From contig NZ_CP108414.1 in the NCBI RefSeq assembly GCF_035978755.1, positions 3,782,001 through 3,846,000 on the forward strand: DNA of 64,000 nt. The letters run 5' to 3'. Numbering within the stretch: position 1 is the first letter of the stretch; every line of letters begins with the position of its first letter. This document shows positions 1 through 64,000 of the stretch, piece after piece. The translations under genes were made by a program, and so were the position numbers. This stretch comes from Streptomyces sp. NBC_01298. Lineage in GTDB: Bacteria > Actinomycetota > Actinomycetes > Streptomycetales > Streptomycetaceae. The notes under the pieces are model-generated. The model had not been told where the DNA came from. It saw only the letters and a program-made list of their open reading frames with translations, and made no database searches.

Positions 1-65
1 TTGCGCTGCGGCGTCTCGTCGGAGTCCGGTGCGTACGGCGGGCGGGGGGCGGCTGCTACGGGCAT
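1..65 (-). CDS. N-terminal fragment of a divergent gene, cut by the window edge
   Basis: An ATG on the minus strand at 65 opens a frame that stays open to the edge and gives about 21 residues rich in Ala and Pro, ending PQR. It is divergent from the pspC-domain gene at 197. In Streptomyces a PspC-domain sensor kinase often lies divergent to a gene like the next one, so this may be its start. That is inference from neighbourhood only, because no domain is visible in the fragment. Confidence 0.4.
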   Translation of the reverse strand, partial: MPVAAAPRPPYAPDSDETPQR

Positions 66-196
66 GTCACCGATGGTCACACGCTCGCGGTGCCCGTGAC
101 ATCAGGGCAGCCCCCCAGTTCTCTCGGGGGGATATCAGGGTTGCGCCAGGGTAGATCCGGATGCCCGTGGCGACCCCGGACCGTCACCATGTACCC

Positions 197-1585
197 ATGA
201 CCGAAGTACACGATTCCCCGCCGCCGGACGCAGGAGCCGGCAGGAGCACGGCCGGCGCGGGCGCCGGCTCCGCTTCGACGCCCGCCGAGCGCCCTCCCCT
301 GCGCCGCGGCAAGCGCGACAAGGTGCTCGCGGGCGTGTGCGGCGGGCTGGGCCGGTACTTCGGTCTCGACCCGGTGATATTCCGGATCGTGCTCGGCGTC
401 CTCGCCGTCACCGGCGGCGTGGGTCTGATCTTCTACGGCTTCGCCTGGCTGCTGCTGCCCCAGGAGGGCGAGGAGGACAGCGAGGCGAAGAAGCTGCTGA
501 CCGGCCGGGTAGAGGGCTCGACGCTGGCAGCGGTGTTCGCCGCGCTGGTGGGCTGCGCCCTGTTCCTGTCGATGCTGGACAACGGCGGGCTGGCGGTCTT
601 CTCCGTCCTGGCCGTCCTCGCGCTGGGAGCCGCGGCCCACTGGTCGCAGCGGCGGCGGAGCGGATCCGGCGGGGCGCCCGAGGAGAAGGCGGCGCCGGGC
701 GCCGAGTTCGTGTACCCGGCGGCCACCCGGACCGGGCACCGCACGGCGCACAGTCCGGCGCCTCCCGAGACCCAGGCGCCGCCCGCGCCCGGCGGCCCGT
801 CCTGGTGGCGGGATCCGCTGGTCAAGGACGGCACCACGGGGCCGGTCGGCTCGACCGGGTACCTGTGGGGCCCCGAGGACTCGGTGCCCGCCGGTCCCGG
901 CGGCGGTCCGGCGGCGGCTCCGCCGTCCGGGGAGGACCTCCCCCGGGAGCCCCGCGGCGGCATCGGCGGCCGGGTGTTCGTCCTCGCCGCGCTGGCCGGG
1001 AGCATCGCCACCGCCGCGGTCTGGGAGGGCAGCACCCTGAGCCACGCCCTACAGGTCGGCTTCGCCGCCGGCCTCGCCGTCTTCGGCCTGGGGCTCGCGG
1101 TGAGCTCGGTCAAGGGCCGCACGGGCTTCGGCACCATCCTGCTCTCGGTGATCACGGCCGCCCTGCTGGCCGCGTCGGTCGCGCTGCCCAAGGACATCAG
1201 TACCGACTGGCGCGTCGTGGACTGGCATCCGACCGCGGTGGCCGAGGTGGCCCCGGTCTACGAGGCGGGTACCGGGCTCGCCACCTTGGACCTCAGCCAC
1301 GTGGACGTGCCCAAGGGCACCACCGTGCCCGTCCGCGCCTCCATCGACGCCGGCCGGCTGCGGGTGATCCTCCCGAGGGAGGTCACCGCGAGGACGGAGG
1401 CGACGGTCAGGCTGGGCGACATCCAGATGCCCGGCGACACCAGCGAGGACATACGCGTGCGCGACCGCACCGAGACCCGGGAGGCGACGCTGCCCCCCGC
1501 CTCGGGCACCCAGGCCGGCGGCACGATCGAGCTGCACCTCAGCGCGGGTGTGGGACAGGTGGAGGTAACCCGTGCGGCGTCATGA
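197..1585 (+). CDS. PspC-domain membrane protein
   Basis: Envelope-stress type membrane protein. Residues about 35-95 form a PspC domain: a basic stretch, then LAGVCGGLGRYFGLDPVIFR, then a hydrophobic segment ending LLLPQE. Further hydrophobic segments follow near residues 110-150, and two close together at about 255-345. The last about 110 residues are a beta-rich tail resembling the adhesin-like tails of PspC and LiaF-type proteins. The ATG at 197 was preferred to one at 161 because the family's acidic, Pro-rich N-terminus begins there. It overlaps the next gene by 14 nt, so the two are probably co-translated. In the PspC family this domain senses or transmits envelope stress. The exact partner is unknown, though a PspC-domain kinase may lie divergently upstream. 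Confidence 0.8.
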   Translation: MTEVHDSPPPDAGAGRSTAGAGAGSASTPAERPPLRRGKRDKVLAGVCGGLGRYFGLDPVIFRIVLGVLAVTGGVGLIFYGFAWLLLPQEGEEDSEAKKLLTGRVEGSTLAAVFAALVGCALFLSMLDNGGLAVFSVLAVLALGAAAHWSQRRRSGSGGAPEEKAAPGAEFVYPAATRTGHRTAHSPAPPETQAPPAPGGPSWWRDPLVKDGTTGPVGSTGYLWGPEDSVPAGPGGGPAAAPPSGEDLPREPRGGIGGRVFVLAALAGSIATAAVWEGSTLSHALQVGFAAGLAVFGLGLAVSSVKGRTGFGTILLSVITAALLAASVALPKDISTDWRVVDWHPTAVAEVAPVYEAGTGLATLDLSHVDVPKGTTVPVRASIDAGRLRVILPREVTARTEATVRLGDIQMPGDTSEDIRVRDRTETREATLPPASGTQAGGTIELHLSAGVGQVEVTRAAS

Positions 1586-1805
1586 GTTCCAGCCGGGACG
1601 GCTGATCGCGGGACTGGTCCTGATGGCGGCCGGGGTCCTCTATCTCCTCGGCGCGGCGGGCGAGGCGGATCCGCCCTGGTTCCTCGTCCTCATGATGACC
1701 GCCGGCGGCCTCGCCTTCGCCGCCGTCACCGGACTGGTGACCTACGCCGTGCGCCGCGACCGGCGCGAGCGGATCGGGGAGACCCGCGGGTCCGGCGGGA
1801 GGTGA
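1572..1805 (+). CDS. Small two-segment membrane protein
   Basis: A 77-residue protein starting at a GTG inside the end of the PspC gene. Two hydrophobic segments (about residues 10-27 and 35-58) are followed by a strongly basic cytoplasmic tail with several Arg. No family motif is recognised. The overlap with the upstream gene suggests translational coupling and a shared role at the membrane. Small membrane partners of this kind are common beside PspC genes in Streptomyces, but the function is unknown. Confidence 0.7.
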   Translation: MRRHEFQPGRLIAGLVLMAAGVLYLLGAAGEADPPWFLVLMMTAGGLAFAAVTGLVTYAVRRDRRERIGETRGSGGR

Positions 1806-1869
1806 TGTCACGCCCATCATGACAGGTCAGAGGGTGTTTTCGTAGGACGAAGGGCACAGGCGAACAGCC

Positions 1870-1899
1870 TTGTCCGGCTCCCTGCGCCGCCCCCAGACT
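1870..1899 (+). promoter_or_regulatory. Possible leaderless promoter of the 1907 gene
   Basis: TTGTCC (1870-1875) and CAGACT (1894-1899) are separated by 18 bp. The predicted start of transcription falls at or next to the ATG at 1907, and no Shine-Dalgarno sequence precedes that ATG. This fits a leaderless transcript but rests on the pattern alone. Confidence 0.35.
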
Positions 1900-1906
1900 C
1901 TCCGTC

Positions 1907-3187
1907 ATGGATCACTCGGGGAAAGTCGATCAGGACGACATCGTGCGGGCACGCAACGTGCTGCTCTCGTCGGGACGCCTCTCCCCGCGGGACAAGGTGG
2001 ACGCCTACCGGGTGCTCGCCCAGGTCAGCCCCGCCGCCTACCTGCCCCTCCTGGCCCGGGCTTTGCAGGACCTGAGTCACGAGGGCGGCAGAACGCATCC
2101 GGCCGCCCTCACGCTGTGCGAGGAGGCGGTGGCCGCGGCGCGGGCCATCGATCCGGCCGAGCCCGCCCGCGCGGACCACCTCTACGAGGCCCTCGACACG
2201 TGCCAGCGCGAGCTGTACCGCGCGGGCCGGCGCGCCGAAGGGCTCGCCCTGCGCGCCGAAATGCTCGCCATCGGCCGCGCGCGGGCGGAACTGGCCGGGG
2301 AACCCGTGGTCGCGGGGCTGAACACGTGGGCGGCCGGTCTTTCCGAGGAGGGCCGGTATGCCGAGGCGGCCGATGCCATGACCGAGCTGGTCACGGTGCT
2401 CCTGCCCGACGGGTCCCGCAGTGGGGCTCTCGCCTGGTCCCTCCTGGAGTGGATCGCCGTCCTCCACGAGGCCGGCCGGTCCGGCGAAGCCCTCGACGCG
2501 TTCGAGACCCTCGTCGGCGTGCAGGCCGCCGAAGCGGCGGGAAACGACCGCGACCGGATGATCTCCCGGCTCCACACGCTCATCGGGTACGCACGGATGC
2601 TCGACGCCCACGGTCGGGACGAACGGGCGGGCCTCGTGAGGGAAGAGGCACTCGCCCTGCTCACGGAGCTGGCCCTCCGCGGTGCGCGGTACTCCGGGGG
2701 CGGCTACGAAGTGTCGTTCTGGGCGGTGCTGTTGTCCTTGCCCGGCGCCGGAAGCGACCGGCCCGCGCCCGGTGAGCCGCGTCCTCCCTCGGGCACGGAT
2801 CCCATGTACTGGTCGCCCGACACCAAGCAGCGCTACTTCGACAGCCGTCACGCCCTGCGCGAAGAGGTGGACGCCCTCGCCGCGCGGGCCACCGACGACC
2901 CGGACCGGCACCTGGCGGAACTGGTCCGGCTGCACCGGGTCCTCACCGTCCGCTCCACCGTCTACTGGCGGTACCGGACCCATCTGTTCGCGGAGCAGGT
3001 GCGCCCCCTCTTCGACGAAGGGGTGGAGCTGGCCCGCCGGCTGTCCCCGCACGACCCGGCGGCCGGAACCCGGACGCTGGCCGGCAGCCTGATCGACCGG
3101 TCGGCCTTCCACGTCGCCGTCGGCGAGTTGGGTCCCGCCCTGGAGGACTTCCGCGAGGCACTGGGCCACCCGGGAGCGGCGAACTGA
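1907..3187 (+). CDS. Helical repeat (TPR-like) soluble protein, function unknown
   Basis: A 426-residue soluble protein without signal peptide or membrane segment. It is dominated by amphipathic helices with repeated Ala/Leu/Glu patterns (for example EGRYAEAADAMTELVTVLLP and AGRSGEALDAFETLVGV), typical of tetratricopeptide-like solenoids used for protein contacts. No catalytic motif was found. It is transcribed alone, with no Shine-Dalgarno before the ATG and a plausible leaderless promoter just upstream. The neighbours give no clear functional clue. Many Streptomyces genomes carry such proteins as stand-alone hypothetical genes. Confidence 0.7.
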   Translation: MDHSGKVDQDDIVRARNVLLSSGRLSPRDKVDAYRVLAQVSPAAYLPLLARALQDLSHEGGRTHPAALTLCEEAVAAARAIDPAEPARADHLYEALDTCQRELYRAGRRAEGLALRAEMLAIGRARAELAGEPVVAGLNTWAAGLSEEGRYAEAADAMTELVTVLLPDGSRSGALAWSLLEWIAVLHEAGRSGEALDAFETLVGVQAAEAAGNDRDRMISRLHTLIGYARMLDAHGRDERAGLVREEALALLTELALRGARYSGGGYEVSFWAVLLSLPGAGSDRPAPGEPRPPSGTDPMYWSPDTKQRYFDSRHALREEVDALAARATDDPDRHLAELVRLHRVLTVRSTVYWRYRTHLFAEQVRPLFDEGVELARRLSPHDPAAGTRTLAGSLIDRSAFHVAVGELGPALEDFREALGHPGAAN

Positions 3188-3201
3188 CCGGACCGCTCCC
3201 C

Positions 3202-3729
3202 TCAGGCGGTGGCCCTCCGCTTGCCCCTGATCAGGGCGTCCAGTGACCACAGGGGCGCCCCGGCGAGGATCAGCGGGGTCCAGGCCAGCAGGTAGATCAG
3301 GTCGTTGCCGTAGTAGTACGGGGTCACCGCCCAGGACACGGTGAGCCACAGGCTGAGCGAGATCAGCGCCCCGCCGACGGACGCGATCCGGGTCAGCAGC
3401 CCGGCCAGGACCCCCAGGCCGACCAGGAGCTCCCCGATGGCCAGGGCCACGGCGAAGCCGACGGGTGCCTTCAGGGCCAGGTCCACCATGGCCGGGATCG
3501 CCGAGGTGTCGCGCACCCCGTGCATCAGTTCGCCGATGGAGCCGCCGCCGGTGGCGGAGAGGAACGCCGAGTCGGTCAGCTTGTCCAGGCCCGCGTAGAC
3601 GAAGGTCACGCCGAGGAAGATCCGCAGGGGCAGGAGGGCGTGGCGGGCGGCGCGTTCGCGCAGACCGTGCGGGCCGCTCGGTCCGGTGGGTGCGTCAGGG
3701 GCGCCGGAGGGGACGTCAGTTCGGGTCAC
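3202..3729 (-). CDS. DoxX-family membrane protein
   Basis: A 175-residue integral membrane protein with four hydrophobic segments after a 25-residue hydrophilic N-terminus. The opening LPLRIFLGVTFVYAGLDKL is the classic DoxX start: an Arg in the first helix, then a Gly/Asp/Lys turn. DoxX proteins are four-helix membrane proteins linked to redox or respiratory complexes and oxidative-stress protection, and the substrate here is unknown. It lies 18 nt downstream of the 3748-5004 gene on the same strand, so the two may be co-transcribed. Confidence 0.8.
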   Translation of the reverse strand: MTRTDVPSGAPDAPTGPSGPHGLRERAARHALLPLRIFLGVTFVYAGLDKLTDSAFLSATGGGSIGELMHGVRDTSAIPAMVDLALKAPVGFAVALAIGELLVGLGVLAGLLTRIASVGGALISLSLWLTVSWAVTPYYYGNDLIYLLAWTPLILAGAPLWSLDALIRGKRRATA

Positions 3730-3747
3730 GCGTCATGTGTACCCGCT

Positions 3748-5004
3748 TCACTCCGCCACGTCGATGGTGCACCGGTTTGATTCCACCCCCGCGGCGGTGA
3801 CGACCTGGATCTCGATCCGCCCCGGCTCCACTTCCGCCGGGACCGGCACGGTCAGTACGGCGTCGGACGGGTTGGTGAAACCGCCCGCCACCGGGACCAG
3901 CGGTACGTGCACATGGACCGCGCCCACCCGGACCACAAGCCGGGCCAGCATCTCCGGCGTCTGGGCCCCCGGCGGGACGAAGCCCACTCCGCGGATCTCG
4001 ATGTCGTCCCCGGGGCGGATCGCCGCGTCCAGATCCCCGGGCTCGCGTCCGCGCACCACCGACAGGACCAGCGGGCGGCTGCCCTCCGCGTACTTCGCCG
4101 CCAGGTACACGGCCGCCGACAGCGCCACCAGCAGCGCCAGCGCCCACGGCAGCGCCGGCAGCCGGTCCGGGAACCGGGCCAGCGAGACCCCCGCGAAGGC
4201 CAGCACCACCGTGGAGACCAGCACGTACTGGGCGTCCGGGAAGGAGCCCCGGCCCGCGTCGTCCGTCAGCAGGTCCGCCCCGGTCGGGCGGTCCGCCGGC
4301 AGCTTCTGCAGCCGCTGTCCCATGATCCGTACGGAGACCACCCGGCGCACCAGCACCGCGACGCCCGAGGTCAGCCCGAGCACCGCCAGCAGCGGCAGCG
4401 CCCGGTCGAAGGCGAGACCCTCGTACAGCGCCTGGCGCTCGGGTCCCGGCGAGGAGGCCGCGAGCCGCAGCGCGGGCAGCAGCGTCGCGAAGGCGGTGAG
4501 CACCAGCCAGGCGCTCGGCACCACCTTCGAGGTGGACAGCCGGTTGTCCTCGCCGACCAGCGGGGCCAGCAGACCGCCCCGGATCGTCTGCGCGCGGGCC
4601 GCCACCGTCAGCAGCGCGGCCAGTACGAGCGCGGCCAGCAGCCCGGCGGTGCGCGTCGTGGACCAGCCGGTGCCGAGCGCGGTGCCGACCTGGACCAGGA
4701 GCAGCACCCCCGCGGCGATCCACACGGCGAGGACGGCCCGCCGGGAGAACAGGTAGAGCCAGGAGCTGCCCGCCTCCCGGCCCCGGTCGGCGACCGTCCG
4801 GGCCGACAGGGTCAGCTCGTCGGAGACCCACTGTCGGGAGGCCCCGAGGGAGTGCGCCACGGCGTCCGGCACTCCGTGCCCGGAGGCGAACTCGTCGCGC
4901 TTCTCCAGGAACGCCGCCACGGCGCGGCGGTGCCCCTCTCGTGTGCAGTCCTCGCAGGCACAAGCCGCGGTATGGGTGCTTCTGGACATCTCTTGGACAG
5001 CCAC
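3748..5004 (-). CDS. Multi-pass membrane protein with CxCxxC N-terminus
   Basis: A 418-residue protein of unknown function. The N-terminus carries ACACEDC, a CxCxxC pattern able to bind a metal or iron-sulfur centre, followed by a helical soluble segment. About seven hydrophobic segments span residues 85-300. The last about 110 residues are a soluble beta-rich domain resembling an IPT/TIG or other immunoglobulin-like fold, probably at the membrane surface. The GTG at 5004 has a GAGAGGCGG purine stretch before it and was preferred to the ATG at 4989, which has almost none. Probably co-transcribed with the DoxX gene. Confidence 0.65.
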   Translation of the reverse strand: MAVQEMSRSTHTAACACEDCTREGHRRAVAAFLEKRDEFASGHGVPDAVAHSLGASRQWVSDELTLSARTVADRGREAGSSWLYLFSRRAVLAVWIAAGVLLLVQVGTALGTGWSTTRTAGLLAALVLAALLTVAARAQTIRGGLLAPLVGEDNRLSTSKVVPSAWLVLTAFATLLPALRLAASSPGPERQALYEGLAFDRALPLLAVLGLTSGVAVLVRRVVSVRIMGQRLQKLPADRPTGADLLTDDAGRGSFPDAQYVLVSTVVLAFAGVSLARFPDRLPALPWALALLVALSAAVYLAAKYAEGSRPLVLSVVRGREPGDLDAAIRPGDDIEIRGVGFVPPGAQTPEMLARLVVRVGAVHVHVPLVPVAGGFTNPSDAVLTVPVPAEVEPGRIEIQVVTAAGVESNRCTIDVAE

Positions 5005-5106
5005 GAACGTGCCGCCTCTCTGAACTCCGGTGCGATGCCAGCGAATTGTGCACCACTGCGGCAGTGTTCCGGATTGCGCACGATGTCAGAGCAGGTGATT
5101 AACCGT

Positions 5107-5916
5107 TCATGATGTTGACGCACCCGCTCCGGCGGCCTCCAGCAGCGGCTGGCAGTTCGCCCAGGCCGCGAGATCGGATCCGAACCGTTCCCTGGTCGCG
5201 AGCGCGCTGTGATGGCTGATGAGCACCGCCTTTCCGGCCGCCCGCGCGATCAGCTGGACCTGCGCGGCCCGCTCCGCCGCGATGAACCACCACGCGGCGG
5301 CCTCCACCGAGTCACCGACCGTCAGCAGGCCGAGGTTCCGCAGGACCAGAGCCTTGTAGGGGCCGAGCGCGGTCGCGATCCGCTCGGGGTCCCCACCGCC
5401 CGCGGCCCCGCCGCCCAAGGCCCCACCGCCCGAAAACTCGTCGAGCAGCGCGTGGTCCTCGTAGAAGGCGCAGGCCTCCTGGGTGACGGGGGCGAGCAGT
5501 TCGCCGAGCGCGGCGAGCGCCCGGCCGTACGGGGCCTGCGTGCGCACGACGGCCACCACGCGGGGCCGGGCCCGGTGGACGGCCGCGTGCACGGCGAAGG
5601 CCAGCTGGTTGACCCTGCGCCCGCCCTGCCTGACCCGCCCCTCCCCGTCGACGAGCAGCAGGTCCTCGGGGCCGATCGAGGCGAAGGCCCGGCCGAAGGG
5701 GTTCACCCAGTAGCAGTCCTCGAACTCCGGGTCCCGGGCGCTGACGTGCCCGCCCACCCCGTCCTCGTAGCCGAGCCGCCCCAGCAGCCGCAGCACCCCG
5801 GCGAGCCGCTCCTTGCGGTGCGCGCGCTCCTCCTCGGCGGTGGCGAACACCGGCGGCATCTCGAAGCCCAACCGCTCGACGGGCACGGGTGCGGGTGCGG
5901 GCAGTCGCTCGGTCAT
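5107..5916 (-). CDS. Class II aldolase/adducin-like protein lacking the metal ligands
   Basis: A 269-residue member of the class II aldolase/adducin fold. It starts at ATG 5916 behind GAAGGAGGGG. Family features are kept: GGHVSARDPE near the N-terminus, NQLAFAVHAAVH, and a C-terminal helix ending in a Gln/Leu-rich stretch. The three zinc-binding histidines of active members are not. The usual HTH before PYG reads RTQ in VVRTQAPYGRAL, and the usual RNHGLL reads RNLGLLTVG. A Gly/Ala-rich insert (GGGALGGGAAGGG) sits between them. This predicts loss of zinc-dependent aldol chemistry, so the protein may be a binding or structural homologue. The gene stands alone, with a terminator further upstream on its 5' side belonging to guaA. 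Confidence 0.8.
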   Translation of the reverse strand: MTERLPAPAPVPVERLGFEMPPVFATAEEERAHRKERLAGVLRLLGRLGYEDGVGGHVSARDPEFEDCYWVNPFGRAFASIGPEDLLLVDGEGRVRQGGRRVNQLAFAVHAAVHRARPRVVAVVRTQAPYGRALAALGELLAPVTQEACAFYEDHALLDEFSGGGALGGGAAGGGDPERIATALGPYKALVLRNLGLLTVGDSVEAAAWWFIAAERAAQVQLIARAAGKAVLISHHSALATRERFGSDLAAWANCQPLLEAAGAGASTS

Positions 5917-5977
5917 GGCCCCTCCTTCAAGGTCGCGGCGCAAAGTACCGGCGACCGGGCGAAGAGGCCATACACGC

Positions 5978-6018
5978 GACGAGGCCGCCGCTCCCTGGGC
6001 GGGAGCGGCGGCCTCGTC
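5978..6018 (-). terminator. guaA terminator
   Basis: An 18-bp perfect inverted repeat (arms 5978-5995 and 6001-6018, 5-nt loop) begins 22 nt beyond the guaA stop codon. No U-tract follows, which is normal for Streptomyces terminators. Confidence 0.75.
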
Positions 6019-6040
6019 ACCTACGTGCGGGCGGGTGGGA

Positions 6041-7627
6041 CTACTCCCACTCGATGGTGCCCGGGGGCTTGCTCGTGCAGTCCAGGACCACGCGGTTGAC
6101 GTCCGGCACCTCGTTGGTGATGCGGGTGGAGATCCGCGCGAGCACCTCGTACGGCATGCGCGTCCAGTCCGCGGTCATCGCGTCCTCGGAGGAGACGGGG
6201 CGCAGCACGATCGGGTGGCCGTAGGTACGGCCGTCACCCTGGACGCCGACGCTGCGGACATCGGCCAGCAGGACGACCGGGCACTGCCAGATCTCGCGGT
6301 CCAGGCCGGCCGCCGTGAGCTCGTGGCGGGCGATGGCGTCGGCCTCGCGGAGCAGGTCCAGACGCTCCTTGGTGACCTCGCCGACGATGCGGATGCCGAG
6401 GCCGGGGCCGGGGAACGGCTGGCGCTGGACGATCTCGGCGGGCAGGCCGAGCTCCTGGCCGACCATCCGGACCTCGTCCTTGAACAGCTGGCGCAGCGGC
6501 TCGACGAGCTCGAACTCGATGTCGTCGGGGAGCCCGCCCACGTTGTGGTGGGACTTGATGTTGGCGGTGCCGGTGCCGCCGCCGGATTCGACGACGTCCG
6601 GGTACAGGGTGCCCTGGACCAGGAAGGCCACCGCCGGGCCGTCCTCCTGGAGGATCTCCAGCTGCGCCGCCTCGAAGACGCGGATGAACTCGCGGCCGAT
6701 GATCTTGCGCTTGGTCTCCGGGTCGGAGACGCCGGCCAGCGCGTTCAGGAACCGCTCCTGGGCGTCGACGACCTTCAGCTGCACGCCGGTGGCGGCGACG
6801 AAGTCCTTCTCGACCTGCTCGGTCTCGCCCTTGCGCATCAGACCGTGGTCCACGTACACGCAGGTGAGCTGGGAGCCGATGGCCTTCTGCACGAGGGCCG
6901 CGGCGACCGCGGAGTCCACGCCGCCGGACAGGCCGCAGATGGCGCGCTTGTCGCCGACCTGCTCGCGGATGAGGGCGACCTGCTCCTCGACGATGTTGCC
7001 GGGGGTCCAGGTGGGCTGGAGGCCCGCGCCGCGGTAGAGGAAGTGCTCCAGGATCTGCTGGCCGTGCGTGGAGTGCATCACCTCGGGGTGGTACTGCACG
7101 CCGTAGAGCTTCTTCTCGTCGTTCTCGAAGGCCGCGACCGGGACGACGTCGGTGGACGCGGTGACGGTGAAGCCCTCGGGAGCGGCGGAGCAGGCGTCGC
7201 CGTGGGACATCCACACCGACTGGTTCTCGGGGGTGCCCTCGAAGAGGGTGGATCCGGCCTTGGAGACGGCCAGCGGGGTACGGCCGTACTCGCGCGAGCC
7301 GGTGTTGTCGACGGTGCCGCCGAGGGTGACCGCCATGAGCTGGAAGCCGTAGCACATGCCGAAGACGGGGACGCCGGCCTCGAAGATCGCGCCGTCGAGC
7401 TGGGGGGCGCCCTCCTCGTACACGGAGGACGGGCCACCGGAGAGGATGATCGCCTTCGGGTTCTTGGCGAGCATCTCGGCCACGGGCATCGTGCTGGGCA
7501 CGACCTCGGAGTAGACCCGTGCCTCGCGGACGCGGCGGGCGATCAGCTGCGCGTACTGGGCGCCGAAGTCGACGACGAGAACCGTGTCCGGGGCGCTGTC
7601 GTGGGTGGCGAGGGTGGCTTCTGGCAC
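6041..7627 (-). CDS. guaA: GMP synthase (glutamine-hydrolysing)
   Basis: Converts XMP to GMP using ATP and ammonia from glutamine, the last step of GMP synthesis in the cytoplasm. The 528-residue length is usual. The N-terminal class I glutamine amidotransferase domain has its catalytic Cys at about 92 in [10 protein letters not shown] and the His/Glu pair in YHPEV. The ATP-pyrophosphatase domain has the P-loop LSGGVDSAV. The C-terminal dimerisation domain ends in KPPGTIEWE. The GTG start at 7627 is preceded by GGAAGG. guaB and guaB3, which supply XMP, lie about 19 kb away in the same window. The upstream region is shared with the divergent chorismate mutase leader. Confidence 0.97.
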
Positions 7628-7715
7628 GGGGCAGGCCTTCCGGCGGAAGAGGGGGTTGTTTTGTCGATTCTAACGGGGGACGGATACCCCTCTTCGTCTC
7701 AGTCTCCGAACCGGC

Positions 7716-7745
7716 TTGGCACGGAGCGGGACAGAGGGTCATAAT
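7716..7745 (+). promoter_or_regulatory. Promoter of the chorismate mutase leader transcript
   Basis: TTGGCA (7716-7721) and CATAAT (7740-7745) are separated by 18 bp, close to the housekeeping sigma consensus. Only six bases separate the -10 box from the ATG at 7752, so the transcript would begin at or next to that ATG without a leader. Confidence 0.65.
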
Positions 7746-7751
7746 CCCTCC

Positions 7752-7820
7752 ATGCGCAAGCAGCTGAGCTTCCTCTTTACCTATGGCACCGGCCGGTCCG
7801 GTCGCCATGGGTCATCGTGA
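7752..7820 (+). CDS. Putative Phe/Tyr leader peptide of the chorismate mutase gene
   Basis: A 22-codon open frame, MRKQLSFLFTYGTGRSGRHG plus two Ser, begins six bases after a good -10 box, so it looks leaderless. Codons 7, 9 and 11 are Phe, Phe and Tyr, end products of the pathway of the downstream gene. The stop codon is followed after 24 nt by a strong terminator hairpin and then by chorismate mutase. This is the arrangement of a transcription attenuator whose leader translation senses charged tRNA-Phe or tRNA-Tyr. Regulation has not been shown here and is inferred from layout. Confidence 0.55.
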   Translation: MRKQLSFLFTYGTGRSGRHGSS

Positions 7821-7844
7821 TGCTCGCTTGAGCCACTGACTTCC

Positions 7845-7880
7845 CAGAGCGCCCCGGTCCGACAGGACCGGGGCGCTCTG
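7845..7880 (+). terminator. Terminator hairpin in the chorismate mutase leader (possible attenuator)
   Basis: A 16-bp perfect inverted repeat (7845-7860 and 7865-7880) with a GACA loop. The 3' arm contains GGACCGG (7865-7871). This could instead pair with CCGGTCC at 7793-7799 inside the leader peptide, giving a possible antiterminator. No U-tract follows. Confidence 0.6.
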
Positions 7881-7923
7881 GCGTTCCCGCTCCGGTCGGA
7901 CCCTCACCCACAGGAGACCGACC

Positions 7924-8217
7924 ATGAGCACGACCACGATCGCCGCGCACGGCGCCACCACCGCCACCACCACCCCCGAGCAGCTGATCGCCGGATCCCG
8001 CGAGCGGATCGACGCCATCGACGACCGGATCATCGGCCTGATCCAGGAACGGATGGCCGTCTCGACCGTCATCCAGGAGGCCCGGATCGGTTCGGGCGGG
8101 CGCCGGGTGCACCTGTCGCGGGAGATGGAGGTCCTGACCCACTGGAGCGACGCACTCGGCAAGCCCGGCACCACGCTCGCGATGACCTTGCTGGAGCTGT
8201 GCCGCGGCCGGGTCTGA
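7924..8217 (+). CDS. Chorismate mutase, AroQ-delta type
   Basis: Converts chorismate to prephenate, committing it to phenylalanine and tyrosine synthesis in the cytoplasm. The 97-residue all-helical protein matches the short AroQ-delta subclass typical of actinobacteria. Helix 1 has SRERIDAIDDRIIGLIQERM, followed by the loop SGGRRVHLSREMEV and the tail LLELCRGRV. AroQ-delta enzymes of mycobacteria are weak alone and are activated by complex formation with DAHP synthase, and the same is likely here. ATG 7924 has AGGAG a few bases upstream. Expression is probably controlled by the upstream leader peptide and hairpin. Confidence 0.88.
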   Translation: MSTTTIAAHGATTATTTPEQLIAGSRERIDAIDDRIIGLIQERMAVSTVIQEARIGSGGRRVHLSREMEVLTHWSDALGKPGTTLAMTLLELCRGRV

Positions 8218-8442
8218 CCCTCGGCGCGACGCCCGTGACGCCTGTTCGTCACCCGTCCGGACCGTGACCGGCCCCACGGCCCTTCGTTGATGCCGATGAC
8301 CGTGCCAGCCAGGTGCGGACCGCAGCACCACGCGTGGATCCGCTGGAGCGATGAGACGTACCCCTGCGGGGCGTGCGTCGTGGGACCTCGCTCCTTCTAT
8401 GTGACCGGACGGCAGGGGACAGCAGCCCGGTCACCACACAAA
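8218..8442 (+). other. Non-coding interval with a short coding-like tract (8287-8412)
   Basis: No full gene is supported between chorismate mutase and the next terminator. An ATG at 8287 opens a frame whose first about 40 codons show coding-like GC3 and read CGPQHHAWIRWSDETYPCGA followed by CVVGPRSFYVTG. The pattern then decays and the frame runs without a natural stop into the antisense of the next gene. It may be a decayed gene remnant or chance. No Shine-Dalgarno or promoter was seen. Confidence 0.25.
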
Positions 8443-8480
8443 GGACGGCCGGCCCGGGGGACGCCCCGGACCGGCCGTTC
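8443..8480. terminator. Terminator between chorismate mutase and the sortase substrate
   Basis: A GC-rich hairpin of about 17 bp with one mismatch. T-rich bases follow on the plus side, and a CCTTT tract follows on the minus side, so it could serve both convergent genes. Confidence 0.65.
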
Positions 8481-8484
8481 TTCT

Positions 8485-8552
8485 GTTTCCCCCGTTGTTT
8501 CCCCCGCGGGCCCCCGTTGCTTCCCCCCGCGGGTCCCCCGTTCGTTCCCCCG
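8485..8552. repeat. Imperfect tandem repeat of C-runs and GTT
   Basis: Three imperfect copies of a unit of about 20-24 bp built from a C-run, GTT, TTCCCCC and GCGGG, immediately beyond the terminator and before the stop codon of the sortase substrate. It is a non-coding low-complexity tract and no function is apparent. Confidence 0.5.
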
Positions 8553-8561
8553 GCTACGCCG

Positions 8562-10217
8562 TTACGCGCGGCCGGTTGTCCGGCGCCGGAACGCCAGGAA
8601 CACGGCGCCGCCCGCGGCCACGAGGACCGCGCCGGCGAGCAGGATCGGCCCGGCGGTGACGCCGGTCTCGGCGAGGCCGCCGTTCGGCGTCTTGCCGTTG
8701 CCGGTACTGGCGCCCGGGCTCGGAGTGGCGCTCGTGCTCGGCGTGGCCGTCGGGCTCGTGGAAGACGTCGGCTTCGGGCCGGGCGTGGTCGGGGTCGGCG
8801 TGGGCGTGACCTGCTTGCCGTTGATCACGAAGGCGGCCTTGTCGTTGGCGTGCTTCGGGTCCCAGCTGATCGGCGCGGCGCCGTCGGGCGACCAGCTGCC
8901 GACGGTGACGGACCCGGTGGCCTCCGCGATGACCTTCTCGATCTTCAACTCGAAGGGGAAGCTGAACTTCTCCTTCTCCCCGATGACGTGCGAGGTCGGG
9001 CAGAAGTAGCGCGGTGCGCCCAGCCGACCTTCGCGGTAGCCCCCCGAGGCCGTGACGGCCCTGCAGAACTTGGGCGCCTTGGTGACCTTCGCGCCCGCCG
9101 GGATCACGATGTCCGCCATGGCGACGTCCTCGCCCGAGCGGAGGTAGGCGACCCACGCGGGGCCGTCGTTGCGGAAGCCGATGGCGGCCTTGACCGTCTC
9201 GCCCGCCTTGCCCTTCACGGAGAGGGGCTCGGCCACCAGGTCGGCGGTGTTCTTCACCGAGAAGCCGAACTCGTGCTGGTTGTTCCACGGGTCCAGGTCC
9301 ACCCCGCGCGGCGTGGCCTTGGCCGAGCGCGTCTTGAGGCCCAGCTTCTTGCCCGTGCGGGGCGTGCTGAACTTCTGCGTGGACTTCGGCTGGGAGCCGG
9401 CCTCGTGCACCCCGTAGATCAGCTCGTCGATGAAGGCGTGCGGAGCGGCCTTGAGGGTCAGCGCGCCGGCGATCTCCCAGACCTCGCCCGGCTTGATCTC
9501 GTTGTCGAAGGTGCAGACCGTCACGCCCCAGCCCACGTTCCAGGGCTGGCCCGTGCTGTCGTCCTGGCTGAAGGCGCAGTTGTCGTACTGCTCGACCAGG
9601 CCCATGCCGTGCGTGGTGATCATCTCCAGCGCCACGCCCTTGACCGGCTCGGTGCCCGCGTTGGCGAAGACGACCGGGAGCGGCTGGGTCTCACCCGGGA
9701 CCAGCTTCGACTTCAGCTTGGCCTTTTCCAGGACCAGGTCCGGGCCGCCGACCCGGACCTCGGTGGTGGTGGGCTTGAAGGTGGCGCCCTGCGCCGCGCC
9801 GGTCATCGTCAGGTCGGCGACCGTGCCGTTCTTGCTGCCCTTGGCGGCGGTGAGGTCCAGGGACACGACCTCGCTGCCGTACGTCCAGACCGCCCAGTCC
9901 GTGCAGGTGACCTTCGTCGCCGTGAGGGTGCAGTCGTTGGAACGCTCCGGGGTGAGCTTCACGTCGGCGACGCCCTTGAGGGGGGTCAGGTCGATCGTGT
10001 AGGTGGCGTGCTCGCCGAAGTCCTTGCCCGTCTCGTTCTCGACGACGAAGCCGACGGTGGTCGGCCGCGCCTTCCCGGCGTCCCCCGGGTGCGGGTGCAG
10101 GCCGATCTCCTCCGGGCTGGTGAGCGTGAATACCGGGTCCGCCGCGTTCGCGGGGGTGGCGGCCAGGCCGACGGCCACCAGGCCGGCTGCCGCCAGCAGG
10201 GAGATGCGCTTTCTCAT
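8562..10217 (-). CDS. Cell-wall anchored surface protein with LAETG sorting signal
   Basis: A 551-residue secreted protein. The start is ATG 10217, behind AAGGACGGC. A Sec signal peptide (basic MRKR, hydrophobic core, cleavage after TPANA) is followed by about 450 residues of beta-rich domains, then a Thr/Pro/Ser-rich spacer of about 45 residues. The C-terminus is a sorting signal: LAETG at about 515-519, a hydrophobic helix and a final RRRTTGRA. LAXTG is the motif recognised by class E sortases of Streptomyces rather than LPXTG. Paired Cys in the ectodomain (for example SNDC/VTC) suggest disulfides. Ligand and role are unknown. Terminators lie on both sides, so it is probably monocistronic. 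Confidence 0.85.
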   Translation of the reverse strand: MRKRISLLAAAGLVAVGLAATPANAADPVFTLTSPEEIGLHPHPGDAGKARPTTVGFVVENETGKDFGEHATYTIDLTPLKGVADVKLTPERSNDCTLTATKVTCTDWAVWTYGSEVVSLDLTAAKGSKNGTVADLTMTGAAQGATFKPTTTEVRVGGPDLVLEKAKLKSKLVPGETQPLPVVFANAGTEPVKGVALEMITTHGMGLVEQYDNCAFSQDDSTGQPWNVGWGVTVCTFDNEIKPGEVWEIAGALTLKAAPHAFIDELIYGVHEAGSQPKSTQKFSTPRTGKKLGLKTRSAKATPRGVDLDPWNNQHEFGFSVKNTADLVAEPLSVKGKAGETVKAAIGFRNDGPAWVAYLRSGEDVAMADIVIPAGAKVTKAPKFCRAVTASGGYREGRLGAPRYFCPTSHVIGEKEKFSFPFELKIEKVIAEATGSVTVGSWSPDGAAPISWDPKHANDKAAFVINGKQVTPTPTPTTPGPKPTSSTSPTATPSTSATPSPGASTGNGKTPNGGLAETGVTAGPILLAGAVLVAAGGAVFLAFRRRTTGRA

Positions 10218-10375
10218 GCCGTCCTTGACCAGCGAGGTCCCTCCCGGGTTGCCCCCTTCACCCTGTGACGCACGCCACACATCCGTGACCGGATTCCGCT
10301 ACAACCATCCGGGCCCCGCGGCTGTCATCCATGTAGTTCGGCGGGTACCGCGCTCGGAGGGGGAGTGCGGTGCCC

Positions 10376-10418
10376 GCCGAAGTCGTTCGGCGGTGGAGCG
10401 GTGCCGAACGACTTCGGC
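10376..10418 (-). terminator. Terminator of the GMC oxidoreductase gene
   Basis: A 16-bp perfect inverted repeat (10376-10391 and 10403-10418) with an 11-nt loop, 25 nt beyond the stop codon of the minus-strand gene. Confidence 0.7.
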
Positions 10419-10427
10419 TGCCGGCGG

Positions 10428-10457
10428 CTATTCGGCGGGCGACTATTCGGCGGGCGA
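10428..10457. repeat. 15-bp tandem duplication carrying the stop codon
   Basis: Two identical copies of CTATTCGGCGGGCGA (10428-10442 and 10443-10457). The stop codon TAG of the GMC gene (10443-10445) sits in the second copy, and a second in-frame TAG is supplied by the first. Confidence 0.9.
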
Positions 10458-12236
10458 CGCCGCCCGCGGCGGGATCTCCGGTACCGCCAGGAACGGCAGG
10501 CGCAGCGCCCCGAAGGCCTCCTTCGGCACCGCCGGGCGGGCCGGTTCCACGGCCGCCAGGCGGGTGTAGGCCGCCCCCTGCTCCGGGCGCGGGTCGCGCT
10601 CGCCGTTGTTCGGCCAGTAGGACATCGCCCGTTCCGCCTGCGCGGTGATCGTCAGCGACGGGTTGACCCCGAGGTTCGCGGAGACCGCCGAGCCGTCCAC
10701 CACCGAGATGCCCGGGTGCCCGTAGAGCCGGTGGTACGGGTCGACCACGCCCTCCTCGGGCGAGGCGCCGATCGGGCAGCCGCCGAGGAAGTGCGCCGTC
10801 AGCGGGGTGCCCATCAGCTCGCCGATGTTGCTGCCCGGGAACCCGTTGATCTCCTCGGCCAGCAGCGTCGCCGCCCGCGTGGCCTCGGCGATCTGTACGG
10901 GGTTGGGCGCGCCGTGGCCCTGCCGGGCGGTGAGCAGCCCCTTCCCCAAGCCGCCGGGCTTGCGGTAGGTGGTCAGGGAGTTGTCCAGGGACTGCATGAC
11001 CAGGCCGATGATGGTCCGCTCCGACCAGCGCCGGTTGGAGAGGGACCGCAGCAGCTGGAGCGGGTGGCGGGCGGTGCGCCCGAGCCAGGCGCGGACCCGG
11101 TGGCCGGAGTACGGCACCTGGAGGATCGTCATGAACCCCATCGCGTTGGAGCCCTTGCCGTAGCGCACCGGCTCGATGTGCGTGTCGGCGTTCGGGTGCA
11201 CCGAGGAGGTGATGGCCACGCCCCGCGTGAAGTCCGCGCGCTTGTCCTTGCCGTGCCGCTTGCGGTAGCGGCGGTCATCGGTCTGAGCCCCTACGAGGCC
11301 TTCGGAGTTGGTCCGGGTCAGATCGCCGAGGCGGTCCGAGAGGCGGGGCAGCTCGCCGAGGTCCTTCATCGTGTGCAGGAGGGTCTGGGTGCCGTAGGTA
11401 CCCGCCGCGACGACCACGTAGCGGGCGCGCAGCACCTTGGGCTCGGCGCGGCGGCGGCCCTCGGTGGGGACGGTGCGGACGCGGTAGCCGCCGTCGGGGT
11501 GGTCGGAGAGGGCCGTGACCGTGGTCATGGGGTGGATGACGGCGCCGGCCCGCTCGGCGAGGTGCAGGTAGTTCTCGTTCAGGGTGTTCTTCGCGCCGTG
11601 CCGGCAGCCGGTCATGCACTCGCCGCACTCGGTGCAGGCCTTGCGGGAGGGGCCGGCGCCGCCGAAGTACGGGTCGGCGACCTCGTCACCGGGGCGGACC
11701 TTGCCCTGGCCCGCCGCATCCTCCCCGTCCCCGAAGAAGACGCCGACCGGGGCCATGTGGAAGGAGTCCGCGACGCCCATCTTGGCGGCGGCCGCCTTGA
11801 GGTGGACGTCGGAGGGGGTCGTCGTCGGGTTGAGCCGGACCCCGAGCATGCGCTTGGCCTGGTCGTAGTAGGGGGCGAGCTCGTCCCGCCAGTCCGTGAT
11901 GGACGCCCACTGCCGGTCCTCGAAGAAGGCGGTGGGGGGCACGTAGAGGGTGTTGGCGTAGTTGAGGGAGCCGCCGCCGACGCCCGCGCCCGCGAGGACC
12001 ATCACGTTGCCGAGGAGGTGGATGCGCTGGATCCCGTACAGCCCGAGGGCCGGGGCCCACAGGTAGTTGCGCAGGTCCCAGCTGTTCTTCGGCAGGCTCT
12101 CGCGGGTGAAGCGGCGCCCCGCCTCCAGGACGCCGACCCGGTACCCCTTCTCGGAGAGCCGCAGCGCCGAGACCGACCCTCCGAAACCCGATCCGATGAC
12201 GATGACGTCGTAGTCGAAGTCGTGGTCGTACGACAC
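10443..12236 (-). CDS. GMC-family FAD-dependent oxidoreductase (cholesterol oxidase-like)
   Basis: A 597-residue flavoenzyme oxidising an alcohol group. The FAD-binding motif is at the N-terminus, DVIVIGSGFGGSVSALRLSE ending in an acidic residue. A second flavin region has GVGGGSLNYANTLYVPP. The Cys-rich segment CTECGECMTGC near residues 200-215 is typical of the cholesterol oxidase-like branch of GMC proteins. The C-terminus has VVDGSAVSANLGVNPSLTIT, containing the Asn that lines the active site. The GTG start at 12236 is preceded by GGGGAGG. The SSADH gene lies 74 nt upstream on the same strand, so the two are probably co-transcribed and may handle successive alcohol and aldehyde steps. The substrate is unknown. 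Confidence 0.85.
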   Translation of the reverse strand: MSYDHDFDYDVIVIGSGFGGSVSALRLSEKGYRVGVLEAGRRFTRESLPKNSWDLRNYLWAPALGLYGIQRIHLLGNVMVLAGAGVGGGSLNYANTLYVPPTAFFEDRQWASITDWRDELAPYYDQAKRMLGVRLNPTTTPSDVHLKAAAAKMGVADSFHMAPVGVFFGDGEDAAGQGKVRPGDEVADPYFGGAGPSRKACTECGECMTGCRHGAKNTLNENYLHLAERAGAVIHPMTTVTALSDHPDGGYRVRTVPTEGRRRAEPKVLRARYVVVAAGTYGTQTLLHTMKDLGELPRLSDRLGDLTRTNSEGLVGAQTDDRRYRKRHGKDKRADFTRGVAITSSVHPNADTHIEPVRYGKGSNAMGFMTILQVPYSGHRVRAWLGRTARHPLQLLRSLSNRRWSERTIIGLVMQSLDNSLTTYRKPGGLGKGLLTARQGHGAPNPVQIAEATRAATLLAEEINGFPGSNIGELMGTPLTAHFLGGCPIGASPEEGVVDPYHRLYGHPGISVVDGSAVSANLGVNPSLTITAQAERAMSYWPNNGERDPRPEQGAAYTRLAAVEPARPAVPKEAFGALRLPFLAVPEIPPRAASPAE

Positions 12237-12250
12237 TGCGGTGCCTCCCC

Positions 12251-12309
12251 GAACAGAACGGAACGGAACGGACGGAACGGAAACGGATGGAACAGACGGA
12301 ACGGAACTG
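12251..12309. repeat. GAACG-type pentanucleotide repeat
   Basis: A tract of about 60 bases built from GAACG/GGAAC units with small interruptions fills most of the gap between the SSADH and GMC genes. Slippage would change the spacing between the two genes. Confidence 0.8.
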
Positions 12310-12310
12310 A

Positions 12311-13939
12311 CTAGCGGAGTCGGAACGCCTTCATGACCTGGAGGCTGCGGGTCATGAACGCCGCGTACTTCTCGTCGTCCATCCCCAGCGAGGGGCCCAT
12401 CGGCAGCAGCCGCTGGTGGGCGACGGTCTGGGCCTCGGTGTACTTGAGGATGCCCTCGGAGCCGTGGCGGCGGCCGAGGCCGGATTCCTTCATGCCGCCC
12501 ATGGGGGCCTGGGCGCTGCCGTAGGCCGGGGCGTAGCCCTCGTTGATGTTGACGGTGCCGGTGCGCAGGCGGGCCGAGACGGCGTGGCCGCGGCGGGCGT
12601 CCTTCGTCCACACGCTGGAGTTCAGGCCGTAGGCGGTGCCGTTGGCCTCCTCGATGACCTCGTCCTCGTCGGTGAAGCGGTAGATGGAGACGACCGGACC
12701 GAAGGTCTCCTCCCCGCACACCGCCATCGCGGACTCGACGCCGTCGAGGATGGTCGGCTCGTAGAAGAGCGGGCCGATGTCGGGGCGGGCGACGCCGCCG
12801 GTGACGAGGGTGGCGCCCTTGGCGACGGCGTCGTCCACATGGCGCTGTACGGCCTCCAGCTGGCGCTCGCCGGCCAGGGAGCCCATGTCGGCGCCGTAGG
12901 CGAGGGAGGAACCGAGCCGCATAGCCTTCGTACGGGCGGCGAACCGGGCGACGAACTCGTCGGCGATCGAGGCGTGCACGTACAGCCGCTCGATGGAGAT
13001 GCAGAGCTGGCCGGCGGAGGAGAAGCAGGCGCGGACGGCGCCGGCGGCGGCCTTCTCCACGTCGGCGTCGCGCAGGACGAGCATGGCGTTCTTGCCGCCG
13101 AGCTCGAGGGAGACCCCGATCAGGCGGGCGGCCGCGCCCTGGGCGACCTCGCGGCCGGTACGCGTGGAGCCGGTGAACGAAACGTAGTCGGCGCGGCGGA
13201 CCAGCTCGGGGCCGACGACCGGGCCCTCGCCGAGCACGATCTGGAACACCTCGGCCGGCAGGCCCGCCTCGATCATCAGGTCGCGGGCCCACAGGGCGGT
13301 CAGCGCGGTCTCGGTGTCGGGCTTCATCACGACGGCGTTGCCCGCGACGAAGGCGGGCAGGGCGTCGCCGATGGACAGTTCGAGGGGGTAGTTCCAGGGG
13401 GCGATCTGGCCGATGACCCCGCGCGGCTGGCGCAGCTCGGTGACCTTGGTGAGGGTGGGCATGGCGCCCGTGTGGCCCTTGGGGCGCAGGTACGAGGGGG
13501 CCTTGCGGCCGTAGTGCCGGGCCGCGATCGAGACGGCCTGGACCTCCTCGTGGGCGTGCAGCCGGGCCTTGCCGGTCTCCAGCTGGATCAGGTCGAGCAC
13601 CTCGGCCTGCCGGGACAGGACCAGGTCGTGGAAGCGCAGCAGTACGGCGGCCCGCGCGCGGACGGGCACGGCGGCCCAGGCGGGCTGCGCGGCGCGGGCG
13701 GCGGCGAAGGCCGCCTCCACGTCCTCGGGGGTGGCCTCGGGAAGCTCCGCGAGCCGGTCCCCGGTGAAGGGGCTGTGGTTGGCGGTGCGGCCGGAGCCGG
13801 CCACTCCGCGGGTCAGCCGGGCGACCAGTTCGGGGGTCACCACGTCGGCGGCGCTCCGGGCGCCGGCCGGGGCGGGGGCGACCGGGTTGGTGGGCTGCGG
13901 GGCGCTGCGGAGGGGGGCCGGGGCCTGCGTGTCCGTCAT
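12311..13939 (-). CDS. Succinate-semialdehyde dehydrogenase (aldehyde dehydrogenase family)
   Basis: A 542-residue NAD(P)-dependent aldehyde dehydrogenase. Start ATG 13939 (MTDTQAPAPL). Catalytic elements are present: the general base Glu in VSLELGGKNAM, the nucleophile Cys in SSAGQLCISIERLYVH, and the nucleotide-binding segment FTGSTRTGREVA. The Cys loop and overall sequence match actinobacterial succinic semialdehyde dehydrogenases (GabD type), which oxidise succinate semialdehyde to succinate from GABA. Other aldehydes are possible, particularly because the gene is followed by a GMC alcohol oxidase. The N-terminal 35 residues are Ala/Pro-rich and probably disordered. Confidence 0.85.
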   Translation of the reverse strand: MTDTQAPAPLRSAPQPTNPVAPAPAGARSAADVVTPELVARLTRGVAGSGRTANHSPFTGDRLAELPEATPEDVEAAFAAARAAQPAWAAVPVRARAAVLLRFHDLVLSRQAEVLDLIQLETGKARLHAHEEVQAVSIAARHYGRKAPSYLRPKGHTGAMPTLTKVTELRQPRGVIGQIAPWNYPLELSIGDALPAFVAGNAVVMKPDTETALTALWARDLMIEAGLPAEVFQIVLGEGPVVGPELVRRADYVSFTGSTRTGREVAQGAAARLIGVSLELGGKNAMLVLRDADVEKAAAGAVRACFSSAGQLCISIERLYVHASIADEFVARFAARTKAMRLGSSLAYGADMGSLAGERQLEAVQRHVDDAVAKGATLVTGGVARPDIGPLFYEPTILDGVESAMAVCGEETFGPVVSIYRFTDEDEVIEEANGTAYGLNSSVWTKDARRGHAVSARLRTGTVNINEGYAPAYGSAQAPMGGMKESGLGRRHGSEGILKYTEAQTVAHQRLLPMGPSLGMDDEKYAAFMTRSLQVMKAFRLR

Positions 13940-14060
13940 GGGCGTGAGCGTATTCCGCCGGGGGGTGCTTTGGGTACCCGCCGGTAACCGGATTTTGCCA
14001 TTTATGCCAGTGATCACTGGCGGGATGGCGGAAATCCGGGCACCGGGGGCCTTGGGGGCC

Positions 14061-15785
14061 TCAGGAGGCCGGGGCCGGCTGCCAGCCGCTGAGCACGATG
14101 TCGAACTGTTCCCGGGTGATGTCCCAGTCCGCAACCGGACCCGACATGTACACCGCGTACTCGGTGCCGTCCGGCGCGTAGTACATCTGCTCGATGGCCT
14201 TGCGCGGCCCGGTGAAGGCCCCGGTCTTCTCCGTCCAGACGAACTCCCACAGGGCGGCCTTGACCTGCCCCCGGAAGGTGTTCGGGTGCAGGGTCAGGCG
14301 CACGTAGTCGGAGCGCTTCTGCACCTGCTTCTCCAGATCGAGCAGGTGCGCGTACGGGTCCTTGAACTTCGGGTCGCGGTCCACCGCGATCCGGATGAAG
14401 TGCTTGCCGTCGTCCCGGGTGTAGTCGATCTGCGTCCCGTCCTCGCGGCGCTTCCAGCCGTCCGGGACGAAGAGGGAGAAGCCCTCCTTGTCGACCGCCT
14501 TCACCCAGCCCGCCGGCGGAGCCTTCTGCACCTGCCCCTTGGCGTCCCCGGCGCCGGACGAGGCACCGGAGGACGCACCGGCCGACGTGCCGGACGAAGC
14601 ACCGGCCGACGCGTCCTGGGTACCGGCCGTGCGGCCCGGGATCCCGCCGTCCGTGGTCGAGTCGCCGGTGTACTTCAGGATCCCGAACACCCCGCCGCCG
14701 CCGAGCAGCGCCGCCACCACCGCCACGGCCGCGGCCCGCCTGATCCGGCCGGGGGCTCCGGTGTCGCGGCCGCCCCGTCCGCCCGGTCCGGCCTCGGAAC
14801 GCGTGGCGAACACCGGCTCCGGCGCCGGCTCCCGGCTCCGCCCCTGCTCCCCTTCACCGGGCGGCGCCGCGATGTCCGCCGGCTCGCTCCGGGCGGCGCC
14901 CAGCTCCTCGGAGCCCATCGCGCGCGTGGGTACGTACGCCTGCGCCGACTTCGGCTCCCGGCCCTCCATCGCCTGCAGCAGCATCTGCTCGGCCTCGTCC
15001 GCCGACGGCCGCTGCGCCGGGTCCTTGCGCAGCAGCGCCGTGATGACCGGGGCCAGCGCGCCCGCGTGCGTCGGGGCGGGCGGCTCCTCGTTCACCACGG
15101 CCTGCAGGCTGGAGATGGGCGAGGTGCGGCGGAAGGGCGAGCGGGCCTCGACGGCCGTGTACAGGGTCGCGCCGAGCGACCACAGGTCGGAGGACGGATC
15201 GGGGGAACCGCCGGTGACCCGCTCGGGGGCCAGGTAGTCGATGGAGCCGATGAGTTCACCGGTGCGCGTGATGGAGGAGTCGCCCTCGATCGCGGCGATG
15301 CCGAAGTCGGCGAGCATCACCCGCCCGTCCTTGGCGAGCATCACGTTGCCCGGCTTCACGTCCCGGTGCAGTACCCCGACCGCGTGCGCGGCGCGCAGCG
15401 CGCCGAGCACGTGCAGCCCGATCCGGGCCGCCTCCCGTGGCTCGATGCGGCCCGCCGTCTTCGCCGCGTCCGCGAGGGAGGGACCGTCGATGTACTCCAT
15501 GACGATCCAGGGCCGGTCGTCGTGTTCCAGTACGTCGTGGACCGTGACGACCGCCGGATGCTGGATCCGGGCCGCGGCCCGGGCCTCCTTCTGCGTCCGC
15601 TGGTGCAGGACGTCCCGGTCCGCCTGGGCGACGTACAGCCCCGCCGTCAGCTCCTTGACGGCGACCGTCCGGTGCAGCAGCTCATCGTGCGCGCGCCACA
15701 CCTTGCCCATGCCGCCCCTGCCGATGGGCTCCACGAGCCGGTACCGGCCCGCGAGCACCGCACCCGCACCTGTCTGCTGTTCCAC
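14061..15785 (-). CDS. Membrane Ser/Thr protein kinase
   Basis: A 574-residue PknB-type receptor kinase. The kinase domain (about residues 14-275) has the Gly-rich loop IGRGGMGKVW, catalytic Lys about 44 in VAVKEL, HRDVKPGN (Asp about 141), ADFGIA, and LAPERV in place of the APE motif, so it should be active. A Pro/Arg-rich linker and one membrane helix (about 348-370) follow, then an Ala/Ser/Gly spacer and an external domain of about 140 residues starting near GFSLFVPDGW. The external domain resembles those of the next two genes. It is the last gene of a three-gene minus-strand group. GTG start at 15785. Confidence 0.92.
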   Translation of the reverse strand: MEQQTGAGAVLAGRYRLVEPIGRGGMGKVWRAHDELLHRTVAVKELTAGLYVAQADRDVLHQRTQKEARAAARIQHPAVVTVHDVLEHDDRPWIVMEYIDGPSLADAAKTAGRIEPREAARIGLHVLGALRAAHAVGVLHRDVKPGNVMLAKDGRVMLADFGIAAIEGDSSITRTGELIGSIDYLAPERVTGGSPDPSSDLWSLGATLYTAVEARSPFRRTSPISSLQAVVNEEPPAPTHAGALAPVITALLRKDPAQRPSADEAEQMLLQAMEGREPKSAQAYVPTRAMGSEELGAARSEPADIAAPPGEGEQGRSREPAPEPVFATRSEAGPGGRGGRDTGAPGRIRRAAAVAVVAALLGGGGVFGILKYTGDSTTDGGIPGRTAGTQDASAGASSGTSAGASSGASSGAGDAKGQVQKAPPAGWVKAVDKEGFSLFVPDGWKRREDGTQIDYTRDDGKHFIRIAVDRDPKFKDPYAHLLDLEKQVQKRSDYVRLTLHPNTFRGQVKAALWEFVWTEKTGAFTGPRKAIEQMYYAPDGTEYAVYMSGPVADWDITREQFDIVLSGWQPAPAS

Positions 15786-15902
15786 GAATCCCCGCCGCCG
15801 CTCTGTGCACTTCCGGTCAGACTACGGAGATCGCGGGCGACGGCGGAACCACTCGGAGGCGGTTCGGCCGCACTGTGACGCAATCGCCGTACTGATAGCG
15901 CG

Positions 15903-18900
15903 TCAGCCGCCGCTCCTGTAGCTGGCCGTCGCCTGCTCGAAGGTCTCGGTGACCTTGCCCTCCTGGTCCTGCGGGCCGGTGACCATCACGACGTGGTAGG
16001 AACCTCCGAGCGCCACGACGAAGTTGCGGGCCACGACGGAACGGCCGTTGCCGTCGATCCAGGTGTACCGGCCGGTGACGCGGAGCTGGTTGCCGACCTT
16101 GGTGGACCTGATGTCGCTCACGCTGGACCAGGTGGAGGAGCGGTACGGAGCCAGCTCGGGCTCCTTGTCCTTCTGGTAGGTGGCCGGGTCGGGGTTGCCC
16201 TGGACCTTGTCCCGGCCGGGGACGACGGTCAGGACGAAGTCCCCCTCCGTGTAGCGGACCTGACCGGACTCGTTCATTCCGCGGCGCTCCCAGCCGTTCG
16301 GAACGTTGATCGAGAAGTGCTCGGCGTCCTGCTGGGCGGTGTACCCGGACGGAGCGGTCACGCCCGGCTGCGGGGCCGGCTTGGACTCGGGCGGGCTCGG
16401 GTTCGCGGAAGGGCCCGTGCCCTGGCCGGACCCGCTCGGCTTCGGGCTCGGCTTCGGGCTCTGCTTCGGGTTCTGCGACTGGGTCGCGGCGGGCGGCTTC
16501 ATTCCGGCCGCCTTCTGCCCGCCGCCCTGCGGATCGGCGGAGCGGGGCATGAAGAACAGGGCGTAGGCCACGGCTCCCGAGAGCAGGACGAGGATCCCCA
16601 GTAACAGGGAACGGCCCAGCGAGCGCGGCTTGCGGGGGTGTTCGGCGCTGCGGTGCCGGCCGTGCAGGTCGGCTCGCCGCCGTGCGACGGGGAGCCTGGC
16701 CGGATCCTCCACCACCGGCGGCAGCATGGCGAAGCCGCCGTCGGGCTCCGGGGCGGAGCGCACGAGGGAGCGCAGCCAGCCGCGGAGCTCCTCGAAGTCG
16801 GGCCGCTCGGTCGGGTCCTGACGGAGCAGGGACTCCACGATCGGGCGCAGCGGGCCGCACTCCTCGGCGAAGGCGGGGGGCTCCGCGCAGACCATCTCCA
16901 CGAGCTCGGCGACGCTGTCCTCGGGGTACGGGGCATGGCCCTGTACGGCCCGGTACAGCAGCGCGCCGAGCCCCCAGAGGTCGGTGGCCGGCCCGACGGG
17001 CGCGGCCAACTGCCACGGCCCGTGCACGGCCTGCGCCTGCTCGGGAGCCCACCGCTCGGTGACGGCCCCGACGACGGCCATCCGCGTCTGCCGGGCCCGC
17101 TCGGCATCGAGCCCGCTCCGCGGCCCGCTCCCCCACCCGACAGCCCCACCCGCGCGCTGCCCGGCCCCGGGGGCGACCGCGTACCCGGGAGCCCCCTGCG
17201 GCCCGCCCTGCGGACCGCCCTGCGGACCCGCCTGGCCGGGGCCGCGGGCGCCGTGCACCACCGGATACCCGCCACCGCCTTGCGGACCGGACTGTGGGCC
17301 GCCCTGGCCGTAGCCGCCGGGGCCGGGGGCCGTCGCGTATCCGGCGCCGGTCTGTGGGCCGGGCTGCCCGTAGCCGCCCGCCCCGGAAGCTGTCGCGTAC
17401 CCGGCGGTGCTCTGCGGGCCGCCGTGGTCGGGGTTCGCCGGATCGGGGCGGCCCGGCTCGAGCTGGAGTTGCCCGCCGTACCCGGCGACCGGCCGGTCGA
17501 GGCCCGCCTGATCCTGGGCCGGGTGGCCCGGTCCCTGCGCGGTCGGCCCGTGGCCCGGCCCGTGCTCCCCGCCGTCCTGCGGCTGCGCCTGGCCGTCGGG
17601 GGAGACCCCGGGCGTGCCGCCGTCCGGGGTGTCCGCCTGGTGGTAGCCCTGGGGAAGGGCGAGCTGCGCCGGCAGCGCCGCGCGGGCCGGCGGCTCCGCT
17701 TCGGCCGGCGGCAGGGCCTGGCGGCGCGGGGTGGCGCCGTGCCAGGCCGCGCCGCTGTCCGGGCCGCCGTACGGGTACGAGTACCCCTGCGGCAGCTTCG
17801 ACCCCTCCGGCCTCGGCTCCGCCTCGGGCTCCGGCGCGGGCTCGGCCCCGGACCCGGCCTTGCGCTGCTCGGTGATCCGCGCGGCGGCCTGGGCCCCGGC
17901 CCGGTACGCGGCGATGGCCCCGGCCCGCGCGGCGGCCTTCAGATCGGGCCGCTCCCCGGCGCTGCCCGGGGTGGAGGAAGTCCCCGGGGTGCCGGGGGTG
18001 CCATGGCCACCGGCAGGCGCGAGGGCGCCGGAGGGGCCGGGCGTGTCGGCCGCGCCAGGGCCTCCGGACACGCCATAGGGACCGGCCAAGTCAGGGCCGC
18101 CGGGGCCGCCAGGGGCTCCGGGCACGCCATAGGGACCGGCCAAGTCGGCGCCACCCGAGGCGCCGGGCGCATTCGGAGCCTCGGGGGTACCGGAAGTACC
18201 GGACCTGCCGGAGCCGTCGGGACGGCTCCCGGTACCGGGGCTTATGTGGTCCCGGTAGCGCGGCCCGGTGTCGTAGCCCGGAGCCACGAGCGGCGCGTAC
18301 TCCGCCGCGTTCCCGCCCCGCTGTCCGCCGTCGTCGCGCCCGGAACGCTCCCCGGGCCCGCCCCCGTACGGGTCGTCGTACCGGTCGCCGAGCTCCCTGG
18401 GCTCCCCGCCCCGCTGCCCGCCGGCGAGGCCCGCACCGTGCCCGGCCCCCGGCTGGTACCCCGCGTCCGCCCCCGGCCCGCTCCAGGCGCCCCCCGGGGC
18501 ACCGCCGTACCCCGTGTCCGCGCCCGCCTCCGGCCCGGCCAGCGCGGCGCGGCCGTAGCCACCACCGCTCTCGGGCGGACCCGCCGCGAACCCCGGGCCG
18601 CCCGGTTCACCGCCCGGCCAGGGCCAGGGCTCCGCGGCAGGGTCCGTACCGTCCTGCGGCGGGACAGGGTCGTACCCGCACAGGGCGTCCTCCGCCGCCC
18701 CCGCCGCCAGTCCCGTCAGGACGACCCGCCCGTCCTCGCAGATCAGCACCGTCCGCATGGTGATGTTCCGGTGCGTCCACCCGTGGGCGTGCAGCACCCG
18801 CAGCGCGGTCAGCACGTCCGCCGCCACCTCCGCCGCCCGGTACGGGCTCAGCGGTTCGTCGGCGATCAGCGCCGCCAGCGGTCTGGCCGGGACGAGTTCG

Positions 18901-19244
18901 CTGACTATCCACAGCGACCCGCCCTCCGCGAACACGTCGAAGACCTGGTCCAGCCGCGGATGGTCCGGCACGGACGCCGCCGCCTGCGCGGCCTCGATCG
19001 CCCTGCGCACGGCGGGCAGTTCACCGTGCGGGACGCGCCGGCCCCCGGCCACGGGCGGCGGCCCGCCCCGCGTGCCGTCCAGCAGCTCCGCGTCGACGAC
19101 CTCGGGCAACGGGACCTGCCGTACGAGGACTTCCTGACCGCTGCGCGTGTCGAAGGCCCGGGTCTCGATCAGTTCGTAGGCGTCGGACGGCGGCAACGGC
19201 AGACGGTAGCGCTCGGCCAGGATCCGGCCCGCGTAGTCCTCCAC
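15903..19244 (-). CDS. Membrane pseudokinase with very large insert
   Basis: A 1113-residue protein with kinase-fold halves but no catalytic residues. The N-lobe (about 10-125) lacks a Gly-rich loop and has Arg at about 42 where kinases have the ATP-binding Lys. The catalytic loop reads HRNITMRTV, with Asn 160 replacing Asp, and the DFG position reads TGL (about 177). From about 195 to 720 there is a Gly/Pro/Ala-rich, repeat-containing stretch. The C-lobe then resumes with WAPEQ (about 731) and PATDLWGLGALLYRAV. One membrane helix (about 873-895), a Pro/Ser/Lys-rich spacer and an external domain with FSINVPNGWERR follow. It is probably a regulatory scaffold for the flanking active kinases. 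Confidence 0.85.
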   Translation of the reverse strand: MEDYAGRILAERYRLPLPPSDAYELIETRAFDTRSGQEVLVRQVPLPEVVDAELLDGTRGGPPPVAGGRRVPHGELPAVRRAIEAAQAAASVPDHPRLDQVFDVFAEGGSLWIVSELVPARPLAALIADEPLSPYRAAEVAADVLTALRVLHAHGWTHRNITMRTVLICEDGRVVLTGLAAGAAEDALCGYDPVPPQDGTDPAAEPWPWPGGEPGGPGFAAGPPESGGGYGRAALAGPEAGADTGYGGAPGGAWSGPGADAGYQPGAGHGAGLAGGQRGGEPRELGDRYDDPYGGGPGERSGRDDGGQRGGNAAEYAPLVAPGYDTGPRYRDHISPGTGSRPDGSGRSGTSGTPEAPNAPGASGGADLAGPYGVPGAPGGPGGPDLAGPYGVSGGPGAADTPGPSGALAPAGGHGTPGTPGTSSTPGSAGERPDLKAAARAGAIAAYRAGAQAAARITEQRKAGSGAEPAPEPEAEPRPEGSKLPQGYSYPYGGPDSGAAWHGATPRRQALPPAEAEPPARAALPAQLALPQGYHQADTPDGGTPGVSPDGQAQPQDGGEHGPGHGPTAQGPGHPAQDQAGLDRPVAGYGGQLQLEPGRPDPANPDHGGPQSTAGYATASGAGGYGQPGPQTGAGYATAPGPGGYGQGGPQSGPQGGGGYPVVHGARGPGQAGPQGGPQGGPQGAPGYAVAPGAGQRAGGAVGWGSGPRSGLDAERARQTRMAVVGAVTERWAPEQAQAVHGPWQLAAPVGPATDLWGLGALLYRAVQGHAPYPEDSVAELVEMVCAEPPAFAEECGPLRPIVESLLRQDPTERPDFEELRGWLRSLVRSAPEPDGGFAMLPPVVEDPARLPVARRRADLHGRHRSAEHPRKPRSLGRSLLLGILVLLSGAVAYALFFMPRSADPQGGGQKAAGMKPPAATQSQNPKQSPKPSPKPSGSGQGTGPSANPSPPESKPAPQPGVTAPSGYTAQQDAEHFSINVPNGWERRGMNESGQVRYTEGDFVLTVVPGRDKVQGNPDPATYQKDKEPELAPYRSSTWSSVSDIRSTKVGNQLRVTGRYTWIDGNGRSVVARNFVVALGGSYHVVMVTGPQDQEGKVTETFEQATASYRSGG

Positions 19245-19361
19245 ATCGCCTCCCCCGAGAGCTGCGGACCCGTCCCCCAGGCCCCGCTGACACGATACGA
19301 CGCCCAGGGCGCCCGCGTCCCGGCCCTGGCGAGGCTGACCCGAGCCCGCTCGGTACGCGGG

Positions 19362-21911
19362 TCAGCCCAGTGGCTGGAAGGTGTCGAACGCCGTGGTGCG
19401 CAGCTGCGTGCACTCCGGCGCGTCCCACTGGTCCGCGAGGCAGGTGATCATGATGGCGTAGCCGTGCGTCGCGTCCATCCGGAACCCGCGGTCGAGCACC
19501 CGGACCCGCGAGCCCTTCTGGTCCCGCTCGAACTCCCAGTCCGCGACGGTCGGGTACCCGCGGTACTCGACCTTTTCGAGGCGCAGCAGCTTGTAGTTGC
19601 TGCTGCTGCCCGCCACGGCGGGGGCCAGTTCCAGCCAGGCCGCGCGGGCGTCTTCCCGCGGCGAGCTGTTGAAGTCGATCTGGATGCGCGGGAATCCGCC
19701 GTCGCGGCTGTAGATGACGCCGCTCTTCTTCCCTACCACTCCGGTCTGCTTGAAGCCCTCGGGCATGCCCATCGCGAAGTGGAACCCGGGGTCGTTGATC
19801 TGGCCGTACCCCGGCGGCAGCCCGGGCAGGGCGCCCCCGGGCGTGGAGCCCTGGCCCTGGCCGGGGTTGGTCCCCGCACCGGGAGACTGGCCCGGGTCCG
19901 GCGAAGCGGCCCCCGCGCCGGGCGACTCGCCGCTCTTCGGCGAGGGCGAAGGCGCGGGCGAAGACGGAGGCGGGGTCGACGAACCGGGGGCGGGGCTCGA
20001 CGCGGCGGTCTTGCTGCCGCCCTTGCCGTCCTTCGGGGAGTCGCCCTTGTCGTCGTCGCCATTGACGACGTACCCGATGATCGAGCCGATGACCGCGAGC
20101 GCCACGACCACGCCGGCTATCGCGAGCACGATGGTGCGGCGCGGCAGGACGTCGGTGATCGGGGCCGCGACGGGCGACGGGCGCGGCGACGGGGCCTCGG
20201 CGGCGGTCGCCGCCGTGGCCGTGGCGGCCGCGGCGGCGGCGCTGGCCGCCGCCGCCTTGCGGGCCGACTTCAACGCCGCGCGGGCACGCTCCCGCTGCTC
20301 GCGCTCACGGCGCTCGCGTTCCTTCTTCTCCGCCTTCTCCGCGGCCTTGGCCGCCTTGTCGGCCGCCGCCTGCTCGGCGGCGTCATGGGCCTCGGCGAGG
20401 GATATCTGCCGGGTTTCCTCGGGGCTCGGACCGACTACGGGGGCCGGCGGCTCGGGCGCGTCGATCACGGCGGTGAGCATCGCCCGCGCGCGGTCGTCGT
20501 CGAGCCGGTGGGCGGGGTCCTTGACGAGGAGTCCGTAGATGACCTCGGTCAGCGGACCCGCGTTCTTCGGCGGTTCGACGGGCTCGGTCATCACGGCGGT
20601 CAGCGTCGCGAGCGCCGACCCCTTGTCGTACGGGGGAACGCCCTCGACGGCGGCGTACAGCAAGCCGCCGAGCGACCACATGTCCGCCGGCGGGCCGGGC
20701 CGCTGGCCGCGGGCCCGCTCGGGCGAGATGTACGAGGGCGCGCCGACGAGCATGCCGGTGGAGGTGACGGAGGGGTCGCCCTCGACCTGGGCGATGCCGA
20801 AGTCGGTGAGGATCACGCGGCCGTTGCCGTGGTCGGCGAGCAGCACGTTGGAGGGCTTCACGTCCCGGTGCAGGATGCCCTGGCGGTGGGCGGCACGCAG
20901 TACGTCGAGCACGGCGAGGCCGACTTCCGCGGCGCGGCGGGGGGTCAGCGGGCCGCTCTCGCGGATGAACTCCGCGAGCGAGGGGCCCTCGATGAGCTCC
21001 ATGACGATCCAGGGCCGGCCGTCCTCGTCGACGACGTCGTAGACGGTCACGGCGCCGCCGCTGCGGATCCGGGCGATGGCCTTGGCCTCGCGCAGGGTCC
21101 GGGTGATGAGGCGGCGCTTCTCGTCGTCGTCGACGCCGCTGCCGAAGCGGAGTTCCTTGACGGCGACGGTGCGGCCGAGGGTCTCGTCCTCGGCGCGCCA
21201 GACGGTGCCCATGCCGCCCTTGCCGAGGACGTCGCCGAGCCGGTACCGGCCCGCGAGCAGCCGGCCCTCGTCGCGCGGGCCCTCTTCCGCCTTGGCCGCG
21301 GCGGCCTTGACGGCGGCGGCCACCTCGTCGGCCTTGCTCACCACGGCGGACTTCGGCGCGGCCCCAGCGTCCTCGACCCCACCGTCCGCGCGCACGGCGG
21401 CGGCCTTCCGCGACTCCGCCTTCGCACCGGCGGGCTTCGCGTCCGCGGCCTTCGCACCCTCGACCCCGGACGCCCCCCGCACAGGCTTCGCCTCGGCGGC
21501 CTCACCCGGCTTCGCGTCCTCGGGCTCGCCCTTCACACCGACGGCCTTCGCGTCCTCGGGACCGGCGCCCTCACCCGCGGGCTTCGCGTCCTCGGGCTCA
21601 GCCCCAGCGGCGGCCTTCGCCGCAGCCGGCTTCCGCAGCTCCGCCTTCGCCGCGGAAGCGCCGGGCTTCGCGTCCTGCGGCCCGGCCTCCCCGGCGGCTT
21701 CGGCCGCAGCCGGGGGCACCTCGTCCGCGGCGGCCGGCGCGGCCTTCGCGGCCCCCGTCCCGGCGGGCTTCGCCGCGGCGGCCCGCTTCGCGGCTCCCGC
21801 CGCGGGCGGCTCGGCCGGCGGCTTCGGGTCCGTCGGGGGTGCGGCCGGAGGCACCGGCGATCCCGTCCCGACAGACGGCTCCGGCGACTCGGTGTGCTCC
21901 GGCTTCGACAT
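19362..21911 (-). CDS. Membrane Ser/Thr protein kinase with Ala/Lys-rich N-terminal extension
   Basis: An 849-residue kinase. Start ATG 21911 (MSKPEHTESP), behind AGGGG. About 220 residues of Ala/Pro/Lys/Glu-rich, repeat-like sequence precede the kinase domain. That domain has LGKGGMGTVW, catalytic Lys about 252, HRDVKPSN (Asp about 350), TDFGIA and SPER, so it appears active. A charged, probably coiled-coil stretch rich in KAAEKAEKKERERRE follows, then a membrane helix (about 592-615), a Pro/Ser/Gly spacer and an external domain beginning FHFAMGMPEGF. It is the first of the three minus-strand kinase genes and is separated by about 117 nt from the pseudokinase gene. Confidence 0.92.
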   Translation of the reverse strand: MSKPEHTESPEPSVGTGSPVPPAAPPTDPKPPAEPPAAGAAKRAAAAKPAGTGAAKAAPAAADEVPPAAAEAAGEAGPQDAKPGASAAKAELRKPAAAKAAAGAEPEDAKPAGEGAGPEDAKAVGVKGEPEDAKPGEAAEAKPVRGASGVEGAKAADAKPAGAKAESRKAAAVRADGGVEDAGAAPKSAVVSKADEVAAAVKAAAAKAEEGPRDEGRLLAGRYRLGDVLGKGGMGTVWRAEDETLGRTVAVKELRFGSGVDDDEKRRLITRTLREAKAIARIRSGGAVTVYDVVDEDGRPWIVMELIEGPSLAEFIRESGPLTPRRAAEVGLAVLDVLRAAHRQGILHRDVKPSNVLLADHGNGRVILTDFGIAQVEGDPSVTSTGMLVGAPSYISPERARGQRPGPPADMWSLGGLLYAAVEGVPPYDKGSALATLTAVMTEPVEPPKNAGPLTEVIYGLLVKDPAHRLDDDRARAMLTAVIDAPEPPAPVVGPSPEETRQISLAEAHDAAEQAAADKAAKAAEKAEKKERERREREQRERARAALKSARKAAAASAAAAAATATAATAAEAPSPRPSPVAAPITDVLPRRTIVLAIAGVVVALAVIGSIIGYVVNGDDDKGDSPKDGKGGSKTAASSPAPGSSTPPPSSPAPSPSPKSGESPGAGAASPDPGQSPGAGTNPGQGQGSTPGGALPGLPPGYGQINDPGFHFAMGMPEGFKQTGVVGKKSGVIYSRDGGFPRIQIDFNSSPREDARAAWLELAPAVAGSSSNYKLLRLEKVEYRGYPTVADWEFERDQKGSRVRVLDRGFRMDATHGYAIMITCLADQWDAPECTQLRTTAFDTFQPLG

Positions 21912-22060
21912 GCGTCCCCTCTGCGTTCGTGCCGCCTGCTCCGGTTGCCCTGGCAGCGGCCGGGGTGCCCGGTAACCCGCCCCGGCAGAACCCTCATTGT
22001 CCCTTACTCCGCAACGGACGGGAGCCCCGGGTCCGCGGTTCCGCCCGCGAAGTGACGGAG

Positions 22061-23911
22061 TTACAACGGGACGATGTCCGGCGCCCCCAGCCGTGCCGCG
22101 TCCGCCGTCTGGTCGTCCGGCTGGCGCTGCGATTCCCGTTCCGCCTGCACCCTCTTCTCGTAGTGCTCCACTTCCTTCTCGATCTGCTGCTCGTCCCAGC
22201 CCAGCACCGGAGCCATCAACTCCGCGCATTCGCGCGCCGATCGCGTCCCCCGGTCGAAGGTCTCGATCGAGATCCGCGTCCGCCGGGTCAGCACGTCGTC
22301 CAGGTGCCGCGCCCCCTCGTGCGAGGCCGCGTAGACCACCTCGGCGCGGAGGTAGTCGTCGGCTCCCGTCAGCGGCTCCCCGAGCGAGGGGTCCTTCGCG
22401 ATCAGCTCCAGCAGTTCCTCGGTCAGCGAGCCGTACCGGTTCAAGAGGTGCTCCACCCGCACCACATGGAGTCCGGTCCGCGCGGCGATCCGCGCCCGGC
22501 CGTTCCACAGGGCCCGGTACCCCTCGGCCCCGACCAGCGGCACGTCCTCCGTCACGCACGGCGCGACCCGCTGGTCGAGTCCGTGCACCGCCTCGTCCAC
22601 CGCGTCCTTGGCCATCACCCGGTACGTCGTGTACTTGCCGCCGGCCACGACGACCAGCCCCGGCACCGGGTGCGCCACCGTGTGCTCGCGCGAGAGCTTG
22701 CTCGTCGCGTCCGACTCCCCGGCCAGCAGCGGCCGCAGGCCCGCGTAGACCCCCTGGACGTCGTCCCGGGTGAGCGGGACCGCCAGCACCGAGTTGACGT
22801 GCTCCAGCAGGTAGTCGATGTCCGCGCTCGACGCCGCCGGGTGCGCCTTGTCCAGGTCCCAGTCGGTGTCGGTGGTGCCCACGATCCAGTGCCGGCCCCA
22901 CGGGATGACGAAGAGCACCGACTTCTCGGTCCGCAGGATCAGCCCGGTCGAGGAGTGGATCCGGTCCTTGGGAACGACGAGGTGGATGCCCTTCGAGGCC
23001 CTTACGTGGAACTGGCCGCGCTCCCCGATCAGCGCCTGGGTGTCGTCCGTCCACACCCCCGTGGCGTTGACGATCTGCTTCGCCCGGATCTCGTACTCCC
23101 CGCCGCCCTCCACGTCCTGGACCCGCGCACCCACGACCCGCTCGCCCTCCCGCAGGAAGCCGACGACCCTCGCCCGGTTGGCGCACTGCGCCCCGTACGC
23201 GGCGGCCGTCCGGACCAAGGTGGCCACGTACCGCGCGTCGTCCATCTGGGCGTCGTAGTACTGCAGGGCGCCCACCAGCGCGTCCTTGCGCAGCGCCGGC
23301 GCGATCCGCAGGGCGCGCTTGCGCGAGAGGTGGCGGTGGGTCGGCAGCCCGCGCCCGTGACCGCTGGAGAGCGACATGGCGTCGTAGAGCGCGACGCCGG
23401 AGCCGGCATAGAACCGCTCCCATCCCTTGTGCTGCAACGGGTAGAGGAACGGCACCGGCTTCACCAGGTGCGGGGCGAGCCGCCCCAGCAGCAGGCCGCG
23501 CTCCTTGAGCGCCTCCCGCACGAGGGCGAAGTCGAGCATCTCCAGGTATCTGAGCCCGCCGTGGATGAGCTTGCTGGAACGGCTGGAGGTGCCCGAGGCC
23601 CAGTCCCTCGCCTCCACCAGCCCGGTCGCCAGGCCCCTGGTCACGGCGTCGAGGGCGGTACCGGCGCCCACCACGCCCGCACCGACCACCAGCACGTCCA
23701 GCTCCCGCTCGGCCATCCCGGCGAGCGCCTCCGCGCGCTGCACGGGCCCCAGCGAGGCCCGCCCACCGCCTCCGCCCATCCCGGCACCCATCCCCGCCCC
23801 CATCCCGGCGCCCATCCCGGCACCCATCCCCGCCCCCGTCCCGGCAGCCGTCCCGGCTCCCGTCCCCGCACCCGCCCCTGCGCCCGTCCCTGCCCCTGTC
23901 CCAGTGCTCAC
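22061..23911 (-). CDS. glpD: Glycerol-3-phosphate dehydrogenase
   Basis: Oxidises sn-glycerol 3-phosphate to dihydroxyacetone phosphate, passing electrons through FAD to the respiratory chain at the membrane. FAD motif VLVVGAGVVGAGTALDAVTR, substrate-site features SSRSSKLIHGGLRYLE and GRHWIVGTTDTDWD, and the C-terminal DxxTRRTRI helix region are all present. The likely GTG start at 23911 gives an unusual N-terminus of about 45 residues made of Gly-Ala-Thr and Gly-Ala-Gly-Met repeats before the conserved domain. An internal Met may be the true start. The upstream region is shared with a divergent sugar dehydrogenase homologue. No glpF or glpK is seen nearby. Confidence 0.9.
   Translation of the reverse strand: MSTGTGAGTGAGAGAGTGAGTAAGTGAGMGAGMGAGMGAGMGAGMGGGGGRASLGPVQRAEALAGMAERELDVLVVGAGVVGAGTALDAVTRGLATGLVEARDWASGTSSRSSKLIHGGLRYLEMLDFALVREALKERGLLLGRLAPHLVKPVPFLYPLQHKGWERFYAGSGVALYDAMSLSSGHGRGLPTHRHLSRKRALRIAPALRKDALVGALQYYDAQMDDARYVATLVRTAAAYGAQCANRARVVGFLREGERVVGARVQDVEGGGEYEIRAKQIVNATGVWTDDTQALIGERGQFHVRASKGIHLVVPKDRIHSSTGLILRTEKSVLFVIPWGRHWIVGTTDTDWDLDKAHPAASSADIDYLLEHVNSVLAVPLTRDDVQGVYAGLRPLLAGESDATSKLSREHTVAHPVPGLVVVAGGKYTTYRVMAKDAVDEAVHGLDQRVAPCVTEDVPLVGAEGYRALWNGRARIAARTGLHVVRVEHLLNRYGSLTEELLELIAKDPSLGEPLTGADDYLRAEVVYAASHEGARHLDDVLTRRTRISIETFDRGTRSARECAELMAPVLGWDEQQIEKEVEHYEKRVQAERESQRQPDDQTADAARLGAPDIVPL
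23774..23911. repeat. Tandem 12-bp-type repeat at the 5' end of glpD
   Basis: About eleven degenerate units built from CCCATCCCGGCA-like sequence (Gly-Ala-Gly-Met in glpD). The unit length is a multiple of three, so expansion keeps frame. Near the outer end the ATG-encoding codons are replaced by Thr and Ala codons. Confidence 0.8.
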
Positions 23912-24070
23912 GGCTGCCTGCCTCCCGTTGACGCGGGTCGCCCCGTCCGTCCTGTGCGGCCATCCCACCTGTCGTGGGTGATCCCGCTCACATCGCCCGT
24001 TCATGATTCTCACCGGCCGCACCCACATCAGCCACCGCCTGTGGATAACACGGAGGCGACCAAGACCCCT

Positions 24071-24112
24071 GAATACGACATATCTGTCATATATACGCCT
24101 AGTCTGACATTG
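24071..24112. promoter_or_regulatory. AT-rich divergent regulatory segment with GACA/TGTC boxes
   Basis: An unusually AT-rich stretch between glpD and the sugar dehydrogenase homologue. GACA (24077-24080) and TGTC (24085-24088) form an inverted pair with a 4-nt gap. TGTCA (24085-24089) and TGACA (24105-24109) form a second pair about 20 bp centre to centre. A regulator-binding or promoter region is likely. No regulator can be named. Confidence 0.35.
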
Positions 24113-24190
24113 CGCCAGCTCTCCTCCTCCACAGGACTTGCGCGCTCCGCCCCCTCATGCATGTCAGGGAAGGGAAGGGACGGCACCCCC

Positions 24191-25420
24191 ATGCCCGCAG
24201 ATCTCGCCGTCATCGGACTCGGCCATCTCGGCCTCCCGCTCGCCCAGGCAGCCGTGGCCGCCGGGATCGAGACGGTCGGCTACGACAGCGGTCCGGCGAC
24301 GGACTCCACCCTCACCGCCGCCGAGATCCGCCGCATGTCGGCGGCCGGCTTCCGGGTCACCACCAACTCCGCCGAACTGGGCCGGGTCCGCACGGCCGTC
24401 ATCTGCGCCCCCACCCAGCTCGGGGCCGACCGCGCGCTCGACCTGTCCGCGATCGGCGAGGCGGGCCGCACGCTCGCCGCCCGGCTGCGTCCGCACACCA
24501 CCGTCATCCTCGAATCGGCGGTCCACCCCGGCGTCACCGAGGACTACCTGCGCCCGATCCTCGAATCGGGCTCCCGCCTGCGCGCCGGCCGGGACTTCCA
24601 CCTGGCCTACTCCCCCAGCCGCCTCGACCCCGGCAACCGCACGCACGGCATCGCCAACACCCCCAAGGTCATCGGCGGCCTCACCCCCGCCTGCACCGAG
24701 TCCGCGCACGCCTTCTACGCCCGGCTCACCGACAAGGTGGTCCGTGCCCGCGGCCTGCGCGAGGCCGAGACGGTCCAGCTCCTCGAAACGAACTACCGGC
24801 ACGTCAACATCGCCCTCATGAACGAGATGGCCGTGCTCTGCCACGACCTGAGCGTGGACCTGTGGGACGTCATCCGGTGCGCCGAGACCAAGCCGTACGG
24901 ATTCCAGGCCTTCCGCCCCGGCCCCGGAGTCGGCGGCCACGGGGTCCCCCTCGACCCCAACTACCTCCCCCACACCACCCGCACCCCGGGCCACCCGCTG
25001 CGCATGGTCGGTCTGGCGCAGGAGATCAACGACCGGATGCCGCAGTACGTCATCCAGCGCAGCGCCACCCTGCTCAACGAGCACGGCAAGTCCGCGCGCG
25101 GCGCCCGCGTCCTCCTGCTGGGCGTCACCTACAAGCCGGACCTCGCCGACCAGGAGGGCTCCCCGGCCCGCGAGATCGCCAGCCGCCTCCTCGACCTCGG
25201 CGCCCTGATCAGCTACCACGACCCGTACATCGCCGGGTGGCGCGTCAGGGACCAGCCCGTCCCCCGCGCCGAATCGTTGTACGAGGCCGCCGCCAACGCC
25301 GATCTGACGATCCTGCTCCAGCACCACCGCACCTACGACCTGCAAGGCCTCGCGGTGAAGGCCCAGTTGCTCCTGGACACCCGGGGCGCCAGCCCGGCGG
25401 GCGCCGCGCACCGCCTGTAG
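24191..25420 (+). CDS. UDP-glucose/ManNAc dehydrogenase-family protein lacking catalytic Cys
   Basis: A 409-residue protein with the three-domain nucleotide-sugar dehydrogenase architecture. The NAD-binding Rossmann motif is VIGLGHLGLPLAQA. The central helical domain has ETVQLLETNYRHVNIALMNE and KPYGFQAFRPGPGVGGHGVP. The C-terminal domain has LLLGVTYKPDLADQEGSP. Active family members carry a nucleophilic Cys in GGHCIP; here the codon is GGG and reads GGHGVPLDPNY. A four-electron oxidation to a uronic acid is therefore unlikely. Sugar binding, epimerisation or a two-electron reaction remains possible. The ATG at 24191 gives the usual N-terminus. No glycosyltransferase genes lie nearby. Confidence 0.85.
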   Translation: MPADLAVIGLGHLGLPLAQAAVAAGIETVGYDSGPATDSTLTAAEIRRMSAAGFRVTTNSAELGRVRTAVICAPTQLGADRALDLSAIGEAGRTLAARLRPHTTVILESAVHPGVTEDYLRPILESGSRLRAGRDFHLAYSPSRLDPGNRTHGIANTPKVIGGLTPACTESAHAFYARLTDKVVRARGLREAETVQLLETNYRHVNIALMNEMAVLCHDLSVDLWDVIRCAETKPYGFQAFRPGPGVGGHGVPLDPNYLPHTTRTPGHPLRMVGLAQEINDRMPQYVIQRSATLLNEHGKSARGARVLLLGVTYKPDLADQEGSPAREIASRLLDLGALISYHDPYIAGWRVRDQPVPRAESLYEAAANADLTILLQHHRTYDLQGLAVKAQLLLDTRGASPAGAAHRL

Positions 25421-25558
25421 GGCCGGGCCGCCCCCTCGCAAACCCCTCCACGGATGTCGCAGGCTGCTGCTAGCCTGCGGCGACTTATCTCGCGCATACA
25501 CCCCCACGTCAGCCGTGCGGGCCCGTGTGCCCACGATCCCTGGGGGGGATTTCTCCAT

Positions 25559-26092
25559 ATGAGCCAGCACACCCAGCCGCCCGCGCCCGACTCGACGCCC
25601 GCGCCCGAAGCCGCCGCCGCCCCGGCCCCTTACCCGGGCCCGTCCGGCGCCGACTTCCTCCAGGCCCAGGCACCGGCCCCGGCACGCCCCGGCAACCTGG
25701 GCCTCGGCATCGTCGCCGCGTTCGTCGCCGCGCTGGCCGTGGCCGCGGCGTACGGCGGCATCATGAACGCCATCGAGCGCGAGATCAGCTACGCGGTGAT
25801 CGGCGTCGGCGCCGTGGTCGGCTTCGCCGCGGGCAAGCTCGGCGGCCGCAACCCGCTCCTGCCGGTCGTCGGCGCGGTCCTCTCGGTCGCCTCCGTCATC
25901 CTGGGCGAGCTGTTCTACTACGCGCTCGCACTCGCCGAGGCCTCCGGCATCGGCCTGGGCGACGTGCTGAGCACGCTCGGCGTCTCCGGCCTGATCGACA
26001 TCTGGAAGGAGGGTGCGGACTTCAAGACCGCCCTCTTCCTCGCCCTCGGCGCGTTCGCCGGATACAGCACCGCCAAGAAGATCGGCGGCTGA
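25559..26092 (+). CDS. Small four-helix membrane protein
   Basis: A 177-residue protein. About 45 Pro/Ala-rich residues precede four hydrophobic segments (about residues 47-70, 77-92, 98-122 and 155-172), the last ending in KKIGG. The ATG at 25559 follows a GGGGGGGA stretch and was preferred to an upstream GTG at 25454, whose added residues are not hydrophobic or family-like. No catalytic motif. The gene is monocistronic, with a strong terminator downstream. Function unknown. Confidence 0.75.
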   Translation: MSQHTQPPAPDSTPAPEAAAAPAPYPGPSGADFLQAQAPAPARPGNLGLGIVAAFVAALAVAAAYGGIMNAIEREISYAVIGVGAVVGFAAGKLGGRNPLLPVVGAVLSVASVILGELFYYALALAEASGIGLGDVLSTLGVSGLIDIWKEGADFKTALFLALGAFAGYSTAKKIGG

Positions 26093-26118
26093 GTCAGCCC
26101 CTCAGCCGCTCCACCTGA

Positions 26119-26167
26119 CACGCCGGAGGGCCGGCGCCCCCGCATGGGGCGCCGGCCCTCCGGCGTG
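26119..26167. terminator. Bidirectional terminator
   Basis: A 22-bp perfect inverted repeat (26119-26140 and 26146-26167) with a 5-nt loop lies between the converging membrane-protein gene and guaB3. Confidence 0.85.
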
Positions 26168-26182
26168 CGTACGGAAAAACCG

Positions 26183-27307
26183 TCAGCGGCTGTGCTGCGA
26201 GTCCGCGATGGTGACCTCGACCCGCTGGAACTCCTTGAGCTCGCTGTAGCCGGTGGTGGCCATCGAGCGGCGCAGCGCGCCGAAGATGTTCATGGAGCCG
26301 TCCGGGGAGTGCGACGGGCCGGTGAGAATCTCCTCGGTGGTGCCGACCGTGCCGAGGTCGACCTTCTTGCCGCGCGGCACGTCCTCGTGGACGGCCTCCA
26401 TGCCCCAGTGGTTGCCCTTGCCGGGCGCGTCCGTGGCACGGGCCAGCGGGGAGCCCATCATCACGGCGTCGGCGCCGCAGGCGACGGCCTTGGGGATGTC
26501 GCCGGACCAGCCCACGCCGCCGTCGGCGATGACGTGCACGTAGCGGCCGCCGGACTCGTCCATGTAGTCGCGGCGGGCCGCGGCCACGTCGGCGACGGCG
26601 GTGGCCATCGGGACCTGGATACCGAGCACGTTGCGCGTGGTGTGCGCGGCGCCGCCGCCGAAGCCGACCAGGACACCGGCCGCGCCGGTGCGCATCAGGT
26701 GCAGGGCCGCGGTGTAGGTGGCGCAGCCGCCCACGATGACCGGGACGTCGAGCTCGTAGATGAACTGCTTGAGGTTCAGCGGCTCGGCGGCGCCGGAGAC
26801 GTGCTCCGCCGACACGGTGGTGCCGCGGATCACGAAGATGTCCACGCCCGCGTCGACGACGGCCTTGGAGAACTCGGCCGTGCGCTGCGGGGAGAGGGCG
26901 GCGGCGGTGACGACACCGGAGTCGCGCACCTCCTTGATCCGCTGACGGATCAGGTCCGCCTGGATGGGAGCGGAGTAGATCTCCTGGAGACGGCGGGTGG
27001 CGGTCTCCTCGTCCAGCTCCGCGATCTCGTCGAGCAGCGGCTGCGGGTCCTCGTACCGGGTCCACAGACCTTCGAGGTTCAGCACGCCGAGGCCGCCGAG
27101 CTCGCCGATGCGGATGGCGGTCTGCGGGGAGACGACCGAGTCCATGGGGGCGGCCAGGAACGGGAGCTCGAAGCGGTAGGCGTCGATCTGCCAGGCGATC
27201 GAGACCTCCTTCGGGTCCCGGGTACGGCGGCTGGGGACGATGGCGATGTCATCGAACGCGTACGCCCTGCGGCCGCGCTTGCCGCGCCCGATCTCGATCT
27301 CAGTCAC
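26183..27307 (-). CDS. guaB3: GuaB3-family IMP dehydrogenase-related protein
   Basis: A 374-residue TIM-barrel protein of the IMPDH/GMP reductase superfamily without CBS domains, starting MTEIEIGRGKRGRRAYAFDD. The N-terminal barrel has FLAAPMDSVVSPQTA. The phosphate-binding region reads GVGWSGDIPKAVACGADAVM. The family's catalytic loop, SICTTR in guaB, reads GGAAHTTR here and has no Cys. This is consistent with actinobacterial GuaB3 proteins, whose reaction is not settled. It lies directly downstream of guaB on the same strand with a strong terminator between, so it is probably transcribed separately. A role in purine balance is inferred from context. Confidence 0.85.
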   Translation of the reverse strand: MTEIEIGRGKRGRRAYAFDDIAIVPSRRTRDPKEVSIAWQIDAYRFELPFLAAPMDSVVSPQTAIRIGELGGLGVLNLEGLWTRYEDPQPLLDEIAELDEETATRRLQEIYSAPIQADLIRQRIKEVRDSGVVTAAALSPQRTAEFSKAVVDAGVDIFVIRGTTVSAEHVSGAAEPLNLKQFIYELDVPVIVGGCATYTAALHLMRTGAAGVLVGFGGGAAHTTRNVLGIQVPMATAVADVAAARRDYMDESGGRYVHVIADGGVGWSGDIPKAVACGADAVMMGSPLARATDAPGKGNHWGMEAVHEDVPRGKKVDLGTVGTTEEILTGPSHSPDGSMNIFGALRRSMATTGYSELKEFQRVEVTIADSQHSR

Positions 27308-27405
27308 GTGTGGTGGCCTTTCCTGTGGGTCTGCCCGTCCAGTATCCCCGAACCCCGGCGCGCCGCGTTCCGGTGACCGCTGTACGGACGCACGTACCGG
27401 GCACG

Positions 27406-27441
27406 CCGGAGGGGCGGGCCCGCGCGGGCCCGCCCCTCCGG
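27406..27441 (-). terminator. guaB terminator
   Basis: An 18-bp perfect inverted repeat with no loop beyond its centre, 22 nt after the guaB stop codon. Confidence 0.8.
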
Positions 27442-27463
27442 TACTGCGTGGATGCCGCTCCGA

Positions 27464-29080
<1,617 letters not shown>

Positions 29081-29081
29081 C

Positions 29082-29149
29082 TACGGGAAAAACCCGTACG
29101 GCCTACGGGAAAAACCTCGCACGGCCTACGGGAAGACCCGCACGGCCTA
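29082..29149. repeat. Three tandem 21-23 bp repeats, each a small hairpin
   Basis: Units at 29082-29103, 29104-29126 and 29127-29147, each with TACGGGAA, a short A-run, CCC and ACGGCC. On the minus strand each unit can fold into a CGGG/CCCG stem with a T-rich loop. The array starts at the stop codon of the sigma factor and may act as its terminator. Confidence 0.75.
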
Positions 29150-29884
29150 CTGCTCGGCGAGCGCGCGGAGCCGGCTCAGCGCCCGGTGCTGGGCGACGCG
29201 CACCGCCCCGGGGGACATTCCGAGCATCTGCCCGGTCTCTTCGGCGGTCAGCCCGACGGCCACGCGCAGGACGAGGAGCTCGCGCTGGTTCTCCGGAAGG
29301 TTGGCGAGCAGCTTCTTGGCCCAGGCGGCGTCACTGCTCAGCAGTGCGCGCTCCTCCGGCCCCAGGGAGTCGTCGGGCCGCTCCGGCATCTCGTCGGAGG
29401 GCACGGCCGTACTGCCCGGATGGCGCATGGCGGCCCGCTGGAGATCGGCGACCTTGTGCGCGGCGATGGCGAAGACGAAGGCCTCGAAGGGGCGTCCGGT
29501 GTCGCGGTAGCGCGGCAGGGCCATCAGGACGGCGACGCAGACCTCCTGCGCCAGGTCCTCCACGAAGTGACGAGCGTCACCCGGAAGTCGCGACAGGCGG
29601 GAGCGGCAGTAGCGGATGGCGAGGGGGTGCACGAAGGCCAGCAGATCGTGGGTGGCCTGCTCGTCGCCCTCCACCGCACGGCGTACGAGCGCGCTGACGG
29701 TACCGTCGCCGCTGTTGCGGGAGGCGCCGCCGCCCCCTGTGGTCGCGGGTGACCCCGGGGCCTCGTCGTCGCGCATCAATCCATGGTGCCTTGGCGCCGG
29801 GGCATTCGCGGCACCGCGGCCCGTGTTGTGCGTCGAAGCGTTATGCGTCGACGGGTCGTGCGGGGTGGGTGCACCGGAACTCAT
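29147..29884 (-). CDS. shbA: ECF-type sigma factor, ShbA-like
   Basis: A 245-residue RNA polymerase sigma factor. ATG 29884 follows a GGGAGGGGAGGG stretch. About 80 residues of low-complexity N-terminus precede sigma region 2 ([52 protein letters not shown]), the promoter -10 recognition part. Region 4 has [24 protein letters not shown] and [20 protein letters not shown], the -35 recognition part. The position beside bldM and guaB matches shbA, whose product in Streptomyces drives the principal sigma gene hrdB. The identity rests on this synteny and on the domain pattern. An internal ATG near 29776 is an alternative start. Confidence 0.82.
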
Positions 29885-30154
29885 GGTCTGGCCCTCCCCT
29901 CCCGCTCGGCCGAATCGTCCCCGCGGCGACATCTCCAGGATGCGCCACACCCTCAAGCATGCGGCATCGCGCCCGAAGCGACACGTCCCCCGGATTGTGC
30001 ACCGTCAATCCCCCGCGCGCACCAGGGTGCGGCGGATCGGACGGCGGGAGATTCCGGAGGGCGGCCGGGGCCGCGGGTCCGGGGTGGGCCGGGGGCCGGG
30101 ACGGGCCGGCCCGCCGACGGCACCGCCGGCCGGTGAGGGCCGGCGGACCTGCGG

Positions 30155-30766
30155 TCAGCGGACCAGGCCCCAGCGGAACCCGAGCGCCACGGCGTGCGCC
30201 CGGTCGGACGCACCCAGCTTCTTGAACAGCCGGCGGGCGTGCGTCTTGACCGTGTCCTCGGAGAGGAAGAGCTCGCGCCCGATCTCCGCGTTGGACCGGC
30301 CGTGGCTCATGCCTTCCAGCACCTGGATCTCGCGTGCGGTGAGCGTGGGCGCGGCGCCCATCTCGGCCGAACGGAGCCGGCGCGGGGCCAGCCTCCAGGT
30401 CGGGTCGGCGAGGGCCTGGGTGACCGTGGCCCGCAGTTCGGCGCGCGAGGCGTCCTTGTGCAGGTAGCCCCGGGCGCCGGCGGCGACCGCGAGGGCCACG
30501 CCGTCCAGGTCCTCGGCGACCGTCAGCATGATGATGCGGGCCCCGGGGTCGGCCGAGAGCAGCCGGCGCACCGTCTCCACACCGCCGAGCCCGGGCATCC
30601 GTACATCCATCAGAATCAGGTCGGAACGGTCGGCACCCCAGCGGCGGAGGACTTCCTCGCCGTTGGCAGCCGTCGTCACACGCTCGACGCCGGGCACGGT
30701 GGCAACCGCGCGGCGGAGCGCCTCTCGGGCAAGCGGGGAGTCGTCGCAGACGAGGACGGATGTCAT
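30155..30766 (-). CDS. bldM: Developmental response regulator BldM
   Basis: A 203-residue NarL/FixJ-type orphan response regulator. The receiver domain has acidic residues in LVCDDSPLA, Asp54 in LILMDVRMPG and Lys104 in YLHKDAS. The C-terminal HTH has LTAREIQVLEGMSHGRSNAE and DTVKTHARRLFKKLGASDR. Length, sequence and position next to whiD match BldM, which as a homodimer and as a heterodimer with WhiI activates early and late sporulation genes in Streptomyces. ATG 30766 follows GGAGGGCGG. A perfect sigma-BldN promoter lies upstream at 30893-30920, giving a leader of about 120 nt. Confidence 0.95.
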   Translation of the reverse strand: MTSVLVCDDSPLAREALRRAVATVPGVERVTTAANGEEVLRRWGADRSDLILMDVRMPGLGGVETVRRLLSADPGARIIMLTVAEDLDGVALAVAAGARGYLHKDASRAELRATVTQALADPTWRLAPRRLRSAEMGAAPTLTAREIQVLEGMSHGRSNAEIGRELFLSEDTVKTHARRLFKKLGASDRAHAVALGFRWGLVR

Positions 30767-30892
30767 GACCGCCCTCCGCAGCTGCTGATGCGCGTCACCT
30801 TGAGCCTCCAGGCTGGTACGTATCGTCACCTGTGCGGTCGATGCCCCCGGACACATGTCCGAGAACTTCTTGGTTCAACCGCCTTCGCACTC

Positions 30893-30920
30893 TCAACGAT
30901 GGTCACTCGAAAGAGTTACG
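30893..30920 (-). promoter_or_regulatory. Sigma-BldN promoter of bldM
   Basis: Read on the minus strand, CGTAAC (30920-30915) and CGTTGA (30898-30893) are separated by exactly 16 bp, identical to the published sigma-BldN consensus. It points into bldM. Confidence 0.9.
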
Positions 30921-31077
30921 GGTCGGACGGACACCTTCGGCACTCTACGTGAGGAAGCGAACACAAGGCAGGAGCCACTCGCCGCGTGTCCTCCAGATGA
31001 CGGTATGCCCTATTTGGCGGCTTTCCTTCCGTTTGGCGCATGTCTGAGGCTAGATTCCCAATGAGTCATATTTACAT

Positions 31078-31092
31078 CTACTACGACAGTAG
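31078..31092. promoter_or_regulatory. Possible operator upstream of whiD
   Basis: CTACTACGACAGTAG is an inverted repeat with 5-bp arms and a 5-nt gap, located 54 nt before the whiD start. It is a candidate binding site for a dimeric regulator. The regulator is not identified. Confidence 0.35.
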
Positions 31093-31145
31093 GTGTGGAG
31101 ACATGGACCGTATCCGCCTCAGTACCGGCACCAAGAGGACTACCA

Positions 31146-31481
31146 ATGGCAGATTTCTCCCGCCTCCCCGGACCGAACGCCGACCTCTGGGACTGGCAGC
31201 TGCTGGCTGCCTGCCGCGGGGTCGACAGCTCCCTCTTCTTCCACCCGGAAGGCGAGCGGGGCGCGGCCAGGAGCGCGCGCGAGACCTCGGCTAAAGAGGT
31301 CTGCATGCGATGCCCGGTGCGTTCTGAATGCGCCGCGCACGCACTCGCCGTCCGTGAGCCCTACGGGGTGTGGGGCGGCCTCACCGAGGACGAACGCGAA
31401 GAACTGATGGGCCGCGCCCGCCACCGCCTGATCCCGGCGACCACCGCGATCGGGCCGAGCGCGCCGATCGCCCCGCACTGA
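31146..31481 (+). CDS. whiD: WhiB-like iron-sulfur regulator WhiD
   Basis: A 111-residue Wbl protein. The four cluster ligands are Cys23, Cys53, Cys56 and Cys62 (VCMRCPVRSEC). The Wbl turn GVWGG follows (about 75-79), with a basic C-terminus containing GRARHR. WhiD binds a [4Fe-4S] cluster sensitive to oxygen and nitric oxide and is needed for spore maturation in Streptomyces, probably acting with a sigma factor. Divergent from bldM with a 379-nt intergenic region. The ATG at 31146 follows AAGAGGA and gives the known length. A longer in-frame start was rejected. Confidence 0.95.
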   Translation: MADFSRLPGPNADLWDWQLLAACRGVDSSLFFHPEGERGAARSARETSAKEVCMRCPVRSECAAHALAVREPYGVWGGLTEDEREELMGRARHRLIPATTAIGPSAPIAPH

Positions 31482-31733
31482 CCGGGCTCCACACGAAACG
31501 ACCGAAGGAACGTTTCGCCGATCTGATCGGCACACGCAGCACCGGCACACGCAGCACCGACGCGCACGGGTGTGCCGCGTACCGGACCGGGCTGCCACCC
31601 GACCGGCCGTACCGCCGTACGGTCCTTCGCGTGGCGGCCCCGTCCGCCGCGGGATCCGGCCACCCGGCCCATCGGGGCCAGGGCCATCCGCGCCAGGGCC
31701 GGCCGCCGGCGCCGGACCGAGCGCGCCCGGCCG

Positions 31734-32633
31734 TCAGCGCCGGGCGGCCCGCTCCAGCTGGACCAGGGTCGCGGCCACCGCCGGCACCCTGGCCAGGTCG
31801 GGCAGGGTCAGCGCGACGACCTCCCGCTCGACGGCCGGTTCCACGACGAGGGTGCTCACGCCCTTGGCCCGTACGGACTCCACCGCGAGCTCCGGCAGCA
31901 CCGCGACCCCGAGCCCGGCCCCGACCAGGCCGACCACGGCCGGGTAGTCGTCGGTGGCGAAGTCGATGCGCGGGGTGAAACCGGCCGCCTCGCACACCTC
32001 CACCAGATGGCGGCGGCAGCGCGGACAGCCCGCGATCCAGGGCTCGTCGGCCAGCTCCGCCATGCCCACCCGCTCCGCTCCCGCCAGCCGGTGCCCTTCG
32101 GGAACCAGCCCGACGAGCCGGTCGGTCAGCAGCGGCCGGACCACGAGGTCCTCCCACTCGGCCGCCGATCCCGAGGCGCCGCCGTAGCGGAAGGCCAGCG
32201 CCAGATCGCAGTCCCCCTCGCGCAGCATCTCCACCGAGCGCGGCGGCTCCGCCTCGACCAGTGAGATCCGGGTCCCCGGGTGCTCGGCGCGCATCGCCGC
32301 GAGCGCGGTCGGCACCAGCGTGGAACTGCCGCTGGGGAAGGAGACCAGCCGGACCCGCCCAGCGCGCAGCCCGGCGATGGCCGCGACCTCCTCCTCCGCG
32401 GCCGTCAGTCCGGCGAGGATCCCGGCGGCATGCCGGACCAGCGCCTCACCGGCCTGGGTGAGGCGCATCTCGCGCCCGGTGCGGATCAGCAGCGGGGTGC
32501 CGGCGGACTGCTCCAGCGCCTTCATCTGCTGGGAGACGGCCGGTTGGGTGCAGCCGAGCTCGCGGGCGGCGGCGGAGAAGGACCCGGTTCCGGCGACAGC
32601 GCGCAGAACTCGGAGATGACGTGCCTCGATCAC
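31734..32633 (-). CDS. LysR-family transcriptional regulator
   Basis: A 299-residue regulator. The N-terminal winged HTH has GSFSAAARELGCTQPAVSQQ and a linker helix. The C-terminal periplasmic-binding-like effector domain covers about residues 90-295. It contains a CPRC pair (GCPRCRRHL), which might be redox or metal responsive. GTG start at 32633. It is divergent from the MOSC gene (79-nt gap), the usual layout for a LysR regulator and its target, but the effector is unknown. Confidence 0.88.
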   Translation of the reverse strand: MIEARHLRVLRAVAGTGSFSAAARELGCTQPAVSQQMKALEQSAGTPLLIRTGREMRLTQAGEALVRHAAGILAGLTAAEEEVAAIAGLRAGRVRLVSFPSGSSTLVPTALAAMRAEHPGTRISLVEAEPPRSVEMLREGDCDLALAFRYGGASGSAAEWEDLVVRPLLTDRLVGLVPEGHRLAGAERVGMAELADEPWIAGCPRCRRHLVEVCEAAGFTPRIDFATDDYPAVVGLVGAGLGVAVLPELAVESVRAKGVSTLVVEPAVEREVVALTLPDLARVPAVAATLVQLERAARR

Positions 32634-32712
32634 CCTTCGAGCATAAGGGGTACTTTGATCTCGGCGCGAATGACCCCCGGCTGCCTTTGAGGTGATCGGC
32701 TAGCGTGGTGCC

Positions 32713-33390
32713 ATGCATCTGATCTCCGTGAACCTCGGCCGTGCGACGGCCGTCGACTACACCGACGCCCCGGACGGGCTGACCGGTCACGGCAAGATCC
32801 CCGCGCCGGGCCCCGTACGGGTCTTCGCTCCGGGCCCCAAGGGCGTCGGCGCGAGCGGCGTCGAAGGGGACGACGTCTGTCACCTGCGCCATCACGGCGG
32901 TGACCACCAGGCCGTGTACGCGTACGCCCGCGAGGACCTGGAGTGGTGGGAGCGGGAGCTCGGCCGCGAACTGCCCGGCGGGACCTTCGGCGAGAACTTC
33001 ACCACCTCCGGACTCGACGTGAACGGCGCGCTGCTCGGCGAGCGCTGGCGGGTCGGACCCGATCTGCTCCTGGAGGTGGCCTCGGCCCGCATCCCGTGCC
33101 GGACCTTCCAGGGGATCCTCGGCGAGAGGGCCTGGGTCAAGCGGTTCACCCAGGAGGCCCGGCCGGGCGCCTACCTGCGGGTCCTGCGGGAAGGCTCGGT
33201 CTCCCCCGGGGACACCATCGAGGTCGCGCACCGCCCGGACCACGAGGTGACGGTGGCGTTCTGGTTCCGCGCCTTCACCACCGAGCGGGAGCTGCTGCCG
33301 CGCACACTGGCGGCGGGTGACGCGCTGGAGCCGGAAGCCCGGGACAAGGCGCTGGCCCACGTGGAGAAGTACGGGAAGCCGGGCGACTAG
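32713..33390 (+). CDS. MOSC-domain protein (YiiM type)
   Basis: A 225-residue cytosolic protein of the MOSC superfamily (molybdenum cofactor sulfurase C-terminal domain). Features are HHGGDHQAVYAYAREDLEWW, GTFGENFTTSGLDVN and the conserved Cys in ARIPCRTFQG. Stand-alone MOSC proteins such as YiiM reduce N-hydroxylated compounds or bind molybdopterin. The physiological substrate is unknown. A TAGCGT box (32701-32706) six bases before the ATG suggests a leaderless transcript. Followed at 9 nt by a short-chain dehydrogenase. Confidence 0.85.
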   Translation: MHLISVNLGRATAVDYTDAPDGLTGHGKIPAPGPVRVFAPGPKGVGASGVEGDDVCHLRHHGGDHQAVYAYAREDLEWWERELGRELPGGTFGENFTTSGLDVNGALLGERWRVGPDLLLEVASARIPCRTFQGILGERAWVKRFTQEARPGAYLRVLREGSVSPGDTIEVAHRPDHEVTVAFWFRAFTTERELLPRTLAAGDALEPEARDKALAHVEKYGKPGD

Positions 33391-33399
33391 GTTGCGCCT

Positions 33400-34173
33400 A
33401 TGACGACTGCGTTGATTACGGGATCCACGGCGGGCATCGGCGCCGCCTTCGCCCGGCGGCTCGCCGCCCAGGGGCACAACCTCGTCCTGGTGGCGCGGGA
33501 CACCAAGCGCCTCGGGGAGCAGGCCACCGAGCTGCACGACCGGCACGGCATCGAGGCCGAGGTGCTGGCCGCCGACCTCTCCACCGAGGAGGGCATCACG
33601 GCGGTCGAGGAGCGCCTCGCCGACCGCAAGCACCCGGTGGACCTGCTGGTGAACAACGCGGGCTTCGGCAACAAGGGCCGCTACCTCGAAGTGTCCATGG
33701 CCGACGAGCTGACCATGCTGAAGGTCCACATCGAGGCCGTGCTGCGGCTGACCTCGGCGGCCGTGGAGCCGATGCGCTCGCGCGGGCGCGGCGGCGTGAT
33801 CAACGTGGCCTCGGTGGCCGCCTTCCTGCCGCGCGGCACCTACGGGGCGAGCAAGGCCTGGGTCGTGCAGTTCACCCAGGGCGCGGCCAAGGACCTGACC
33901 GGCTCGGGCGTACGGATGATGGCGCTGTGCCCGGGCTTCGTGCGCACCGAGTTCCACGAGCGGGCCGGCATGGGCACGGACAACATCCCCGGCTGGATGT
34001 GGCTCGACGCCGACAAGCTGGTGGCCGCCGCGCTGGCCGATCTGGCGCGGGGCAAGACGGTGTCGATCCCGGATCCGCGGTACAAGGCGCTGATGGGCGT
34101 GGTGAAGCTGACCCCGCGGGGGCTGCTGGGCGGGATGTCCTCGCGCACGGGGCGCAAGTACGGGCCCCAGTAA
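33400..34173 (+). CDS. Short-chain dehydrogenase/reductase
   Basis: A 257-residue SDR. Cofactor motif TGSTAGIGAAFARR and NNAG in LVNNAGFGNKG. The catalytic Ser lies in NVASVAAFLP and the Tyr and Lys in TYGASKAW. The Arg after the second strand (VARD) suggests NADP preference. A TAGGTT box overlaps the stop codon of the upstream MOSC gene and lies six bases before the ATG, so a separate leaderless transcript is possible as well as readthrough. Substrate unknown. Confidence 0.88.
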   Translation: MTTALITGSTAGIGAAFARRLAAQGHNLVLVARDTKRLGEQATELHDRHGIEAEVLAADLSTEEGITAVEERLADRKHPVDLLVNNAGFGNKGRYLEVSMADELTMLKVHIEAVLRLTSAAVEPMRSRGRGGVINVASVAAFLPRGTYGASKAWVVQFTQGAAKDLTGSGVRMMALCPGFVRTEFHERAGMGTDNIPGWMWLDADKLVAAALADLARGKTVSIPDPRYKALMGVVKLTPRGLLGGMSSRTGRKYGPQ

Positions 34174-34278
34174 TCGGGGCGCGGGTCCCGCATCCCGTGG
34201 TGACCTGTGGGTAAACGGGGCATATGGGTGAAATCTCCCTAGACTGGATGTGTCCCATCCAGCGCGGGAGGCGACGCG

Positions 34279-34977
34279 ATGACATTCGTACAAGTGATCG
34301 ACTACGAGACCAAGCGCTTCGACGAGATGAACAGTCTCATCGACCGCTATGCCGAGCAGACCGCCGGCAGGCGCACGGTCACCCACACGCTCATCGGCAG
34401 GGATCGCGACTCCAAGACCCACTACGTGGACCTCGTCGAATTCCCCTCGTACGAAGAGGCCATGAGGAACTCCTCGCTCCCGGAAACCGACCGGATGTTC
34501 CAGGAGATGGTGGCGCTCTGCGAAGGCATGCCGAAGTTCATGAACCTCGACGTGGTCCGTGACGAGTACCTCAACAAGCTCGTCGTGAACCGCTTCCTCG
34601 AGGAGGTCGTGGGCAAGGGCAACTTCGACGCCGTCGAGGAGTGCATCGCCGCCGACTACGTCACCCACGACATCATGGAGAAGGCGGGCGAGGGCGGCGG
34701 CCGCGAGGGCATCCGCAAGACCGTCGGCATGTGGCGGAGCGCGTTCGACATGACCTTCGACATGACGCGGCAGGTCGCCGAAGGCGACTGCGTCACCACC
34801 CTGTGGGACTGGAAGGGCACTCACAAGGGCGAGTTCATGGGGGTCGCGCCGACCGGCAAGGAATTCACCATGTCGGGTTGTACGACCTGCCGGATCGAGA
34901 ACGGCCAGATCGCCGAGGACTGGTGGTACTACGACGCACCGGGCCTGATGCGCCAGATGGGCATGATGCCCGGATAG
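34279..34977 (+). CDS. ABM-like/SnoaL-like fusion protein
   Basis: A 232-residue cytosolic protein joining two small alpha+beta domains. Residues 1-95 resemble the dimeric alpha-beta barrel (ABM) fold, with VIDYETKRFDEMNSLIDRY and THYVDLVEFPSYEEAM. Residues about 100-232 match SnoaL-like ester cyclase or NTF2-like domains, with NRFLEEVVGKGNFDAVEECI, DYVTHD, TLWDWKGTHKGEFMG and a final EDWWYYD. SnoaL proteins bind or isomerise aromatic polyketides, but stand-alone members have varied roles. No polyketide genes are nearby, so the substrate is unknown. A terminator follows. Confidence 0.75.
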   Translation: MTFVQVIDYETKRFDEMNSLIDRYAEQTAGRRTVTHTLIGRDRDSKTHYVDLVEFPSYEEAMRNSSLPETDRMFQEMVALCEGMPKFMNLDVVRDEYLNKLVVNRFLEEVVGKGNFDAVEECIAADYVTHDIMEKAGEGGGREGIRKTVGMWRSAFDMTFDMTRQVAEGDCVTTLWDWKGTHKGEFMGVAPTGKEFTMSGCTTCRIENGQIAEDWWYYDAPGLMRQMGMMPG

Positions 34978-35005
34978 CACCGGACAGCACCGGACAGCAG
35001 ACGAG

Positions 35006-35048
35006 AAAGCCCCGGTCACCACCGCTTGGCAGTGGTGACCGGGGCTTT
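35006..35048. terminator. Bidirectional terminator between the ABM/SnoaL gene and groEL
   Basis: A 17-bp perfect inverted repeat (35006-35022 and 35032-35048) with a 9-nt loop, flanked by AAA on the left and TTT on the right. Confidence 0.85.
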
Positions 35049-35093
35049 GCCGTACTTACCGACCGTTCTTACCGGCCGCGCCTACTGACGAGG

Positions 35094-36734
<1,641 letters not shown>

Positions 36735-36861
36735 TCAGCCCTCTCGTTGCTATCCCCGGCCGCTCACCGCGACCGCCTGTCAGACACGAACTACGCCCCT
36801 CGCCGCCCGGCATCAGCAGGGGTGACCAGGGGCGTAGCTCAAAGCAAAACTGGAGAAGTGA

Positions 36862-37170
36862 TTACTTCTCGACGATCGCGAGCACGTCGCGGGCCGAGAG
36901 GACGAGGTACTCCTCGCCGTTGTACTTCACTTCGGTGCCGCCGTACTTGGAGTACAGGACGACGTCGCCGACGGTGACGTCCAGCGGGAGACGCTGGCCG
37001 TCCTCGAAGCGACCCGGACCCACGGCGAGGACGACGCCCTCCTGGGGCTTCTCCTTCGCGGTGTCCGGGATGACCAGGCCAGAGGCCGTGGTCTGCTCGG
37101 CGTCGAGCGGCTGGACCACAATGCGGTCCTCGAGCGGCTTGATGGCAACCTTGGAGCTGGTGGTCGTCAC
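36862..37170 (-). CDS. groES: Co-chaperonin GroES
   Basis: A 102-residue lid protein for GroEL. Typical features: [20 protein letters not shown], the mobile loop [20 protein letters not shown], and [19 protein letters not shown] near the end. GTG start at 37170, behind GGAAGG. It is first in the operon with groEL1. Its promoter overlaps a CIRCE operator, so it is heat-inducible through loss of HrcA repression. Confidence 0.97.
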
Positions 37171-37266
37171 GATCTGACCTTCCGCTTCGGAGATCCGGGG
37201 TTAATTGTCTGAGGTGGCGACCATGTCGATCCGTCGTCGCGGGTGCCGGATCTGCCTGTCGCCGTG

Positions 37267-37293
37267 TTGGCACTCACCAGGGGCGAGTGCCAG
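37267..37293. promoter_or_regulatory. CIRCE operator (proximal)
   Basis: TTGGCACTC, nine bases, GAGTGCCAG: one arm deviates from the HrcA/CIRCE consensus TTAGCACTC-N9-GAGTGCTAA at two places. It lies downstream of the groES transcription start. Confidence 0.88.
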
Positions 37294-37299
37294 ACGCGA

Positions 37300-37328
37300 G
37301 ACTATTCCGGGGATTAGCACTCGGTCAA
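37300..37328 (-). promoter_or_regulatory. groES-groEL1 promoter
   Basis: On the minus strand TTGACC (37328-37323) and ATAGTC (37305-37300) are separated by 17 bp, close to the vegetative consensus. The -35 box lies in the spacer of the distal CIRCE element, so HrcA binding would block polymerase. Confidence 0.75.
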
Positions 37329-37340
37329 GCGGAGTGCCAA
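37314..37340. promoter_or_regulatory. CIRCE operator (distal)
   Basis: TTAGCACTC, nine bases, GAGTGCCAA: nearly perfect CIRCE. It overlaps the -35 region of the groES promoter. Confidence 0.93.
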
Positions 37341-37420
37341 TACGCGCCGCTGGTTTCGCAGCCTTGGCCGCCTGTTCGAGGCCCCGAATCCTGCGGGGAC
37401 GCTGTCCCCGGGCCCCTGCG

Positions 37421-37442
37421 CCTCAAGCGCCGGCGGGGCTGG
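37421..37442 (-). repeat. Dispersed Streptomyces repeat, copy 1 (inverted)
   Basis: CCTCAAGCGCCGGCGGGGCT is the reverse-complement relative of copies at 37684 and 37765 (core GTCCGGCG.TTGAGG). Confidence 0.75.
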
Positions 37443-37459
37443 CTTGCGCCGAGGCTCGG

Positions 37460-37640
37460 TGGCTGCGGGTGGGGGCCGGTGCCGGGGGCGGGGTGGGGTG
37501 TCGGCCTGGACTGCATGATTTAGGCGCCCTGCCCGCTACTTCGACAGGGTGCGCGTGTTCTCGCGCCACAAATCACGCTTTACGTCCCGGCCAACACCCC
37601 ACCCCGCCCCCGTCGCCGACCCCGGCCCCGCCGCAGCCCC
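37460..37640. repeat. Large imperfect palindrome, MITE-like
   Basis: Arms 37484-37506 and 37589-37611 match over 23 bp with one mismatch. The match continues inward (TGATTTAGGCGC near 37516 against GCGCCACAAATCA near 37563) and more loosely outward. The central part holds a further small stem with CCCTG and CAGGG. No coding frame is supported. It could be a non-autonomous mobile element remnant or a structured RNA. The rest of the 37341-37989 interval shows only the dispersed repeats. Confidence 0.6.
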
Positions 37641-37683
37641 CACCGACCCCGGCTGGGGGATATTCCAGACCGCCCGCGCCACT

Positions 37684-37709
37684 CCAGCCGTCCGGCGCTT
37701 GAGGACCGG
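37684..37709 (+). repeat. Dispersed Streptomyces repeat, copy 2
   Basis: Core GTCCGGCGCTTGAGGACCGG, followed by a GC-rich stem-loop. It nearly matches copy 3 at 37765. Confidence 0.8.
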
Positions 37710-37764
37710 GGTCTGGGGCGGAGCCCCAGAGGGGGCCGGGCGCAGCCCGGGGCCCCGCTCCTTT

Positions 37765-37791
37765 CAGCCCGTCCGGCGTTTGAGGACCGGG
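37765..37791 (+). repeat. Dispersed Streptomyces repeat, copy 3
   Basis: CAGCCCGTCCGGCGTTTGAG and then GACCGGG, a motif often repeated through Streptomyces intergenic DNA. Direct repeat of copy 2, inverted relative to copy 1. Confidence 0.8.
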
Positions 37792-37989
37792 TCCGGGCTG
37801 GCCCGGGGAACGGTGGAAGGGAGGGTAGGGGAACTCCGCCCCGCAGGGCCCAACCACCCGCACCCGCCCCGCCGGACGGAGTCCGGCGCAGCCGGGCGAA
37901 GCCCGCGCAGCGGTGCGAGGTCGGCGTGAAAGAGGTGTGGTCGGCGTCAAGCAAGAAGGAATGGCTGCCCGGTATGTGACGCTTGGGGC

Positions 37990-38682
37990 ATGCGGATCCT
38001 GGTCGTCGAAGACGAAGTCAGCCTCGCCGATTCACTGCGGCGCGGCCTCTCCGCCGACGGCCACTGGGTCGACCTGGCCCACGACGGCCACCGCGGACTG
38101 GACCTGGCACTCACCGGAGGCCCGTACGACGTGGTCCTCCTCGACCTGATGCTCCCCGGCCTCTCGGGCTACGAGATCTGCACCCGGATGCGGTCCCACG
38201 GCGTCGCCACCCCCGTGCTGATGCTGACCGCCAAGGACGGCGAGTACGACGAGGCCGAGGGCCTGGACTCGGGTGCGGACGACTACCTGACGAAACCGTT
38301 CTCCTTCGTCGTCCTCGCCGCCCGCCTCCGCGCGCTCACCCGCCGCGCCGCCGGCGCGGGCGCCGCCGCCCGGACCGGGGTGCTGCAAGCCGGCGACCTC
38401 GTCCTCGACACCCAGGGCCGCCGCTGCCGCCGGGGCACGCACGAGATCGAGCTGACCGCCCGTGAGCTCGGCGTCCTGGGCTGCCTGATGGAGCAGCCCG
38501 GCCGGGCCGTCGCCAAGCAGGACATCCTCGACGAGGTCTGGGACACCCCGCACGGCATCGACCCGAACATCGTCGAGGTCTACGTCTCCTCGCTCCGCCG
38601 GAAGATCGACGCCCCCTTCGGGCGCCGCGCGATCCTCACCGTGCACGGCACCGGCTACCGGATGGCCCCGGACGGTGGCTGA
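37990..38682 (+). CDS. OmpR/PhoB-family response regulator
   Basis: A 230-residue two-component regulator. Receiver domain: acidic VVEDE, phosphorylatable Asp in VVLLDLMLPG, Thr in MLTAKDG and Lys in LTKPFS. Winged-helix domain: ELTARELGVLGCLMEQ, VSSLRRKIDAPF and TVHGTGYRM. It overlaps the cognate kinase gene (GTG 38675) by 8 nt. Its likely targets include the LCP gene just downstream of the kinase, where repeated CTTCAG boxes with 10-bp phasing occur. Confidence 0.93.
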   Translation: MRILVVEDEVSLADSLRRGLSADGHWVDLAHDGHRGLDLALTGGPYDVVLLDLMLPGLSGYEICTRMRSHGVATPVLMLTAKDGEYDEAEGLDSGADDYLTKPFSFVVLAARLRALTRRAAGAGAAARTGVLQAGDLVLDTQGRRCRRGTHEIELTARELGVLGCLMEQPGRAVAKQDILDEVWDTPHGIDPNIVEVYVSSLRRKIDAPFGRRAILTVHGTGYRMAPDGG

Positions 38683-40096
38683 GCCGCCGTCGAAGCCGCG
38701 GCCCCGCCGCCTCGGCGGCCTCCGCGCCCGCGCCGCCGCGGCGGCCGCCCTCGCGATGGCCGCCGTACTGGCCGCCGGCGGGCTGTGGCTCTACACCCTG
38801 CTGCGCGCCAACCTCATCGAGAACACCACCGGCCGCACCGAGCTGGCCGCCCGCAAGGTGGCCGCGCAGTCCGACACCGGGAGCCTCCCGGCCGGCGGCC
38901 GGCTGCCCGCGCCCGAGGGCGGGGTCGACCTGGTCCTCGTACGGAACGCGGCCGGGACCGTCGTGGCCACCAGTGGGGACCTGAAGGACACCCCGGAGCT
39001 CACGGAGCTGGGCCCCGCGGCCGGGCAGGACGTACGGTCGGCCGTGCTGCCGCCCGCACGCCCCGGCGCACAGCGGCGCGTGGTGGTCGCCGTGGACGCG
39101 CCCGGCCCGCCGGGGGCGCACGACCCGCACACCGTCTACGCCGCGACCGTCCTCGGCGACGTCGACGACGCCAACCGGGCCGTCGCGCTGGGCCTGCTCG
39201 CCGGCGCGCCCCCGCTGATCGCCTTCGCGGCGCTGCTGGCCTGGTGGGTGACGGGCCACGCGCTGCGCCCGGTCACCGCGATCCGCACCGGGCTGGCGGC
39301 GGTCACCGGGAGCGAGCTGGACCGGCGGGTCCCGGACCCGGGCGGCGCCGACGAGATCGCGCAGCTGGCACGGACCGTCAACGACACCCTCGACCGGCTG
39401 GAGCGCAGCGACGCCCGGCAGCGGCAGTTCACCGCCGACGCCTCGCACGAGCTGCGCAATCCCCTCGCGGCCGTCCGGTCCCGGCTGGAGGTGGCGCTGC
39501 GGGACCCCGACCGGGAGTCGGTGGCGGCCGCGCTGGCCGATACCGAGCGGCTGCAGGGCATCGCGGCCGATCTGCTCCTGCTGGCCCGGCTGGACGGCGG
39601 GCCGGCGCCGCGCCCCGAGCCGGTGGACCTCGCGCTGCTGGCCGCCGAGGACGTGGCGCGGCGCCCGGAGCCCCGGGCCCGGCTACGGGTGGACGCGCGG
39701 GCTCCCGTACCGGCGTCCGGGGATCCGGCGCGGCTGGAGCGGGCGCTGGCGAACCTGGTGGACAACGCCCTGCGGTACGCCCGTACCGGGGTCGTGGTGC
39801 GGGCCTTCGCCGAGGACGGCTGGGCGATGCTGGAGGTCACGGACGACGGGCCGGGCATCCCGGAGGCCGACCGGGACCGGGTCTTCGAGCGGTTCGTACG
39901 GCTGGACGCGGACCGGGGCCGGGCCAGCGGCGGCACCGGCCTGGGGCTGGCCATCGCCCGGGAGATCGCCCGGGCGCACGGCGGTGACGTCCGCGCGCTC
40001 CCGGCGCCCGCCGGCGGCGCCCGGCTGGTGCTGCGCGTGCCCGCCCCGGCCTCATCCGGCCGCGGCGCCGCACCCGCCCCCACCCCCGCCCCCTGA
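38675..40096 (+). CDS. Sensor histidine kinase
   Basis: A 473-residue membrane kinase. Two membrane helices (about 22-45 and 172-193) enclose an external sensor of about 125 residues. HAMP linker, then the phospho-accepting His258 in ASHELRNPLAAVRSRL, N-box LVDNALRYA, G1 DDGPGIPEADR and G2 GGTGLGLAIARE. All catalytic boxes are intact. It partners the overlapping response regulator. The signal is unknown, but the following cell-wall genes suggest envelope sensing. Confidence 0.93.
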   Translation: MAEPPSKPRPRRLGGLRARAAAAAALAMAAVLAAGGLWLYTLLRANLIENTTGRTELAARKVAAQSDTGSLPAGGRLPAPEGGVDLVLVRNAAGTVVATSGDLKDTPELTELGPAAGQDVRSAVLPPARPGAQRRVVVAVDAPGPPGAHDPHTVYAATVLGDVDDANRAVALGLLAGAPPLIAFAALLAWWVTGHALRPVTAIRTGLAAVTGSELDRRVPDPGGADEIAQLARTVNDTLDRLERSDARQRQFTADASHELRNPLAAVRSRLEVALRDPDRESVAAALADTERLQGIAADLLLLARLDGGPAPRPEPVDLALLAAEDVARRPEPRARLRVDARAPVPASGDPARLERALANLVDNALRYARTGVVVRAFAEDGWAMLEVTDDGPGIPEADRDRVFERFVRLDADRGRASGGTGLGLAIAREIARAHGGDVRALPAPAGGARLVLRVPAPASSGRGAAPAPTPAP

Positions 40097-40128
40097 AGAC
40101 GCCTTCAGGACCCTCAGGCTTCCTTCAG
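40093..40128 (+). promoter_or_regulatory. Phased CTTCAG boxes upstream of the LCP gene
   Basis: CTTCAG (40103-40108), CTCAGG (40113-40118) and CTTCAG (40123-40128) repeat every 10 bp, and CTGAAG (40093-40098) is inverted. Such helically phased direct repeats are typical of OmpR/PhoB-family binding. The adjacent response regulator is the first candidate. Confidence 0.45.
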
Positions 40129-40153
40129 CACCGCTCCCCCAGCATCGACAGGC

Positions 40154-41425
40154 ATGAGCGCCCACCGCAGGAAGACCCGTGCACCGAAGTCCCCGGCGGC
40201 CGCGTCCCGCCGCCGCAGGCTCACCCGCACCCTGCTGGCGTCCGGCTGCGCCCTGGTGGTGCTCGCGGGGGCGACCGCCTGGTACCTGTACGACGACCTC
40301 GCCTCCAGCATCGGCAGCTCCAAGGCCCTGGAGGGTGCCGAGAAGTCGAAGTACGGCGACGTGAACATCCTGCTGATGGGCCTGGACAGCCGCCGGGACC
40401 AGAACGGCGAGGACCTCCCGCCGGCCGTGCTCGACAAACTGCACGCGGGCGCGACCTCGGCCGTCGGCGGCTACAACACCAACACCCTGATCCTGCTGCA
40501 CGTCCCCGGCGACGGGAGCGAGGCGAAGGCCTTCTCGGTGCCGCGCGACGACTTCGTCGAGCTGCACGGGGTGCCCGGTTTCACCGGCAAGGCCAAGATC
40601 AAGGAGGCGTACGGGCGGGCGAAGGCCAAGGTCGAGGACCAGCTCTCCGCCCAGGGGGTCACGGACCGGAGGCGGCTCGAGCGGGAGGGGCGCGAGGCGG
40701 GCCGCAAGGCGGAGATCGAGACGGTGCGCACCTTCCTGGGCGTGCCGATCGACCACTTCGCCGAGCTGAACCTGGCCGGTTTCTATCACCTCGCGGACGC
40801 GCTGGGCGGCGTACCGGTGTGTCTGAAGAAGCCGGCGAAGGACGGTTTCTCGGGGGCCGACTTCCCGGCGGGGCGCCAGACGCTCGACGGGCAGCAGTCG
40901 CTGGCCTTCGTACGGCAGCGGCACGGCCTGACCATGGGCGACCTGGACCGGACGAAGCGGCAGCAGGCGTTCCTGGCGGGGGCCACCTACCAGCTGAACC
41001 AGGCCGGGACCTTCACCGATCCGGTGAAGCTGATGAAGCTGATCGACGCGGCGAAGCAGGACGTGGTCACCGACCGGGGATGGGACCTGCTGTCCTTCGT
41101 GAAGCAGGCGAAGAACCTGTCCGGGGGCAACGTGGAGTTTGTGACCCTTCCCATCGAGAGCTTCGGACGGAACCATGGCGCCGAGATAAACGTCGTAGAC
41201 GATATGAAGATAAAGCGGTTCATAGCCGAGCGGATCGGGCCCGGGGCCACTGCGAGCCCGAGCGCGCCTGGCACCGCTCCCTCCTCACCGGGCACCCCGC
41301 CCGCCCCGCAGGGCTCCGCGGACTCAGCGGGCTCCCCCAAGAGCTCCGCCCCCGCGCCCTCACCGTCCCGGAGCAGCAGCGGAACCCCCGCCATCGACGG
41401 CGGCGGCGTCCCGTGCGTGGACTGA
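40154..41425 (+). CDS. LCP-family cell-wall glycopolymer ligase (LytR-CpsA-Psr)
   Basis: A 423-residue membrane-anchored enzyme. LCP proteins transfer lipid-linked glycopolymers to peptidoglycan. A basic N-terminus and one membrane helix (about 24-46) precede the external LCP domain: NILLMGLDSRRDQN, NTNTLILLHVPGDG, FSVPRDDFVEL, and the catalytic Arg region RQRHGLTMGDLDRTKRQQ. A Pro/Ser-rich tail follows, with a Cys three residues from the end. The gene overlaps the FtsW/RodA-family gene by 13 nt, so the two are coupled. It may be controlled by the upstream two-component system. Confidence 0.92.
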   Translation: MSAHRRKTRAPKSPAAASRRRRLTRTLLASGCALVVLAGATAWYLYDDLASSIGSSKALEGAEKSKYGDVNILLMGLDSRRDQNGEDLPPAVLDKLHAGATSAVGGYNTNTLILLHVPGDGSEAKAFSVPRDDFVELHGVPGFTGKAKIKEAYGRAKAKVEDQLSAQGVTDRRRLEREGREAGRKAEIETVRTFLGVPIDHFAELNLAGFYHLADALGGVPVCLKKPAKDGFSGADFPAGRQTLDGQQSLAFVRQRHGLTMGDLDRTKRQQAFLAGATYQLNQAGTFTDPVKLMKLIDAAKQDVVTDRGWDLLSFVKQAKNLSGGNVEFVTLPIESFGRNHGAEINVVDDMKIKRFIAERIGPGATASPSAPGTAPSSPGTPPAPQGSADSAGSPKSSAPAPSPSRSSSGTPAIDGGGVPCVD

Positions 41426-42849
41426 AGCCCCTGACCTCGGCGGGCGCGCGCCGCCGCACGGAAGCACTGCTCCTCGTCCTCGTCCTCGCGGTGACCGTCT
41501 CCGGCCACATCGCCGCCGGCCTCGCGATGAACGACGAGCTGCCGGCCGGCCTCACCGGCTTCGTGGTCAGCATGACGCTGCTCGCGCTGGTGGGGCACCT
41601 GGCCGTGCGCCGGTTCGCGGCGTACGCGGATCCGCTGATCTTCCCGCTGGCCCTGCTGCTGACCGGGCTGGGGCTGGTGCTGCTGCACCGCCTCGACCAG
41701 GGGTACCTCGACCGGTACAACTCTCCGGCGGTGGCGCCCGGCCAGCTGATATGGACGGTGATCGGCGTCGCGGCCTGCATCGCGGTGCTGGGACTGCTGC
41801 GCGATCACCGCCTCCTCCAGCGGTTCATCTACATCACGATGGCCGTGGCCCTGGTGGCGCTGATCGCACCCGCGTTCTTCGGCGCGGACACCTACGGGGC
41901 GAAGCGCTGGATCAAGTTCGGCGCGCTCTCGGTCCAGCCCGGCGAGTTCGTGAAGATCATGATCGCGGTTTTCTTCGCGGGCTACCTGGTGATCCACCGT
42001 GACGCGCTGGCCCTGTCGGGACGCAAGTTCCTGGGCATGCGGCTGCCGCCGATGCGCCAGCTCGGCCCGCTCATCACGGTGTGGATCGTCTCGCTGCTGG
42101 TGCTGGTCTTCGAGCGCGACCTCGGCACCTCGCTGCTCTTCTTCGGCGTCTTCGTGGTCATGCTCTACGTGGCCACGGAACGCACCAGCTGGATCGTCTG
42201 CGGCCTGGTCCTCGCCTCGGCGGGCGCCTTCGTCGTGGGCACGACGGAGCCCCACGTCAAGGCCCGCGTGGCCGCCTGGCTGAACCCGCTGTCGTACTAC
42301 TGGAAGGACCGGCCGCCGGGCATCGTCTCGGACCAGTCGGCGCAGGCGCTGTTCAGCTTCGGCACGGGCGGCATCTCGGGCACGGGCCTCGGCCTGGGCC
42401 ATCCGGAACTGATCAAGTTCGCGGGCCGCAGCGACTTCATCCTGACGACGGTGGGCGAGGAGCTCGGCCTGGCCGGGGTCATGGCCGTCCTGATCCTCTA
42501 CGCGCTCCTCGTGCAGCGCGGGCTGCGGATGGCGCTGGGCGCCCGCGACCCGTTCGGCAAGCTGCTGGCGGTGGGCCTGTCGTCCGCCCTGGCACTCCAG
42601 GTCTTCATCGTGGCCGGCGGCGTCACGGGGCTGATCCCGCTGACGGGCAAGGCCCTGCCCTTCCTGGCCGCGGGCGGCTCGTCCCTGCTGGCCAACTGGA
42701 TCATGATCGCCCTGCTGCTGCGCATCTCCGACAGCACCGAACGACAACGCGAGGCGGACGCGCGGGGCCCGGCGGAGACGACGATCACGCCCACGATCAC
42801 GCCGCAGGCCGCCGGGCCCGAACCGCACCCCGCCGCGCCCTACAGGTAG
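41413..42849 (+). CDS. FtsW/RodA/SpoVE-family SEDS peptidoglycan polymerase
   Basis: A 478-residue SEDS protein with about ten membrane helices. SEDS proteins polymerise lipid II into glycan strands with a partner PBP. Family marks are GAKRWIKFGALSVQPGEFVK, FERDLGTSLLFFG, the large loop with SYYWKDRPPG and QSAQALFSFGTGGISGTGLG, and GLIPLTGKALPFLAAGGSSL near the end. The GTG at 41413 lies inside the end of the LCP gene. Streptomyces has several SEDS genes and this one is not next to division genes, so the exact paralogue is not assigned. The 3' end overlaps the convergent deacetylase gene by 10 nt. Confidence 0.92.
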   Translation: MRGLKPLTSAGARRRTEALLLVLVLAVTVSGHIAAGLAMNDELPAGLTGFVVSMTLLALVGHLAVRRFAAYADPLIFPLALLLTGLGLVLLHRLDQGYLDRYNSPAVAPGQLIWTVIGVAACIAVLGLLRDHRLLQRFIYITMAVALVALIAPAFFGADTYGAKRWIKFGALSVQPGEFVKIMIAVFFAGYLVIHRDALALSGRKFLGMRLPPMRQLGPLITVWIVSLLVLVFERDLGTSLLFFGVFVVMLYVATERTSWIVCGLVLASAGAFVVGTTEPHVKARVAAWLNPLSYYWKDRPPGIVSDQSAQALFSFGTGGISGTGLGLGHPELIKFAGRSDFILTTVGEELGLAGVMAVLILYALLVQRGLRMALGARDPFGKLLAVGLSSALALQVFIVAGGVTGLIPLTGKALPFLAAGGSSLLANWIMIALLLRISDSTERQREADARGPAETTITPTITPQAAGPEPHPAAPYR

Positions 42850-43724
42850 TCCTCCAGCCGGCCGATCCGGTAACCCTGCTCCTGTATCCGCCGGAGCATC
42901 CGGGTCGTCATCTCGGTCTCCGTCGTGCCCTTCAGCTCGGCGGGGCCGCGGAAGTGGGCCAGGATGATGTCACCGGGTTTGAGGGTGGAGCCCTCGGCGT
43001 ACTGGAAGTTGTTGATCTGCATCGACACGCGCCACAGGAGGAGCTGGGAGATCCCGCACTCGTGCGCGGCCCTGAGGGTGTCGTCGTTGTGGTTGCCGTA
43101 CGGCGGCCGGAAGAGCGCCGGCCGCTTGCCGAAGCGCTTCTCCAGGCGTTCCTGCTGCCCGCATATCTCCTTCTTCTGCGCCTCGAAGGACAGGGTGCGC
43201 AGATTCGGGTGCGTCAGGGTGTGGTTGTTTATCGTGCTGCCGGAGCCGTTGTCGCGGAGCTTTTCGAAGTGGCCGTAATCCGACGAGGCGATGTTGTCCG
43301 TGAGGAACATGCTGATCGGCAGCTTCAGATCGGCGGCCATCGTCAGGAACTCGGGGTTCTTCTCCGCGCCGTCGTCGAACGTCAGGAAGACGACCTTGTC
43401 GTCCGCCGGGACGGGTATTCGGTCGATGACCTGGACCCGCCCCGCCTTGGCGGGTGCGATCTGCGGTTTGGCGGCCGGCTTGGGCGCGTACTGGAGGGGG
43501 CCGCTGAGGCCCCACTTCTTGTACGCCTCGTCCGCCGCGGCCGCCGTTCCGCGGCCCGCGGCGGAGGGGGAGGCCGCCCCCGAGGGCGACGGCGTCGCCC
43601 TGGCCTCCGTGGTCTTGCGCCCCAGTCTCTCGATGGGGTCCACGCTGTCCCCGCACCCCGTCAGGGACAGCGCGAGCGCGCCGGCCGCCAGCGTTCCGGC
43701 TACGAACCGGCGCGCGTACTTCAC
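42840..43724 (-). CDS. Polysaccharide deacetylase lipoprotein (paralogue 1)
   Basis: A 294-residue exported lipoprotein of the NodB family, removing acetyl groups from cell-wall or other N-acetylated glycans. Signal peptide with lipobox ALSLTGC. Catalytic motifs: TFDDG (metal/base Asp), NNHTLTH (His ligands), RPPYGNHNDD, and a final HFRG. GTG start at 43724, behind GGGAG. Sequence, motif spacing and the ending LEDYL match the second copy at 45109-46074, with the tnpB element between them. The 3' end overlaps the FtsW/RodA-family gene. Confidence 0.88.
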   Translation of the reverse strand: MKYARRFVAGTLAAGALALSLTGCGDSVDPIERLGRKTTEARATPSPSGAASPSAAGRGTAAAADEAYKKWGLSGPLQYAPKPAAKPQIAPAKAGRVQVIDRIPVPADDKVVFLTFDDGAEKNPEFLTMAADLKLPISMFLTDNIASSDYGHFEKLRDNGSGSTINNHTLTHPNLRTLSFEAQKKEICGQQERLEKRFGKRPALFRPPYGNHNDDTLRAAHECGISQLLLWRVSMQINNFQYAEGSTLKPGDIILAHFRGPAELKGTTETEMTTRMLRRIQEQGYRIGRLEDYL

Positions 43725-43814
43725 TTGTTTTCTCCCACGACGCCGGAGGTCGGTTCGCATCTGGTCTGGCCTGCTCTTTCGGTTGTTGTCAGTTGCCGAG
43801 GCTAGGTTGTCGGC

Positions 43815-45045
43815 ATGGCGACGACAGCGTCGGCGGGGGATACCGGGCATGCCCGGTATGCCTTCCGCATGCGCGTGTCGTCCACCGCGCTCGCCGCTTT
43901 GACGGCGGAGTGGGACCGGTGCCGGTGGATCTGGAACGAGTGCTGCGCGAAGTCGAAGCAGACGCACCTGTGGAACAAGGACCGGCCCGGGGGGACGGGC
44001 AAGCGGACCTGCGGCCCGGCGCAGCTCGACAAGATGCTGACCGAAGCCCGCACCCGGAACGCCTGGCTGCGGGACGGGTCCTCGGTTGTGCAGCAGCAGG
44101 TGATCCGGGATTTTCGGAAAGTCCCGCGCCAAGGCGCAGAAGGACATCAACGACCGGCTGCCGGTGCGGCGGCGGGCCGGTATGCCGAGGTGGAAGAGGA
44201 AGCGGGAAGCGCTGCCGTCCCTCAACTACACCAAGCGCGGTTTCCGGTTGAAGGATGGCCGCCTGTACCTGGCGGGCGGGATCGCCCTGACGGTGGTGTG
44301 GTCGCGGAACCTTCCGGCCGATCCGTCCAGCGTGCGCGTGTATCAGGATGGTCTCGGGCACTGGTACTGCTCGTTCGTGGTCCCCGCCGAGGTCGAGCCG
44401 CTGCCTGAGACCGGTCGTGTGATCGGTATCGACTGGGGCGTGAAGGAGACCGCGACCACCACCAGTGACGACCACGACCTGCCGCATGCCGAGCACGGCA
44501 AGAAGGCCGCCACCGGCCTCGCGCGCTATCAGCGGATGATGGCCCGCCGGAAACCGGCGAAGGGCAAGCCCGGGTCGAAGGGGTATCAGCGGGCGAAGAA
44601 ACTGACGGCGAAGCTGCACAAGAAGGTGGCCCGGCAACGCCAGGACACCGGCCGCAAGTGGGCCAAAGCTGTCGTCCGCGACCACGATGCTCTGGCCGTG
44701 GAGGATTTCCGCCCGAAGTTCCTCGCCAAGTCCACCATGGCCCGCAAGGCGGCTGATGCGGCGATCTCCGCGACGAAGGCGGCCCTTGTCCAGATGGGCC
44801 GCAAGCACGGCCGCGCCGTGTTCCTGGTCAACCCCGCGCACACCACCATGGACTGCGCGCGGTGCGGAGCGAGAACCAAGCACGCACTACCTCTCTCGGA
44901 ACGAATTTACGCCTGCACCGCGTGCGGAGCCGTGTCCCCCAGGGACAAGAACTCCGCCCGCGTGATGCTGGTCCGGGCTGGTCTCAACCCGGCTGGCGCT
45001 GAGGGCACAAGACCACCCGGGGCGCTGCCTCAAGTGGCCGCCTGA
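43815..45045 (+). pseudogene. tnpB: tnpB (RNA-guided nuclease of IS element) with one-base frameshift
   Basis: A TnpB-family OrfB. The N-terminal half reads in one frame to ATCCGGGATTTT, where a run of four T (44111-44114) is followed by a shift. The remainder, from GKSRAKAQKDINDRL onward, reads in the +1 frame. Deleting one T restores a single frame of 409 codons. The RuvC-like active site is complete: Asp in GIDWGVKET, Glu in LAVEDFRPKF, Asp in PRDKNSARVM, with a zinc ribbon CARCG...CTACG. A TAGGTT box six bases before the ATG suggests a leaderless transcript. Either inactivated, translated by frameshifting, or a sequencing error. Confidence 0.85.
43840..43859. repeat. 20-bp perfect palindrome in the 5' part of tnpB
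   Basis: ATACCGGGCATGCCCGGTAT lies within codons of the tnpB N-terminus. It could form a left-end hairpin for the transposon or affect tnpB translation. Confidence 0.7.
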
Positions 45046-45064
45046 GCCAGAAATCCCCGATCAG

Positions 45065-45098
45065 CCCTGGAGAGTGAGGGATCCCCTGCTCTCCAGGG
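45065..45098 (+). ncRNA. Right-end hairpin of the tnpB element (possible omega-RNA scaffold)
   Basis: CCCTGGAGAG and CTCTCCAGGG form a 10-bp stem with a 14-nt loop, 20 nt beyond the tnpB stop codon and just before the element end. In TnpB systems the 3' end of the tnpB transcript and the right end form the guide RNA. Confidence 0.45.
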
Positions 45099-45108
45099 AG
45101 GGGAGGAA

Positions 45109-46074
45109 TCAAAAGTAATCCTCCAGGCGAGCCACGGCATAACCCTTGTCCGTGACGGTCTTCATGACGTGACGGATCATGTCAGTCATGCTTCCCTTCC
45201 AGTCTTCCTTGCCCCGGAAGTGGGTCAGGATGATGTCACCGGGGTGCAGGTCCTTGTCCCATTCCCGCCAGTCCATCCGGTTCGGGAAGGCCTCCTCGTT
45301 CCACAGTGGAACGGCCTTGATGCCACAGGACTTGGCCGCGCGCAGCGTGTCCTCGTTGTAGTTCCCGTACGGCGGGCGGAAGAGCGTGGGGCGCTTGCCG
45401 AACGTCTTCTCGATGGTGTCCTGCTGACCGCAGATCTCCTGGCGCTGCTTCTCGTACGAGAGCGCCGGCATGTAGCGGTGGTTGAGCGTGTGGTTGTTGA
45501 GCGTGACGCCCGCCGCCTGCATCTCCTTGAAGTACGGGTAGTTGTCCCGGACCAGGTAGTCGCTCAGGAAGGCGGTGTACGGGAGCTTCAGCTCCTGCAT
45601 CATCTTCAGGAACTCGGGGTCCTTCTCGGCCCCGTCGTCGATCGTCAGGAAGACGACCTTCTCCTCCGTGGGGACGGTGGTGAAGACCGGGGGCAGCTCG
45701 TCCTGGCCCTCGACCTCGAAGCCCTCGCGGGTGGGGATCTCCGGCTTCTCCTTGGGCGCCTGCGGAGCGACGAGCGGGGGCTTGGCCAGCCCCCACTTCT
45801 TCGCGGCGACGATCCGCGCCTGCTGGAGGGCCTTCAGCTTCTCGGCGTAGTTGCCGAGCGCGCCGGCCGCGCCGGCCTGCTCGCCCGCGGCGCCCGCGGC
45901 GGCCTTCGCCTTCGCCGCCTTGTCCGGCGCGTCGGACCCGCCGGCCCCGCAACCCGTGCCGAGTGCGGCGAGGAGCAGTGCGGCCATCGCGGCCGTACCC
46001 AACCGGCCGCGCGCGACTGCCGCGATCCGGTGACCGTGTTGCGTCTTATGTTCCGTTTGTCGGACTAGCTGCAT
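45109..46074 (-). CDS. Polysaccharide deacetylase lipoprotein (paralogue 2)
   Basis: A 321-residue exported NodB-family lipoprotein. The signal region has lipobox LAALGTGC, then an Ala/Lys-rich linker. Motifs are TIDDG, NNHTLNH and RPPYGNYNED, with HFRG near the end. It is clearly related to paralogue 1 (same order, same ending LEDYF) but with a longer linker and a different local sequence. The stop codon lies at the edge of the tnpB element right end. It probably modifies cell-wall glycans outside the membrane. Confidence 0.88.
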   Translation of the reverse strand: MQLVRQTEHKTQHGHRIAAVARGRLGTAAMAALLLAALGTGCGAGGSDAPDKAAKAKAAAGAAGEQAGAAGALGNYAEKLKALQQARIVAAKKWGLAKPPLVAPQAPKEKPEIPTREGFEVEGQDELPPVFTTVPTEEKVVFLTIDDGAEKDPEFLKMMQELKLPYTAFLSDYLVRDNYPYFKEMQAAGVTLNNHTLNHRYMPALSYEKQRQEICGQQDTIEKTFGKRPTLFRPPYGNYNEDTLRAAKSCGIKAVPLWNEEAFPNRMDWREWDKDLHPGDIILTHFRGKEDWKGSMTDMIRHVMKTVTDKGYAVARLEDYF

Positions 46075-46156
46075 AGTTCGGGATCTTTACACCCTTCACG
46101 CACGCGTTCCGGGCGACACCGCGAGGGGAATCCGACCTTCCTCCGAGTGGCCCACC

Positions 46157-47353
46157 GTGGCCGACAATGGACCCGTGACCCCCGAAGACTTCGCCGCGCT
46201 CCTCGCCCCCGAGGGCCACGCCCTCCTCGACTCGCTCCGGGACTACGACCCCGCCCAGGAGCTCGCCGTCGCCACCCGGCTGCGCCGCGAACACCCCGCC
46301 CCGCTGGTGTCCGCCGCCCTCGGTCAGGCCCGGCTGCGGCAGCGCGCCGTGGCGAAGTTCGGGGCCGAGGACGCCCACCGGATGTACTTCACCCCCGGCG
46401 GCGGGGAGATGGCCACCCGCGCCTCCGTGGCCTCGTACCGGGCCGAGCGGCTCGCCGCCCTGGGCGTACGGAGCCTCGCGGACCTCTGCTGCGGGATCGG
46501 CGGCGACGCGCTGGCCCTGGCCCGGCTCGGCATCCGCGTCCTGGCGGTGGACCACGACCCGCTGACCGTCGCCGTGGCGCGCGCCAATGCCGAGGCGCTC
46601 GGGCTGGCGGACCTGATCGAGGTCAGGGAGGCCGACGTGACGGAGGTCGACACCGCGGGCTACGACGCCGTCTTCATCGACCCGGCCCGCCGCGGCGGAC
46701 GCGGCAGGATCTTCGACCCCGAGTCCTACTCCCCTCCCCTGTCCTGGGCCATCGCCACCGCCCGCGCCGCCAAGGTCGCCGCCATCAAGATCGCCCCCGG
46801 GATCCCCCACGAGGCGGTGCCCGCCGAGGCCCAGGCCGAGTGGATCTCCGACCAGGGGGACGTGAAGGAGGCCGTGCTGTGGTTCGGGACCGCCCCGGGC
46901 GAGATCCGCGCCACCCTGCTGCCCGGCCCGCGCGCCCTGGCCACCGCCGATCCGCTGCCCGACCCCGAGGCCGGTCCCGTCGGGCGCTACCTCTACGAGC
47001 CCGACGGCGCCGTGATCCGCGCCCACCTCGTCGCCGAGGTCGCCGAGCGGCTGGGCGGCCGGCTGATCGACCCGACCATCGCGTACATCACCGCCGACGA
47101 GCTGCGCGAGACCCCGTACGCGACCTCGTACGAGATCACCGACGTCCTGCCGTTCGGGCTGAAGAAGCTCAAGGCGCTGCTGCGCGAGCGCGGGGTGGGC
47201 ATCCTCACGGTGAAGAAGCGCGGCTCCGCGATCGAGCCCGAGGAGCTGCGCAGGAAGGTGAAGCCGCAGGGCCCGAACTCCGCGACGGTCTTCCTGACCC
47301 GCGTCGCCGGCGCCCCCTCCATGCTGATCGGCTCACCGACCGCCCGTCCCTGA
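46157..47353 (+). CDS. Class I SAM-dependent methyltransferase with THUMP-like C-terminus
   Basis: A 398-residue cytosolic methyltransferase. SAM-binding motif I is LADLCCGIGGDALALARLG, followed by acidic VLAVDHDPLTV. The FIDPARRGGRGR segment matches the DPAR motif of a family of nucleic-acid methyltransferases. The C-terminal about 90 residues, with DVLPFGLKKLKALLRERGVG and TVKKRGSAIEPEELRRKVK, form the THUMP-like domain. An RNA substrate is likely, but not identified. GTG start at 46157. The 3' end overlaps the convergent membrane protein gene by 21 nt. Confidence 0.85.
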   Translation: MADNGPVTPEDFAALLAPEGHALLDSLRDYDPAQELAVATRLRREHPAPLVSAALGQARLRQRAVAKFGAEDAHRMYFTPGGGEMATRASVASYRAERLAALGVRSLADLCCGIGGDALALARLGIRVLAVDHDPLTVAVARANAEALGLADLIEVREADVTEVDTAGYDAVFIDPARRGGRGRIFDPESYSPPLSWAIATARAAKVAAIKIAPGIPHEAVPAEAQAEWISDQGDVKEAVLWFGTAPGEIRATLLPGPRALATADPLPDPEAGPVGRYLYEPDGAVIRAHLVAEVAERLGGRLIDPTIAYITADELRETPYATSYEITDVLPFGLKKLKALLRERGVGILTVKKRGSAIEPEELRRKVKPQGPNSATVFLTRVAGAPSMLIGSPTARP

Positions 47354-48058
47354 CGGCTCGCCGGATCCGCCGGCCGCTCCCCCCGCCGCTCCGCCGGCCG
47401 CTCCCCCCGCCGCTCCCCCCGCCGCTCCGCCGGCCGCTCCGCCGAAGACCCGCAGCGCCCAGCGGTAGTGCGCGCCCGCCTTGCCGAGGCCCAGCAGGGC
47501 GGTGATCCACAGGATCATGCCGAGGCCCATGGTGTAGGCGACCTCCCCGTAGGTGTCGCCTCCGGGGCGGGCCGCCGCCGCCGAGCCGAAGGTCACCCAG
47601 AGCCCGAGCCCGCCCAGGGCGAAGGAGGCCAGCAGCCAGACCAGGCTGCGCCCGGGCGCGCGTACGGCGGCGTCCACGGGCGGGTCCCGGTCCAGCTCCG
47701 CCCAGGCGCACAGCAGCCGGCGGACCTGCCGGTCCCGCTTCGCGCCCCAGGCGAACCAGAACCCGGCCGGTATCAGCACGCCCACGCCGAGCACGGCGAA
47801 GATCAGGCCGAAGAGGTACGCGAACGGGTCGTGCGTCTCGATGGCCATCAGGGCCATGCCGACGAAGGACCAGCCCAGGGCGAAGACCGCCGAGACCGCC
47901 CAGAGGAGCAGGAGCCGGCCGAAGCCCAGACTGCGCCGCCCGAGCTCCCCCAGGAACCGGGCGCGGTCGGCCCGTACGGCGCTCACGTCGAGCCAGGCGC
48001 GCAGGTGCGCGGGAGGGGGCGGCGGCGGCAGGTCACGGCGGGGCATGTGCATGACCAT
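47333..48058 (-). CDS. Membrane protein with Gly/Ala repeat tail
   Basis: A 241-residue protein with about four hydrophobic segments, grouped in two pairs (about residues 45-95 and 140-200). The C-terminus is a stretch of GGAA repeats ending GGSGEPSGTGGR. Several ATG codons close together at 48058, 48052 and 48046 compete as start. No family motif. The repeats lie in the region of converging transcription with the methyltransferase gene. Function unknown. Confidence 0.65.
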   Translation of the reverse strand: MVMHMPRRDLPPPPPPAHLRAWLDVSAVRADRARFLGELGRRSLGFGRLLLLWAVSAVFALGWSFVGMALMAIETHDPFAYLFGLIFAVLGVGVLIPAGFWFAWGAKRDRQVRRLLCAWAELDRDPPVDAAVRAPGRSLVWLLASFALGGLGLWVTFGSAAAARPGGDTYGEVAYTMGLGMILWITALLGLGKAGAHYRWALRVFGGAAGGAAGGAAGGAAGGAAGGAAGGSGEPSGTGGR

Positions 48059-48099
48059 ATCCGCACGCCGCGGGGTCCGGAGGGCCGCCGAGCGGAGGC

Positions 48100-48381
48100 T
48101 CAGCCTCCGCCGGTCCCCCCGACCTCCACCGATTCGAAGCGCCAGCGGTGGACCGCCCGCGTGATCAAATCGGCTGCGGGCTCCGGCAGTTCGGGCAGAT
48201 CGGCACCGATCCCCTCGGTCGCCTCCCACCAGGTGATGACGAGCACCCGGTCCTGCGGGGCGCTGAACACCTCGCGCCGCACCGGGTCTTGGGCCAGGAT
48301 CCGCGAACGGGCCCACTCCAGCAGCTCGTTGGCCCGACCGGGCACGGCCCGGGCCTCCCACATCAGCGCGACGGTGCTCAC
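48100..48381 (-). CDS. Small ABM-superfamily protein
   Basis: A 93-residue protein resembling the dimeric alpha-beta barrel monooxygenase fold: [20 protein letters not shown] at the start, then [10 protein letters not shown]. Active monooxygenation cannot be claimed from sequence. It starts at GTG 48381 within the stop of tsaD (GTGA overlap of 4 nt), so it is translationally coupled to tsaD. Confidence 0.7.
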
Positions 48382-49565
48382 GAGTACAGGTTGTCCTTGC
48401 TCAGCTCGTGCACGTGGTCGTGATCGTGCGCGTGGCCGGTTCCGTGACTGTGACCGTGACCGTCATCGTGTCCGTGGCCGTCGCCGCCCCCGTCGCCGTC
48501 CCCGTGGGAATGGCCGTGGGAATGGCCGGGAACATGCGGGTCGGTCACCGGCAGCGAGGAGTCCGCCGACAGGTCCCAGTCCGAGGGGGCCCTGTTCCGC
48601 TTGACCATCTCCGCGCCCAGCGCCGCCACCATCGCGCCGTTGTCCGTGCACAGCCCCGGCCGCGGCACCCGCAGGATGATCCCCGCGGCGTCGCACCGCT
48701 CCTGGGCCAGCGAGCGCAGCCGGGAGTTGGCCGCGACGCCGCCGCCGATCATCAGGTGGTCGACGCCCTCGTCCTTGCACGCGCGGATGGCCTTGCGCGT
48801 CAGCACGTCCACCACGGCCTCCTGGAAGGAGGCCGCCACGTCGCGCACCGGCACGTCCTCGCCCGCCTTGCGCTTCGCCTCGATCCAGCGGGCGACCGAG
48901 GTCTTGAGCCCGGAGAAGGAGAAGTCGTACGGGGCGTCGCGCGGCCCCGTCAGCCCGCGCGGGAAGGCGATCGCCTTCGGGTCCCCCTCGCGTGCGAGCC
49001 GGTCGATGACCGGGCCGCCGGGGAAGCCCAGCTGCAGGACGCGGGCGATCTTGTCGAAGGCCTCGCCCGCCGCGTCGTCGATGGTCGCGCCGAGCGGCCG
49101 TACGTCGGAGGTGATGTCGGGGGCCAGCAGCAGCGAGGAGTGCCCGCCGGAGACCAGCAGCGCCATCGTCGGCTCGGGCAGCGGCCCGTGCTCCAGCTGG
49201 TCCACGCAGATGTGCGAGGCCAGGTGGTTCACCCCGTAGAGCGGCTTGCCCAGCGCGTACGCGTAGGCCTTCGCGGCGGAGACGCCCACCAGCAGGGCGC
49301 CGGCGAGGCCGGGACCGGCGGTGACGGCGATGCCGTCGAGGTCGCGGGCGCTGACCCCGGCCTCCTTCAGGGCGCGCTCGATGGTGGGGACCATCGCCTC
49401 CAGGTGCGCGCGGGAGGCCACCTCGGGCACGACCCCGCCGAAACGGGCGTGCTCGTCGACGCTCGACGCGATGGCGTCCGCGAGCAGCGTGGTGCCGCGG
49501 ACGATGCCGACGCCGGTCTCGTCGCAGGAGGTCTCGATGCCGAGGACGAGCGGTTCGTCAGCCAT
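48378..49565 (-). CDS. tsaD: tRNA N6-adenosine threonylcarbamoyltransferase
   Basis: Adds threonylcarbamoyl to A37 of ANN-decoding tRNAs, with TsaB and TsaE, in the cytoplasm. 395 residues from ATG 49565. ASKHA-fold motifs: [15 protein letters not shown], the metal-binding [24 protein letters not shown], and [12 protein letters not shown]. The family domain ends near residue 340. The remaining about 55 residues form a Gly/Asp/His-rich tail with 15 His, unusual for TsaD. Translationally linked: start overlaps the rimI stop by 8 nt, and stop overlaps the next gene. Confidence 0.96.
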
Positions 49566-50157
49566 GGGTCGTCTCACCTTGCAGGGGTACGGAGCGTGCG
49601 GAGTCGGGGAGTGCGGAGGCGGGGTCCGCGGGGTCGGCGGGATCTGTGTGGTCGGCGGGGTCTGTGTGGTCCACGGGAACCGCCGGATCGGACAAGCGCC
49701 GCATCACGAGGGCGTCCACGTTGCCGGGCTGGTAGTAACCGCGCCGGAAGCCGATCGGCTCGAAGCCGAAGCGCGCGTAGAGCTTCTGCGCGCGCACGTT
49801 GTCGACCCGCACCTCCAGCAGTACCTCGGCGCACTCGAAGTCGGTGGCGGCGCGCAGCAGCTCGGTCAGCAGCCGGGCGCCGAGCCCGGTGCCCCACTGG
49901 TCGCGGGCCGCGGCGATGGTCTGTACGTCGGCCAGGTCACCGGCGGCGGCCAGCCCGGCATAGCCGACCAGCCGGCCCGCCTCCTCCGCGACGAGGTAGC
50001 GGCGCGTGGCGCCGGGGCCGCGGGCGTGGGCGAGCTCGGACCAGAACATCCCGGCGGACCAGGCGTCCTCGGGGAACAGCTCGTGCTCCAGTTCCAGCAC
50101 GGGCCCGATGTCCCACCAGCGCATCTCGCGCAGGACGACCGCTGAGGTGGCTGTCAC
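49558..50157 (-). CDS. rimI: Ribosomal protein alanine N-acetyltransferase
   Basis: A 199-residue GNAT acetyltransferase. The acetyl-CoA binding region is [19 protein letters not shown], and [16 protein letters not shown] is typical of RimI. C-terminal [20 protein letters not shown]. RimI acetylates the N-terminus of ribosomal protein S18 and in actinobacteria may have wider targets. The last about 45 residues contain repeats of DPADHTD-type and look disordered. GTG start at 50157 overlaps the tsaB stop by 4 nt. The gene lies between tsaB and tsaD. Confidence 0.92.
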
Positions 50158-50831
50158 TGCGGGGTGACCACCTTGTAGTTCTTGGGCACCTCGGCGTCGG
50201 GCCGGCGCAGGTAGAGCGGGGTCGGCGGCATGCCGTCGGCGTTCTCGAACGCCTCCCCCGCCGCCAGCCGCCGCGCGGCCAGGGCGGCCAGGGCGGCGGC
50301 GCTCTGGTGCTCGGGGGCCCGGGCGTCGGTGAAGACCTCGGGGTAGAGCCGCGCTCCCTGCCCGACGGCGGGCAGTCCGGCGACGCGCTCGGCGATATCG
50401 GCCGGCCGGTCCACCGAGGGCCCGCCGGCCCGGGTGCGGGGGTCCTCGTAGCGCGCCCAGTAGACCTCCTTGCGCCGGGCGTCGGTGGCCACGACGAAGG
50501 GGCCCTCGATCCCGGCCTCGCCGGCCGCGTGGGCCAGGCCGTCCAGGGTGCAGAGCCCGTGGACGGGCACGCCGAGGACGGAGGCGAAGGTGGAGGCGGT
50601 CACGAGGCCGACGCGCAGTCCCGTGTAGGGGCCGGGGCCGACGCCGACGACGATGCCGGTGACGGCTTCGAGCGTGACCCCCGCCTCGGCGAGGACCTTG
50701 TCGACGGAGGGCAGCAGGAGCTCCCCGTGGCGGCGGGCGTCGACCTGGTTCGACTCGGCGAGGACGGACTCGCCGTCGTGCAGGGCGACGGTGACGGCGG
50801 GCGTGGCGGTATCTACAGCGAGCAAGAGCAC
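50154..50831 (-). CDS. tsaB: tRNA threonylcarbamoyladenosine biosynthesis protein TsaB
   Basis: A 225-residue ASKHA-fold partner of TsaD, needed for t6A37 formation. Starts LLLAVDTATPAVTVALHDGE, with conserved GVGPGPYTGLRVG and the VVATDARRKEVYWARYED segment. Start GTG 50831. Overlaps rimI by 4 nt. First gene of the tsaB-rimI-tsaD-48100 group. Confidence 0.95.
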   Translation of the reverse strand: MLLLAVDTATPAVTVALHDGESVLAESNQVDARRHGELLLPSVDKVLAEAGVTLEAVTGIVVGVGPGPYTGLRVGLVTASTFASVLGVPVHGLCTLDGLAHAAGEAGIEGPFVVATDARRKEVYWARYEDPRTRAGGPSVDRPADIAERVAGLPAVGQGARLYPEVFTDARAPEHQSAAALAALAARRLAAGEAFENADGMPPTPLYLRRPDAEVPKNYKVVTPQ

Positions 50832-50995
50832 GCGAACAGCCTACGACTCCGGGGCCCCGGGCCCTTGCGGCCGGTCTGCGGGCACCCCGGCTGCTACCTT
50901 CGGACCAGGTGTCAGGGTGTGATCGTTCGACTGAACATTTCGACCGCCATTTCGACTGACCCCTATCGACTGACCATGCGGAGAGGTGGAGCAAG

Positions 50996-51553
50996 GTGGC
51001 ACGCAGCAGCTCGGGAATCGTGGCCGGGCTCACCGTCGGGGCGCTCGCCGTCGTCGGTTTCCTCGGCTACCAGGCCTCCGCCTCCGCTCCCGCGCTCCCG
51101 CCGAAGGCCGTCGCGCAGAGCCCGGTGCCCGCTCCGAGCGACTCGGGACCGGCCAAGACCGACCCGGCGAAGCCGGTGGCCCTCCCGGCCGGCTCCGGTA
51201 CCGGAGTGCGCGTGGTCTACTCGCTCGGCGCCAAGCGCGTGTGGCTGGTGGGACCCACCGGGGCGCCGAAGTCCTTCGCGGTCGTGCCGAGCACGGTGCA
51301 CCCGGCGACCGGCAGTTACACGGTGGGCGGCCGCACGGGCAAGGTGACCGGCTCGGACGGGGTGCCGATCGAGCACGTCGTCCGGTTCGCCAGTCCGCAG
51401 GGGGTCACGGTCGGCTTCAGCGCCCGCGTGGACAACACCCTGCCGACGCCCGATCCGGCGAAGAAGACCGGCGGTGTCCGCATGCTGCGCGCGGACGGTG
51501 ACGCGATGTGGGCCTTCGCGACGATCGGCTCGAAGGTCGTCGTCGTTCCCTGA
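50996..51553 (+). CDS. Secreted or membrane-anchored protein of unknown function
   Basis: A 185-residue protein with an N-terminal hydrophobic segment (GIVAGLTVGALAVVGFLGYQ) that may be a signal anchor, a Pro/Lys-rich linker, then a beta-rich domain (GTGVRVVYSLGAKRVWLVGP, FAVVPSTVHPATGSYTV, GVTVGFSARVDNTLP). GTG start at 50996, behind GGAGAGGTGGAGCAAGG. Divergent from tsaB. Not recognised as a named family. Confidence 0.75.
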   Translation: MARSSSGIVAGLTVGALAVVGFLGYQASASAPALPPKAVAQSPVPAPSDSGPAKTDPAKPVALPAGSGTGVRVVYSLGAKRVWLVGPTGAPKSFAVVPSTVHPATGSYTVGGRTGKVTGSDGVPIEHVVRFASPQGVTVGFSARVDNTLPTPDPAKKTGGVRMLRADGDAMWAFATIGSKVVVVP

Positions 51554-51584
51554 CCCGGCCGCGACGCGCCAAGTTCACTCGTAA

Positions 51585-51613
51585 GAGACCCCGCCGACAG
51601 CGCGACGGGTCTC
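51585..51613. terminator. Terminator between converging genes
   Basis: GAGACCC (51585-51591) and GGGTCTC (51607-51613) pair, with further pairing inside. It serves the 50996 gene and possibly the small minus-strand gene at 51647. Confidence 0.6.
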
Positions 51614-51646
51614 CGCTTCAGGCAGCTACAGCAGCTACAGCCACCT

Positions 51647-51886
51647 TCAGGCCGCTTCGGACTCCGGAGCGGCCTGTGCGCTGCTGTCCGTACGCTCCGC
51701 GCCCTCCGCGCCTTCGGTGCCGCCCTCCGCCCCTTCCCGTACGGGGCAGGGGCTGGGACCGGGCTCCGGTGCGCGTTCGCGCGCGGGCGGCGTCGACACG
51801 GCGCTGGCGGCCGCGCCCGCGGCGAGCAGCGCCCCCATGGACACGGCGGACGGGCGGGGGACGCCCGCTGCTCCTCTTGCCGACAT
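51647..51886 (-). CDS. Small secreted protein, possibly iron-regulated
   Basis: A 79-residue protein. ATG 51886 has a strong AGGAGG six bases upstream. The N-terminal about 30 residues (basic start, then SMGALLAAGAAASAV) look like a short signal peptide. The mature part is Pro/Glu/Gly-rich and probably unstructured. An iron-box-like sequence lies 31 nt before the start codon. No family recognised. The real-gene call depends on the good ribosome binding site and start position. Confidence 0.55.
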   Translation of the reverse strand: MSARGAAGVPRPSAVSMGALLAAGAAASAVSTPPARERAPEPGPSPCPVREGAEGGTEGAEGAERTDSSAQAAPESEAA

Positions 51887-51916
51887 GGCTGCCTCCTGGC
51901 CGGGGCAAGCCCGTAC

Positions 51917-51935
51917 TTAGGTACGCCTAACCAGC
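51917..51935 (-). promoter_or_regulatory. Iron-box-like DtxR/DmdR operator
   Basis: TTAGGTACGCCTAACCAGC matches the 19-bp actinobacterial iron-box consensus (TTAGGTTAGGCTAACCTAA) at 13 positions. It contains a perfect TTAGG/CCTAA inverted repeat. It sits just upstream of the small secreted protein gene. Confidence 0.5.
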
Positions 51936-52038
51936 CCTCCGTACCATGTGACCACGCGCCCCACCGCCCGCGCAATATCTTCCCGACGACCTGTCGGAAC
52001 GTTTCTCGCGGCGCGGCCCCGCGCCGCCCCGCGCCGCG

Positions 52039-52578
52039 CTACGCCTGCTCCGGCGACAGGACGCCCGCGAGGGTCTCCAGACCCGCCCCGGCCGACCAGC
52101 GGCGGCCGATCCCGCGGACGATGACCTCGCGCACGTCGTCGAGGACCTCCTCGTGGCCGACCGCACGGCGGATCAGCACGTGCAGCCGGTCGTCGGACAG
52201 CTCCTCGACCTTGCCGTCGCCCCACTCCACGACGACGACGGACTCGGGCAGCGAGACGTCGAGGTCCAGGTCCTCCATCTCGTCCAGGCCGCCGCCCAGC
52301 CGGTACGCGTCCACGTGCACCAGCGCCGGACCGCCGGTCAGCGAGGGGTGGACCCGGGCGATCACGAAGGTCGGCGAGGTCACGGCCCCGCGCACGCCCA
52401 GGCCCTCGCCGAGTCCGCGGGTCAGGGTGGTCTTCCCGGCGCCGAGCTCCCCCGTCAGCAGGACGAGGTCGCCGGGGCGCAGCAGGGCGGCGATCCGGCG
52501 CCCGAGGTCCTGCATGGCGTCGGGCGAGCCGACGGTGACGTGCGTTTCCGTGTCAGGTACTTCTTCCATGCCCGCCAA
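52039..52578 (-). CDS. tsaE: tRNA threonylcarbamoyladenosine biosynthesis ATPase TsaE
   Basis: A 179-residue P-loop ATPase required for TsaB-TsaD turnover in t6A synthesis. Walker A LLTGELGAGKTTLTRGL. Conserved SPTFVIARVH, HVDAYRL, and VVVEWGDG. The start may be ATG 52578 or ATG 52569; both lie within the end of the upstream hydrolase gene, so expression is coupled. tsaB and tsaD lie about 2 kb away on the same strand. Confidence 0.93.
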   Translation of the reverse strand: MAGMEEVPDTETHVTVGSPDAMQDLGRRIAALLRPGDLVLLTGELGAGKTTLTRGLGEGLGVRGAVTSPTFVIARVHPSLTGGPALVHVDAYRLGGGLDEMEDLDLDVSLPESVVVVEWGDGKVEELSDDRLHVLIRRAVGHEEVLDDVREVIVRGIGRRWSAGAGLETLAGVLSPEQA

Positions 52579-53716
52579 CGTTAGCCGCTGCGGGCACCGT
52601 CCCGGTGCGCGCGAGGAGCTCGGTGAGCAGCCCGTTCACGGTGTCCGGCCGCTCCAGCATCATCAGGTGCCCGGCGCCCTCCAGGACGACCAGCTCCGCG
52701 GAGGGCAGCGCCTCCTTGATGGCCTCGCTGTGATCGGGCGGGGTGACCATGTCGCCGGCCCCGGCGATGATCGTGACGGGGATGTCCGCGAACCGCTGGA
52801 GCACGGCCGTCTTGTCGTGCGCCTGGAAGGCCGGGTAGAACTCGGCGACCACGTCGATGGGCGTGGCCTCGATGAGCCGCTCGGCGAAGCGGGAGACGGC
52901 CGGATCGACGTCGCGCGAGGCGAAGGAGTACATCTTGACCATGCCGGCGAACAGGTCGGCGGTGGCCCGTCGGCCCTTCTCCACCAGCTCCACCTGGGAG
53001 CCGAGCGCCTTGAGCACCCCGGGCAGCAGGCGCCGTACCGCCCCGAAGCCCAGGGCGGGCAGCCCGTAGGTGACCTGGTCCAGCCGGCCGCTGGAGGTGC
53101 CGACCAGCGCCACCCCGACCACGCGGTCCCGGATGAGGTCGGGGCACTCCTGGGCCAGTCCCATGATGGTCATCCCGCCCATCGAGTGACCGACCAGGAC
53201 CAGCGGGCCCTCGGGGGCGGCGGCGTCGATGACGGCCTTCAGGTCGCGGCCGAGCTGTTCGAAGGTAACCGGCTCGCCCTCGGCCTGGGCCAGGCCGCGC
53301 GCGCTGCGGCCGTGGCTGCGCTGGTCCCAGTAGACGGCCCGGACCAGACCGCGCAGGGCCGCGCGCTGGAAGTGCCAGGAGTCCTGGGAGAGGCAGTAGC
53401 CGTGGCAGAACACCACGGTCGGACGGGGCGGGGCCTTGCGGCGCAGCCGGCGCCGCTTGCCCTCCTCGGGCAGCTCGTCGACCTCGTAGTACAGCGCGGT
53501 GCCGTCCTCGGCCCGCGCGGTGCCGGGGGCGCCGCGCAGGGCGCCGAAGTCCGCGGTCGCGTCGAGCGCGAGGCGTGCCTTCATGCGCATGCCCCGGCCG
53601 ACGGTGATCCGTTCGACCGCGACCCCGGCCGCCGCTCCGGCGGCTATCACGCCGATCGCGGCGCCGGCCCAGCCCGCCTTGCGCCAGTTCTCACTCACGC
53701 CGCCGCCCCCGCTCAC
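52553..53716 (-). CDS. Alpha/beta hydrolase
   Basis: A 387-residue hydrolase. An N-terminal hydrophobic segment (about 14-34) likely anchors it in the membrane. Core: VVFCHGYCLSQDSWHFQ oxyanion region, nucleophile Ser in LVGHSMGGMT, Asp in IAGAGDMVTPP and His in LEGAGHLMM, so the triad is complete. Substrate unknown; lipase or esterase activity is likely. The GTG start at 53716 lies next to the alr stop (TGA GTG), and an alternative GTG lies 18 nt downstream. Between alr and tsaE, all probably one transcript. Confidence 0.85.
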   Translation of the reverse strand: MSGGGGVSENWRKAGWAGAAIGVIAAGAAAGVAVERITVGRGMRMKARLALDATADFGALRGAPGTARAEDGTALYYEVDELPEEGKRRRLRRKAPPRPTVVFCHGYCLSQDSWHFQRAALRGLVRAVYWDQRSHGRSARGLAQAEGEPVTFEQLGRDLKAVIDAAAPEGPLVLVGHSMGGMTIMGLAQECPDLIRDRVVGVALVGTSSGRLDQVTYGLPALGFGAVRRLLPGVLKALGSQVELVEKGRRATADLFAGMVKMYSFASRDVDPAVSRFAERLIEATPIDVVAEFYPAFQAHDKTAVLQRFADIPVTIIAGAGDMVTPPDHSEAIKEALPSAELVVLEGAGHLMMLERPDTVNGLLTELLARTGTVPAAANVGGHGRST

Positions 53717-54853
53717 TCAGCCGCCCAGGTACACGCGGGGGACCCGTCCCCCGATACGGGTGACGATCTCATAGGCGATCGTATGCGCCGCTTGAGCCCA
53801 GTCCTCAGCGGTGGGTTCTCCGCGCTCGGCGTCCCCGAAGAGGACGGCCTCGTCGCCGGCGCGGGCCTCGTCCCCGTCCAGGTCGACCACGAACTGGTCC
53901 ATGGCGACGCGTCCGGCGACGGTGCGGACGCGGCCGCCGACGAGCACCGGGCCGCGCCCGGAGGCCTGCCGCGGGAGCCCGTCGGCGTAGCCCGCCGGGA
54001 TCAGCGCGAGGCTGGTCTCCCGCTCGGTGACGAAATGGTGCCCGTAGCTGACCCCGTGCCCGGCCGGGACGGTCTTGACCAGCGCGACGGTGGCCTTGAG
54101 CGCCATCGCGGGCCGCAGGCCGAGCTGGGCGGGGGTGCCGAGCTCGGGCGAGGGCGAGACCCCGTAGACGGCCAGGCCGCAGCGGACGAGGTCGAAGTGG
54201 GACTCCGGGAGGGTGAGCGTGGCCGGGGAGTTGGCGATGTGCCGGACCTCGGGCTCGACGCCCTCCTTCTCCGCGTACGCGAGCATCTCGCGGAAGGCGG
54301 ACAGCTGGAGCTGGATGGAGGGGTGGCCGGGCTCGTCGGCGCAGGCGAAGTGCGACCAGACGCCGGTGACGCGTACGGTCCCCTCGGACTGGGCGGCGAC
54401 GGCCGCGGTCACCAGGGCCTCCCAGTCGGCGGGCTGGCAGCCGTTGCGGCCCAGGCCCGTGTCGGCCTTGAGCTGGATCCGGGCGGTCGTTCCGGCGGCG
54501 CGGGCGGCGGCCCGTACCTCGTCGAGGGCCCACATCGCGCTGACGGCCACGTCGATGCCGGCCTCGACGGCCTCCCGCCAGGGTCCGCCGGGCGTCCACA
54601 GCCAGCACAGGACGGGGCCTTCGATCCCGGCGGCGCGCAGCGCGAGGGCCTCCTCGGGCGTGGCGGTCCCCAGCCAGCTCGCGCCGGCCTCCTGGGCGGC
54701 CTTGGCGCAGGCCACGGCCCCGTGCCCGTAGGCGTTCGCCTTGACGACGGCCATCAGGGCGGAGCGGGGCGCCCGCTCGCGCAGGGCCCGTACGTTCGCC
54801 CGGACGGCGTCAAGATCGATCTCGGCGTACACGCGCGCGGCTGTCTCGTTCAT
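53717..54853 (-). CDS. alr: Alanine racemase
   Basis: Interconverts L- and D-alanine for peptidoglycan, using PLP. 378 residues from ATG 54853. PLP Lys38 in MAVVKANAYGHG; catalytic Tyr in IPAGYADGLPR; QLKADTGLGRNG; C-terminal beta domain with VAGRVAMDQFVVDLDG. It follows nnr (182-nt gap) and precedes the hydrolase and tsaE on the same strand, a conserved actinobacterial order. Confidence 0.96.
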   Translation of the reverse strand: MNETAARVYAEIDLDAVRANVRALRERAPRSALMAVVKANAYGHGAVACAKAAQEAGASWLGTATPEEALALRAAGIEGPVLCWLWTPGGPWREAVEAGIDVAVSAMWALDEVRAAARAAGTTARIQLKADTGLGRNGCQPADWEALVTAAVAAQSEGTVRVTGVWSHFACADEPGHPSIQLQLSAFREMLAYAEKEGVEPEVRHIANSPATLTLPESHFDLVRCGLAVYGVSPSPELGTPAQLGLRPAMALKATVALVKTVPAGHGVSYGHHFVTERETSLALIPAGYADGLPRQASGRGPVLVGGRVRTVAGRVAMDQFVVDLDGDEARAGDEAVLFGDAERGEPTAEDWAQAAHTIAYEIVTRIGGRVPRVYLGG

Positions 54854-55035
54854 CCCCCACAGTCTCTCAGAGCCCCGCCCACCGGGCCGAACAGGCGGGG
54901 CCCGGTCCCGGATCCAGCCCCGCCGGCCGGGGAGGGGCGGGGTTCCGGGGGCCTGGGAGGCCCGGGAGGGCCGGGAGGGCCGGGGGGCCCGGGGGCCGGC
55001 CTTCGGGGACGGTGCCGCACACCCTGAGCCCCGAC

Positions 55036-56433
55036 CTAGCGGCCGGCGACGTCCCGCCACGCCCGCGGCAGGGCCTCCGCCACCTGGTGGGCCAGGAGGG
55101 GGCCGCCGGTGAGGCGGGCCGCCAGGCCGTGGAGGTACGCCGCCACCGACCCCGCGTCCACGGCGGGCAGTCCGGCCGCCAGCAGGGACCCGGCCAGCCC
55201 GGACAGCACGTCCCCGCTCCCGGCGGTGGCCAGCCACGGGGTCCCGGTCGGATTCACCCGGACGGGGCCGGGCCCGGCCGGGGCGATCAGGGTCGTCGAC
55301 CCCTTCAGCAGCGCCACCGCCCCGTACCGCTCCGCGAGCCCCCGCACGGCCTCCAGCCGCCCCGCCTCGACCGTCTCCCGCGCGAGCCCCAACAGCGCCG
55401 CCGCCTCCCCCGCGTGCGGGGTCAGCAGGGTCGGGGCCGCCCGGGCCCGCAGCTCCCCCGGGTCCAGCCCGCGCAGCCCGTCCGCGTCCACCAGGACCGG
55501 TACCGGCTGCGACAGCGCCTCCCGCACCTCCGGGCCGCCCTCGTCGCCCAGACCCGGCCCGACCACCCACGCCTGCACCCGGCCGTGCCCGATCAGCGTC
55601 TCCGGGTACCGGGCCAGTACGGCCTCCGCCACCGCCGGCGGCCCTACGTAGCGCACCGCGCCGGCGCCGCCCCGCAGCGCCCCCGCCACCGCGAGCACCG
55701 CCGCGCCGGGGTAGCGCGCGGACCCGGCGACGATCCCGAGCACGCCGCGCCGGTACTTGTCGCTCGACGCCGTCGGCTCCGGCAGCAGTCCCGCCACGTC
55801 GGCGTGTTGCAAGGCCTCCATCTCGGGGGGCCCGAAGGACAGCCCGATGTCCACCAGGTGCGAGGCGCCCGCCCGCGAGGCCCCCGGGTCGGTCAGCAGC
55901 CCGGGCTTGTACGCCCCGAAGGTCACCGTCACGTCCGCCGTGACGGCCGCTCCGGCCACCTCCCCGGTGTCCGCGTCCACCCCGCTCGGCAGGTCCACGG
56001 CGACCACCACCGCGCCCGCCGGGATCCGCGCCGCCAGAGCGGCCGCGGCCGGCCGCAGCGCACCCCGGCCGCCGATGCCGACCAGCCCGTCGAGCACCAG
56101 GTCGGCCCGCTCGGGCACGGCCCCGTCGAGGCGCCCGCCGGCGGCCCGCAGCGCGGCCAGTCCGCCCGCGTGCACCCGGTCCGGATCCATCGCGACGGCC
56201 GTCACCCCGGCCCCGCGCCGGGCCAGCTTCGCGCCCGCGTAGAGGGTGTCGCCGCCGTTGTCCCCCGGGCCGACCAGCAGCACCACGCGGGCCCCGTACA
56301 CGCGGGGCAGCAACCGCACGCAGACGGCGGCCAGCCCGGCCGCCGCCCGCCCCATCAGGGTGCCTTCGGGCAGCCGGGCCATCAGCTCGCGCTCGGCGGC
56401 CCGTACGGTCTCCACGCTGTAAGCAGTACGCAT
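55036..56433 (-). CDS. nnr: Bifunctional NAD(P)H-hydrate epimerase/dehydratase
   Basis: Repairs hydrated NAD(P)H: the N-terminal YjeF domain epimerises and the C-terminal YjeF domain dehydrates. 465 residues from ATG 56433. N-domain: VVLLVGPGDNGGDTLYAGAK, LDGLVGIGG, VVAVDLPSGVDADTG. C-domain: RRGVLGIVAGSARYPGAA, WVVGPGLGD, LLTPHAGEAAALLG, and ATAGSGDVLSGLAGSL. Lies between acpS (26-nt gap) and alr. Confidence 0.94.
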   Translation of the reverse strand: MRTAYSVETVRAAERELMARLPEGTLMGRAAAGLAAVCVRLLPRVYGARVVLLVGPGDNGGDTLYAGAKLARRGAGVTAVAMDPDRVHAGGLAALRAAGGRLDGAVPERADLVLDGLVGIGGRGALRPAAAALAARIPAGAVVVAVDLPSGVDADTGEVAGAAVTADVTVTFGAYKPGLLTDPGASRAGASHLVDIGLSFGPPEMEALQHADVAGLLPEPTASSDKYRRGVLGIVAGSARYPGAAVLAVAGALRGGAGAVRYVGPPAVAEAVLARYPETLIGHGRVQAWVVGPGLGDEGGPEVREALSQPVPVLVDADGLRGLDPGELRARAAPTLLTPHAGEAAALLGLARETVEAGRLEAVRGLAERYGAVALLKGSTTLIAPAGPGPVRVNPTGTPWLATAGSGDVLSGLAGSLLAAGLPAVDAGSVAAYLHGLAARLTGGPLLAHQVAEALPRAWRDVAGR

Positions 56434-56459
56434 GCCACCAGCCTGCCCCAAACAGGCCC

Positions 56460-56834
56460 CTACCCCTCGGCGATCACCACCGCGGAGGCGATCCCCGCGT
56501 CGTGGCTGAGGGAGATGTGCCAGGACCGCACGCCCAGCGCCTTCGCCCGCGCCTCGACCGTGCCCGACACCCGCAGCCGCGGCTGCCCGCTGGCCTCCAC
56601 GTACACCTCGGCGTCGGTCCACAGCAGCCCGGCGGGCGCGCCGAGCGCCTTGGCGAGCGCCTCCTTGGCCGCGAACCGGGCGGCGAGCGAGGCGGTCCCG
56701 CGCCGCTCGCCGCCCGGCAGGGTCAGCTCCGCGTCGAGGAACAACCGCCCGGCGAGGCCCGGTGTGCGCTCCAGCGCCGCGCCGAACCGCTCGATCTCCG
56801 CCACATCGATCCCGACGCCGATAATCACAACCAC
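56460..56834 (-). CDS. acpS: Holo-[acyl-carrier-protein] synthase
   Basis: Transfers phosphopantetheine from CoA to acyl-carrier protein for fatty-acid or polyketide synthesis. 124 residues. Metal-binding Asp10 in [12 protein letters not shown] and Glu58 in [14 protein letters not shown]-terminal [15 protein letters not shown] second GTG two codons downstream (56828) may be the real start. Downstream of glmS with a 72-nt gap that holds a partial copy of the glmS 3' end. Confidence 0.94.
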
Positions 56835-56906
56835 AGCTCCAGCTACGCCACTACTCCACCGTCACGACCGTGCTCAATCGTCGGCGACCTGCTCCGTTCG
56901 CTGCGC

Positions 56907-58757
56907 TCACTCCACAGTCACCGACTTGGCGAGGTTACGCGGCTGGTCCACCTCGTTGCCGCGCGCCGTCGCCAGCTCGCACGCGAACACCTGCAGCGGC
57001 ACGGTGGCCACGAGCGGCTGGAGCAGCGTCGGGGTGGCCGGGATGCGGATGAGGTGGTCGGCGTACGGGACCACCGCCTCGTCCCCCTCCTCGGCGATCA
57101 CGATGGTCCGCGCCCCGCGCGCCCGGATCTCCTGGATGTTCGACACGATCTTGTCGTGCAGCACCGAGCGCCCGCGCGGCGACGGTACGACGACCACGAC
57201 CGGCAGGTCCTTCTCGATGAGCGCGATCGGCCCGTGCTTGAGCTCGCCCGCCGCGAAGCCCTCGGCGTGCATGTACGCCAGCTCCTTGAGCTTGAGCGCG
57301 CCCTCCAGCGCCACCGGGTAGCCGACGTGCCGGCCCAGGAACAGCACGGTGTTCTTGTCCGCGAGCGAGCGCGCCAGCTCCCGTACCGGCTCCATGGTCT
57401 CCAGTACGGTGTCCACCGCCGCGGCGATGTCCGACAGCTCCCGGATCACGGACCGGATCTCGTCGCCCCACTTCGTGCCCCGGACCTGGCCGAGGTAGAG
57501 GGCGACCAGGTAGCAGGCCACGAGCTGCGTCAGGAACGCCTTCGTCGAGGCGACGGCCACCTCGGGCCCGGCGTGCGTGTACAGCACGGCGTCCGACTCG
57601 CGCGGGATCGTCGAGCCGTTCGTGTTGCAGATCGCCAGCACCTTGGCGCCCTGCTCGCGGGCGTGGCGCAGCGCCATCAGGGTGTCCATCGTCTCGCCGG
57701 ACTGCGAGATCGCGATCACCAGCGTGCGCTGGTCCAGGATCGGGTCGCGGTAGCGGAACTCGCTGGCCAGCTCCGTCTCGCAGGGGATGCGCGTCCAGTG
57801 CTCGATGGCCAGCTTCGCGATCATGCCCGCGTGGTACGCCGTACCGCAGGCCACGATCACGACCTTGTCGACCTCGCGCAGCACCGAGTCGGGGATGCGC
57901 ACCTCGTCGAGGGTGAGCAGGCCGTTCGCGTCGATCCGGCCCAGGAGGGTGTCGGCGACGGCCTTCGGCTGTTCGGCGATCTCCTTGAGCATGAAGTAGT
58001 CGTAGCCCCCCTTCTCGGCCGCGGAGGCGTCCCAGTCCACGTGGTACGCCCGCACGTCCGCGGCGGTGCCGTCGAAGTTGGTCACCGTGACCCCGTCGCG
58101 ACGCAGCTCGACGACCTGGTCCTGCCCCAGCTCGATCGCGGACCGGGTGTGGGCGATGAAGGCGGCCACGTCGGAGGCCAGGAAGTTCTCGCCCTCCCCG
58201 ACGCCGACCACGAGCGGCGAGTTGCGGCGCGCCCCGATCACCACGTCCGGCTGGTCCGCGTGCACGGCGACCAGGGTGAAGGCCCCGTCGAGCTGCCGGC
58301 ACACCTGCCGCATCGCCTCCGCCAGGTCCCCGCCGGCGCCCTCGAACCGCTCGGCGAGCAGGTGCGCGACGACCTCGGTGTCCGTCTCGGACTCCAGCCG
58401 GTGTCCGCGCTCGGCGAGCTCGGCCCGCAGCGCGGCGAAGTTCTCGATGATCCCGTTGTGTACGACGGCCACGCGCCCCGAATTGTCGAGGTGCGGGTGG
58501 GCGTTGACGTCGGTGGGCCCCCCATGGGTGGCCCACCGGGTGTGTCCCAGCCCCGTGGAACCGGCCGGCAGCGGGTGCCCGACCAGCTCCTTCTCCAGAT
58601 TGACCAGCTTGCCGGCCTTCTTGACGGCGGCGAGTTCCCCGTCGGCGAGCACGGCGACACCCGCCGAGTCGTAGCCGCGGTACTCCAGCCGCTTGAGTCC
58701 GGCAATGACCACATCGAGCGCCGACTGCGCTCCCACGTAACCCACGATTCCGCACAT
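56907..58757 (-). CDS. glmS: Glutamine-fructose-6-phosphate aminotransferase (isomerising)
   Basis: Makes glucosamine-6-phosphate from fructose-6-phosphate and glutamine, the entry step to UDP-GlcNAc and peptidoglycan. 616 residues. The N-terminal amidotransferase has nucleophile Cys2 (MCGIVGYVG), GHTRWATHGGPTDVNAHPH and HNGIIENF. Two SIS sugar-isomerase domains follow, with ISQSGETMDTLMALR and the C-terminal LAKSVTVE. No glmS ribozyme is seen upstream, as expected outside Firmicutes. glmM, the next pathway enzyme, lies about 3.3 kb further on. Confidence 0.97.
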   Translation of the reverse strand: MCGIVGYVGAQSALDVVIAGLKRLEYRGYDSAGVAVLADGELAAVKKAGKLVNLEKELVGHPLPAGSTGLGHTRWATHGGPTDVNAHPHLDNSGRVAVVHNGIIENFAALRAELAERGHRLESETDTEVVAHLLAERFEGAGGDLAEAMRQVCRQLDGAFTLVAVHADQPDVVIGARRNSPLVVGVGEGENFLASDVAAFIAHTRSAIELGQDQVVELRRDGVTVTNFDGTAADVRAYHVDWDASAAEKGGYDYFMLKEIAEQPKAVADTLLGRIDANGLLTLDEVRIPDSVLREVDKVVIVACGTAYHAGMIAKLAIEHWTRIPCETELASEFRYRDPILDQRTLVIAISQSGETMDTLMALRHAREQGAKVLAICNTNGSTIPRESDAVLYTHAGPEVAVASTKAFLTQLVACYLVALYLGQVRGTKWGDEIRSVIRELSDIAAAVDTVLETMEPVRELARSLADKNTVLFLGRHVGYPVALEGALKLKELAYMHAEGFAAGELKHGPIALIEKDLPVVVVVPSPRGRSVLHDKIVSNIQEIRARGARTIVIAEEGDEAVVPYADHLIRIPATPTLLQPLVATVPLQVFACELATARGNEVDQPRNLAKSVTVE

Positions 58758-58810
58758 AAGCCGCAGGGTACGCCGTAGTTGGCTCCGCGCCCGGTACCCG
58801 AACCGGACGA

Positions 58811-58840
58811 AAAACCGCCCCGGCGCCTACGCCGGGGCGG
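58811..58840 (-). terminator. Terminator of the lipoprotein gene
   Basis: A 10-bp GC-rich stem (58815-58824 and 58831-58840). On the minus strand TTTTT follows, giving an intrinsic terminator 30 nt after the lipoprotein stop codon. Confidence 0.85.
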
Positions 58841-58869
58841 GGTTGACGCACGCGCGACGAACGGATCCG

Positions 58870-59613
58870 TCAGCCGAGCTTCTTGACCTGTGCCGCAACG
58901 ACGGCCGTCGGCTGCTCGGCGGTTCCCGAGATGCTCAGGGCCGAGAAGACGGCAAGAGTATTCGCCTTGCGCACGACCACCACCTGCGTGTTGAGCGTCT
59001 GCCCCCCATAGTCCAGTTCGATCGCGTAGGCGAGCGACTCGTCCCCGCCTTGCACGGGGGCGCCTGCAGCCACCTTGCGCACCTGGACCGTCCCACCTGC
59101 ATGGGTGGCCGAGAAGCCCCCGGCGCAGGCCGTTCCCGCACCTTCGAAGGAAGCGAAGGCCTCCTCCGCACCCTTGCCGTTGTACGAGGTCAGGGTGACG
59201 GCAGTAGTGGTGGATCGAAGGACGCTCATCTTGGCTTTCAGCTTCTCCACCGCGCTCGCGCCGGCGGCCGGCTCCTTCGGTTTGTCGACGGTCTTGACCC
59301 TTGTGGTTCCGACGGGGGCGCCCACCTCCGCCATGGCCGGTGCCTTGACCAGTGGAACGCACTCGGGCCTGTCGCTGGTGGCGGTGGGAGCGGCCTCGAC
59401 CTCCTCCGGCAAGGGGGGCTTGACGACGTGATCAGGCAGGTCCGCCTCGTTCACGAGCTCCGCACTGAGCTCGTCGGCCGTCTTCCCCTTGACCGCGGAC
59501 GCGTCGGACTTCCCGTCCGCCGTGTCGGACGAGCCCCCACAGGCCGTGGCGAGCAGTGCCAGGGACACGGCCGAGGCGGACAGGACGATACGGCGGACGA
59601 GTGCGGTGCGCAT
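58870..59613 (-). CDS. Exported lipoprotein, function unknown
   Basis: A 247-residue lipoprotein: basic MRTALVRR, hydrophobic core, lipobox LLATAC. An acidic and Pro-rich linker is followed by a soluble domain of about 130 residues ending IELDYGGQTLNTQVVVVRKA. Two more Cys in the mature part may pair. It resembles the external sensor-type domains of actinobacterial lipoproteins but cannot be assigned. ATG 59613 follows GGGGGG. It is monocistronic with its own terminator. Confidence 0.8.
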   Translation of the reverse strand: MRTALVRRIVLSASAVSLALLATACGGSSDTADGKSDASAVKGKTADELSAELVNEADLPDHVVKPPLPEEVEAAPTATSDRPECVPLVKAPAMAEVGAPVGTTRVKTVDKPKEPAAGASAVEKLKAKMSVLRSTTTAVTLTSYNGKGAEEAFASFEGAGTACAGGFSATHAGGTVQVRKVAAGAPVQGGDESLAYAIELDYGGQTLNTQVVVVRKANTLAVFSALSISGTAEQPTAVVAAQVKKLG

Positions 59614-59899
59614 GGTGGTGTTCCCCCCACAGGAAAGTTCTACGGCAAGGGCAGCACGCCCGAGCGCCCCGGCCCGGGGCCGGCGTCACGAGCTGCAGTG
59701 ATCCACACCGTACGGGGCCCTACTGGCACACCGCGCCGGGGTTGCCCGCACCCGGCACGCATCGTGACCCTGCCGGTACTCCGGGGGCTCCCCATCGAGA
59801 CCGCCGCCCGTACATCCCACCCACCCCGGGCCATAAGGCCCCGCTCCACGTGACCGACCACACCACCCACTGTGGCCCGCGACCCGTGACAATGGCCGT

Positions 59900-60997
59900 G
59901 TGATCTCTTCGCCGCCACGAAGCACGCCGGACCGCGCAACGGAGCGCCCCGACGGATCGGAGCCCCCTGCGCAGGCCCAGCAGGCCCCGCAGACCGAGCC
60001 CCGGCACCCCGAGCACGCCGCGCACCCCACGCGCCGCCGGGGCCACGAGGCCTCCCCCTACGTGGACCTCACCCGTGCGGAGTGGAGCGCCCTGCGCGAG
60101 CGCACCCCGCTCCCGCTGACGGCCGACGAGGTCGAGCGGCTGCGGGGACTGGGCGACGTCATCGACCTCGACGAGGTCCGCGACGTCTACCTGCCGCTGT
60201 CCCGCCTGCTGAACCTGTACGTCGGCGCCACCAGCAACCTGCGCGGCACCCTCAACACCTTCCTGGGCGACGCGGGCAACGGCCACGGCGCCCAGACGGG
60301 CACCCCCTTCGTCATAGGGGTCGCCGGTTCGGTCGCGGTGGGCAAGTCCACCGTGGCCCGTCTCCTCCAGGCGCTCCTGGCCCGCTGGCCGGAGCACCCG
60401 CGCGTGGAGCTGGTCACCACCGACGGCTTCCTCTACCCGATGAAGGAGCTCGAACGGCGCGGTCTGACCGCCCGCAAGGGCTTCCCCGAGTCCTACGACC
60501 GCCGCGCGCTGACCCGCTTCGTCGCCGACATCAAGGCGGGCAAGGACGAGGTCACGGCCCCGGTCTACTCCCACCTGATCTACGACATCGTCCCCGACGA
60601 GCGGCTCGTCGTGCGCCGTCCCGACATCCTGATCGTCGAGGGGCTCAACGTCCTGCAGCCGGCCATGCCCGGCAAGGACGGCCGCACCCGGGTCGGCCTC
60701 GCCGACTACTTCGACTTCAGCGTGTACGTGGACGCCCGCCCCGAGGACATCGAACGCTGGTACCTCAACCGGTTCCGCAAGCTGCGCGAGACGGCGTTCC
60801 AGAACCCCTTCTCCTACTTCCGCAAGTACACGCAGGTCTCCGAGGAGGAGGCGCTGGAGTACGCGCAGACGATGTGGCGGACCATCAACAAGCCCAACCT
60901 GCTGGAGAACGTGGCCCCGACCCGCGGCCGCGCCACCCTCGTGGTCCGCAAGGGCCCGGACCACAAGGTGCAGAAGCTGAGTCTGCGCAAGCTCTGA
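59900..60997 (+). CDS. coaA: Pantothenate kinase (type I)
   Basis: Phosphorylates pantothenate with ATP, the first step of coenzyme A synthesis. 365 residues. P-loop [17 protein letters not shown] (about 140-156); [55 protein letters not shown]. The N-terminal about 50 residues are Pro/Ala/Glu-rich and disordered. GTG start at 59900. GACAAT lies six bases before it, so the transcript may be leaderless, but no clear -35 is seen. The 286-nt gap upstream holds nothing else recognisable. Confidence 0.95.
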
Positions 60998-61040
60998 GCG
61001 CCATCTGATGGCGGGGGCCGGCGGAGGCTAGGGTGCGGCC

Positions 61041-61994
61041 ATGCTGCATCTACGGATGATCATTCCGTCGGACCGCACCGATGCCGTGGTCAAGATCGTC
61101 GAGGGGACGGTCGGCACCACCCATCTGGCCGTGCTGCCCGGGGCCGCCCGCATCCCGGCGGGCGACATCGTGCTGTGCGACGTCGCGCGGGAGGCGGGCG
61201 ACGAGCTCCTGAACGAGCTCCGGGAGCTCGGCATCGACAAGGACGGGTCGATCGCGGTCGAGAACATCGACCTGTCCCTCTCGGAGCGCGCCGACCGGGC
61301 CGAGGAGGAGGCGCCGGGCGAGGCCGCCGACGCCGTCCTGTGGGAGCAGCTGAGCGAGGCGACCCACGAGGAGTCCACCCTCAGCATCACCTACAGCGCC
61401 TTCATGATCGTCGCCACGATGATCGCGGCCTGCGGTGTGATCCTCGACAACGCCATCCTCATCGTGGGCGCGATGGCGGTCGGCCCGGAGTTCGGACCGC
61501 TCGCGGGCGTCTGCACCGCCCTGGTGCAGCGCGCCCCCAGGCTGGCCGCCCGCTCGCTGATCGCCCTGCTGGTGGGCTTCGCCTCCGCGATGGTCGCGAC
61601 CACCCTCTTCACCCTGGTCATGGACGCCCTCGGGCTGTTCCACCACGAGATGCTGGACAAGCCCCGCCCCAACACCAGCTTCATCTGGCAGCCGGACCTG
61701 TTCTCCTTCGTGGTGGCGCTGCTCGCGGGCGTGGCCGGGGTGCTCTCCCTGACCTCGGCGAAGTCCGGGGCGCTGGTCGGCGTCGCGATCTCGGTCACCA
61801 CGGTCCCGGCCGCCGCCAACGCGGCCGTGGCCCTCGGCTACGGGGAGTACGCCCAGATGTCGGGCTCCATCAAGCAGCTCCTGCTGAACCTCTTCGGCAT
61901 CATGCTGGCCGGCGTCCTGACCCTGCTCTGCCAAAAGCTCCTGTGGCGCACCCAGCGGGGCCGCTGGCGGCGGCGGACGCCGGCCAAGGCCTGA
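61041..61994 (+). CDS. DUF389 membrane protein
   Basis: A 317-residue protein. Residues 1-100 form an alpha/beta domain (MLHLRMIIPSDRTDAVVKIV). A helical membrane domain of about six segments follows, starting ITYSAFMIVATMIAACGVIL and including DNAILIVGAMAVGPEFGPLAGVC, the DUF389 signature. A basic tail RGRWRRR ends it. Function of the family is unknown. A TAGGGT box six bases before the ATG suggests a leaderless transcript. A perfect 52-bp palindrome follows as terminator. Confidence 0.88.
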   Translation: MLHLRMIIPSDRTDAVVKIVEGTVGTTHLAVLPGAARIPAGDIVLCDVAREAGDELLNELRELGIDKDGSIAVENIDLSLSERADRAEEEAPGEAADAVLWEQLSEATHEESTLSITYSAFMIVATMIAACGVILDNAILIVGAMAVGPEFGPLAGVCTALVQRAPRLAARSLIALLVGFASAMVATTLFTLVMDALGLFHHEMLDKPRPNTSFIWQPDLFSFVVALLAGVAGVLSLTSAKSGALVGVAISVTTVPAAANAAVALGYGEYAQMSGSIKQLLLNLFGIMLAGVLTLLCQKLLWRTQRGRWRRRTPAKA

Positions 61995-62009
61995 GCCCCC
62001 GCCACGCCT

Positions 62010-62061
62010 CACGACAGCGGCCCCGCGCTACGAAGCTTCGTAGCGCGGGGCCGCTGTCGTG
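62010..62061. terminator. 52-bp perfect palindrome, bidirectional terminator
   Basis: Arms 62010-62035 and 62036-62061 are exactly complementary over 26 bp with no spacer, meeting at AAGCTT. It separates the convergent DUF389 gene and glmM. Confidence 0.9.
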
Positions 62062-62076
62062 ACGGGAAGGCGGGCT

Positions 62077-63435
62077 CTAGCCGAGCGCCGACTTCACGAC
62101 GTCCGCGAGGCGGCCGGCGACCGCGCGGGCCTGCTCGATGTCGGCGGCCTCCACCATCACCCGTACGAGGGGCTCGGTGCCCGACGGGCGCAGCAGGACG
62201 CGCCCGGTCGTGCCGAGCTCCCGCTCCGCGTCGGCGACGGCCGCGGCCAGCTCGGCGGAGGTGGTGACCCGCGACCTGTCCACGTCGGGGACGTTGACCA
62301 GGACCTGCGGCAGCCGCGTCATGATCCCGGTCAGCTCGGCCAGGGGCGTGCCGGTGGCCGCGATCCGGGCCGCCAGCATCAGGCCGGTCAGGGTGCCGTC
62401 GCCGGTGGTGGCGTGGTCGAGGATGATCACGTGGCCGGACTGCTCGCCGCCCAGCGCGTACCCGTGCTCCTTCATCGACTCCAGGACGTACCGGTCGCCG
62501 ACGCCCGTCTGCACGACGTTGATGCCCTCGGACTCCATGGCCAGCTTGAAGCCCAGGTTCGACATCACGGTGGCGACGACGGTGTCCTCGCGCAGGTGCC
62601 CGGCCTCGCGCATCGCCAGCGCGAGCACCGCGAGGATCTGGTCCCCGTCGACCTCCTCGCCGTTGCCGTCCACGGCGAGGCAGCGGTCGGCGTCACCGTC
62701 GTGCGCGATGCCGAGGTCGGCCCCGTGCTCGACGACGGCCTGCTTCAGCAGACCGAGGTGGGTGGAGCCGCAGCCGTCGTTGATGTTCAGGCCGTCGGGC
62801 TCGGCACCGATGGTGACGATCTCCGCGCCGGCCCGGGTGAAGGCCTCGGGCGAGACGAAGGCGGCCGCGCCGTGCGCCTCGTCGAGGACCACCTTGAGGC
62901 CGTCGAGGCGGTTGGGCAGGACACCCATGAGGTGGGCGACGTACTTGTCGAAGCCCTCGGTGTAGTCGGAGACGCGGCCGACACCGGCGCCCGTCGGACG
63001 GTCCCAGGGAGCACCCGTGCGGTGGTCGTCGTAGACCGACTCGATCCGGTCCTCCAGCTCGTCGGCGAGCTTGTGGCCGCCGCGCGCGAAGAACTTGATG
63101 CCGTTGTCGGGCATGGCGTTGTGGCTGGCCGAGAGCATGACGCCGAGGTCGGCGCCCAGCGCACCGGTGAGATACGCCACCGCCGGGGTGGGCAGCACAC
63201 CGACGCGCAGGACGTCCACGCCCGCGCTCGCGAGGCCCGCGACGACTGCGGCCTCCAGGAACTCGCCCGAGGCCCGGGGATCCCGGCCGACCACGGCCGT
63301 GGCCCGGTGGCCCTCGAAGGTGCCCGCCTCGGCCAGTACGTGCGCGGCCGCCACGGAGAGACCGAGCGCCAGCTCGGCCGTCAGATCCGCGTTGGCGACG
63401 CCTCGTACACCGTCCGTCCCGAAGAGTCGTCCCAC
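62077..63435 (-). CDS. glmM: Phosphoglucosamine mutase
   Basis: Converts glucosamine-6-phosphate to glucosamine-1-phosphate for UDP-GlcNAc. 452 residues from GTG 63435, preceded by [15 protein letters not shown] start, active-site Ser104 in [12 protein letters not shown], Mg-binding DGDADR, sugar-binding GGEQSGHVI, and phosphate-binding [14 protein letters not shown]. Acts directly after glmS. Downstream of rpsI with a terminator between. Confidence 0.97.
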
Positions 63436-63508
63436 TGTTGTCCTCCCGAGTTCACACTTCGCTGTGAGCAGTTGTGCCAATTATTTGCCGCTTTTGGCGG
63501 TAAACGAA

Positions 63509-63543
63509 CCGCCCCGGCAGCACACAGAGTGCTGCCGGGGCGG
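63509..63543 (-). terminator. Terminator after rpsI
   Basis: A 15-bp perfect inverted repeat (63509-63523 and 63529-63543) with a 5-nt loop, about 25 nt after the rpsI stop and before glmM. Confidence 0.85.
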
Positions 63544-63567
63544 ATTCGTGCTGAACAGCGGGCGTGA

Positions 63568-64000
63568 TTAACGCTTGCTGTACTGCGGAGCCTTACGGGC
63601 CTTCTTGAGACCGGCCTTCTTGCGCTCGACCGCACGGTCGTCGCGGGAGAGGAAGCCGGCCTTCTTCAGCGCCGGGCGGTTGTTGTCCTGGTCCGCCTCG
63701 TTCAGCGCACGGGCCACACCGAGGCGCAGGGCGCCGGCCTGGCCGGAGATGCCGCCACCCGAGATGCGGGCGATGACGTCGTAGCGGTTGTCCAGCTCAA
63801 GGAGCTTGAACGGGTCGTTGACTTCCTGCTGGTGCACCTTGTTGGGGAAGTAGTCCTCAAGGGTGCGACCGTTGATCTTCCACTTGCCGGTGCCCGGAAC
63901 GATCCGGACGCGGGCGATGGCGTTCTTGCGACGGCCCAGGCCGGCGGCCGGCTGGGGGTCACCGAAGCGACCGGCAAGGGACTCGGACGTGTAGTCACCC
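63568..64000 (-). CDS. rpsI: 30S ribosomal protein S9, N-terminus beyond the window
   Basis: Part of the small ribosomal subunit head; its C-terminus contacts tRNA in the P site. 144 codons are visible. [59 protein letters not shown], and the characteristic C-terminal [12 protein letters not shown] are present. The start lies off the right edge; in other actinobacteria rplM lies immediately upstream of rpsI. Stop TAA at 63568-63570. Confidence 0.97.

Follow-up and report, generated by a model that had tools for sequence, protein, structure and literature searches.

A candidate ribosome-mediated attenuator with Phe and Tyr codons upstream of a chorismate mutase gene in Streptomyces

A short open reading frame (ORF) upstream of a chorismate mutase gene in Streptomyces sp. 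NBC_01298 is quite probably the leader of a ribosome-mediated transcription attenuator that would sense charged tRNA-Phe and tRNA-Tyr. It was studied in a window, that is, the whole stretch of DNA analysed (64 000 nucleotides). The elements, their conservation, the choice of codons and the covariation of the terminator stem were observed directly. In the proposed mechanism, transcription would begin at or adjoining the leader ATG, as the promoter spacing suggests, and the ribosome would load onto a leaderless mRNA. With ample Phe and Tyr, it would reach the stop codon, region 2 would be unavailable, the hairpin at 7844-7881 would form and transcription would halt. With Phe or Tyr scarce, the ribosome would wait at the rare UUU (codon 9) or UAU (codon 11) and so mask the coding hairpin's first arm. 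Region 2 (7794-7811) would then pair with the terminator 5′ arm (7843-7861) while the 3′ arm is still to be transcribed, and RNA polymerase would enter the gene. Without translation, the coding hairpin would be expected to form, and then the terminator.

The features of the locus are collected in Table 1. An earlier sequence-only reading had described a promoter (TTGGCA, 18 bp, CATAAT) ending six bases before an ATG, and a 22-codon leader with Phe7, Phe9 and Tyr11; both were found at the coordinates claimed. The promoter was matched at 10 of 12 positions and was the sole promoter found by scanning 7650-8300 (50 shuffles: mean 0.0, sd 0.1). From its spacing, the transcript 5′ end is predicted at or adjoining the leader ATG. 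The downstream gene was taken for a chorismate mutase in the same reading, and Pfam agrees (CM_2, E 1.1e-07, 32.4 bits against a cut-off of 27). The leader RNA (7752-7900) folded with a z score of -6.25, and 0 of 200 shuffles folded as well. The genome of the window carries one full-length copy of the leader, and a search for paralogous leaders in eight genomes gave nothing but weak matches beside the main leader.

Table 1. Features of the leader and mutase gene in the window.
Feature	Position	Strand	Remarks
-35 hexamer TTGGCA	7716-7721	+	sequence read, promoter scan
-10 hexamer CATAAT	7740-7745	+	6 nt 5′ of leader ATG
Leader ORF MRKQLSFLFTYGTGRSGRHGSS	7752-7820	+	22 codons and TGA
Phe7 TTC, Phe9 TTT, Tyr11 TAT	7770-7772, 7776-7778, 7782-7784	+	candidate sensing codons; core TTT ACC TAT GGC
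1:2 hairpin within leader ORF	7779-7812	+	predicted; 7779-7792 pairs with 7798-7812
Region 2, the hairpin's second arm and putative antiterminator strand	7794-7811	+	predicted to pair with 7843-7861 (14 bp)
Terminator-like hairpin, 17 bp	7844-7881	+	arms 7844-7860 and 7865-7881, loop GACA; weak U-run 3′
GGAG, likely ribosome-binding site of mutase gene	7913-7916	+	by eye; outside hairpin
Chorismate mutase gene, 97 aa, CM_2	7924-8217	+	Pfam

Neighbouring genes were annotated as well. The opposite-strand neighbour (6041-7627) carries GMP synthase domains (Pfam). On the minus strand at 8562-10280 lies an ORF of 572 aa that matches nothing in Pfam. It contains a stretch rich in Pro, Thr and Ser, and its C-terminus has LAETG followed by a hydrophobic tail, which we take to resemble a sortase anchor.

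Related loci were obtained by a mutase search of the named genomes. Of 387 loci confirmed, the 80 best, almost all of them under Streptomyces titles, were compared, as had been proposed as a check. The Phe/Tyr leader was present in 79 of these 80, with F-x-Y-G kept; the eightieth (L031) could not be judged because its contig begins 149 bases before the match. One regular expression recovered F-x-F-T-Y-G or a close form in 78 of the 80 loci and missed the variant form of L079. Over 79 leaders (78 loci and the window), TTTACCTATGGC was invariant apart from two changes near its edge, one T and one G-type. A -10-like hexamer stood 6-7 nt 5′ of the start in 77 of the 79, hexamers having played no part in the choice of leaders. 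Parsing yielded 139 leaders, which were reduced to 107 distinct ones. Leaders at L104, L143, L146 and L158 were read by eye; the parser missed them because it demanded a -10-like motif and a hairpin.

The pattern TTYACCTAYGGCN{8,26}GCCAYGG was found in 174 of 297 genomes of the family and in 10 of 17 genera; at least one of the 174 genomes (G130) resembles a chance match, and the reversed pattern matched 5 of the 297 by row count. In all ten genomes compared by hand, the pattern shared contig and strand with the mutase gene and lay a short way upstream of it. The large genus g14 had no pattern match in any of its rows and no mutase match in 7 of 7 genomes tested; genomes G116 and G174 likewise carried neither the pattern nor the mutase gene. 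Leader pattern and mutase gene were lost together in these cases, which was counted in favour of an attenuator. Genomes negative for the pattern that retain the gene often carry variant leaders: of 21 first loci of this set (L141-L161), 18 had a clear leader. The exceptions were L158, with Gln for Tyr, L161, with an altered core, and L160, which had no leader; degenerate or missing leaders before these mutase genes may mark loci at which control has been lost. Core variants included W-F-S-Y-G, F-F-F-Y-G and F-W-F-G-Y-G.

Could the ORF instead encode a conserved small protein acting in its own right, the hairpin being incidental? Parts of the peptide do recur across many species (TYGxxPxGCHGRAA), but N-termini are free to vary among the related loci around the kept F-x-Y-G. 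In at least seven loci (L055, L061, L084, L091, L093, L094 and L137) the tail of the peptide is read in a shifted frame but the hairpin persists at the nucleotide level, as expected if codons are needed as far as Tyr and RNA pairing beyond it. The conserved residues also coincide with hairpin bases and with the Phe-x-Tyr codons, and a functional small protein therefore appears very improbable.

The first core codon was TTT in 104 of 107 leaders and the third was TAT in 105 of 107, although the parser permitted TTC and TAC; in background ORFs of the same loci (GC3 above 0.85), TTT made up 106 of 5937 Phe codons and TAT 139 of 4115 Tyr codons. The hairpin includes the third position of TAT but not that of TTT, so that slow decoding of rare codons or another constraint on the RNA may be at work. 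Strong nucleotide conservation, these third positions included, would also suit an RNA leader that binds a protein or ligand and needs no translation of the ORF, and in the folding model 37 of 107 leaders paired region 2 with the terminator 5′ arm (at least 3 pairs) even without a ribosome. Against such an RNA, the first start after the best -10 shared the reading frame of the core in 106 of 106 leaders; this count is partly circular, since an in-frame start was a condition for choosing leaders. Aromatic codons are, moreover, what the leaders of other families share, and no Rfam family reached threshold: over the whole window, 0 matches attained the gathering score, and the 33 sub-threshold matches in 7700-7930 at E <= 10 were headed by sbcD (28.4 bits against 40). 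We consider a translation-free leader distinctly unlikely and retain the ribosome-mediated attenuator.

The two hairpins were evaluated on 33 diverse leaders. Coding hairpin and terminator together had 94.7% of cells paired, and their covariation score was reached by 0 of 500 shuffles; four of five structure measures were matched by 0 of 500 shuffles and the fifth, pair types, by 42 of 500. Double-sided changes were seen at 8 of 15 terminator pairs and at 1 of 12 coding-hairpin pairs. The coding (1:2) hairpin overlaps the sensing codons and, in alignment A2, had 92.5% of cells paired, mostly invariant; this predicted element is backed by invariance rather than by covariation. The RNAalifold consensus of alignment A1 gave a mixed structure with zero double-sided changes and was set aside.

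The terminator had been drawn with a 16-bp stem. The hairpin is present, with 17 bp rather than 16, and its U-run in the window is called poor because a terminator scan, which needs 5 T in 8, found none; at least 3 T in 9 nt follow the hairpin in 90 of 107 relatives. The poor U-run would suit control of translation of the gene, or Rho, in place of intrinsic termination, and so would the want of a clear terminator at several mutase leaders of another family (f6; L280-L282). A further point on that side is the stretch 3′ of the hairpin, whose complement to the loop region extends over at least 6 nt in 30 of 107 leaders, with 6.7 expected from mononucleotide shuffles uncorrected for kinship. The GGAG and start of the mutase gene lie outside the hairpin, however, and the hairpin stem covaries. 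Such a route seems unlikely, if less so than the two rivals above, and intrinsic termination is preferred for the attenuator.

The post-hairpin stretch itself was inspected in the window (7882-7923) and at L001, L112, L117 and L119. It reads TCCTGTCGG in some relatives and is complementary to the terminator loop region; by eye, it also complements ACAGGAG before the mutase gene. This complementarity might possibly constitute a second layer of control.

In folding models, the best antiterminator is region 2 with the terminator 5′ arm, the classical 2:3 arrangement. Over the 107 leaders, this pairing had a mean z of -1.75, with 58% of leaders at p <= 0.05; in the window it contains a U-U mismatch (7797/7858), and its register varies between lineages. 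The antiterminator first drawn had joined CCGGTCC in the leader (7793-7799) to GGACCGG in the terminator 3′ arm (7865-7871). That 7-bp pairing exists (-12.8 kcal/mol), but it is neither the best nor the favoured alternative: region 2 with the 3′ arm had a mean z of -0.09 over the 107 non-redundant leaders, like shuffled sequence, and was rejected. Compensatory changes in both pairings of the switch had been named as evidence that would support it. They were found in the terminator stem, as counted above; the 2:3 antiterminator had 82.3% of its cells paired, a level attained by 64 of 500 shuffles, and covaried no better than shuffles, 257 of 500 of which reached its score.

States of the ribosome were modelled on the window. 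A ribosome stalled at Phe9 gave 12.1 expected 2:3 pairs. With no ribosome on the RNA, 11.0 pairs of 1:2 formed as against 1.9 of 2:3, and 3.4 pairs of 2:3 were left with the ribosome at the stop codon. A stall at Tyr11 with the full RNA gave 15.1 terminator pairs. The energies were -40.6 for the terminator and -24.2 for the antiterminator, the terminator winning at equilibrium; the switch must therefore be kinetic, decided during transcription. Among the relatives, 106 of 107 leaders had at least 5 pairs of 2:3 in the stalled state, a count that is uninformative because it is attained in 85% of shuffled controls. Placing the ribosome at the stop codon still left region 2 with at least 3 pairs to the 5′ arm in 84 of 107. 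The pair-count model of ribosome states was non-specific against shuffled controls and was rejected. The core reading as a candidate translation-coupled attenuator was upheld, with the conserved Phe/Tyr codons, the promoter spacing and the hairpins all pointing to it.

Aromatic leaders were then surveyed across the class. A leader covariance model (R1) was run over 394 genomes and gave matches in 205. Its E-values were not taken as evidence by themselves: many matches proved to be GC-rich hairpins and nothing more, some of them present on both strands. For this reason 20 stretches were read directly. An aromatic leader was present in 18 of the 20, seven before a mutase and eleven before a DAHP synthase (L216 and L219 had none); that of L210 was identified by visual reading of the opposite strand. 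The identity of five mutases and three DAHP synthases was confirmed with Pfam, and that of L200 and L201 by a mutase alignment search.

Upstream stretches were hand-picked from hit lists, one genome appearing twice per set. An ORF with at least 3 aromatics in seven residues was found in 11 of 30 mutase stretches (one doubtful, L293; reverse strand 1 of 30) and in 40 of 63 DAHP synthase stretches (three doubtful, L264, L312 and L328; reverse strand 0 of 63). When a -10 was also demanded, 1 of 31 and 27 of 64 remained, respectively, with 0 and 0 on the reverse strand. Trp occurred in the aromatic cluster in 23 of 27 DAHP synthase genera as against 1 of 24 mutase genera (p 2.3e-9), and in the whole peptide in 24 of 27 as against 9 of 24 (p 2.8e-4); the genera are non-independent, and the lists were hand-typed and omit some leaders that were read (e.g. 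L146, L210, L214, L286 and L293). Counted by family, the figures were 10 of 11 and 1 of 9 (p 9e-4).

Rare codons recurred before the synthase. In 32 distinct DAHP synthase leaders, counted with L264 and without L312 and L328, TTT made up 32 of 61 Phe codons and TAT 28 of 47 Tyr codons; in the synthase genes at the same loci, TTT made up 0 of 76 and TAT 2 of 94. In a structure set of 29 DAHP synthase leaders, from which all three doubtful ORFs were left out, a stem of at least 10 bp followed 25, and at least 3 T in eight were found in 21. The 2:3 pairing was not above chance outside the family (mean z -0.29 for the 29 DAHP synthase leaders and -0.50 for 15 mutase leaders).

Leaders were by no means universal. 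Most mutase orthologues of family f20, and those of several f6 genera, lacked one. Other f6 mutase genes (L280-L282, L246 and L247) are preceded by a short ORF ending RFFYGYR[PS]AVPVV, with the clear terminator hairpin absent in L280-L282; another mechanism may operate there. At type II DAHP synthase loci in eight genomes of the window's own family, 8 of 9 had no aromatic ORF, and the ninth (L347) was doubtful. The genome of the window has six type II DAHP synthase matches (genes or pieces), and its two full-length type II synthases (G000:C1:6580522-6581823 and G000:C3:116001-117299) have no aromatic leader upstream.

On balance, these comparisons lean towards a class-wide scheme in which near-leaderless leader peptides would control two entry points of aromatic amino-acid synthesis. 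Codon content would depend on where in the pathway the controlled enzyme acts: DAHP synthase leaders would carry Phe, Trp and Tyr codons, and mutase leaders Phe and Tyr codons but usually none for Trp. High-GC genomes would retain the rare UUU and UAU as the triplets that do the sensing. Codons for all three amino acids before DAHP synthase fit an enzyme that serves all three products. The scheme predicts that the aromatic amino acid answered by each leader follows its Phe, Tyr and Trp codons, and with the kept UUU and UAU it could be tested cleanly whether the sensitivity of an attenuator depends on which synonymous codon it uses. If the attenuator is real, attenuation in Streptomyces would extend to the sensing of Phe and Tyr. 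The site is a branch point feeding primary metabolism and many aromatic natural products, and the element is small enough to rewire.

RNA-seq of S. lividans, in the portion of the report available, gave eight leader peptides (alaL, ilvL, thrL, trpL1, trpL2, leuL1, leuL2 and metL), several of them leaderless; like the leader in the window they all precede amino-acid genes, but in that portion a leader for Phe/Tyr or for a mutase gene is not among the eight (PMC8079986). An older comparison, likewise available in part, listed trp, trpS, leuS, ilvB, leuA and cys, with nothing conserved upstream of other amino-acid pathways (PMC1262725). The available portions of PMC13236596, PMC4633059 and PMC4895711 make no mention of such a leader. 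In the literature searched, whose coverage excludes most subscription papers, no leader before an actinobacterial chorismate mutase was described; we judge the element to be a putative classical ribosome-mediated attenuator at a gene where none was found described.

Two known systems invite direct comparison. The pheL leader of E. coli has an ordinary ribosome-binding site and is not known to sense through codons other than those for Phe. Both it and the leader in the window stand before chorismate mutase activity, but PheA is bifunctional. According to the accessible part of the source, pheL precedes the chorismate mutase-prephenate dehydratase gene pheA and is governed by charged tRNA-Phe (PMC11802643). 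In Corynebacterium glutamicum, AroR (Phe-Tyr-Phe) precedes aroF, which encodes a DAHP synthase, and the sources, as far as available, describe ribosome stalling under Phe limitation, Tyr being without effect (PMC11802643, PMC4046766, PMC7356990). Both AroR and the leader in the window are actinobacterial aromatic leader peptides with a Phe/Tyr cluster, but AroR controls a DAHP synthase and the gene in the window encodes a CM_2 chorismate mutase, and the peptides differ. AroR is leaderless, as Neshat reportedly found in 2014, and the promoter spacing in the window would fit an ORF at the transcript start. AroR before aroF is the nearest described case.
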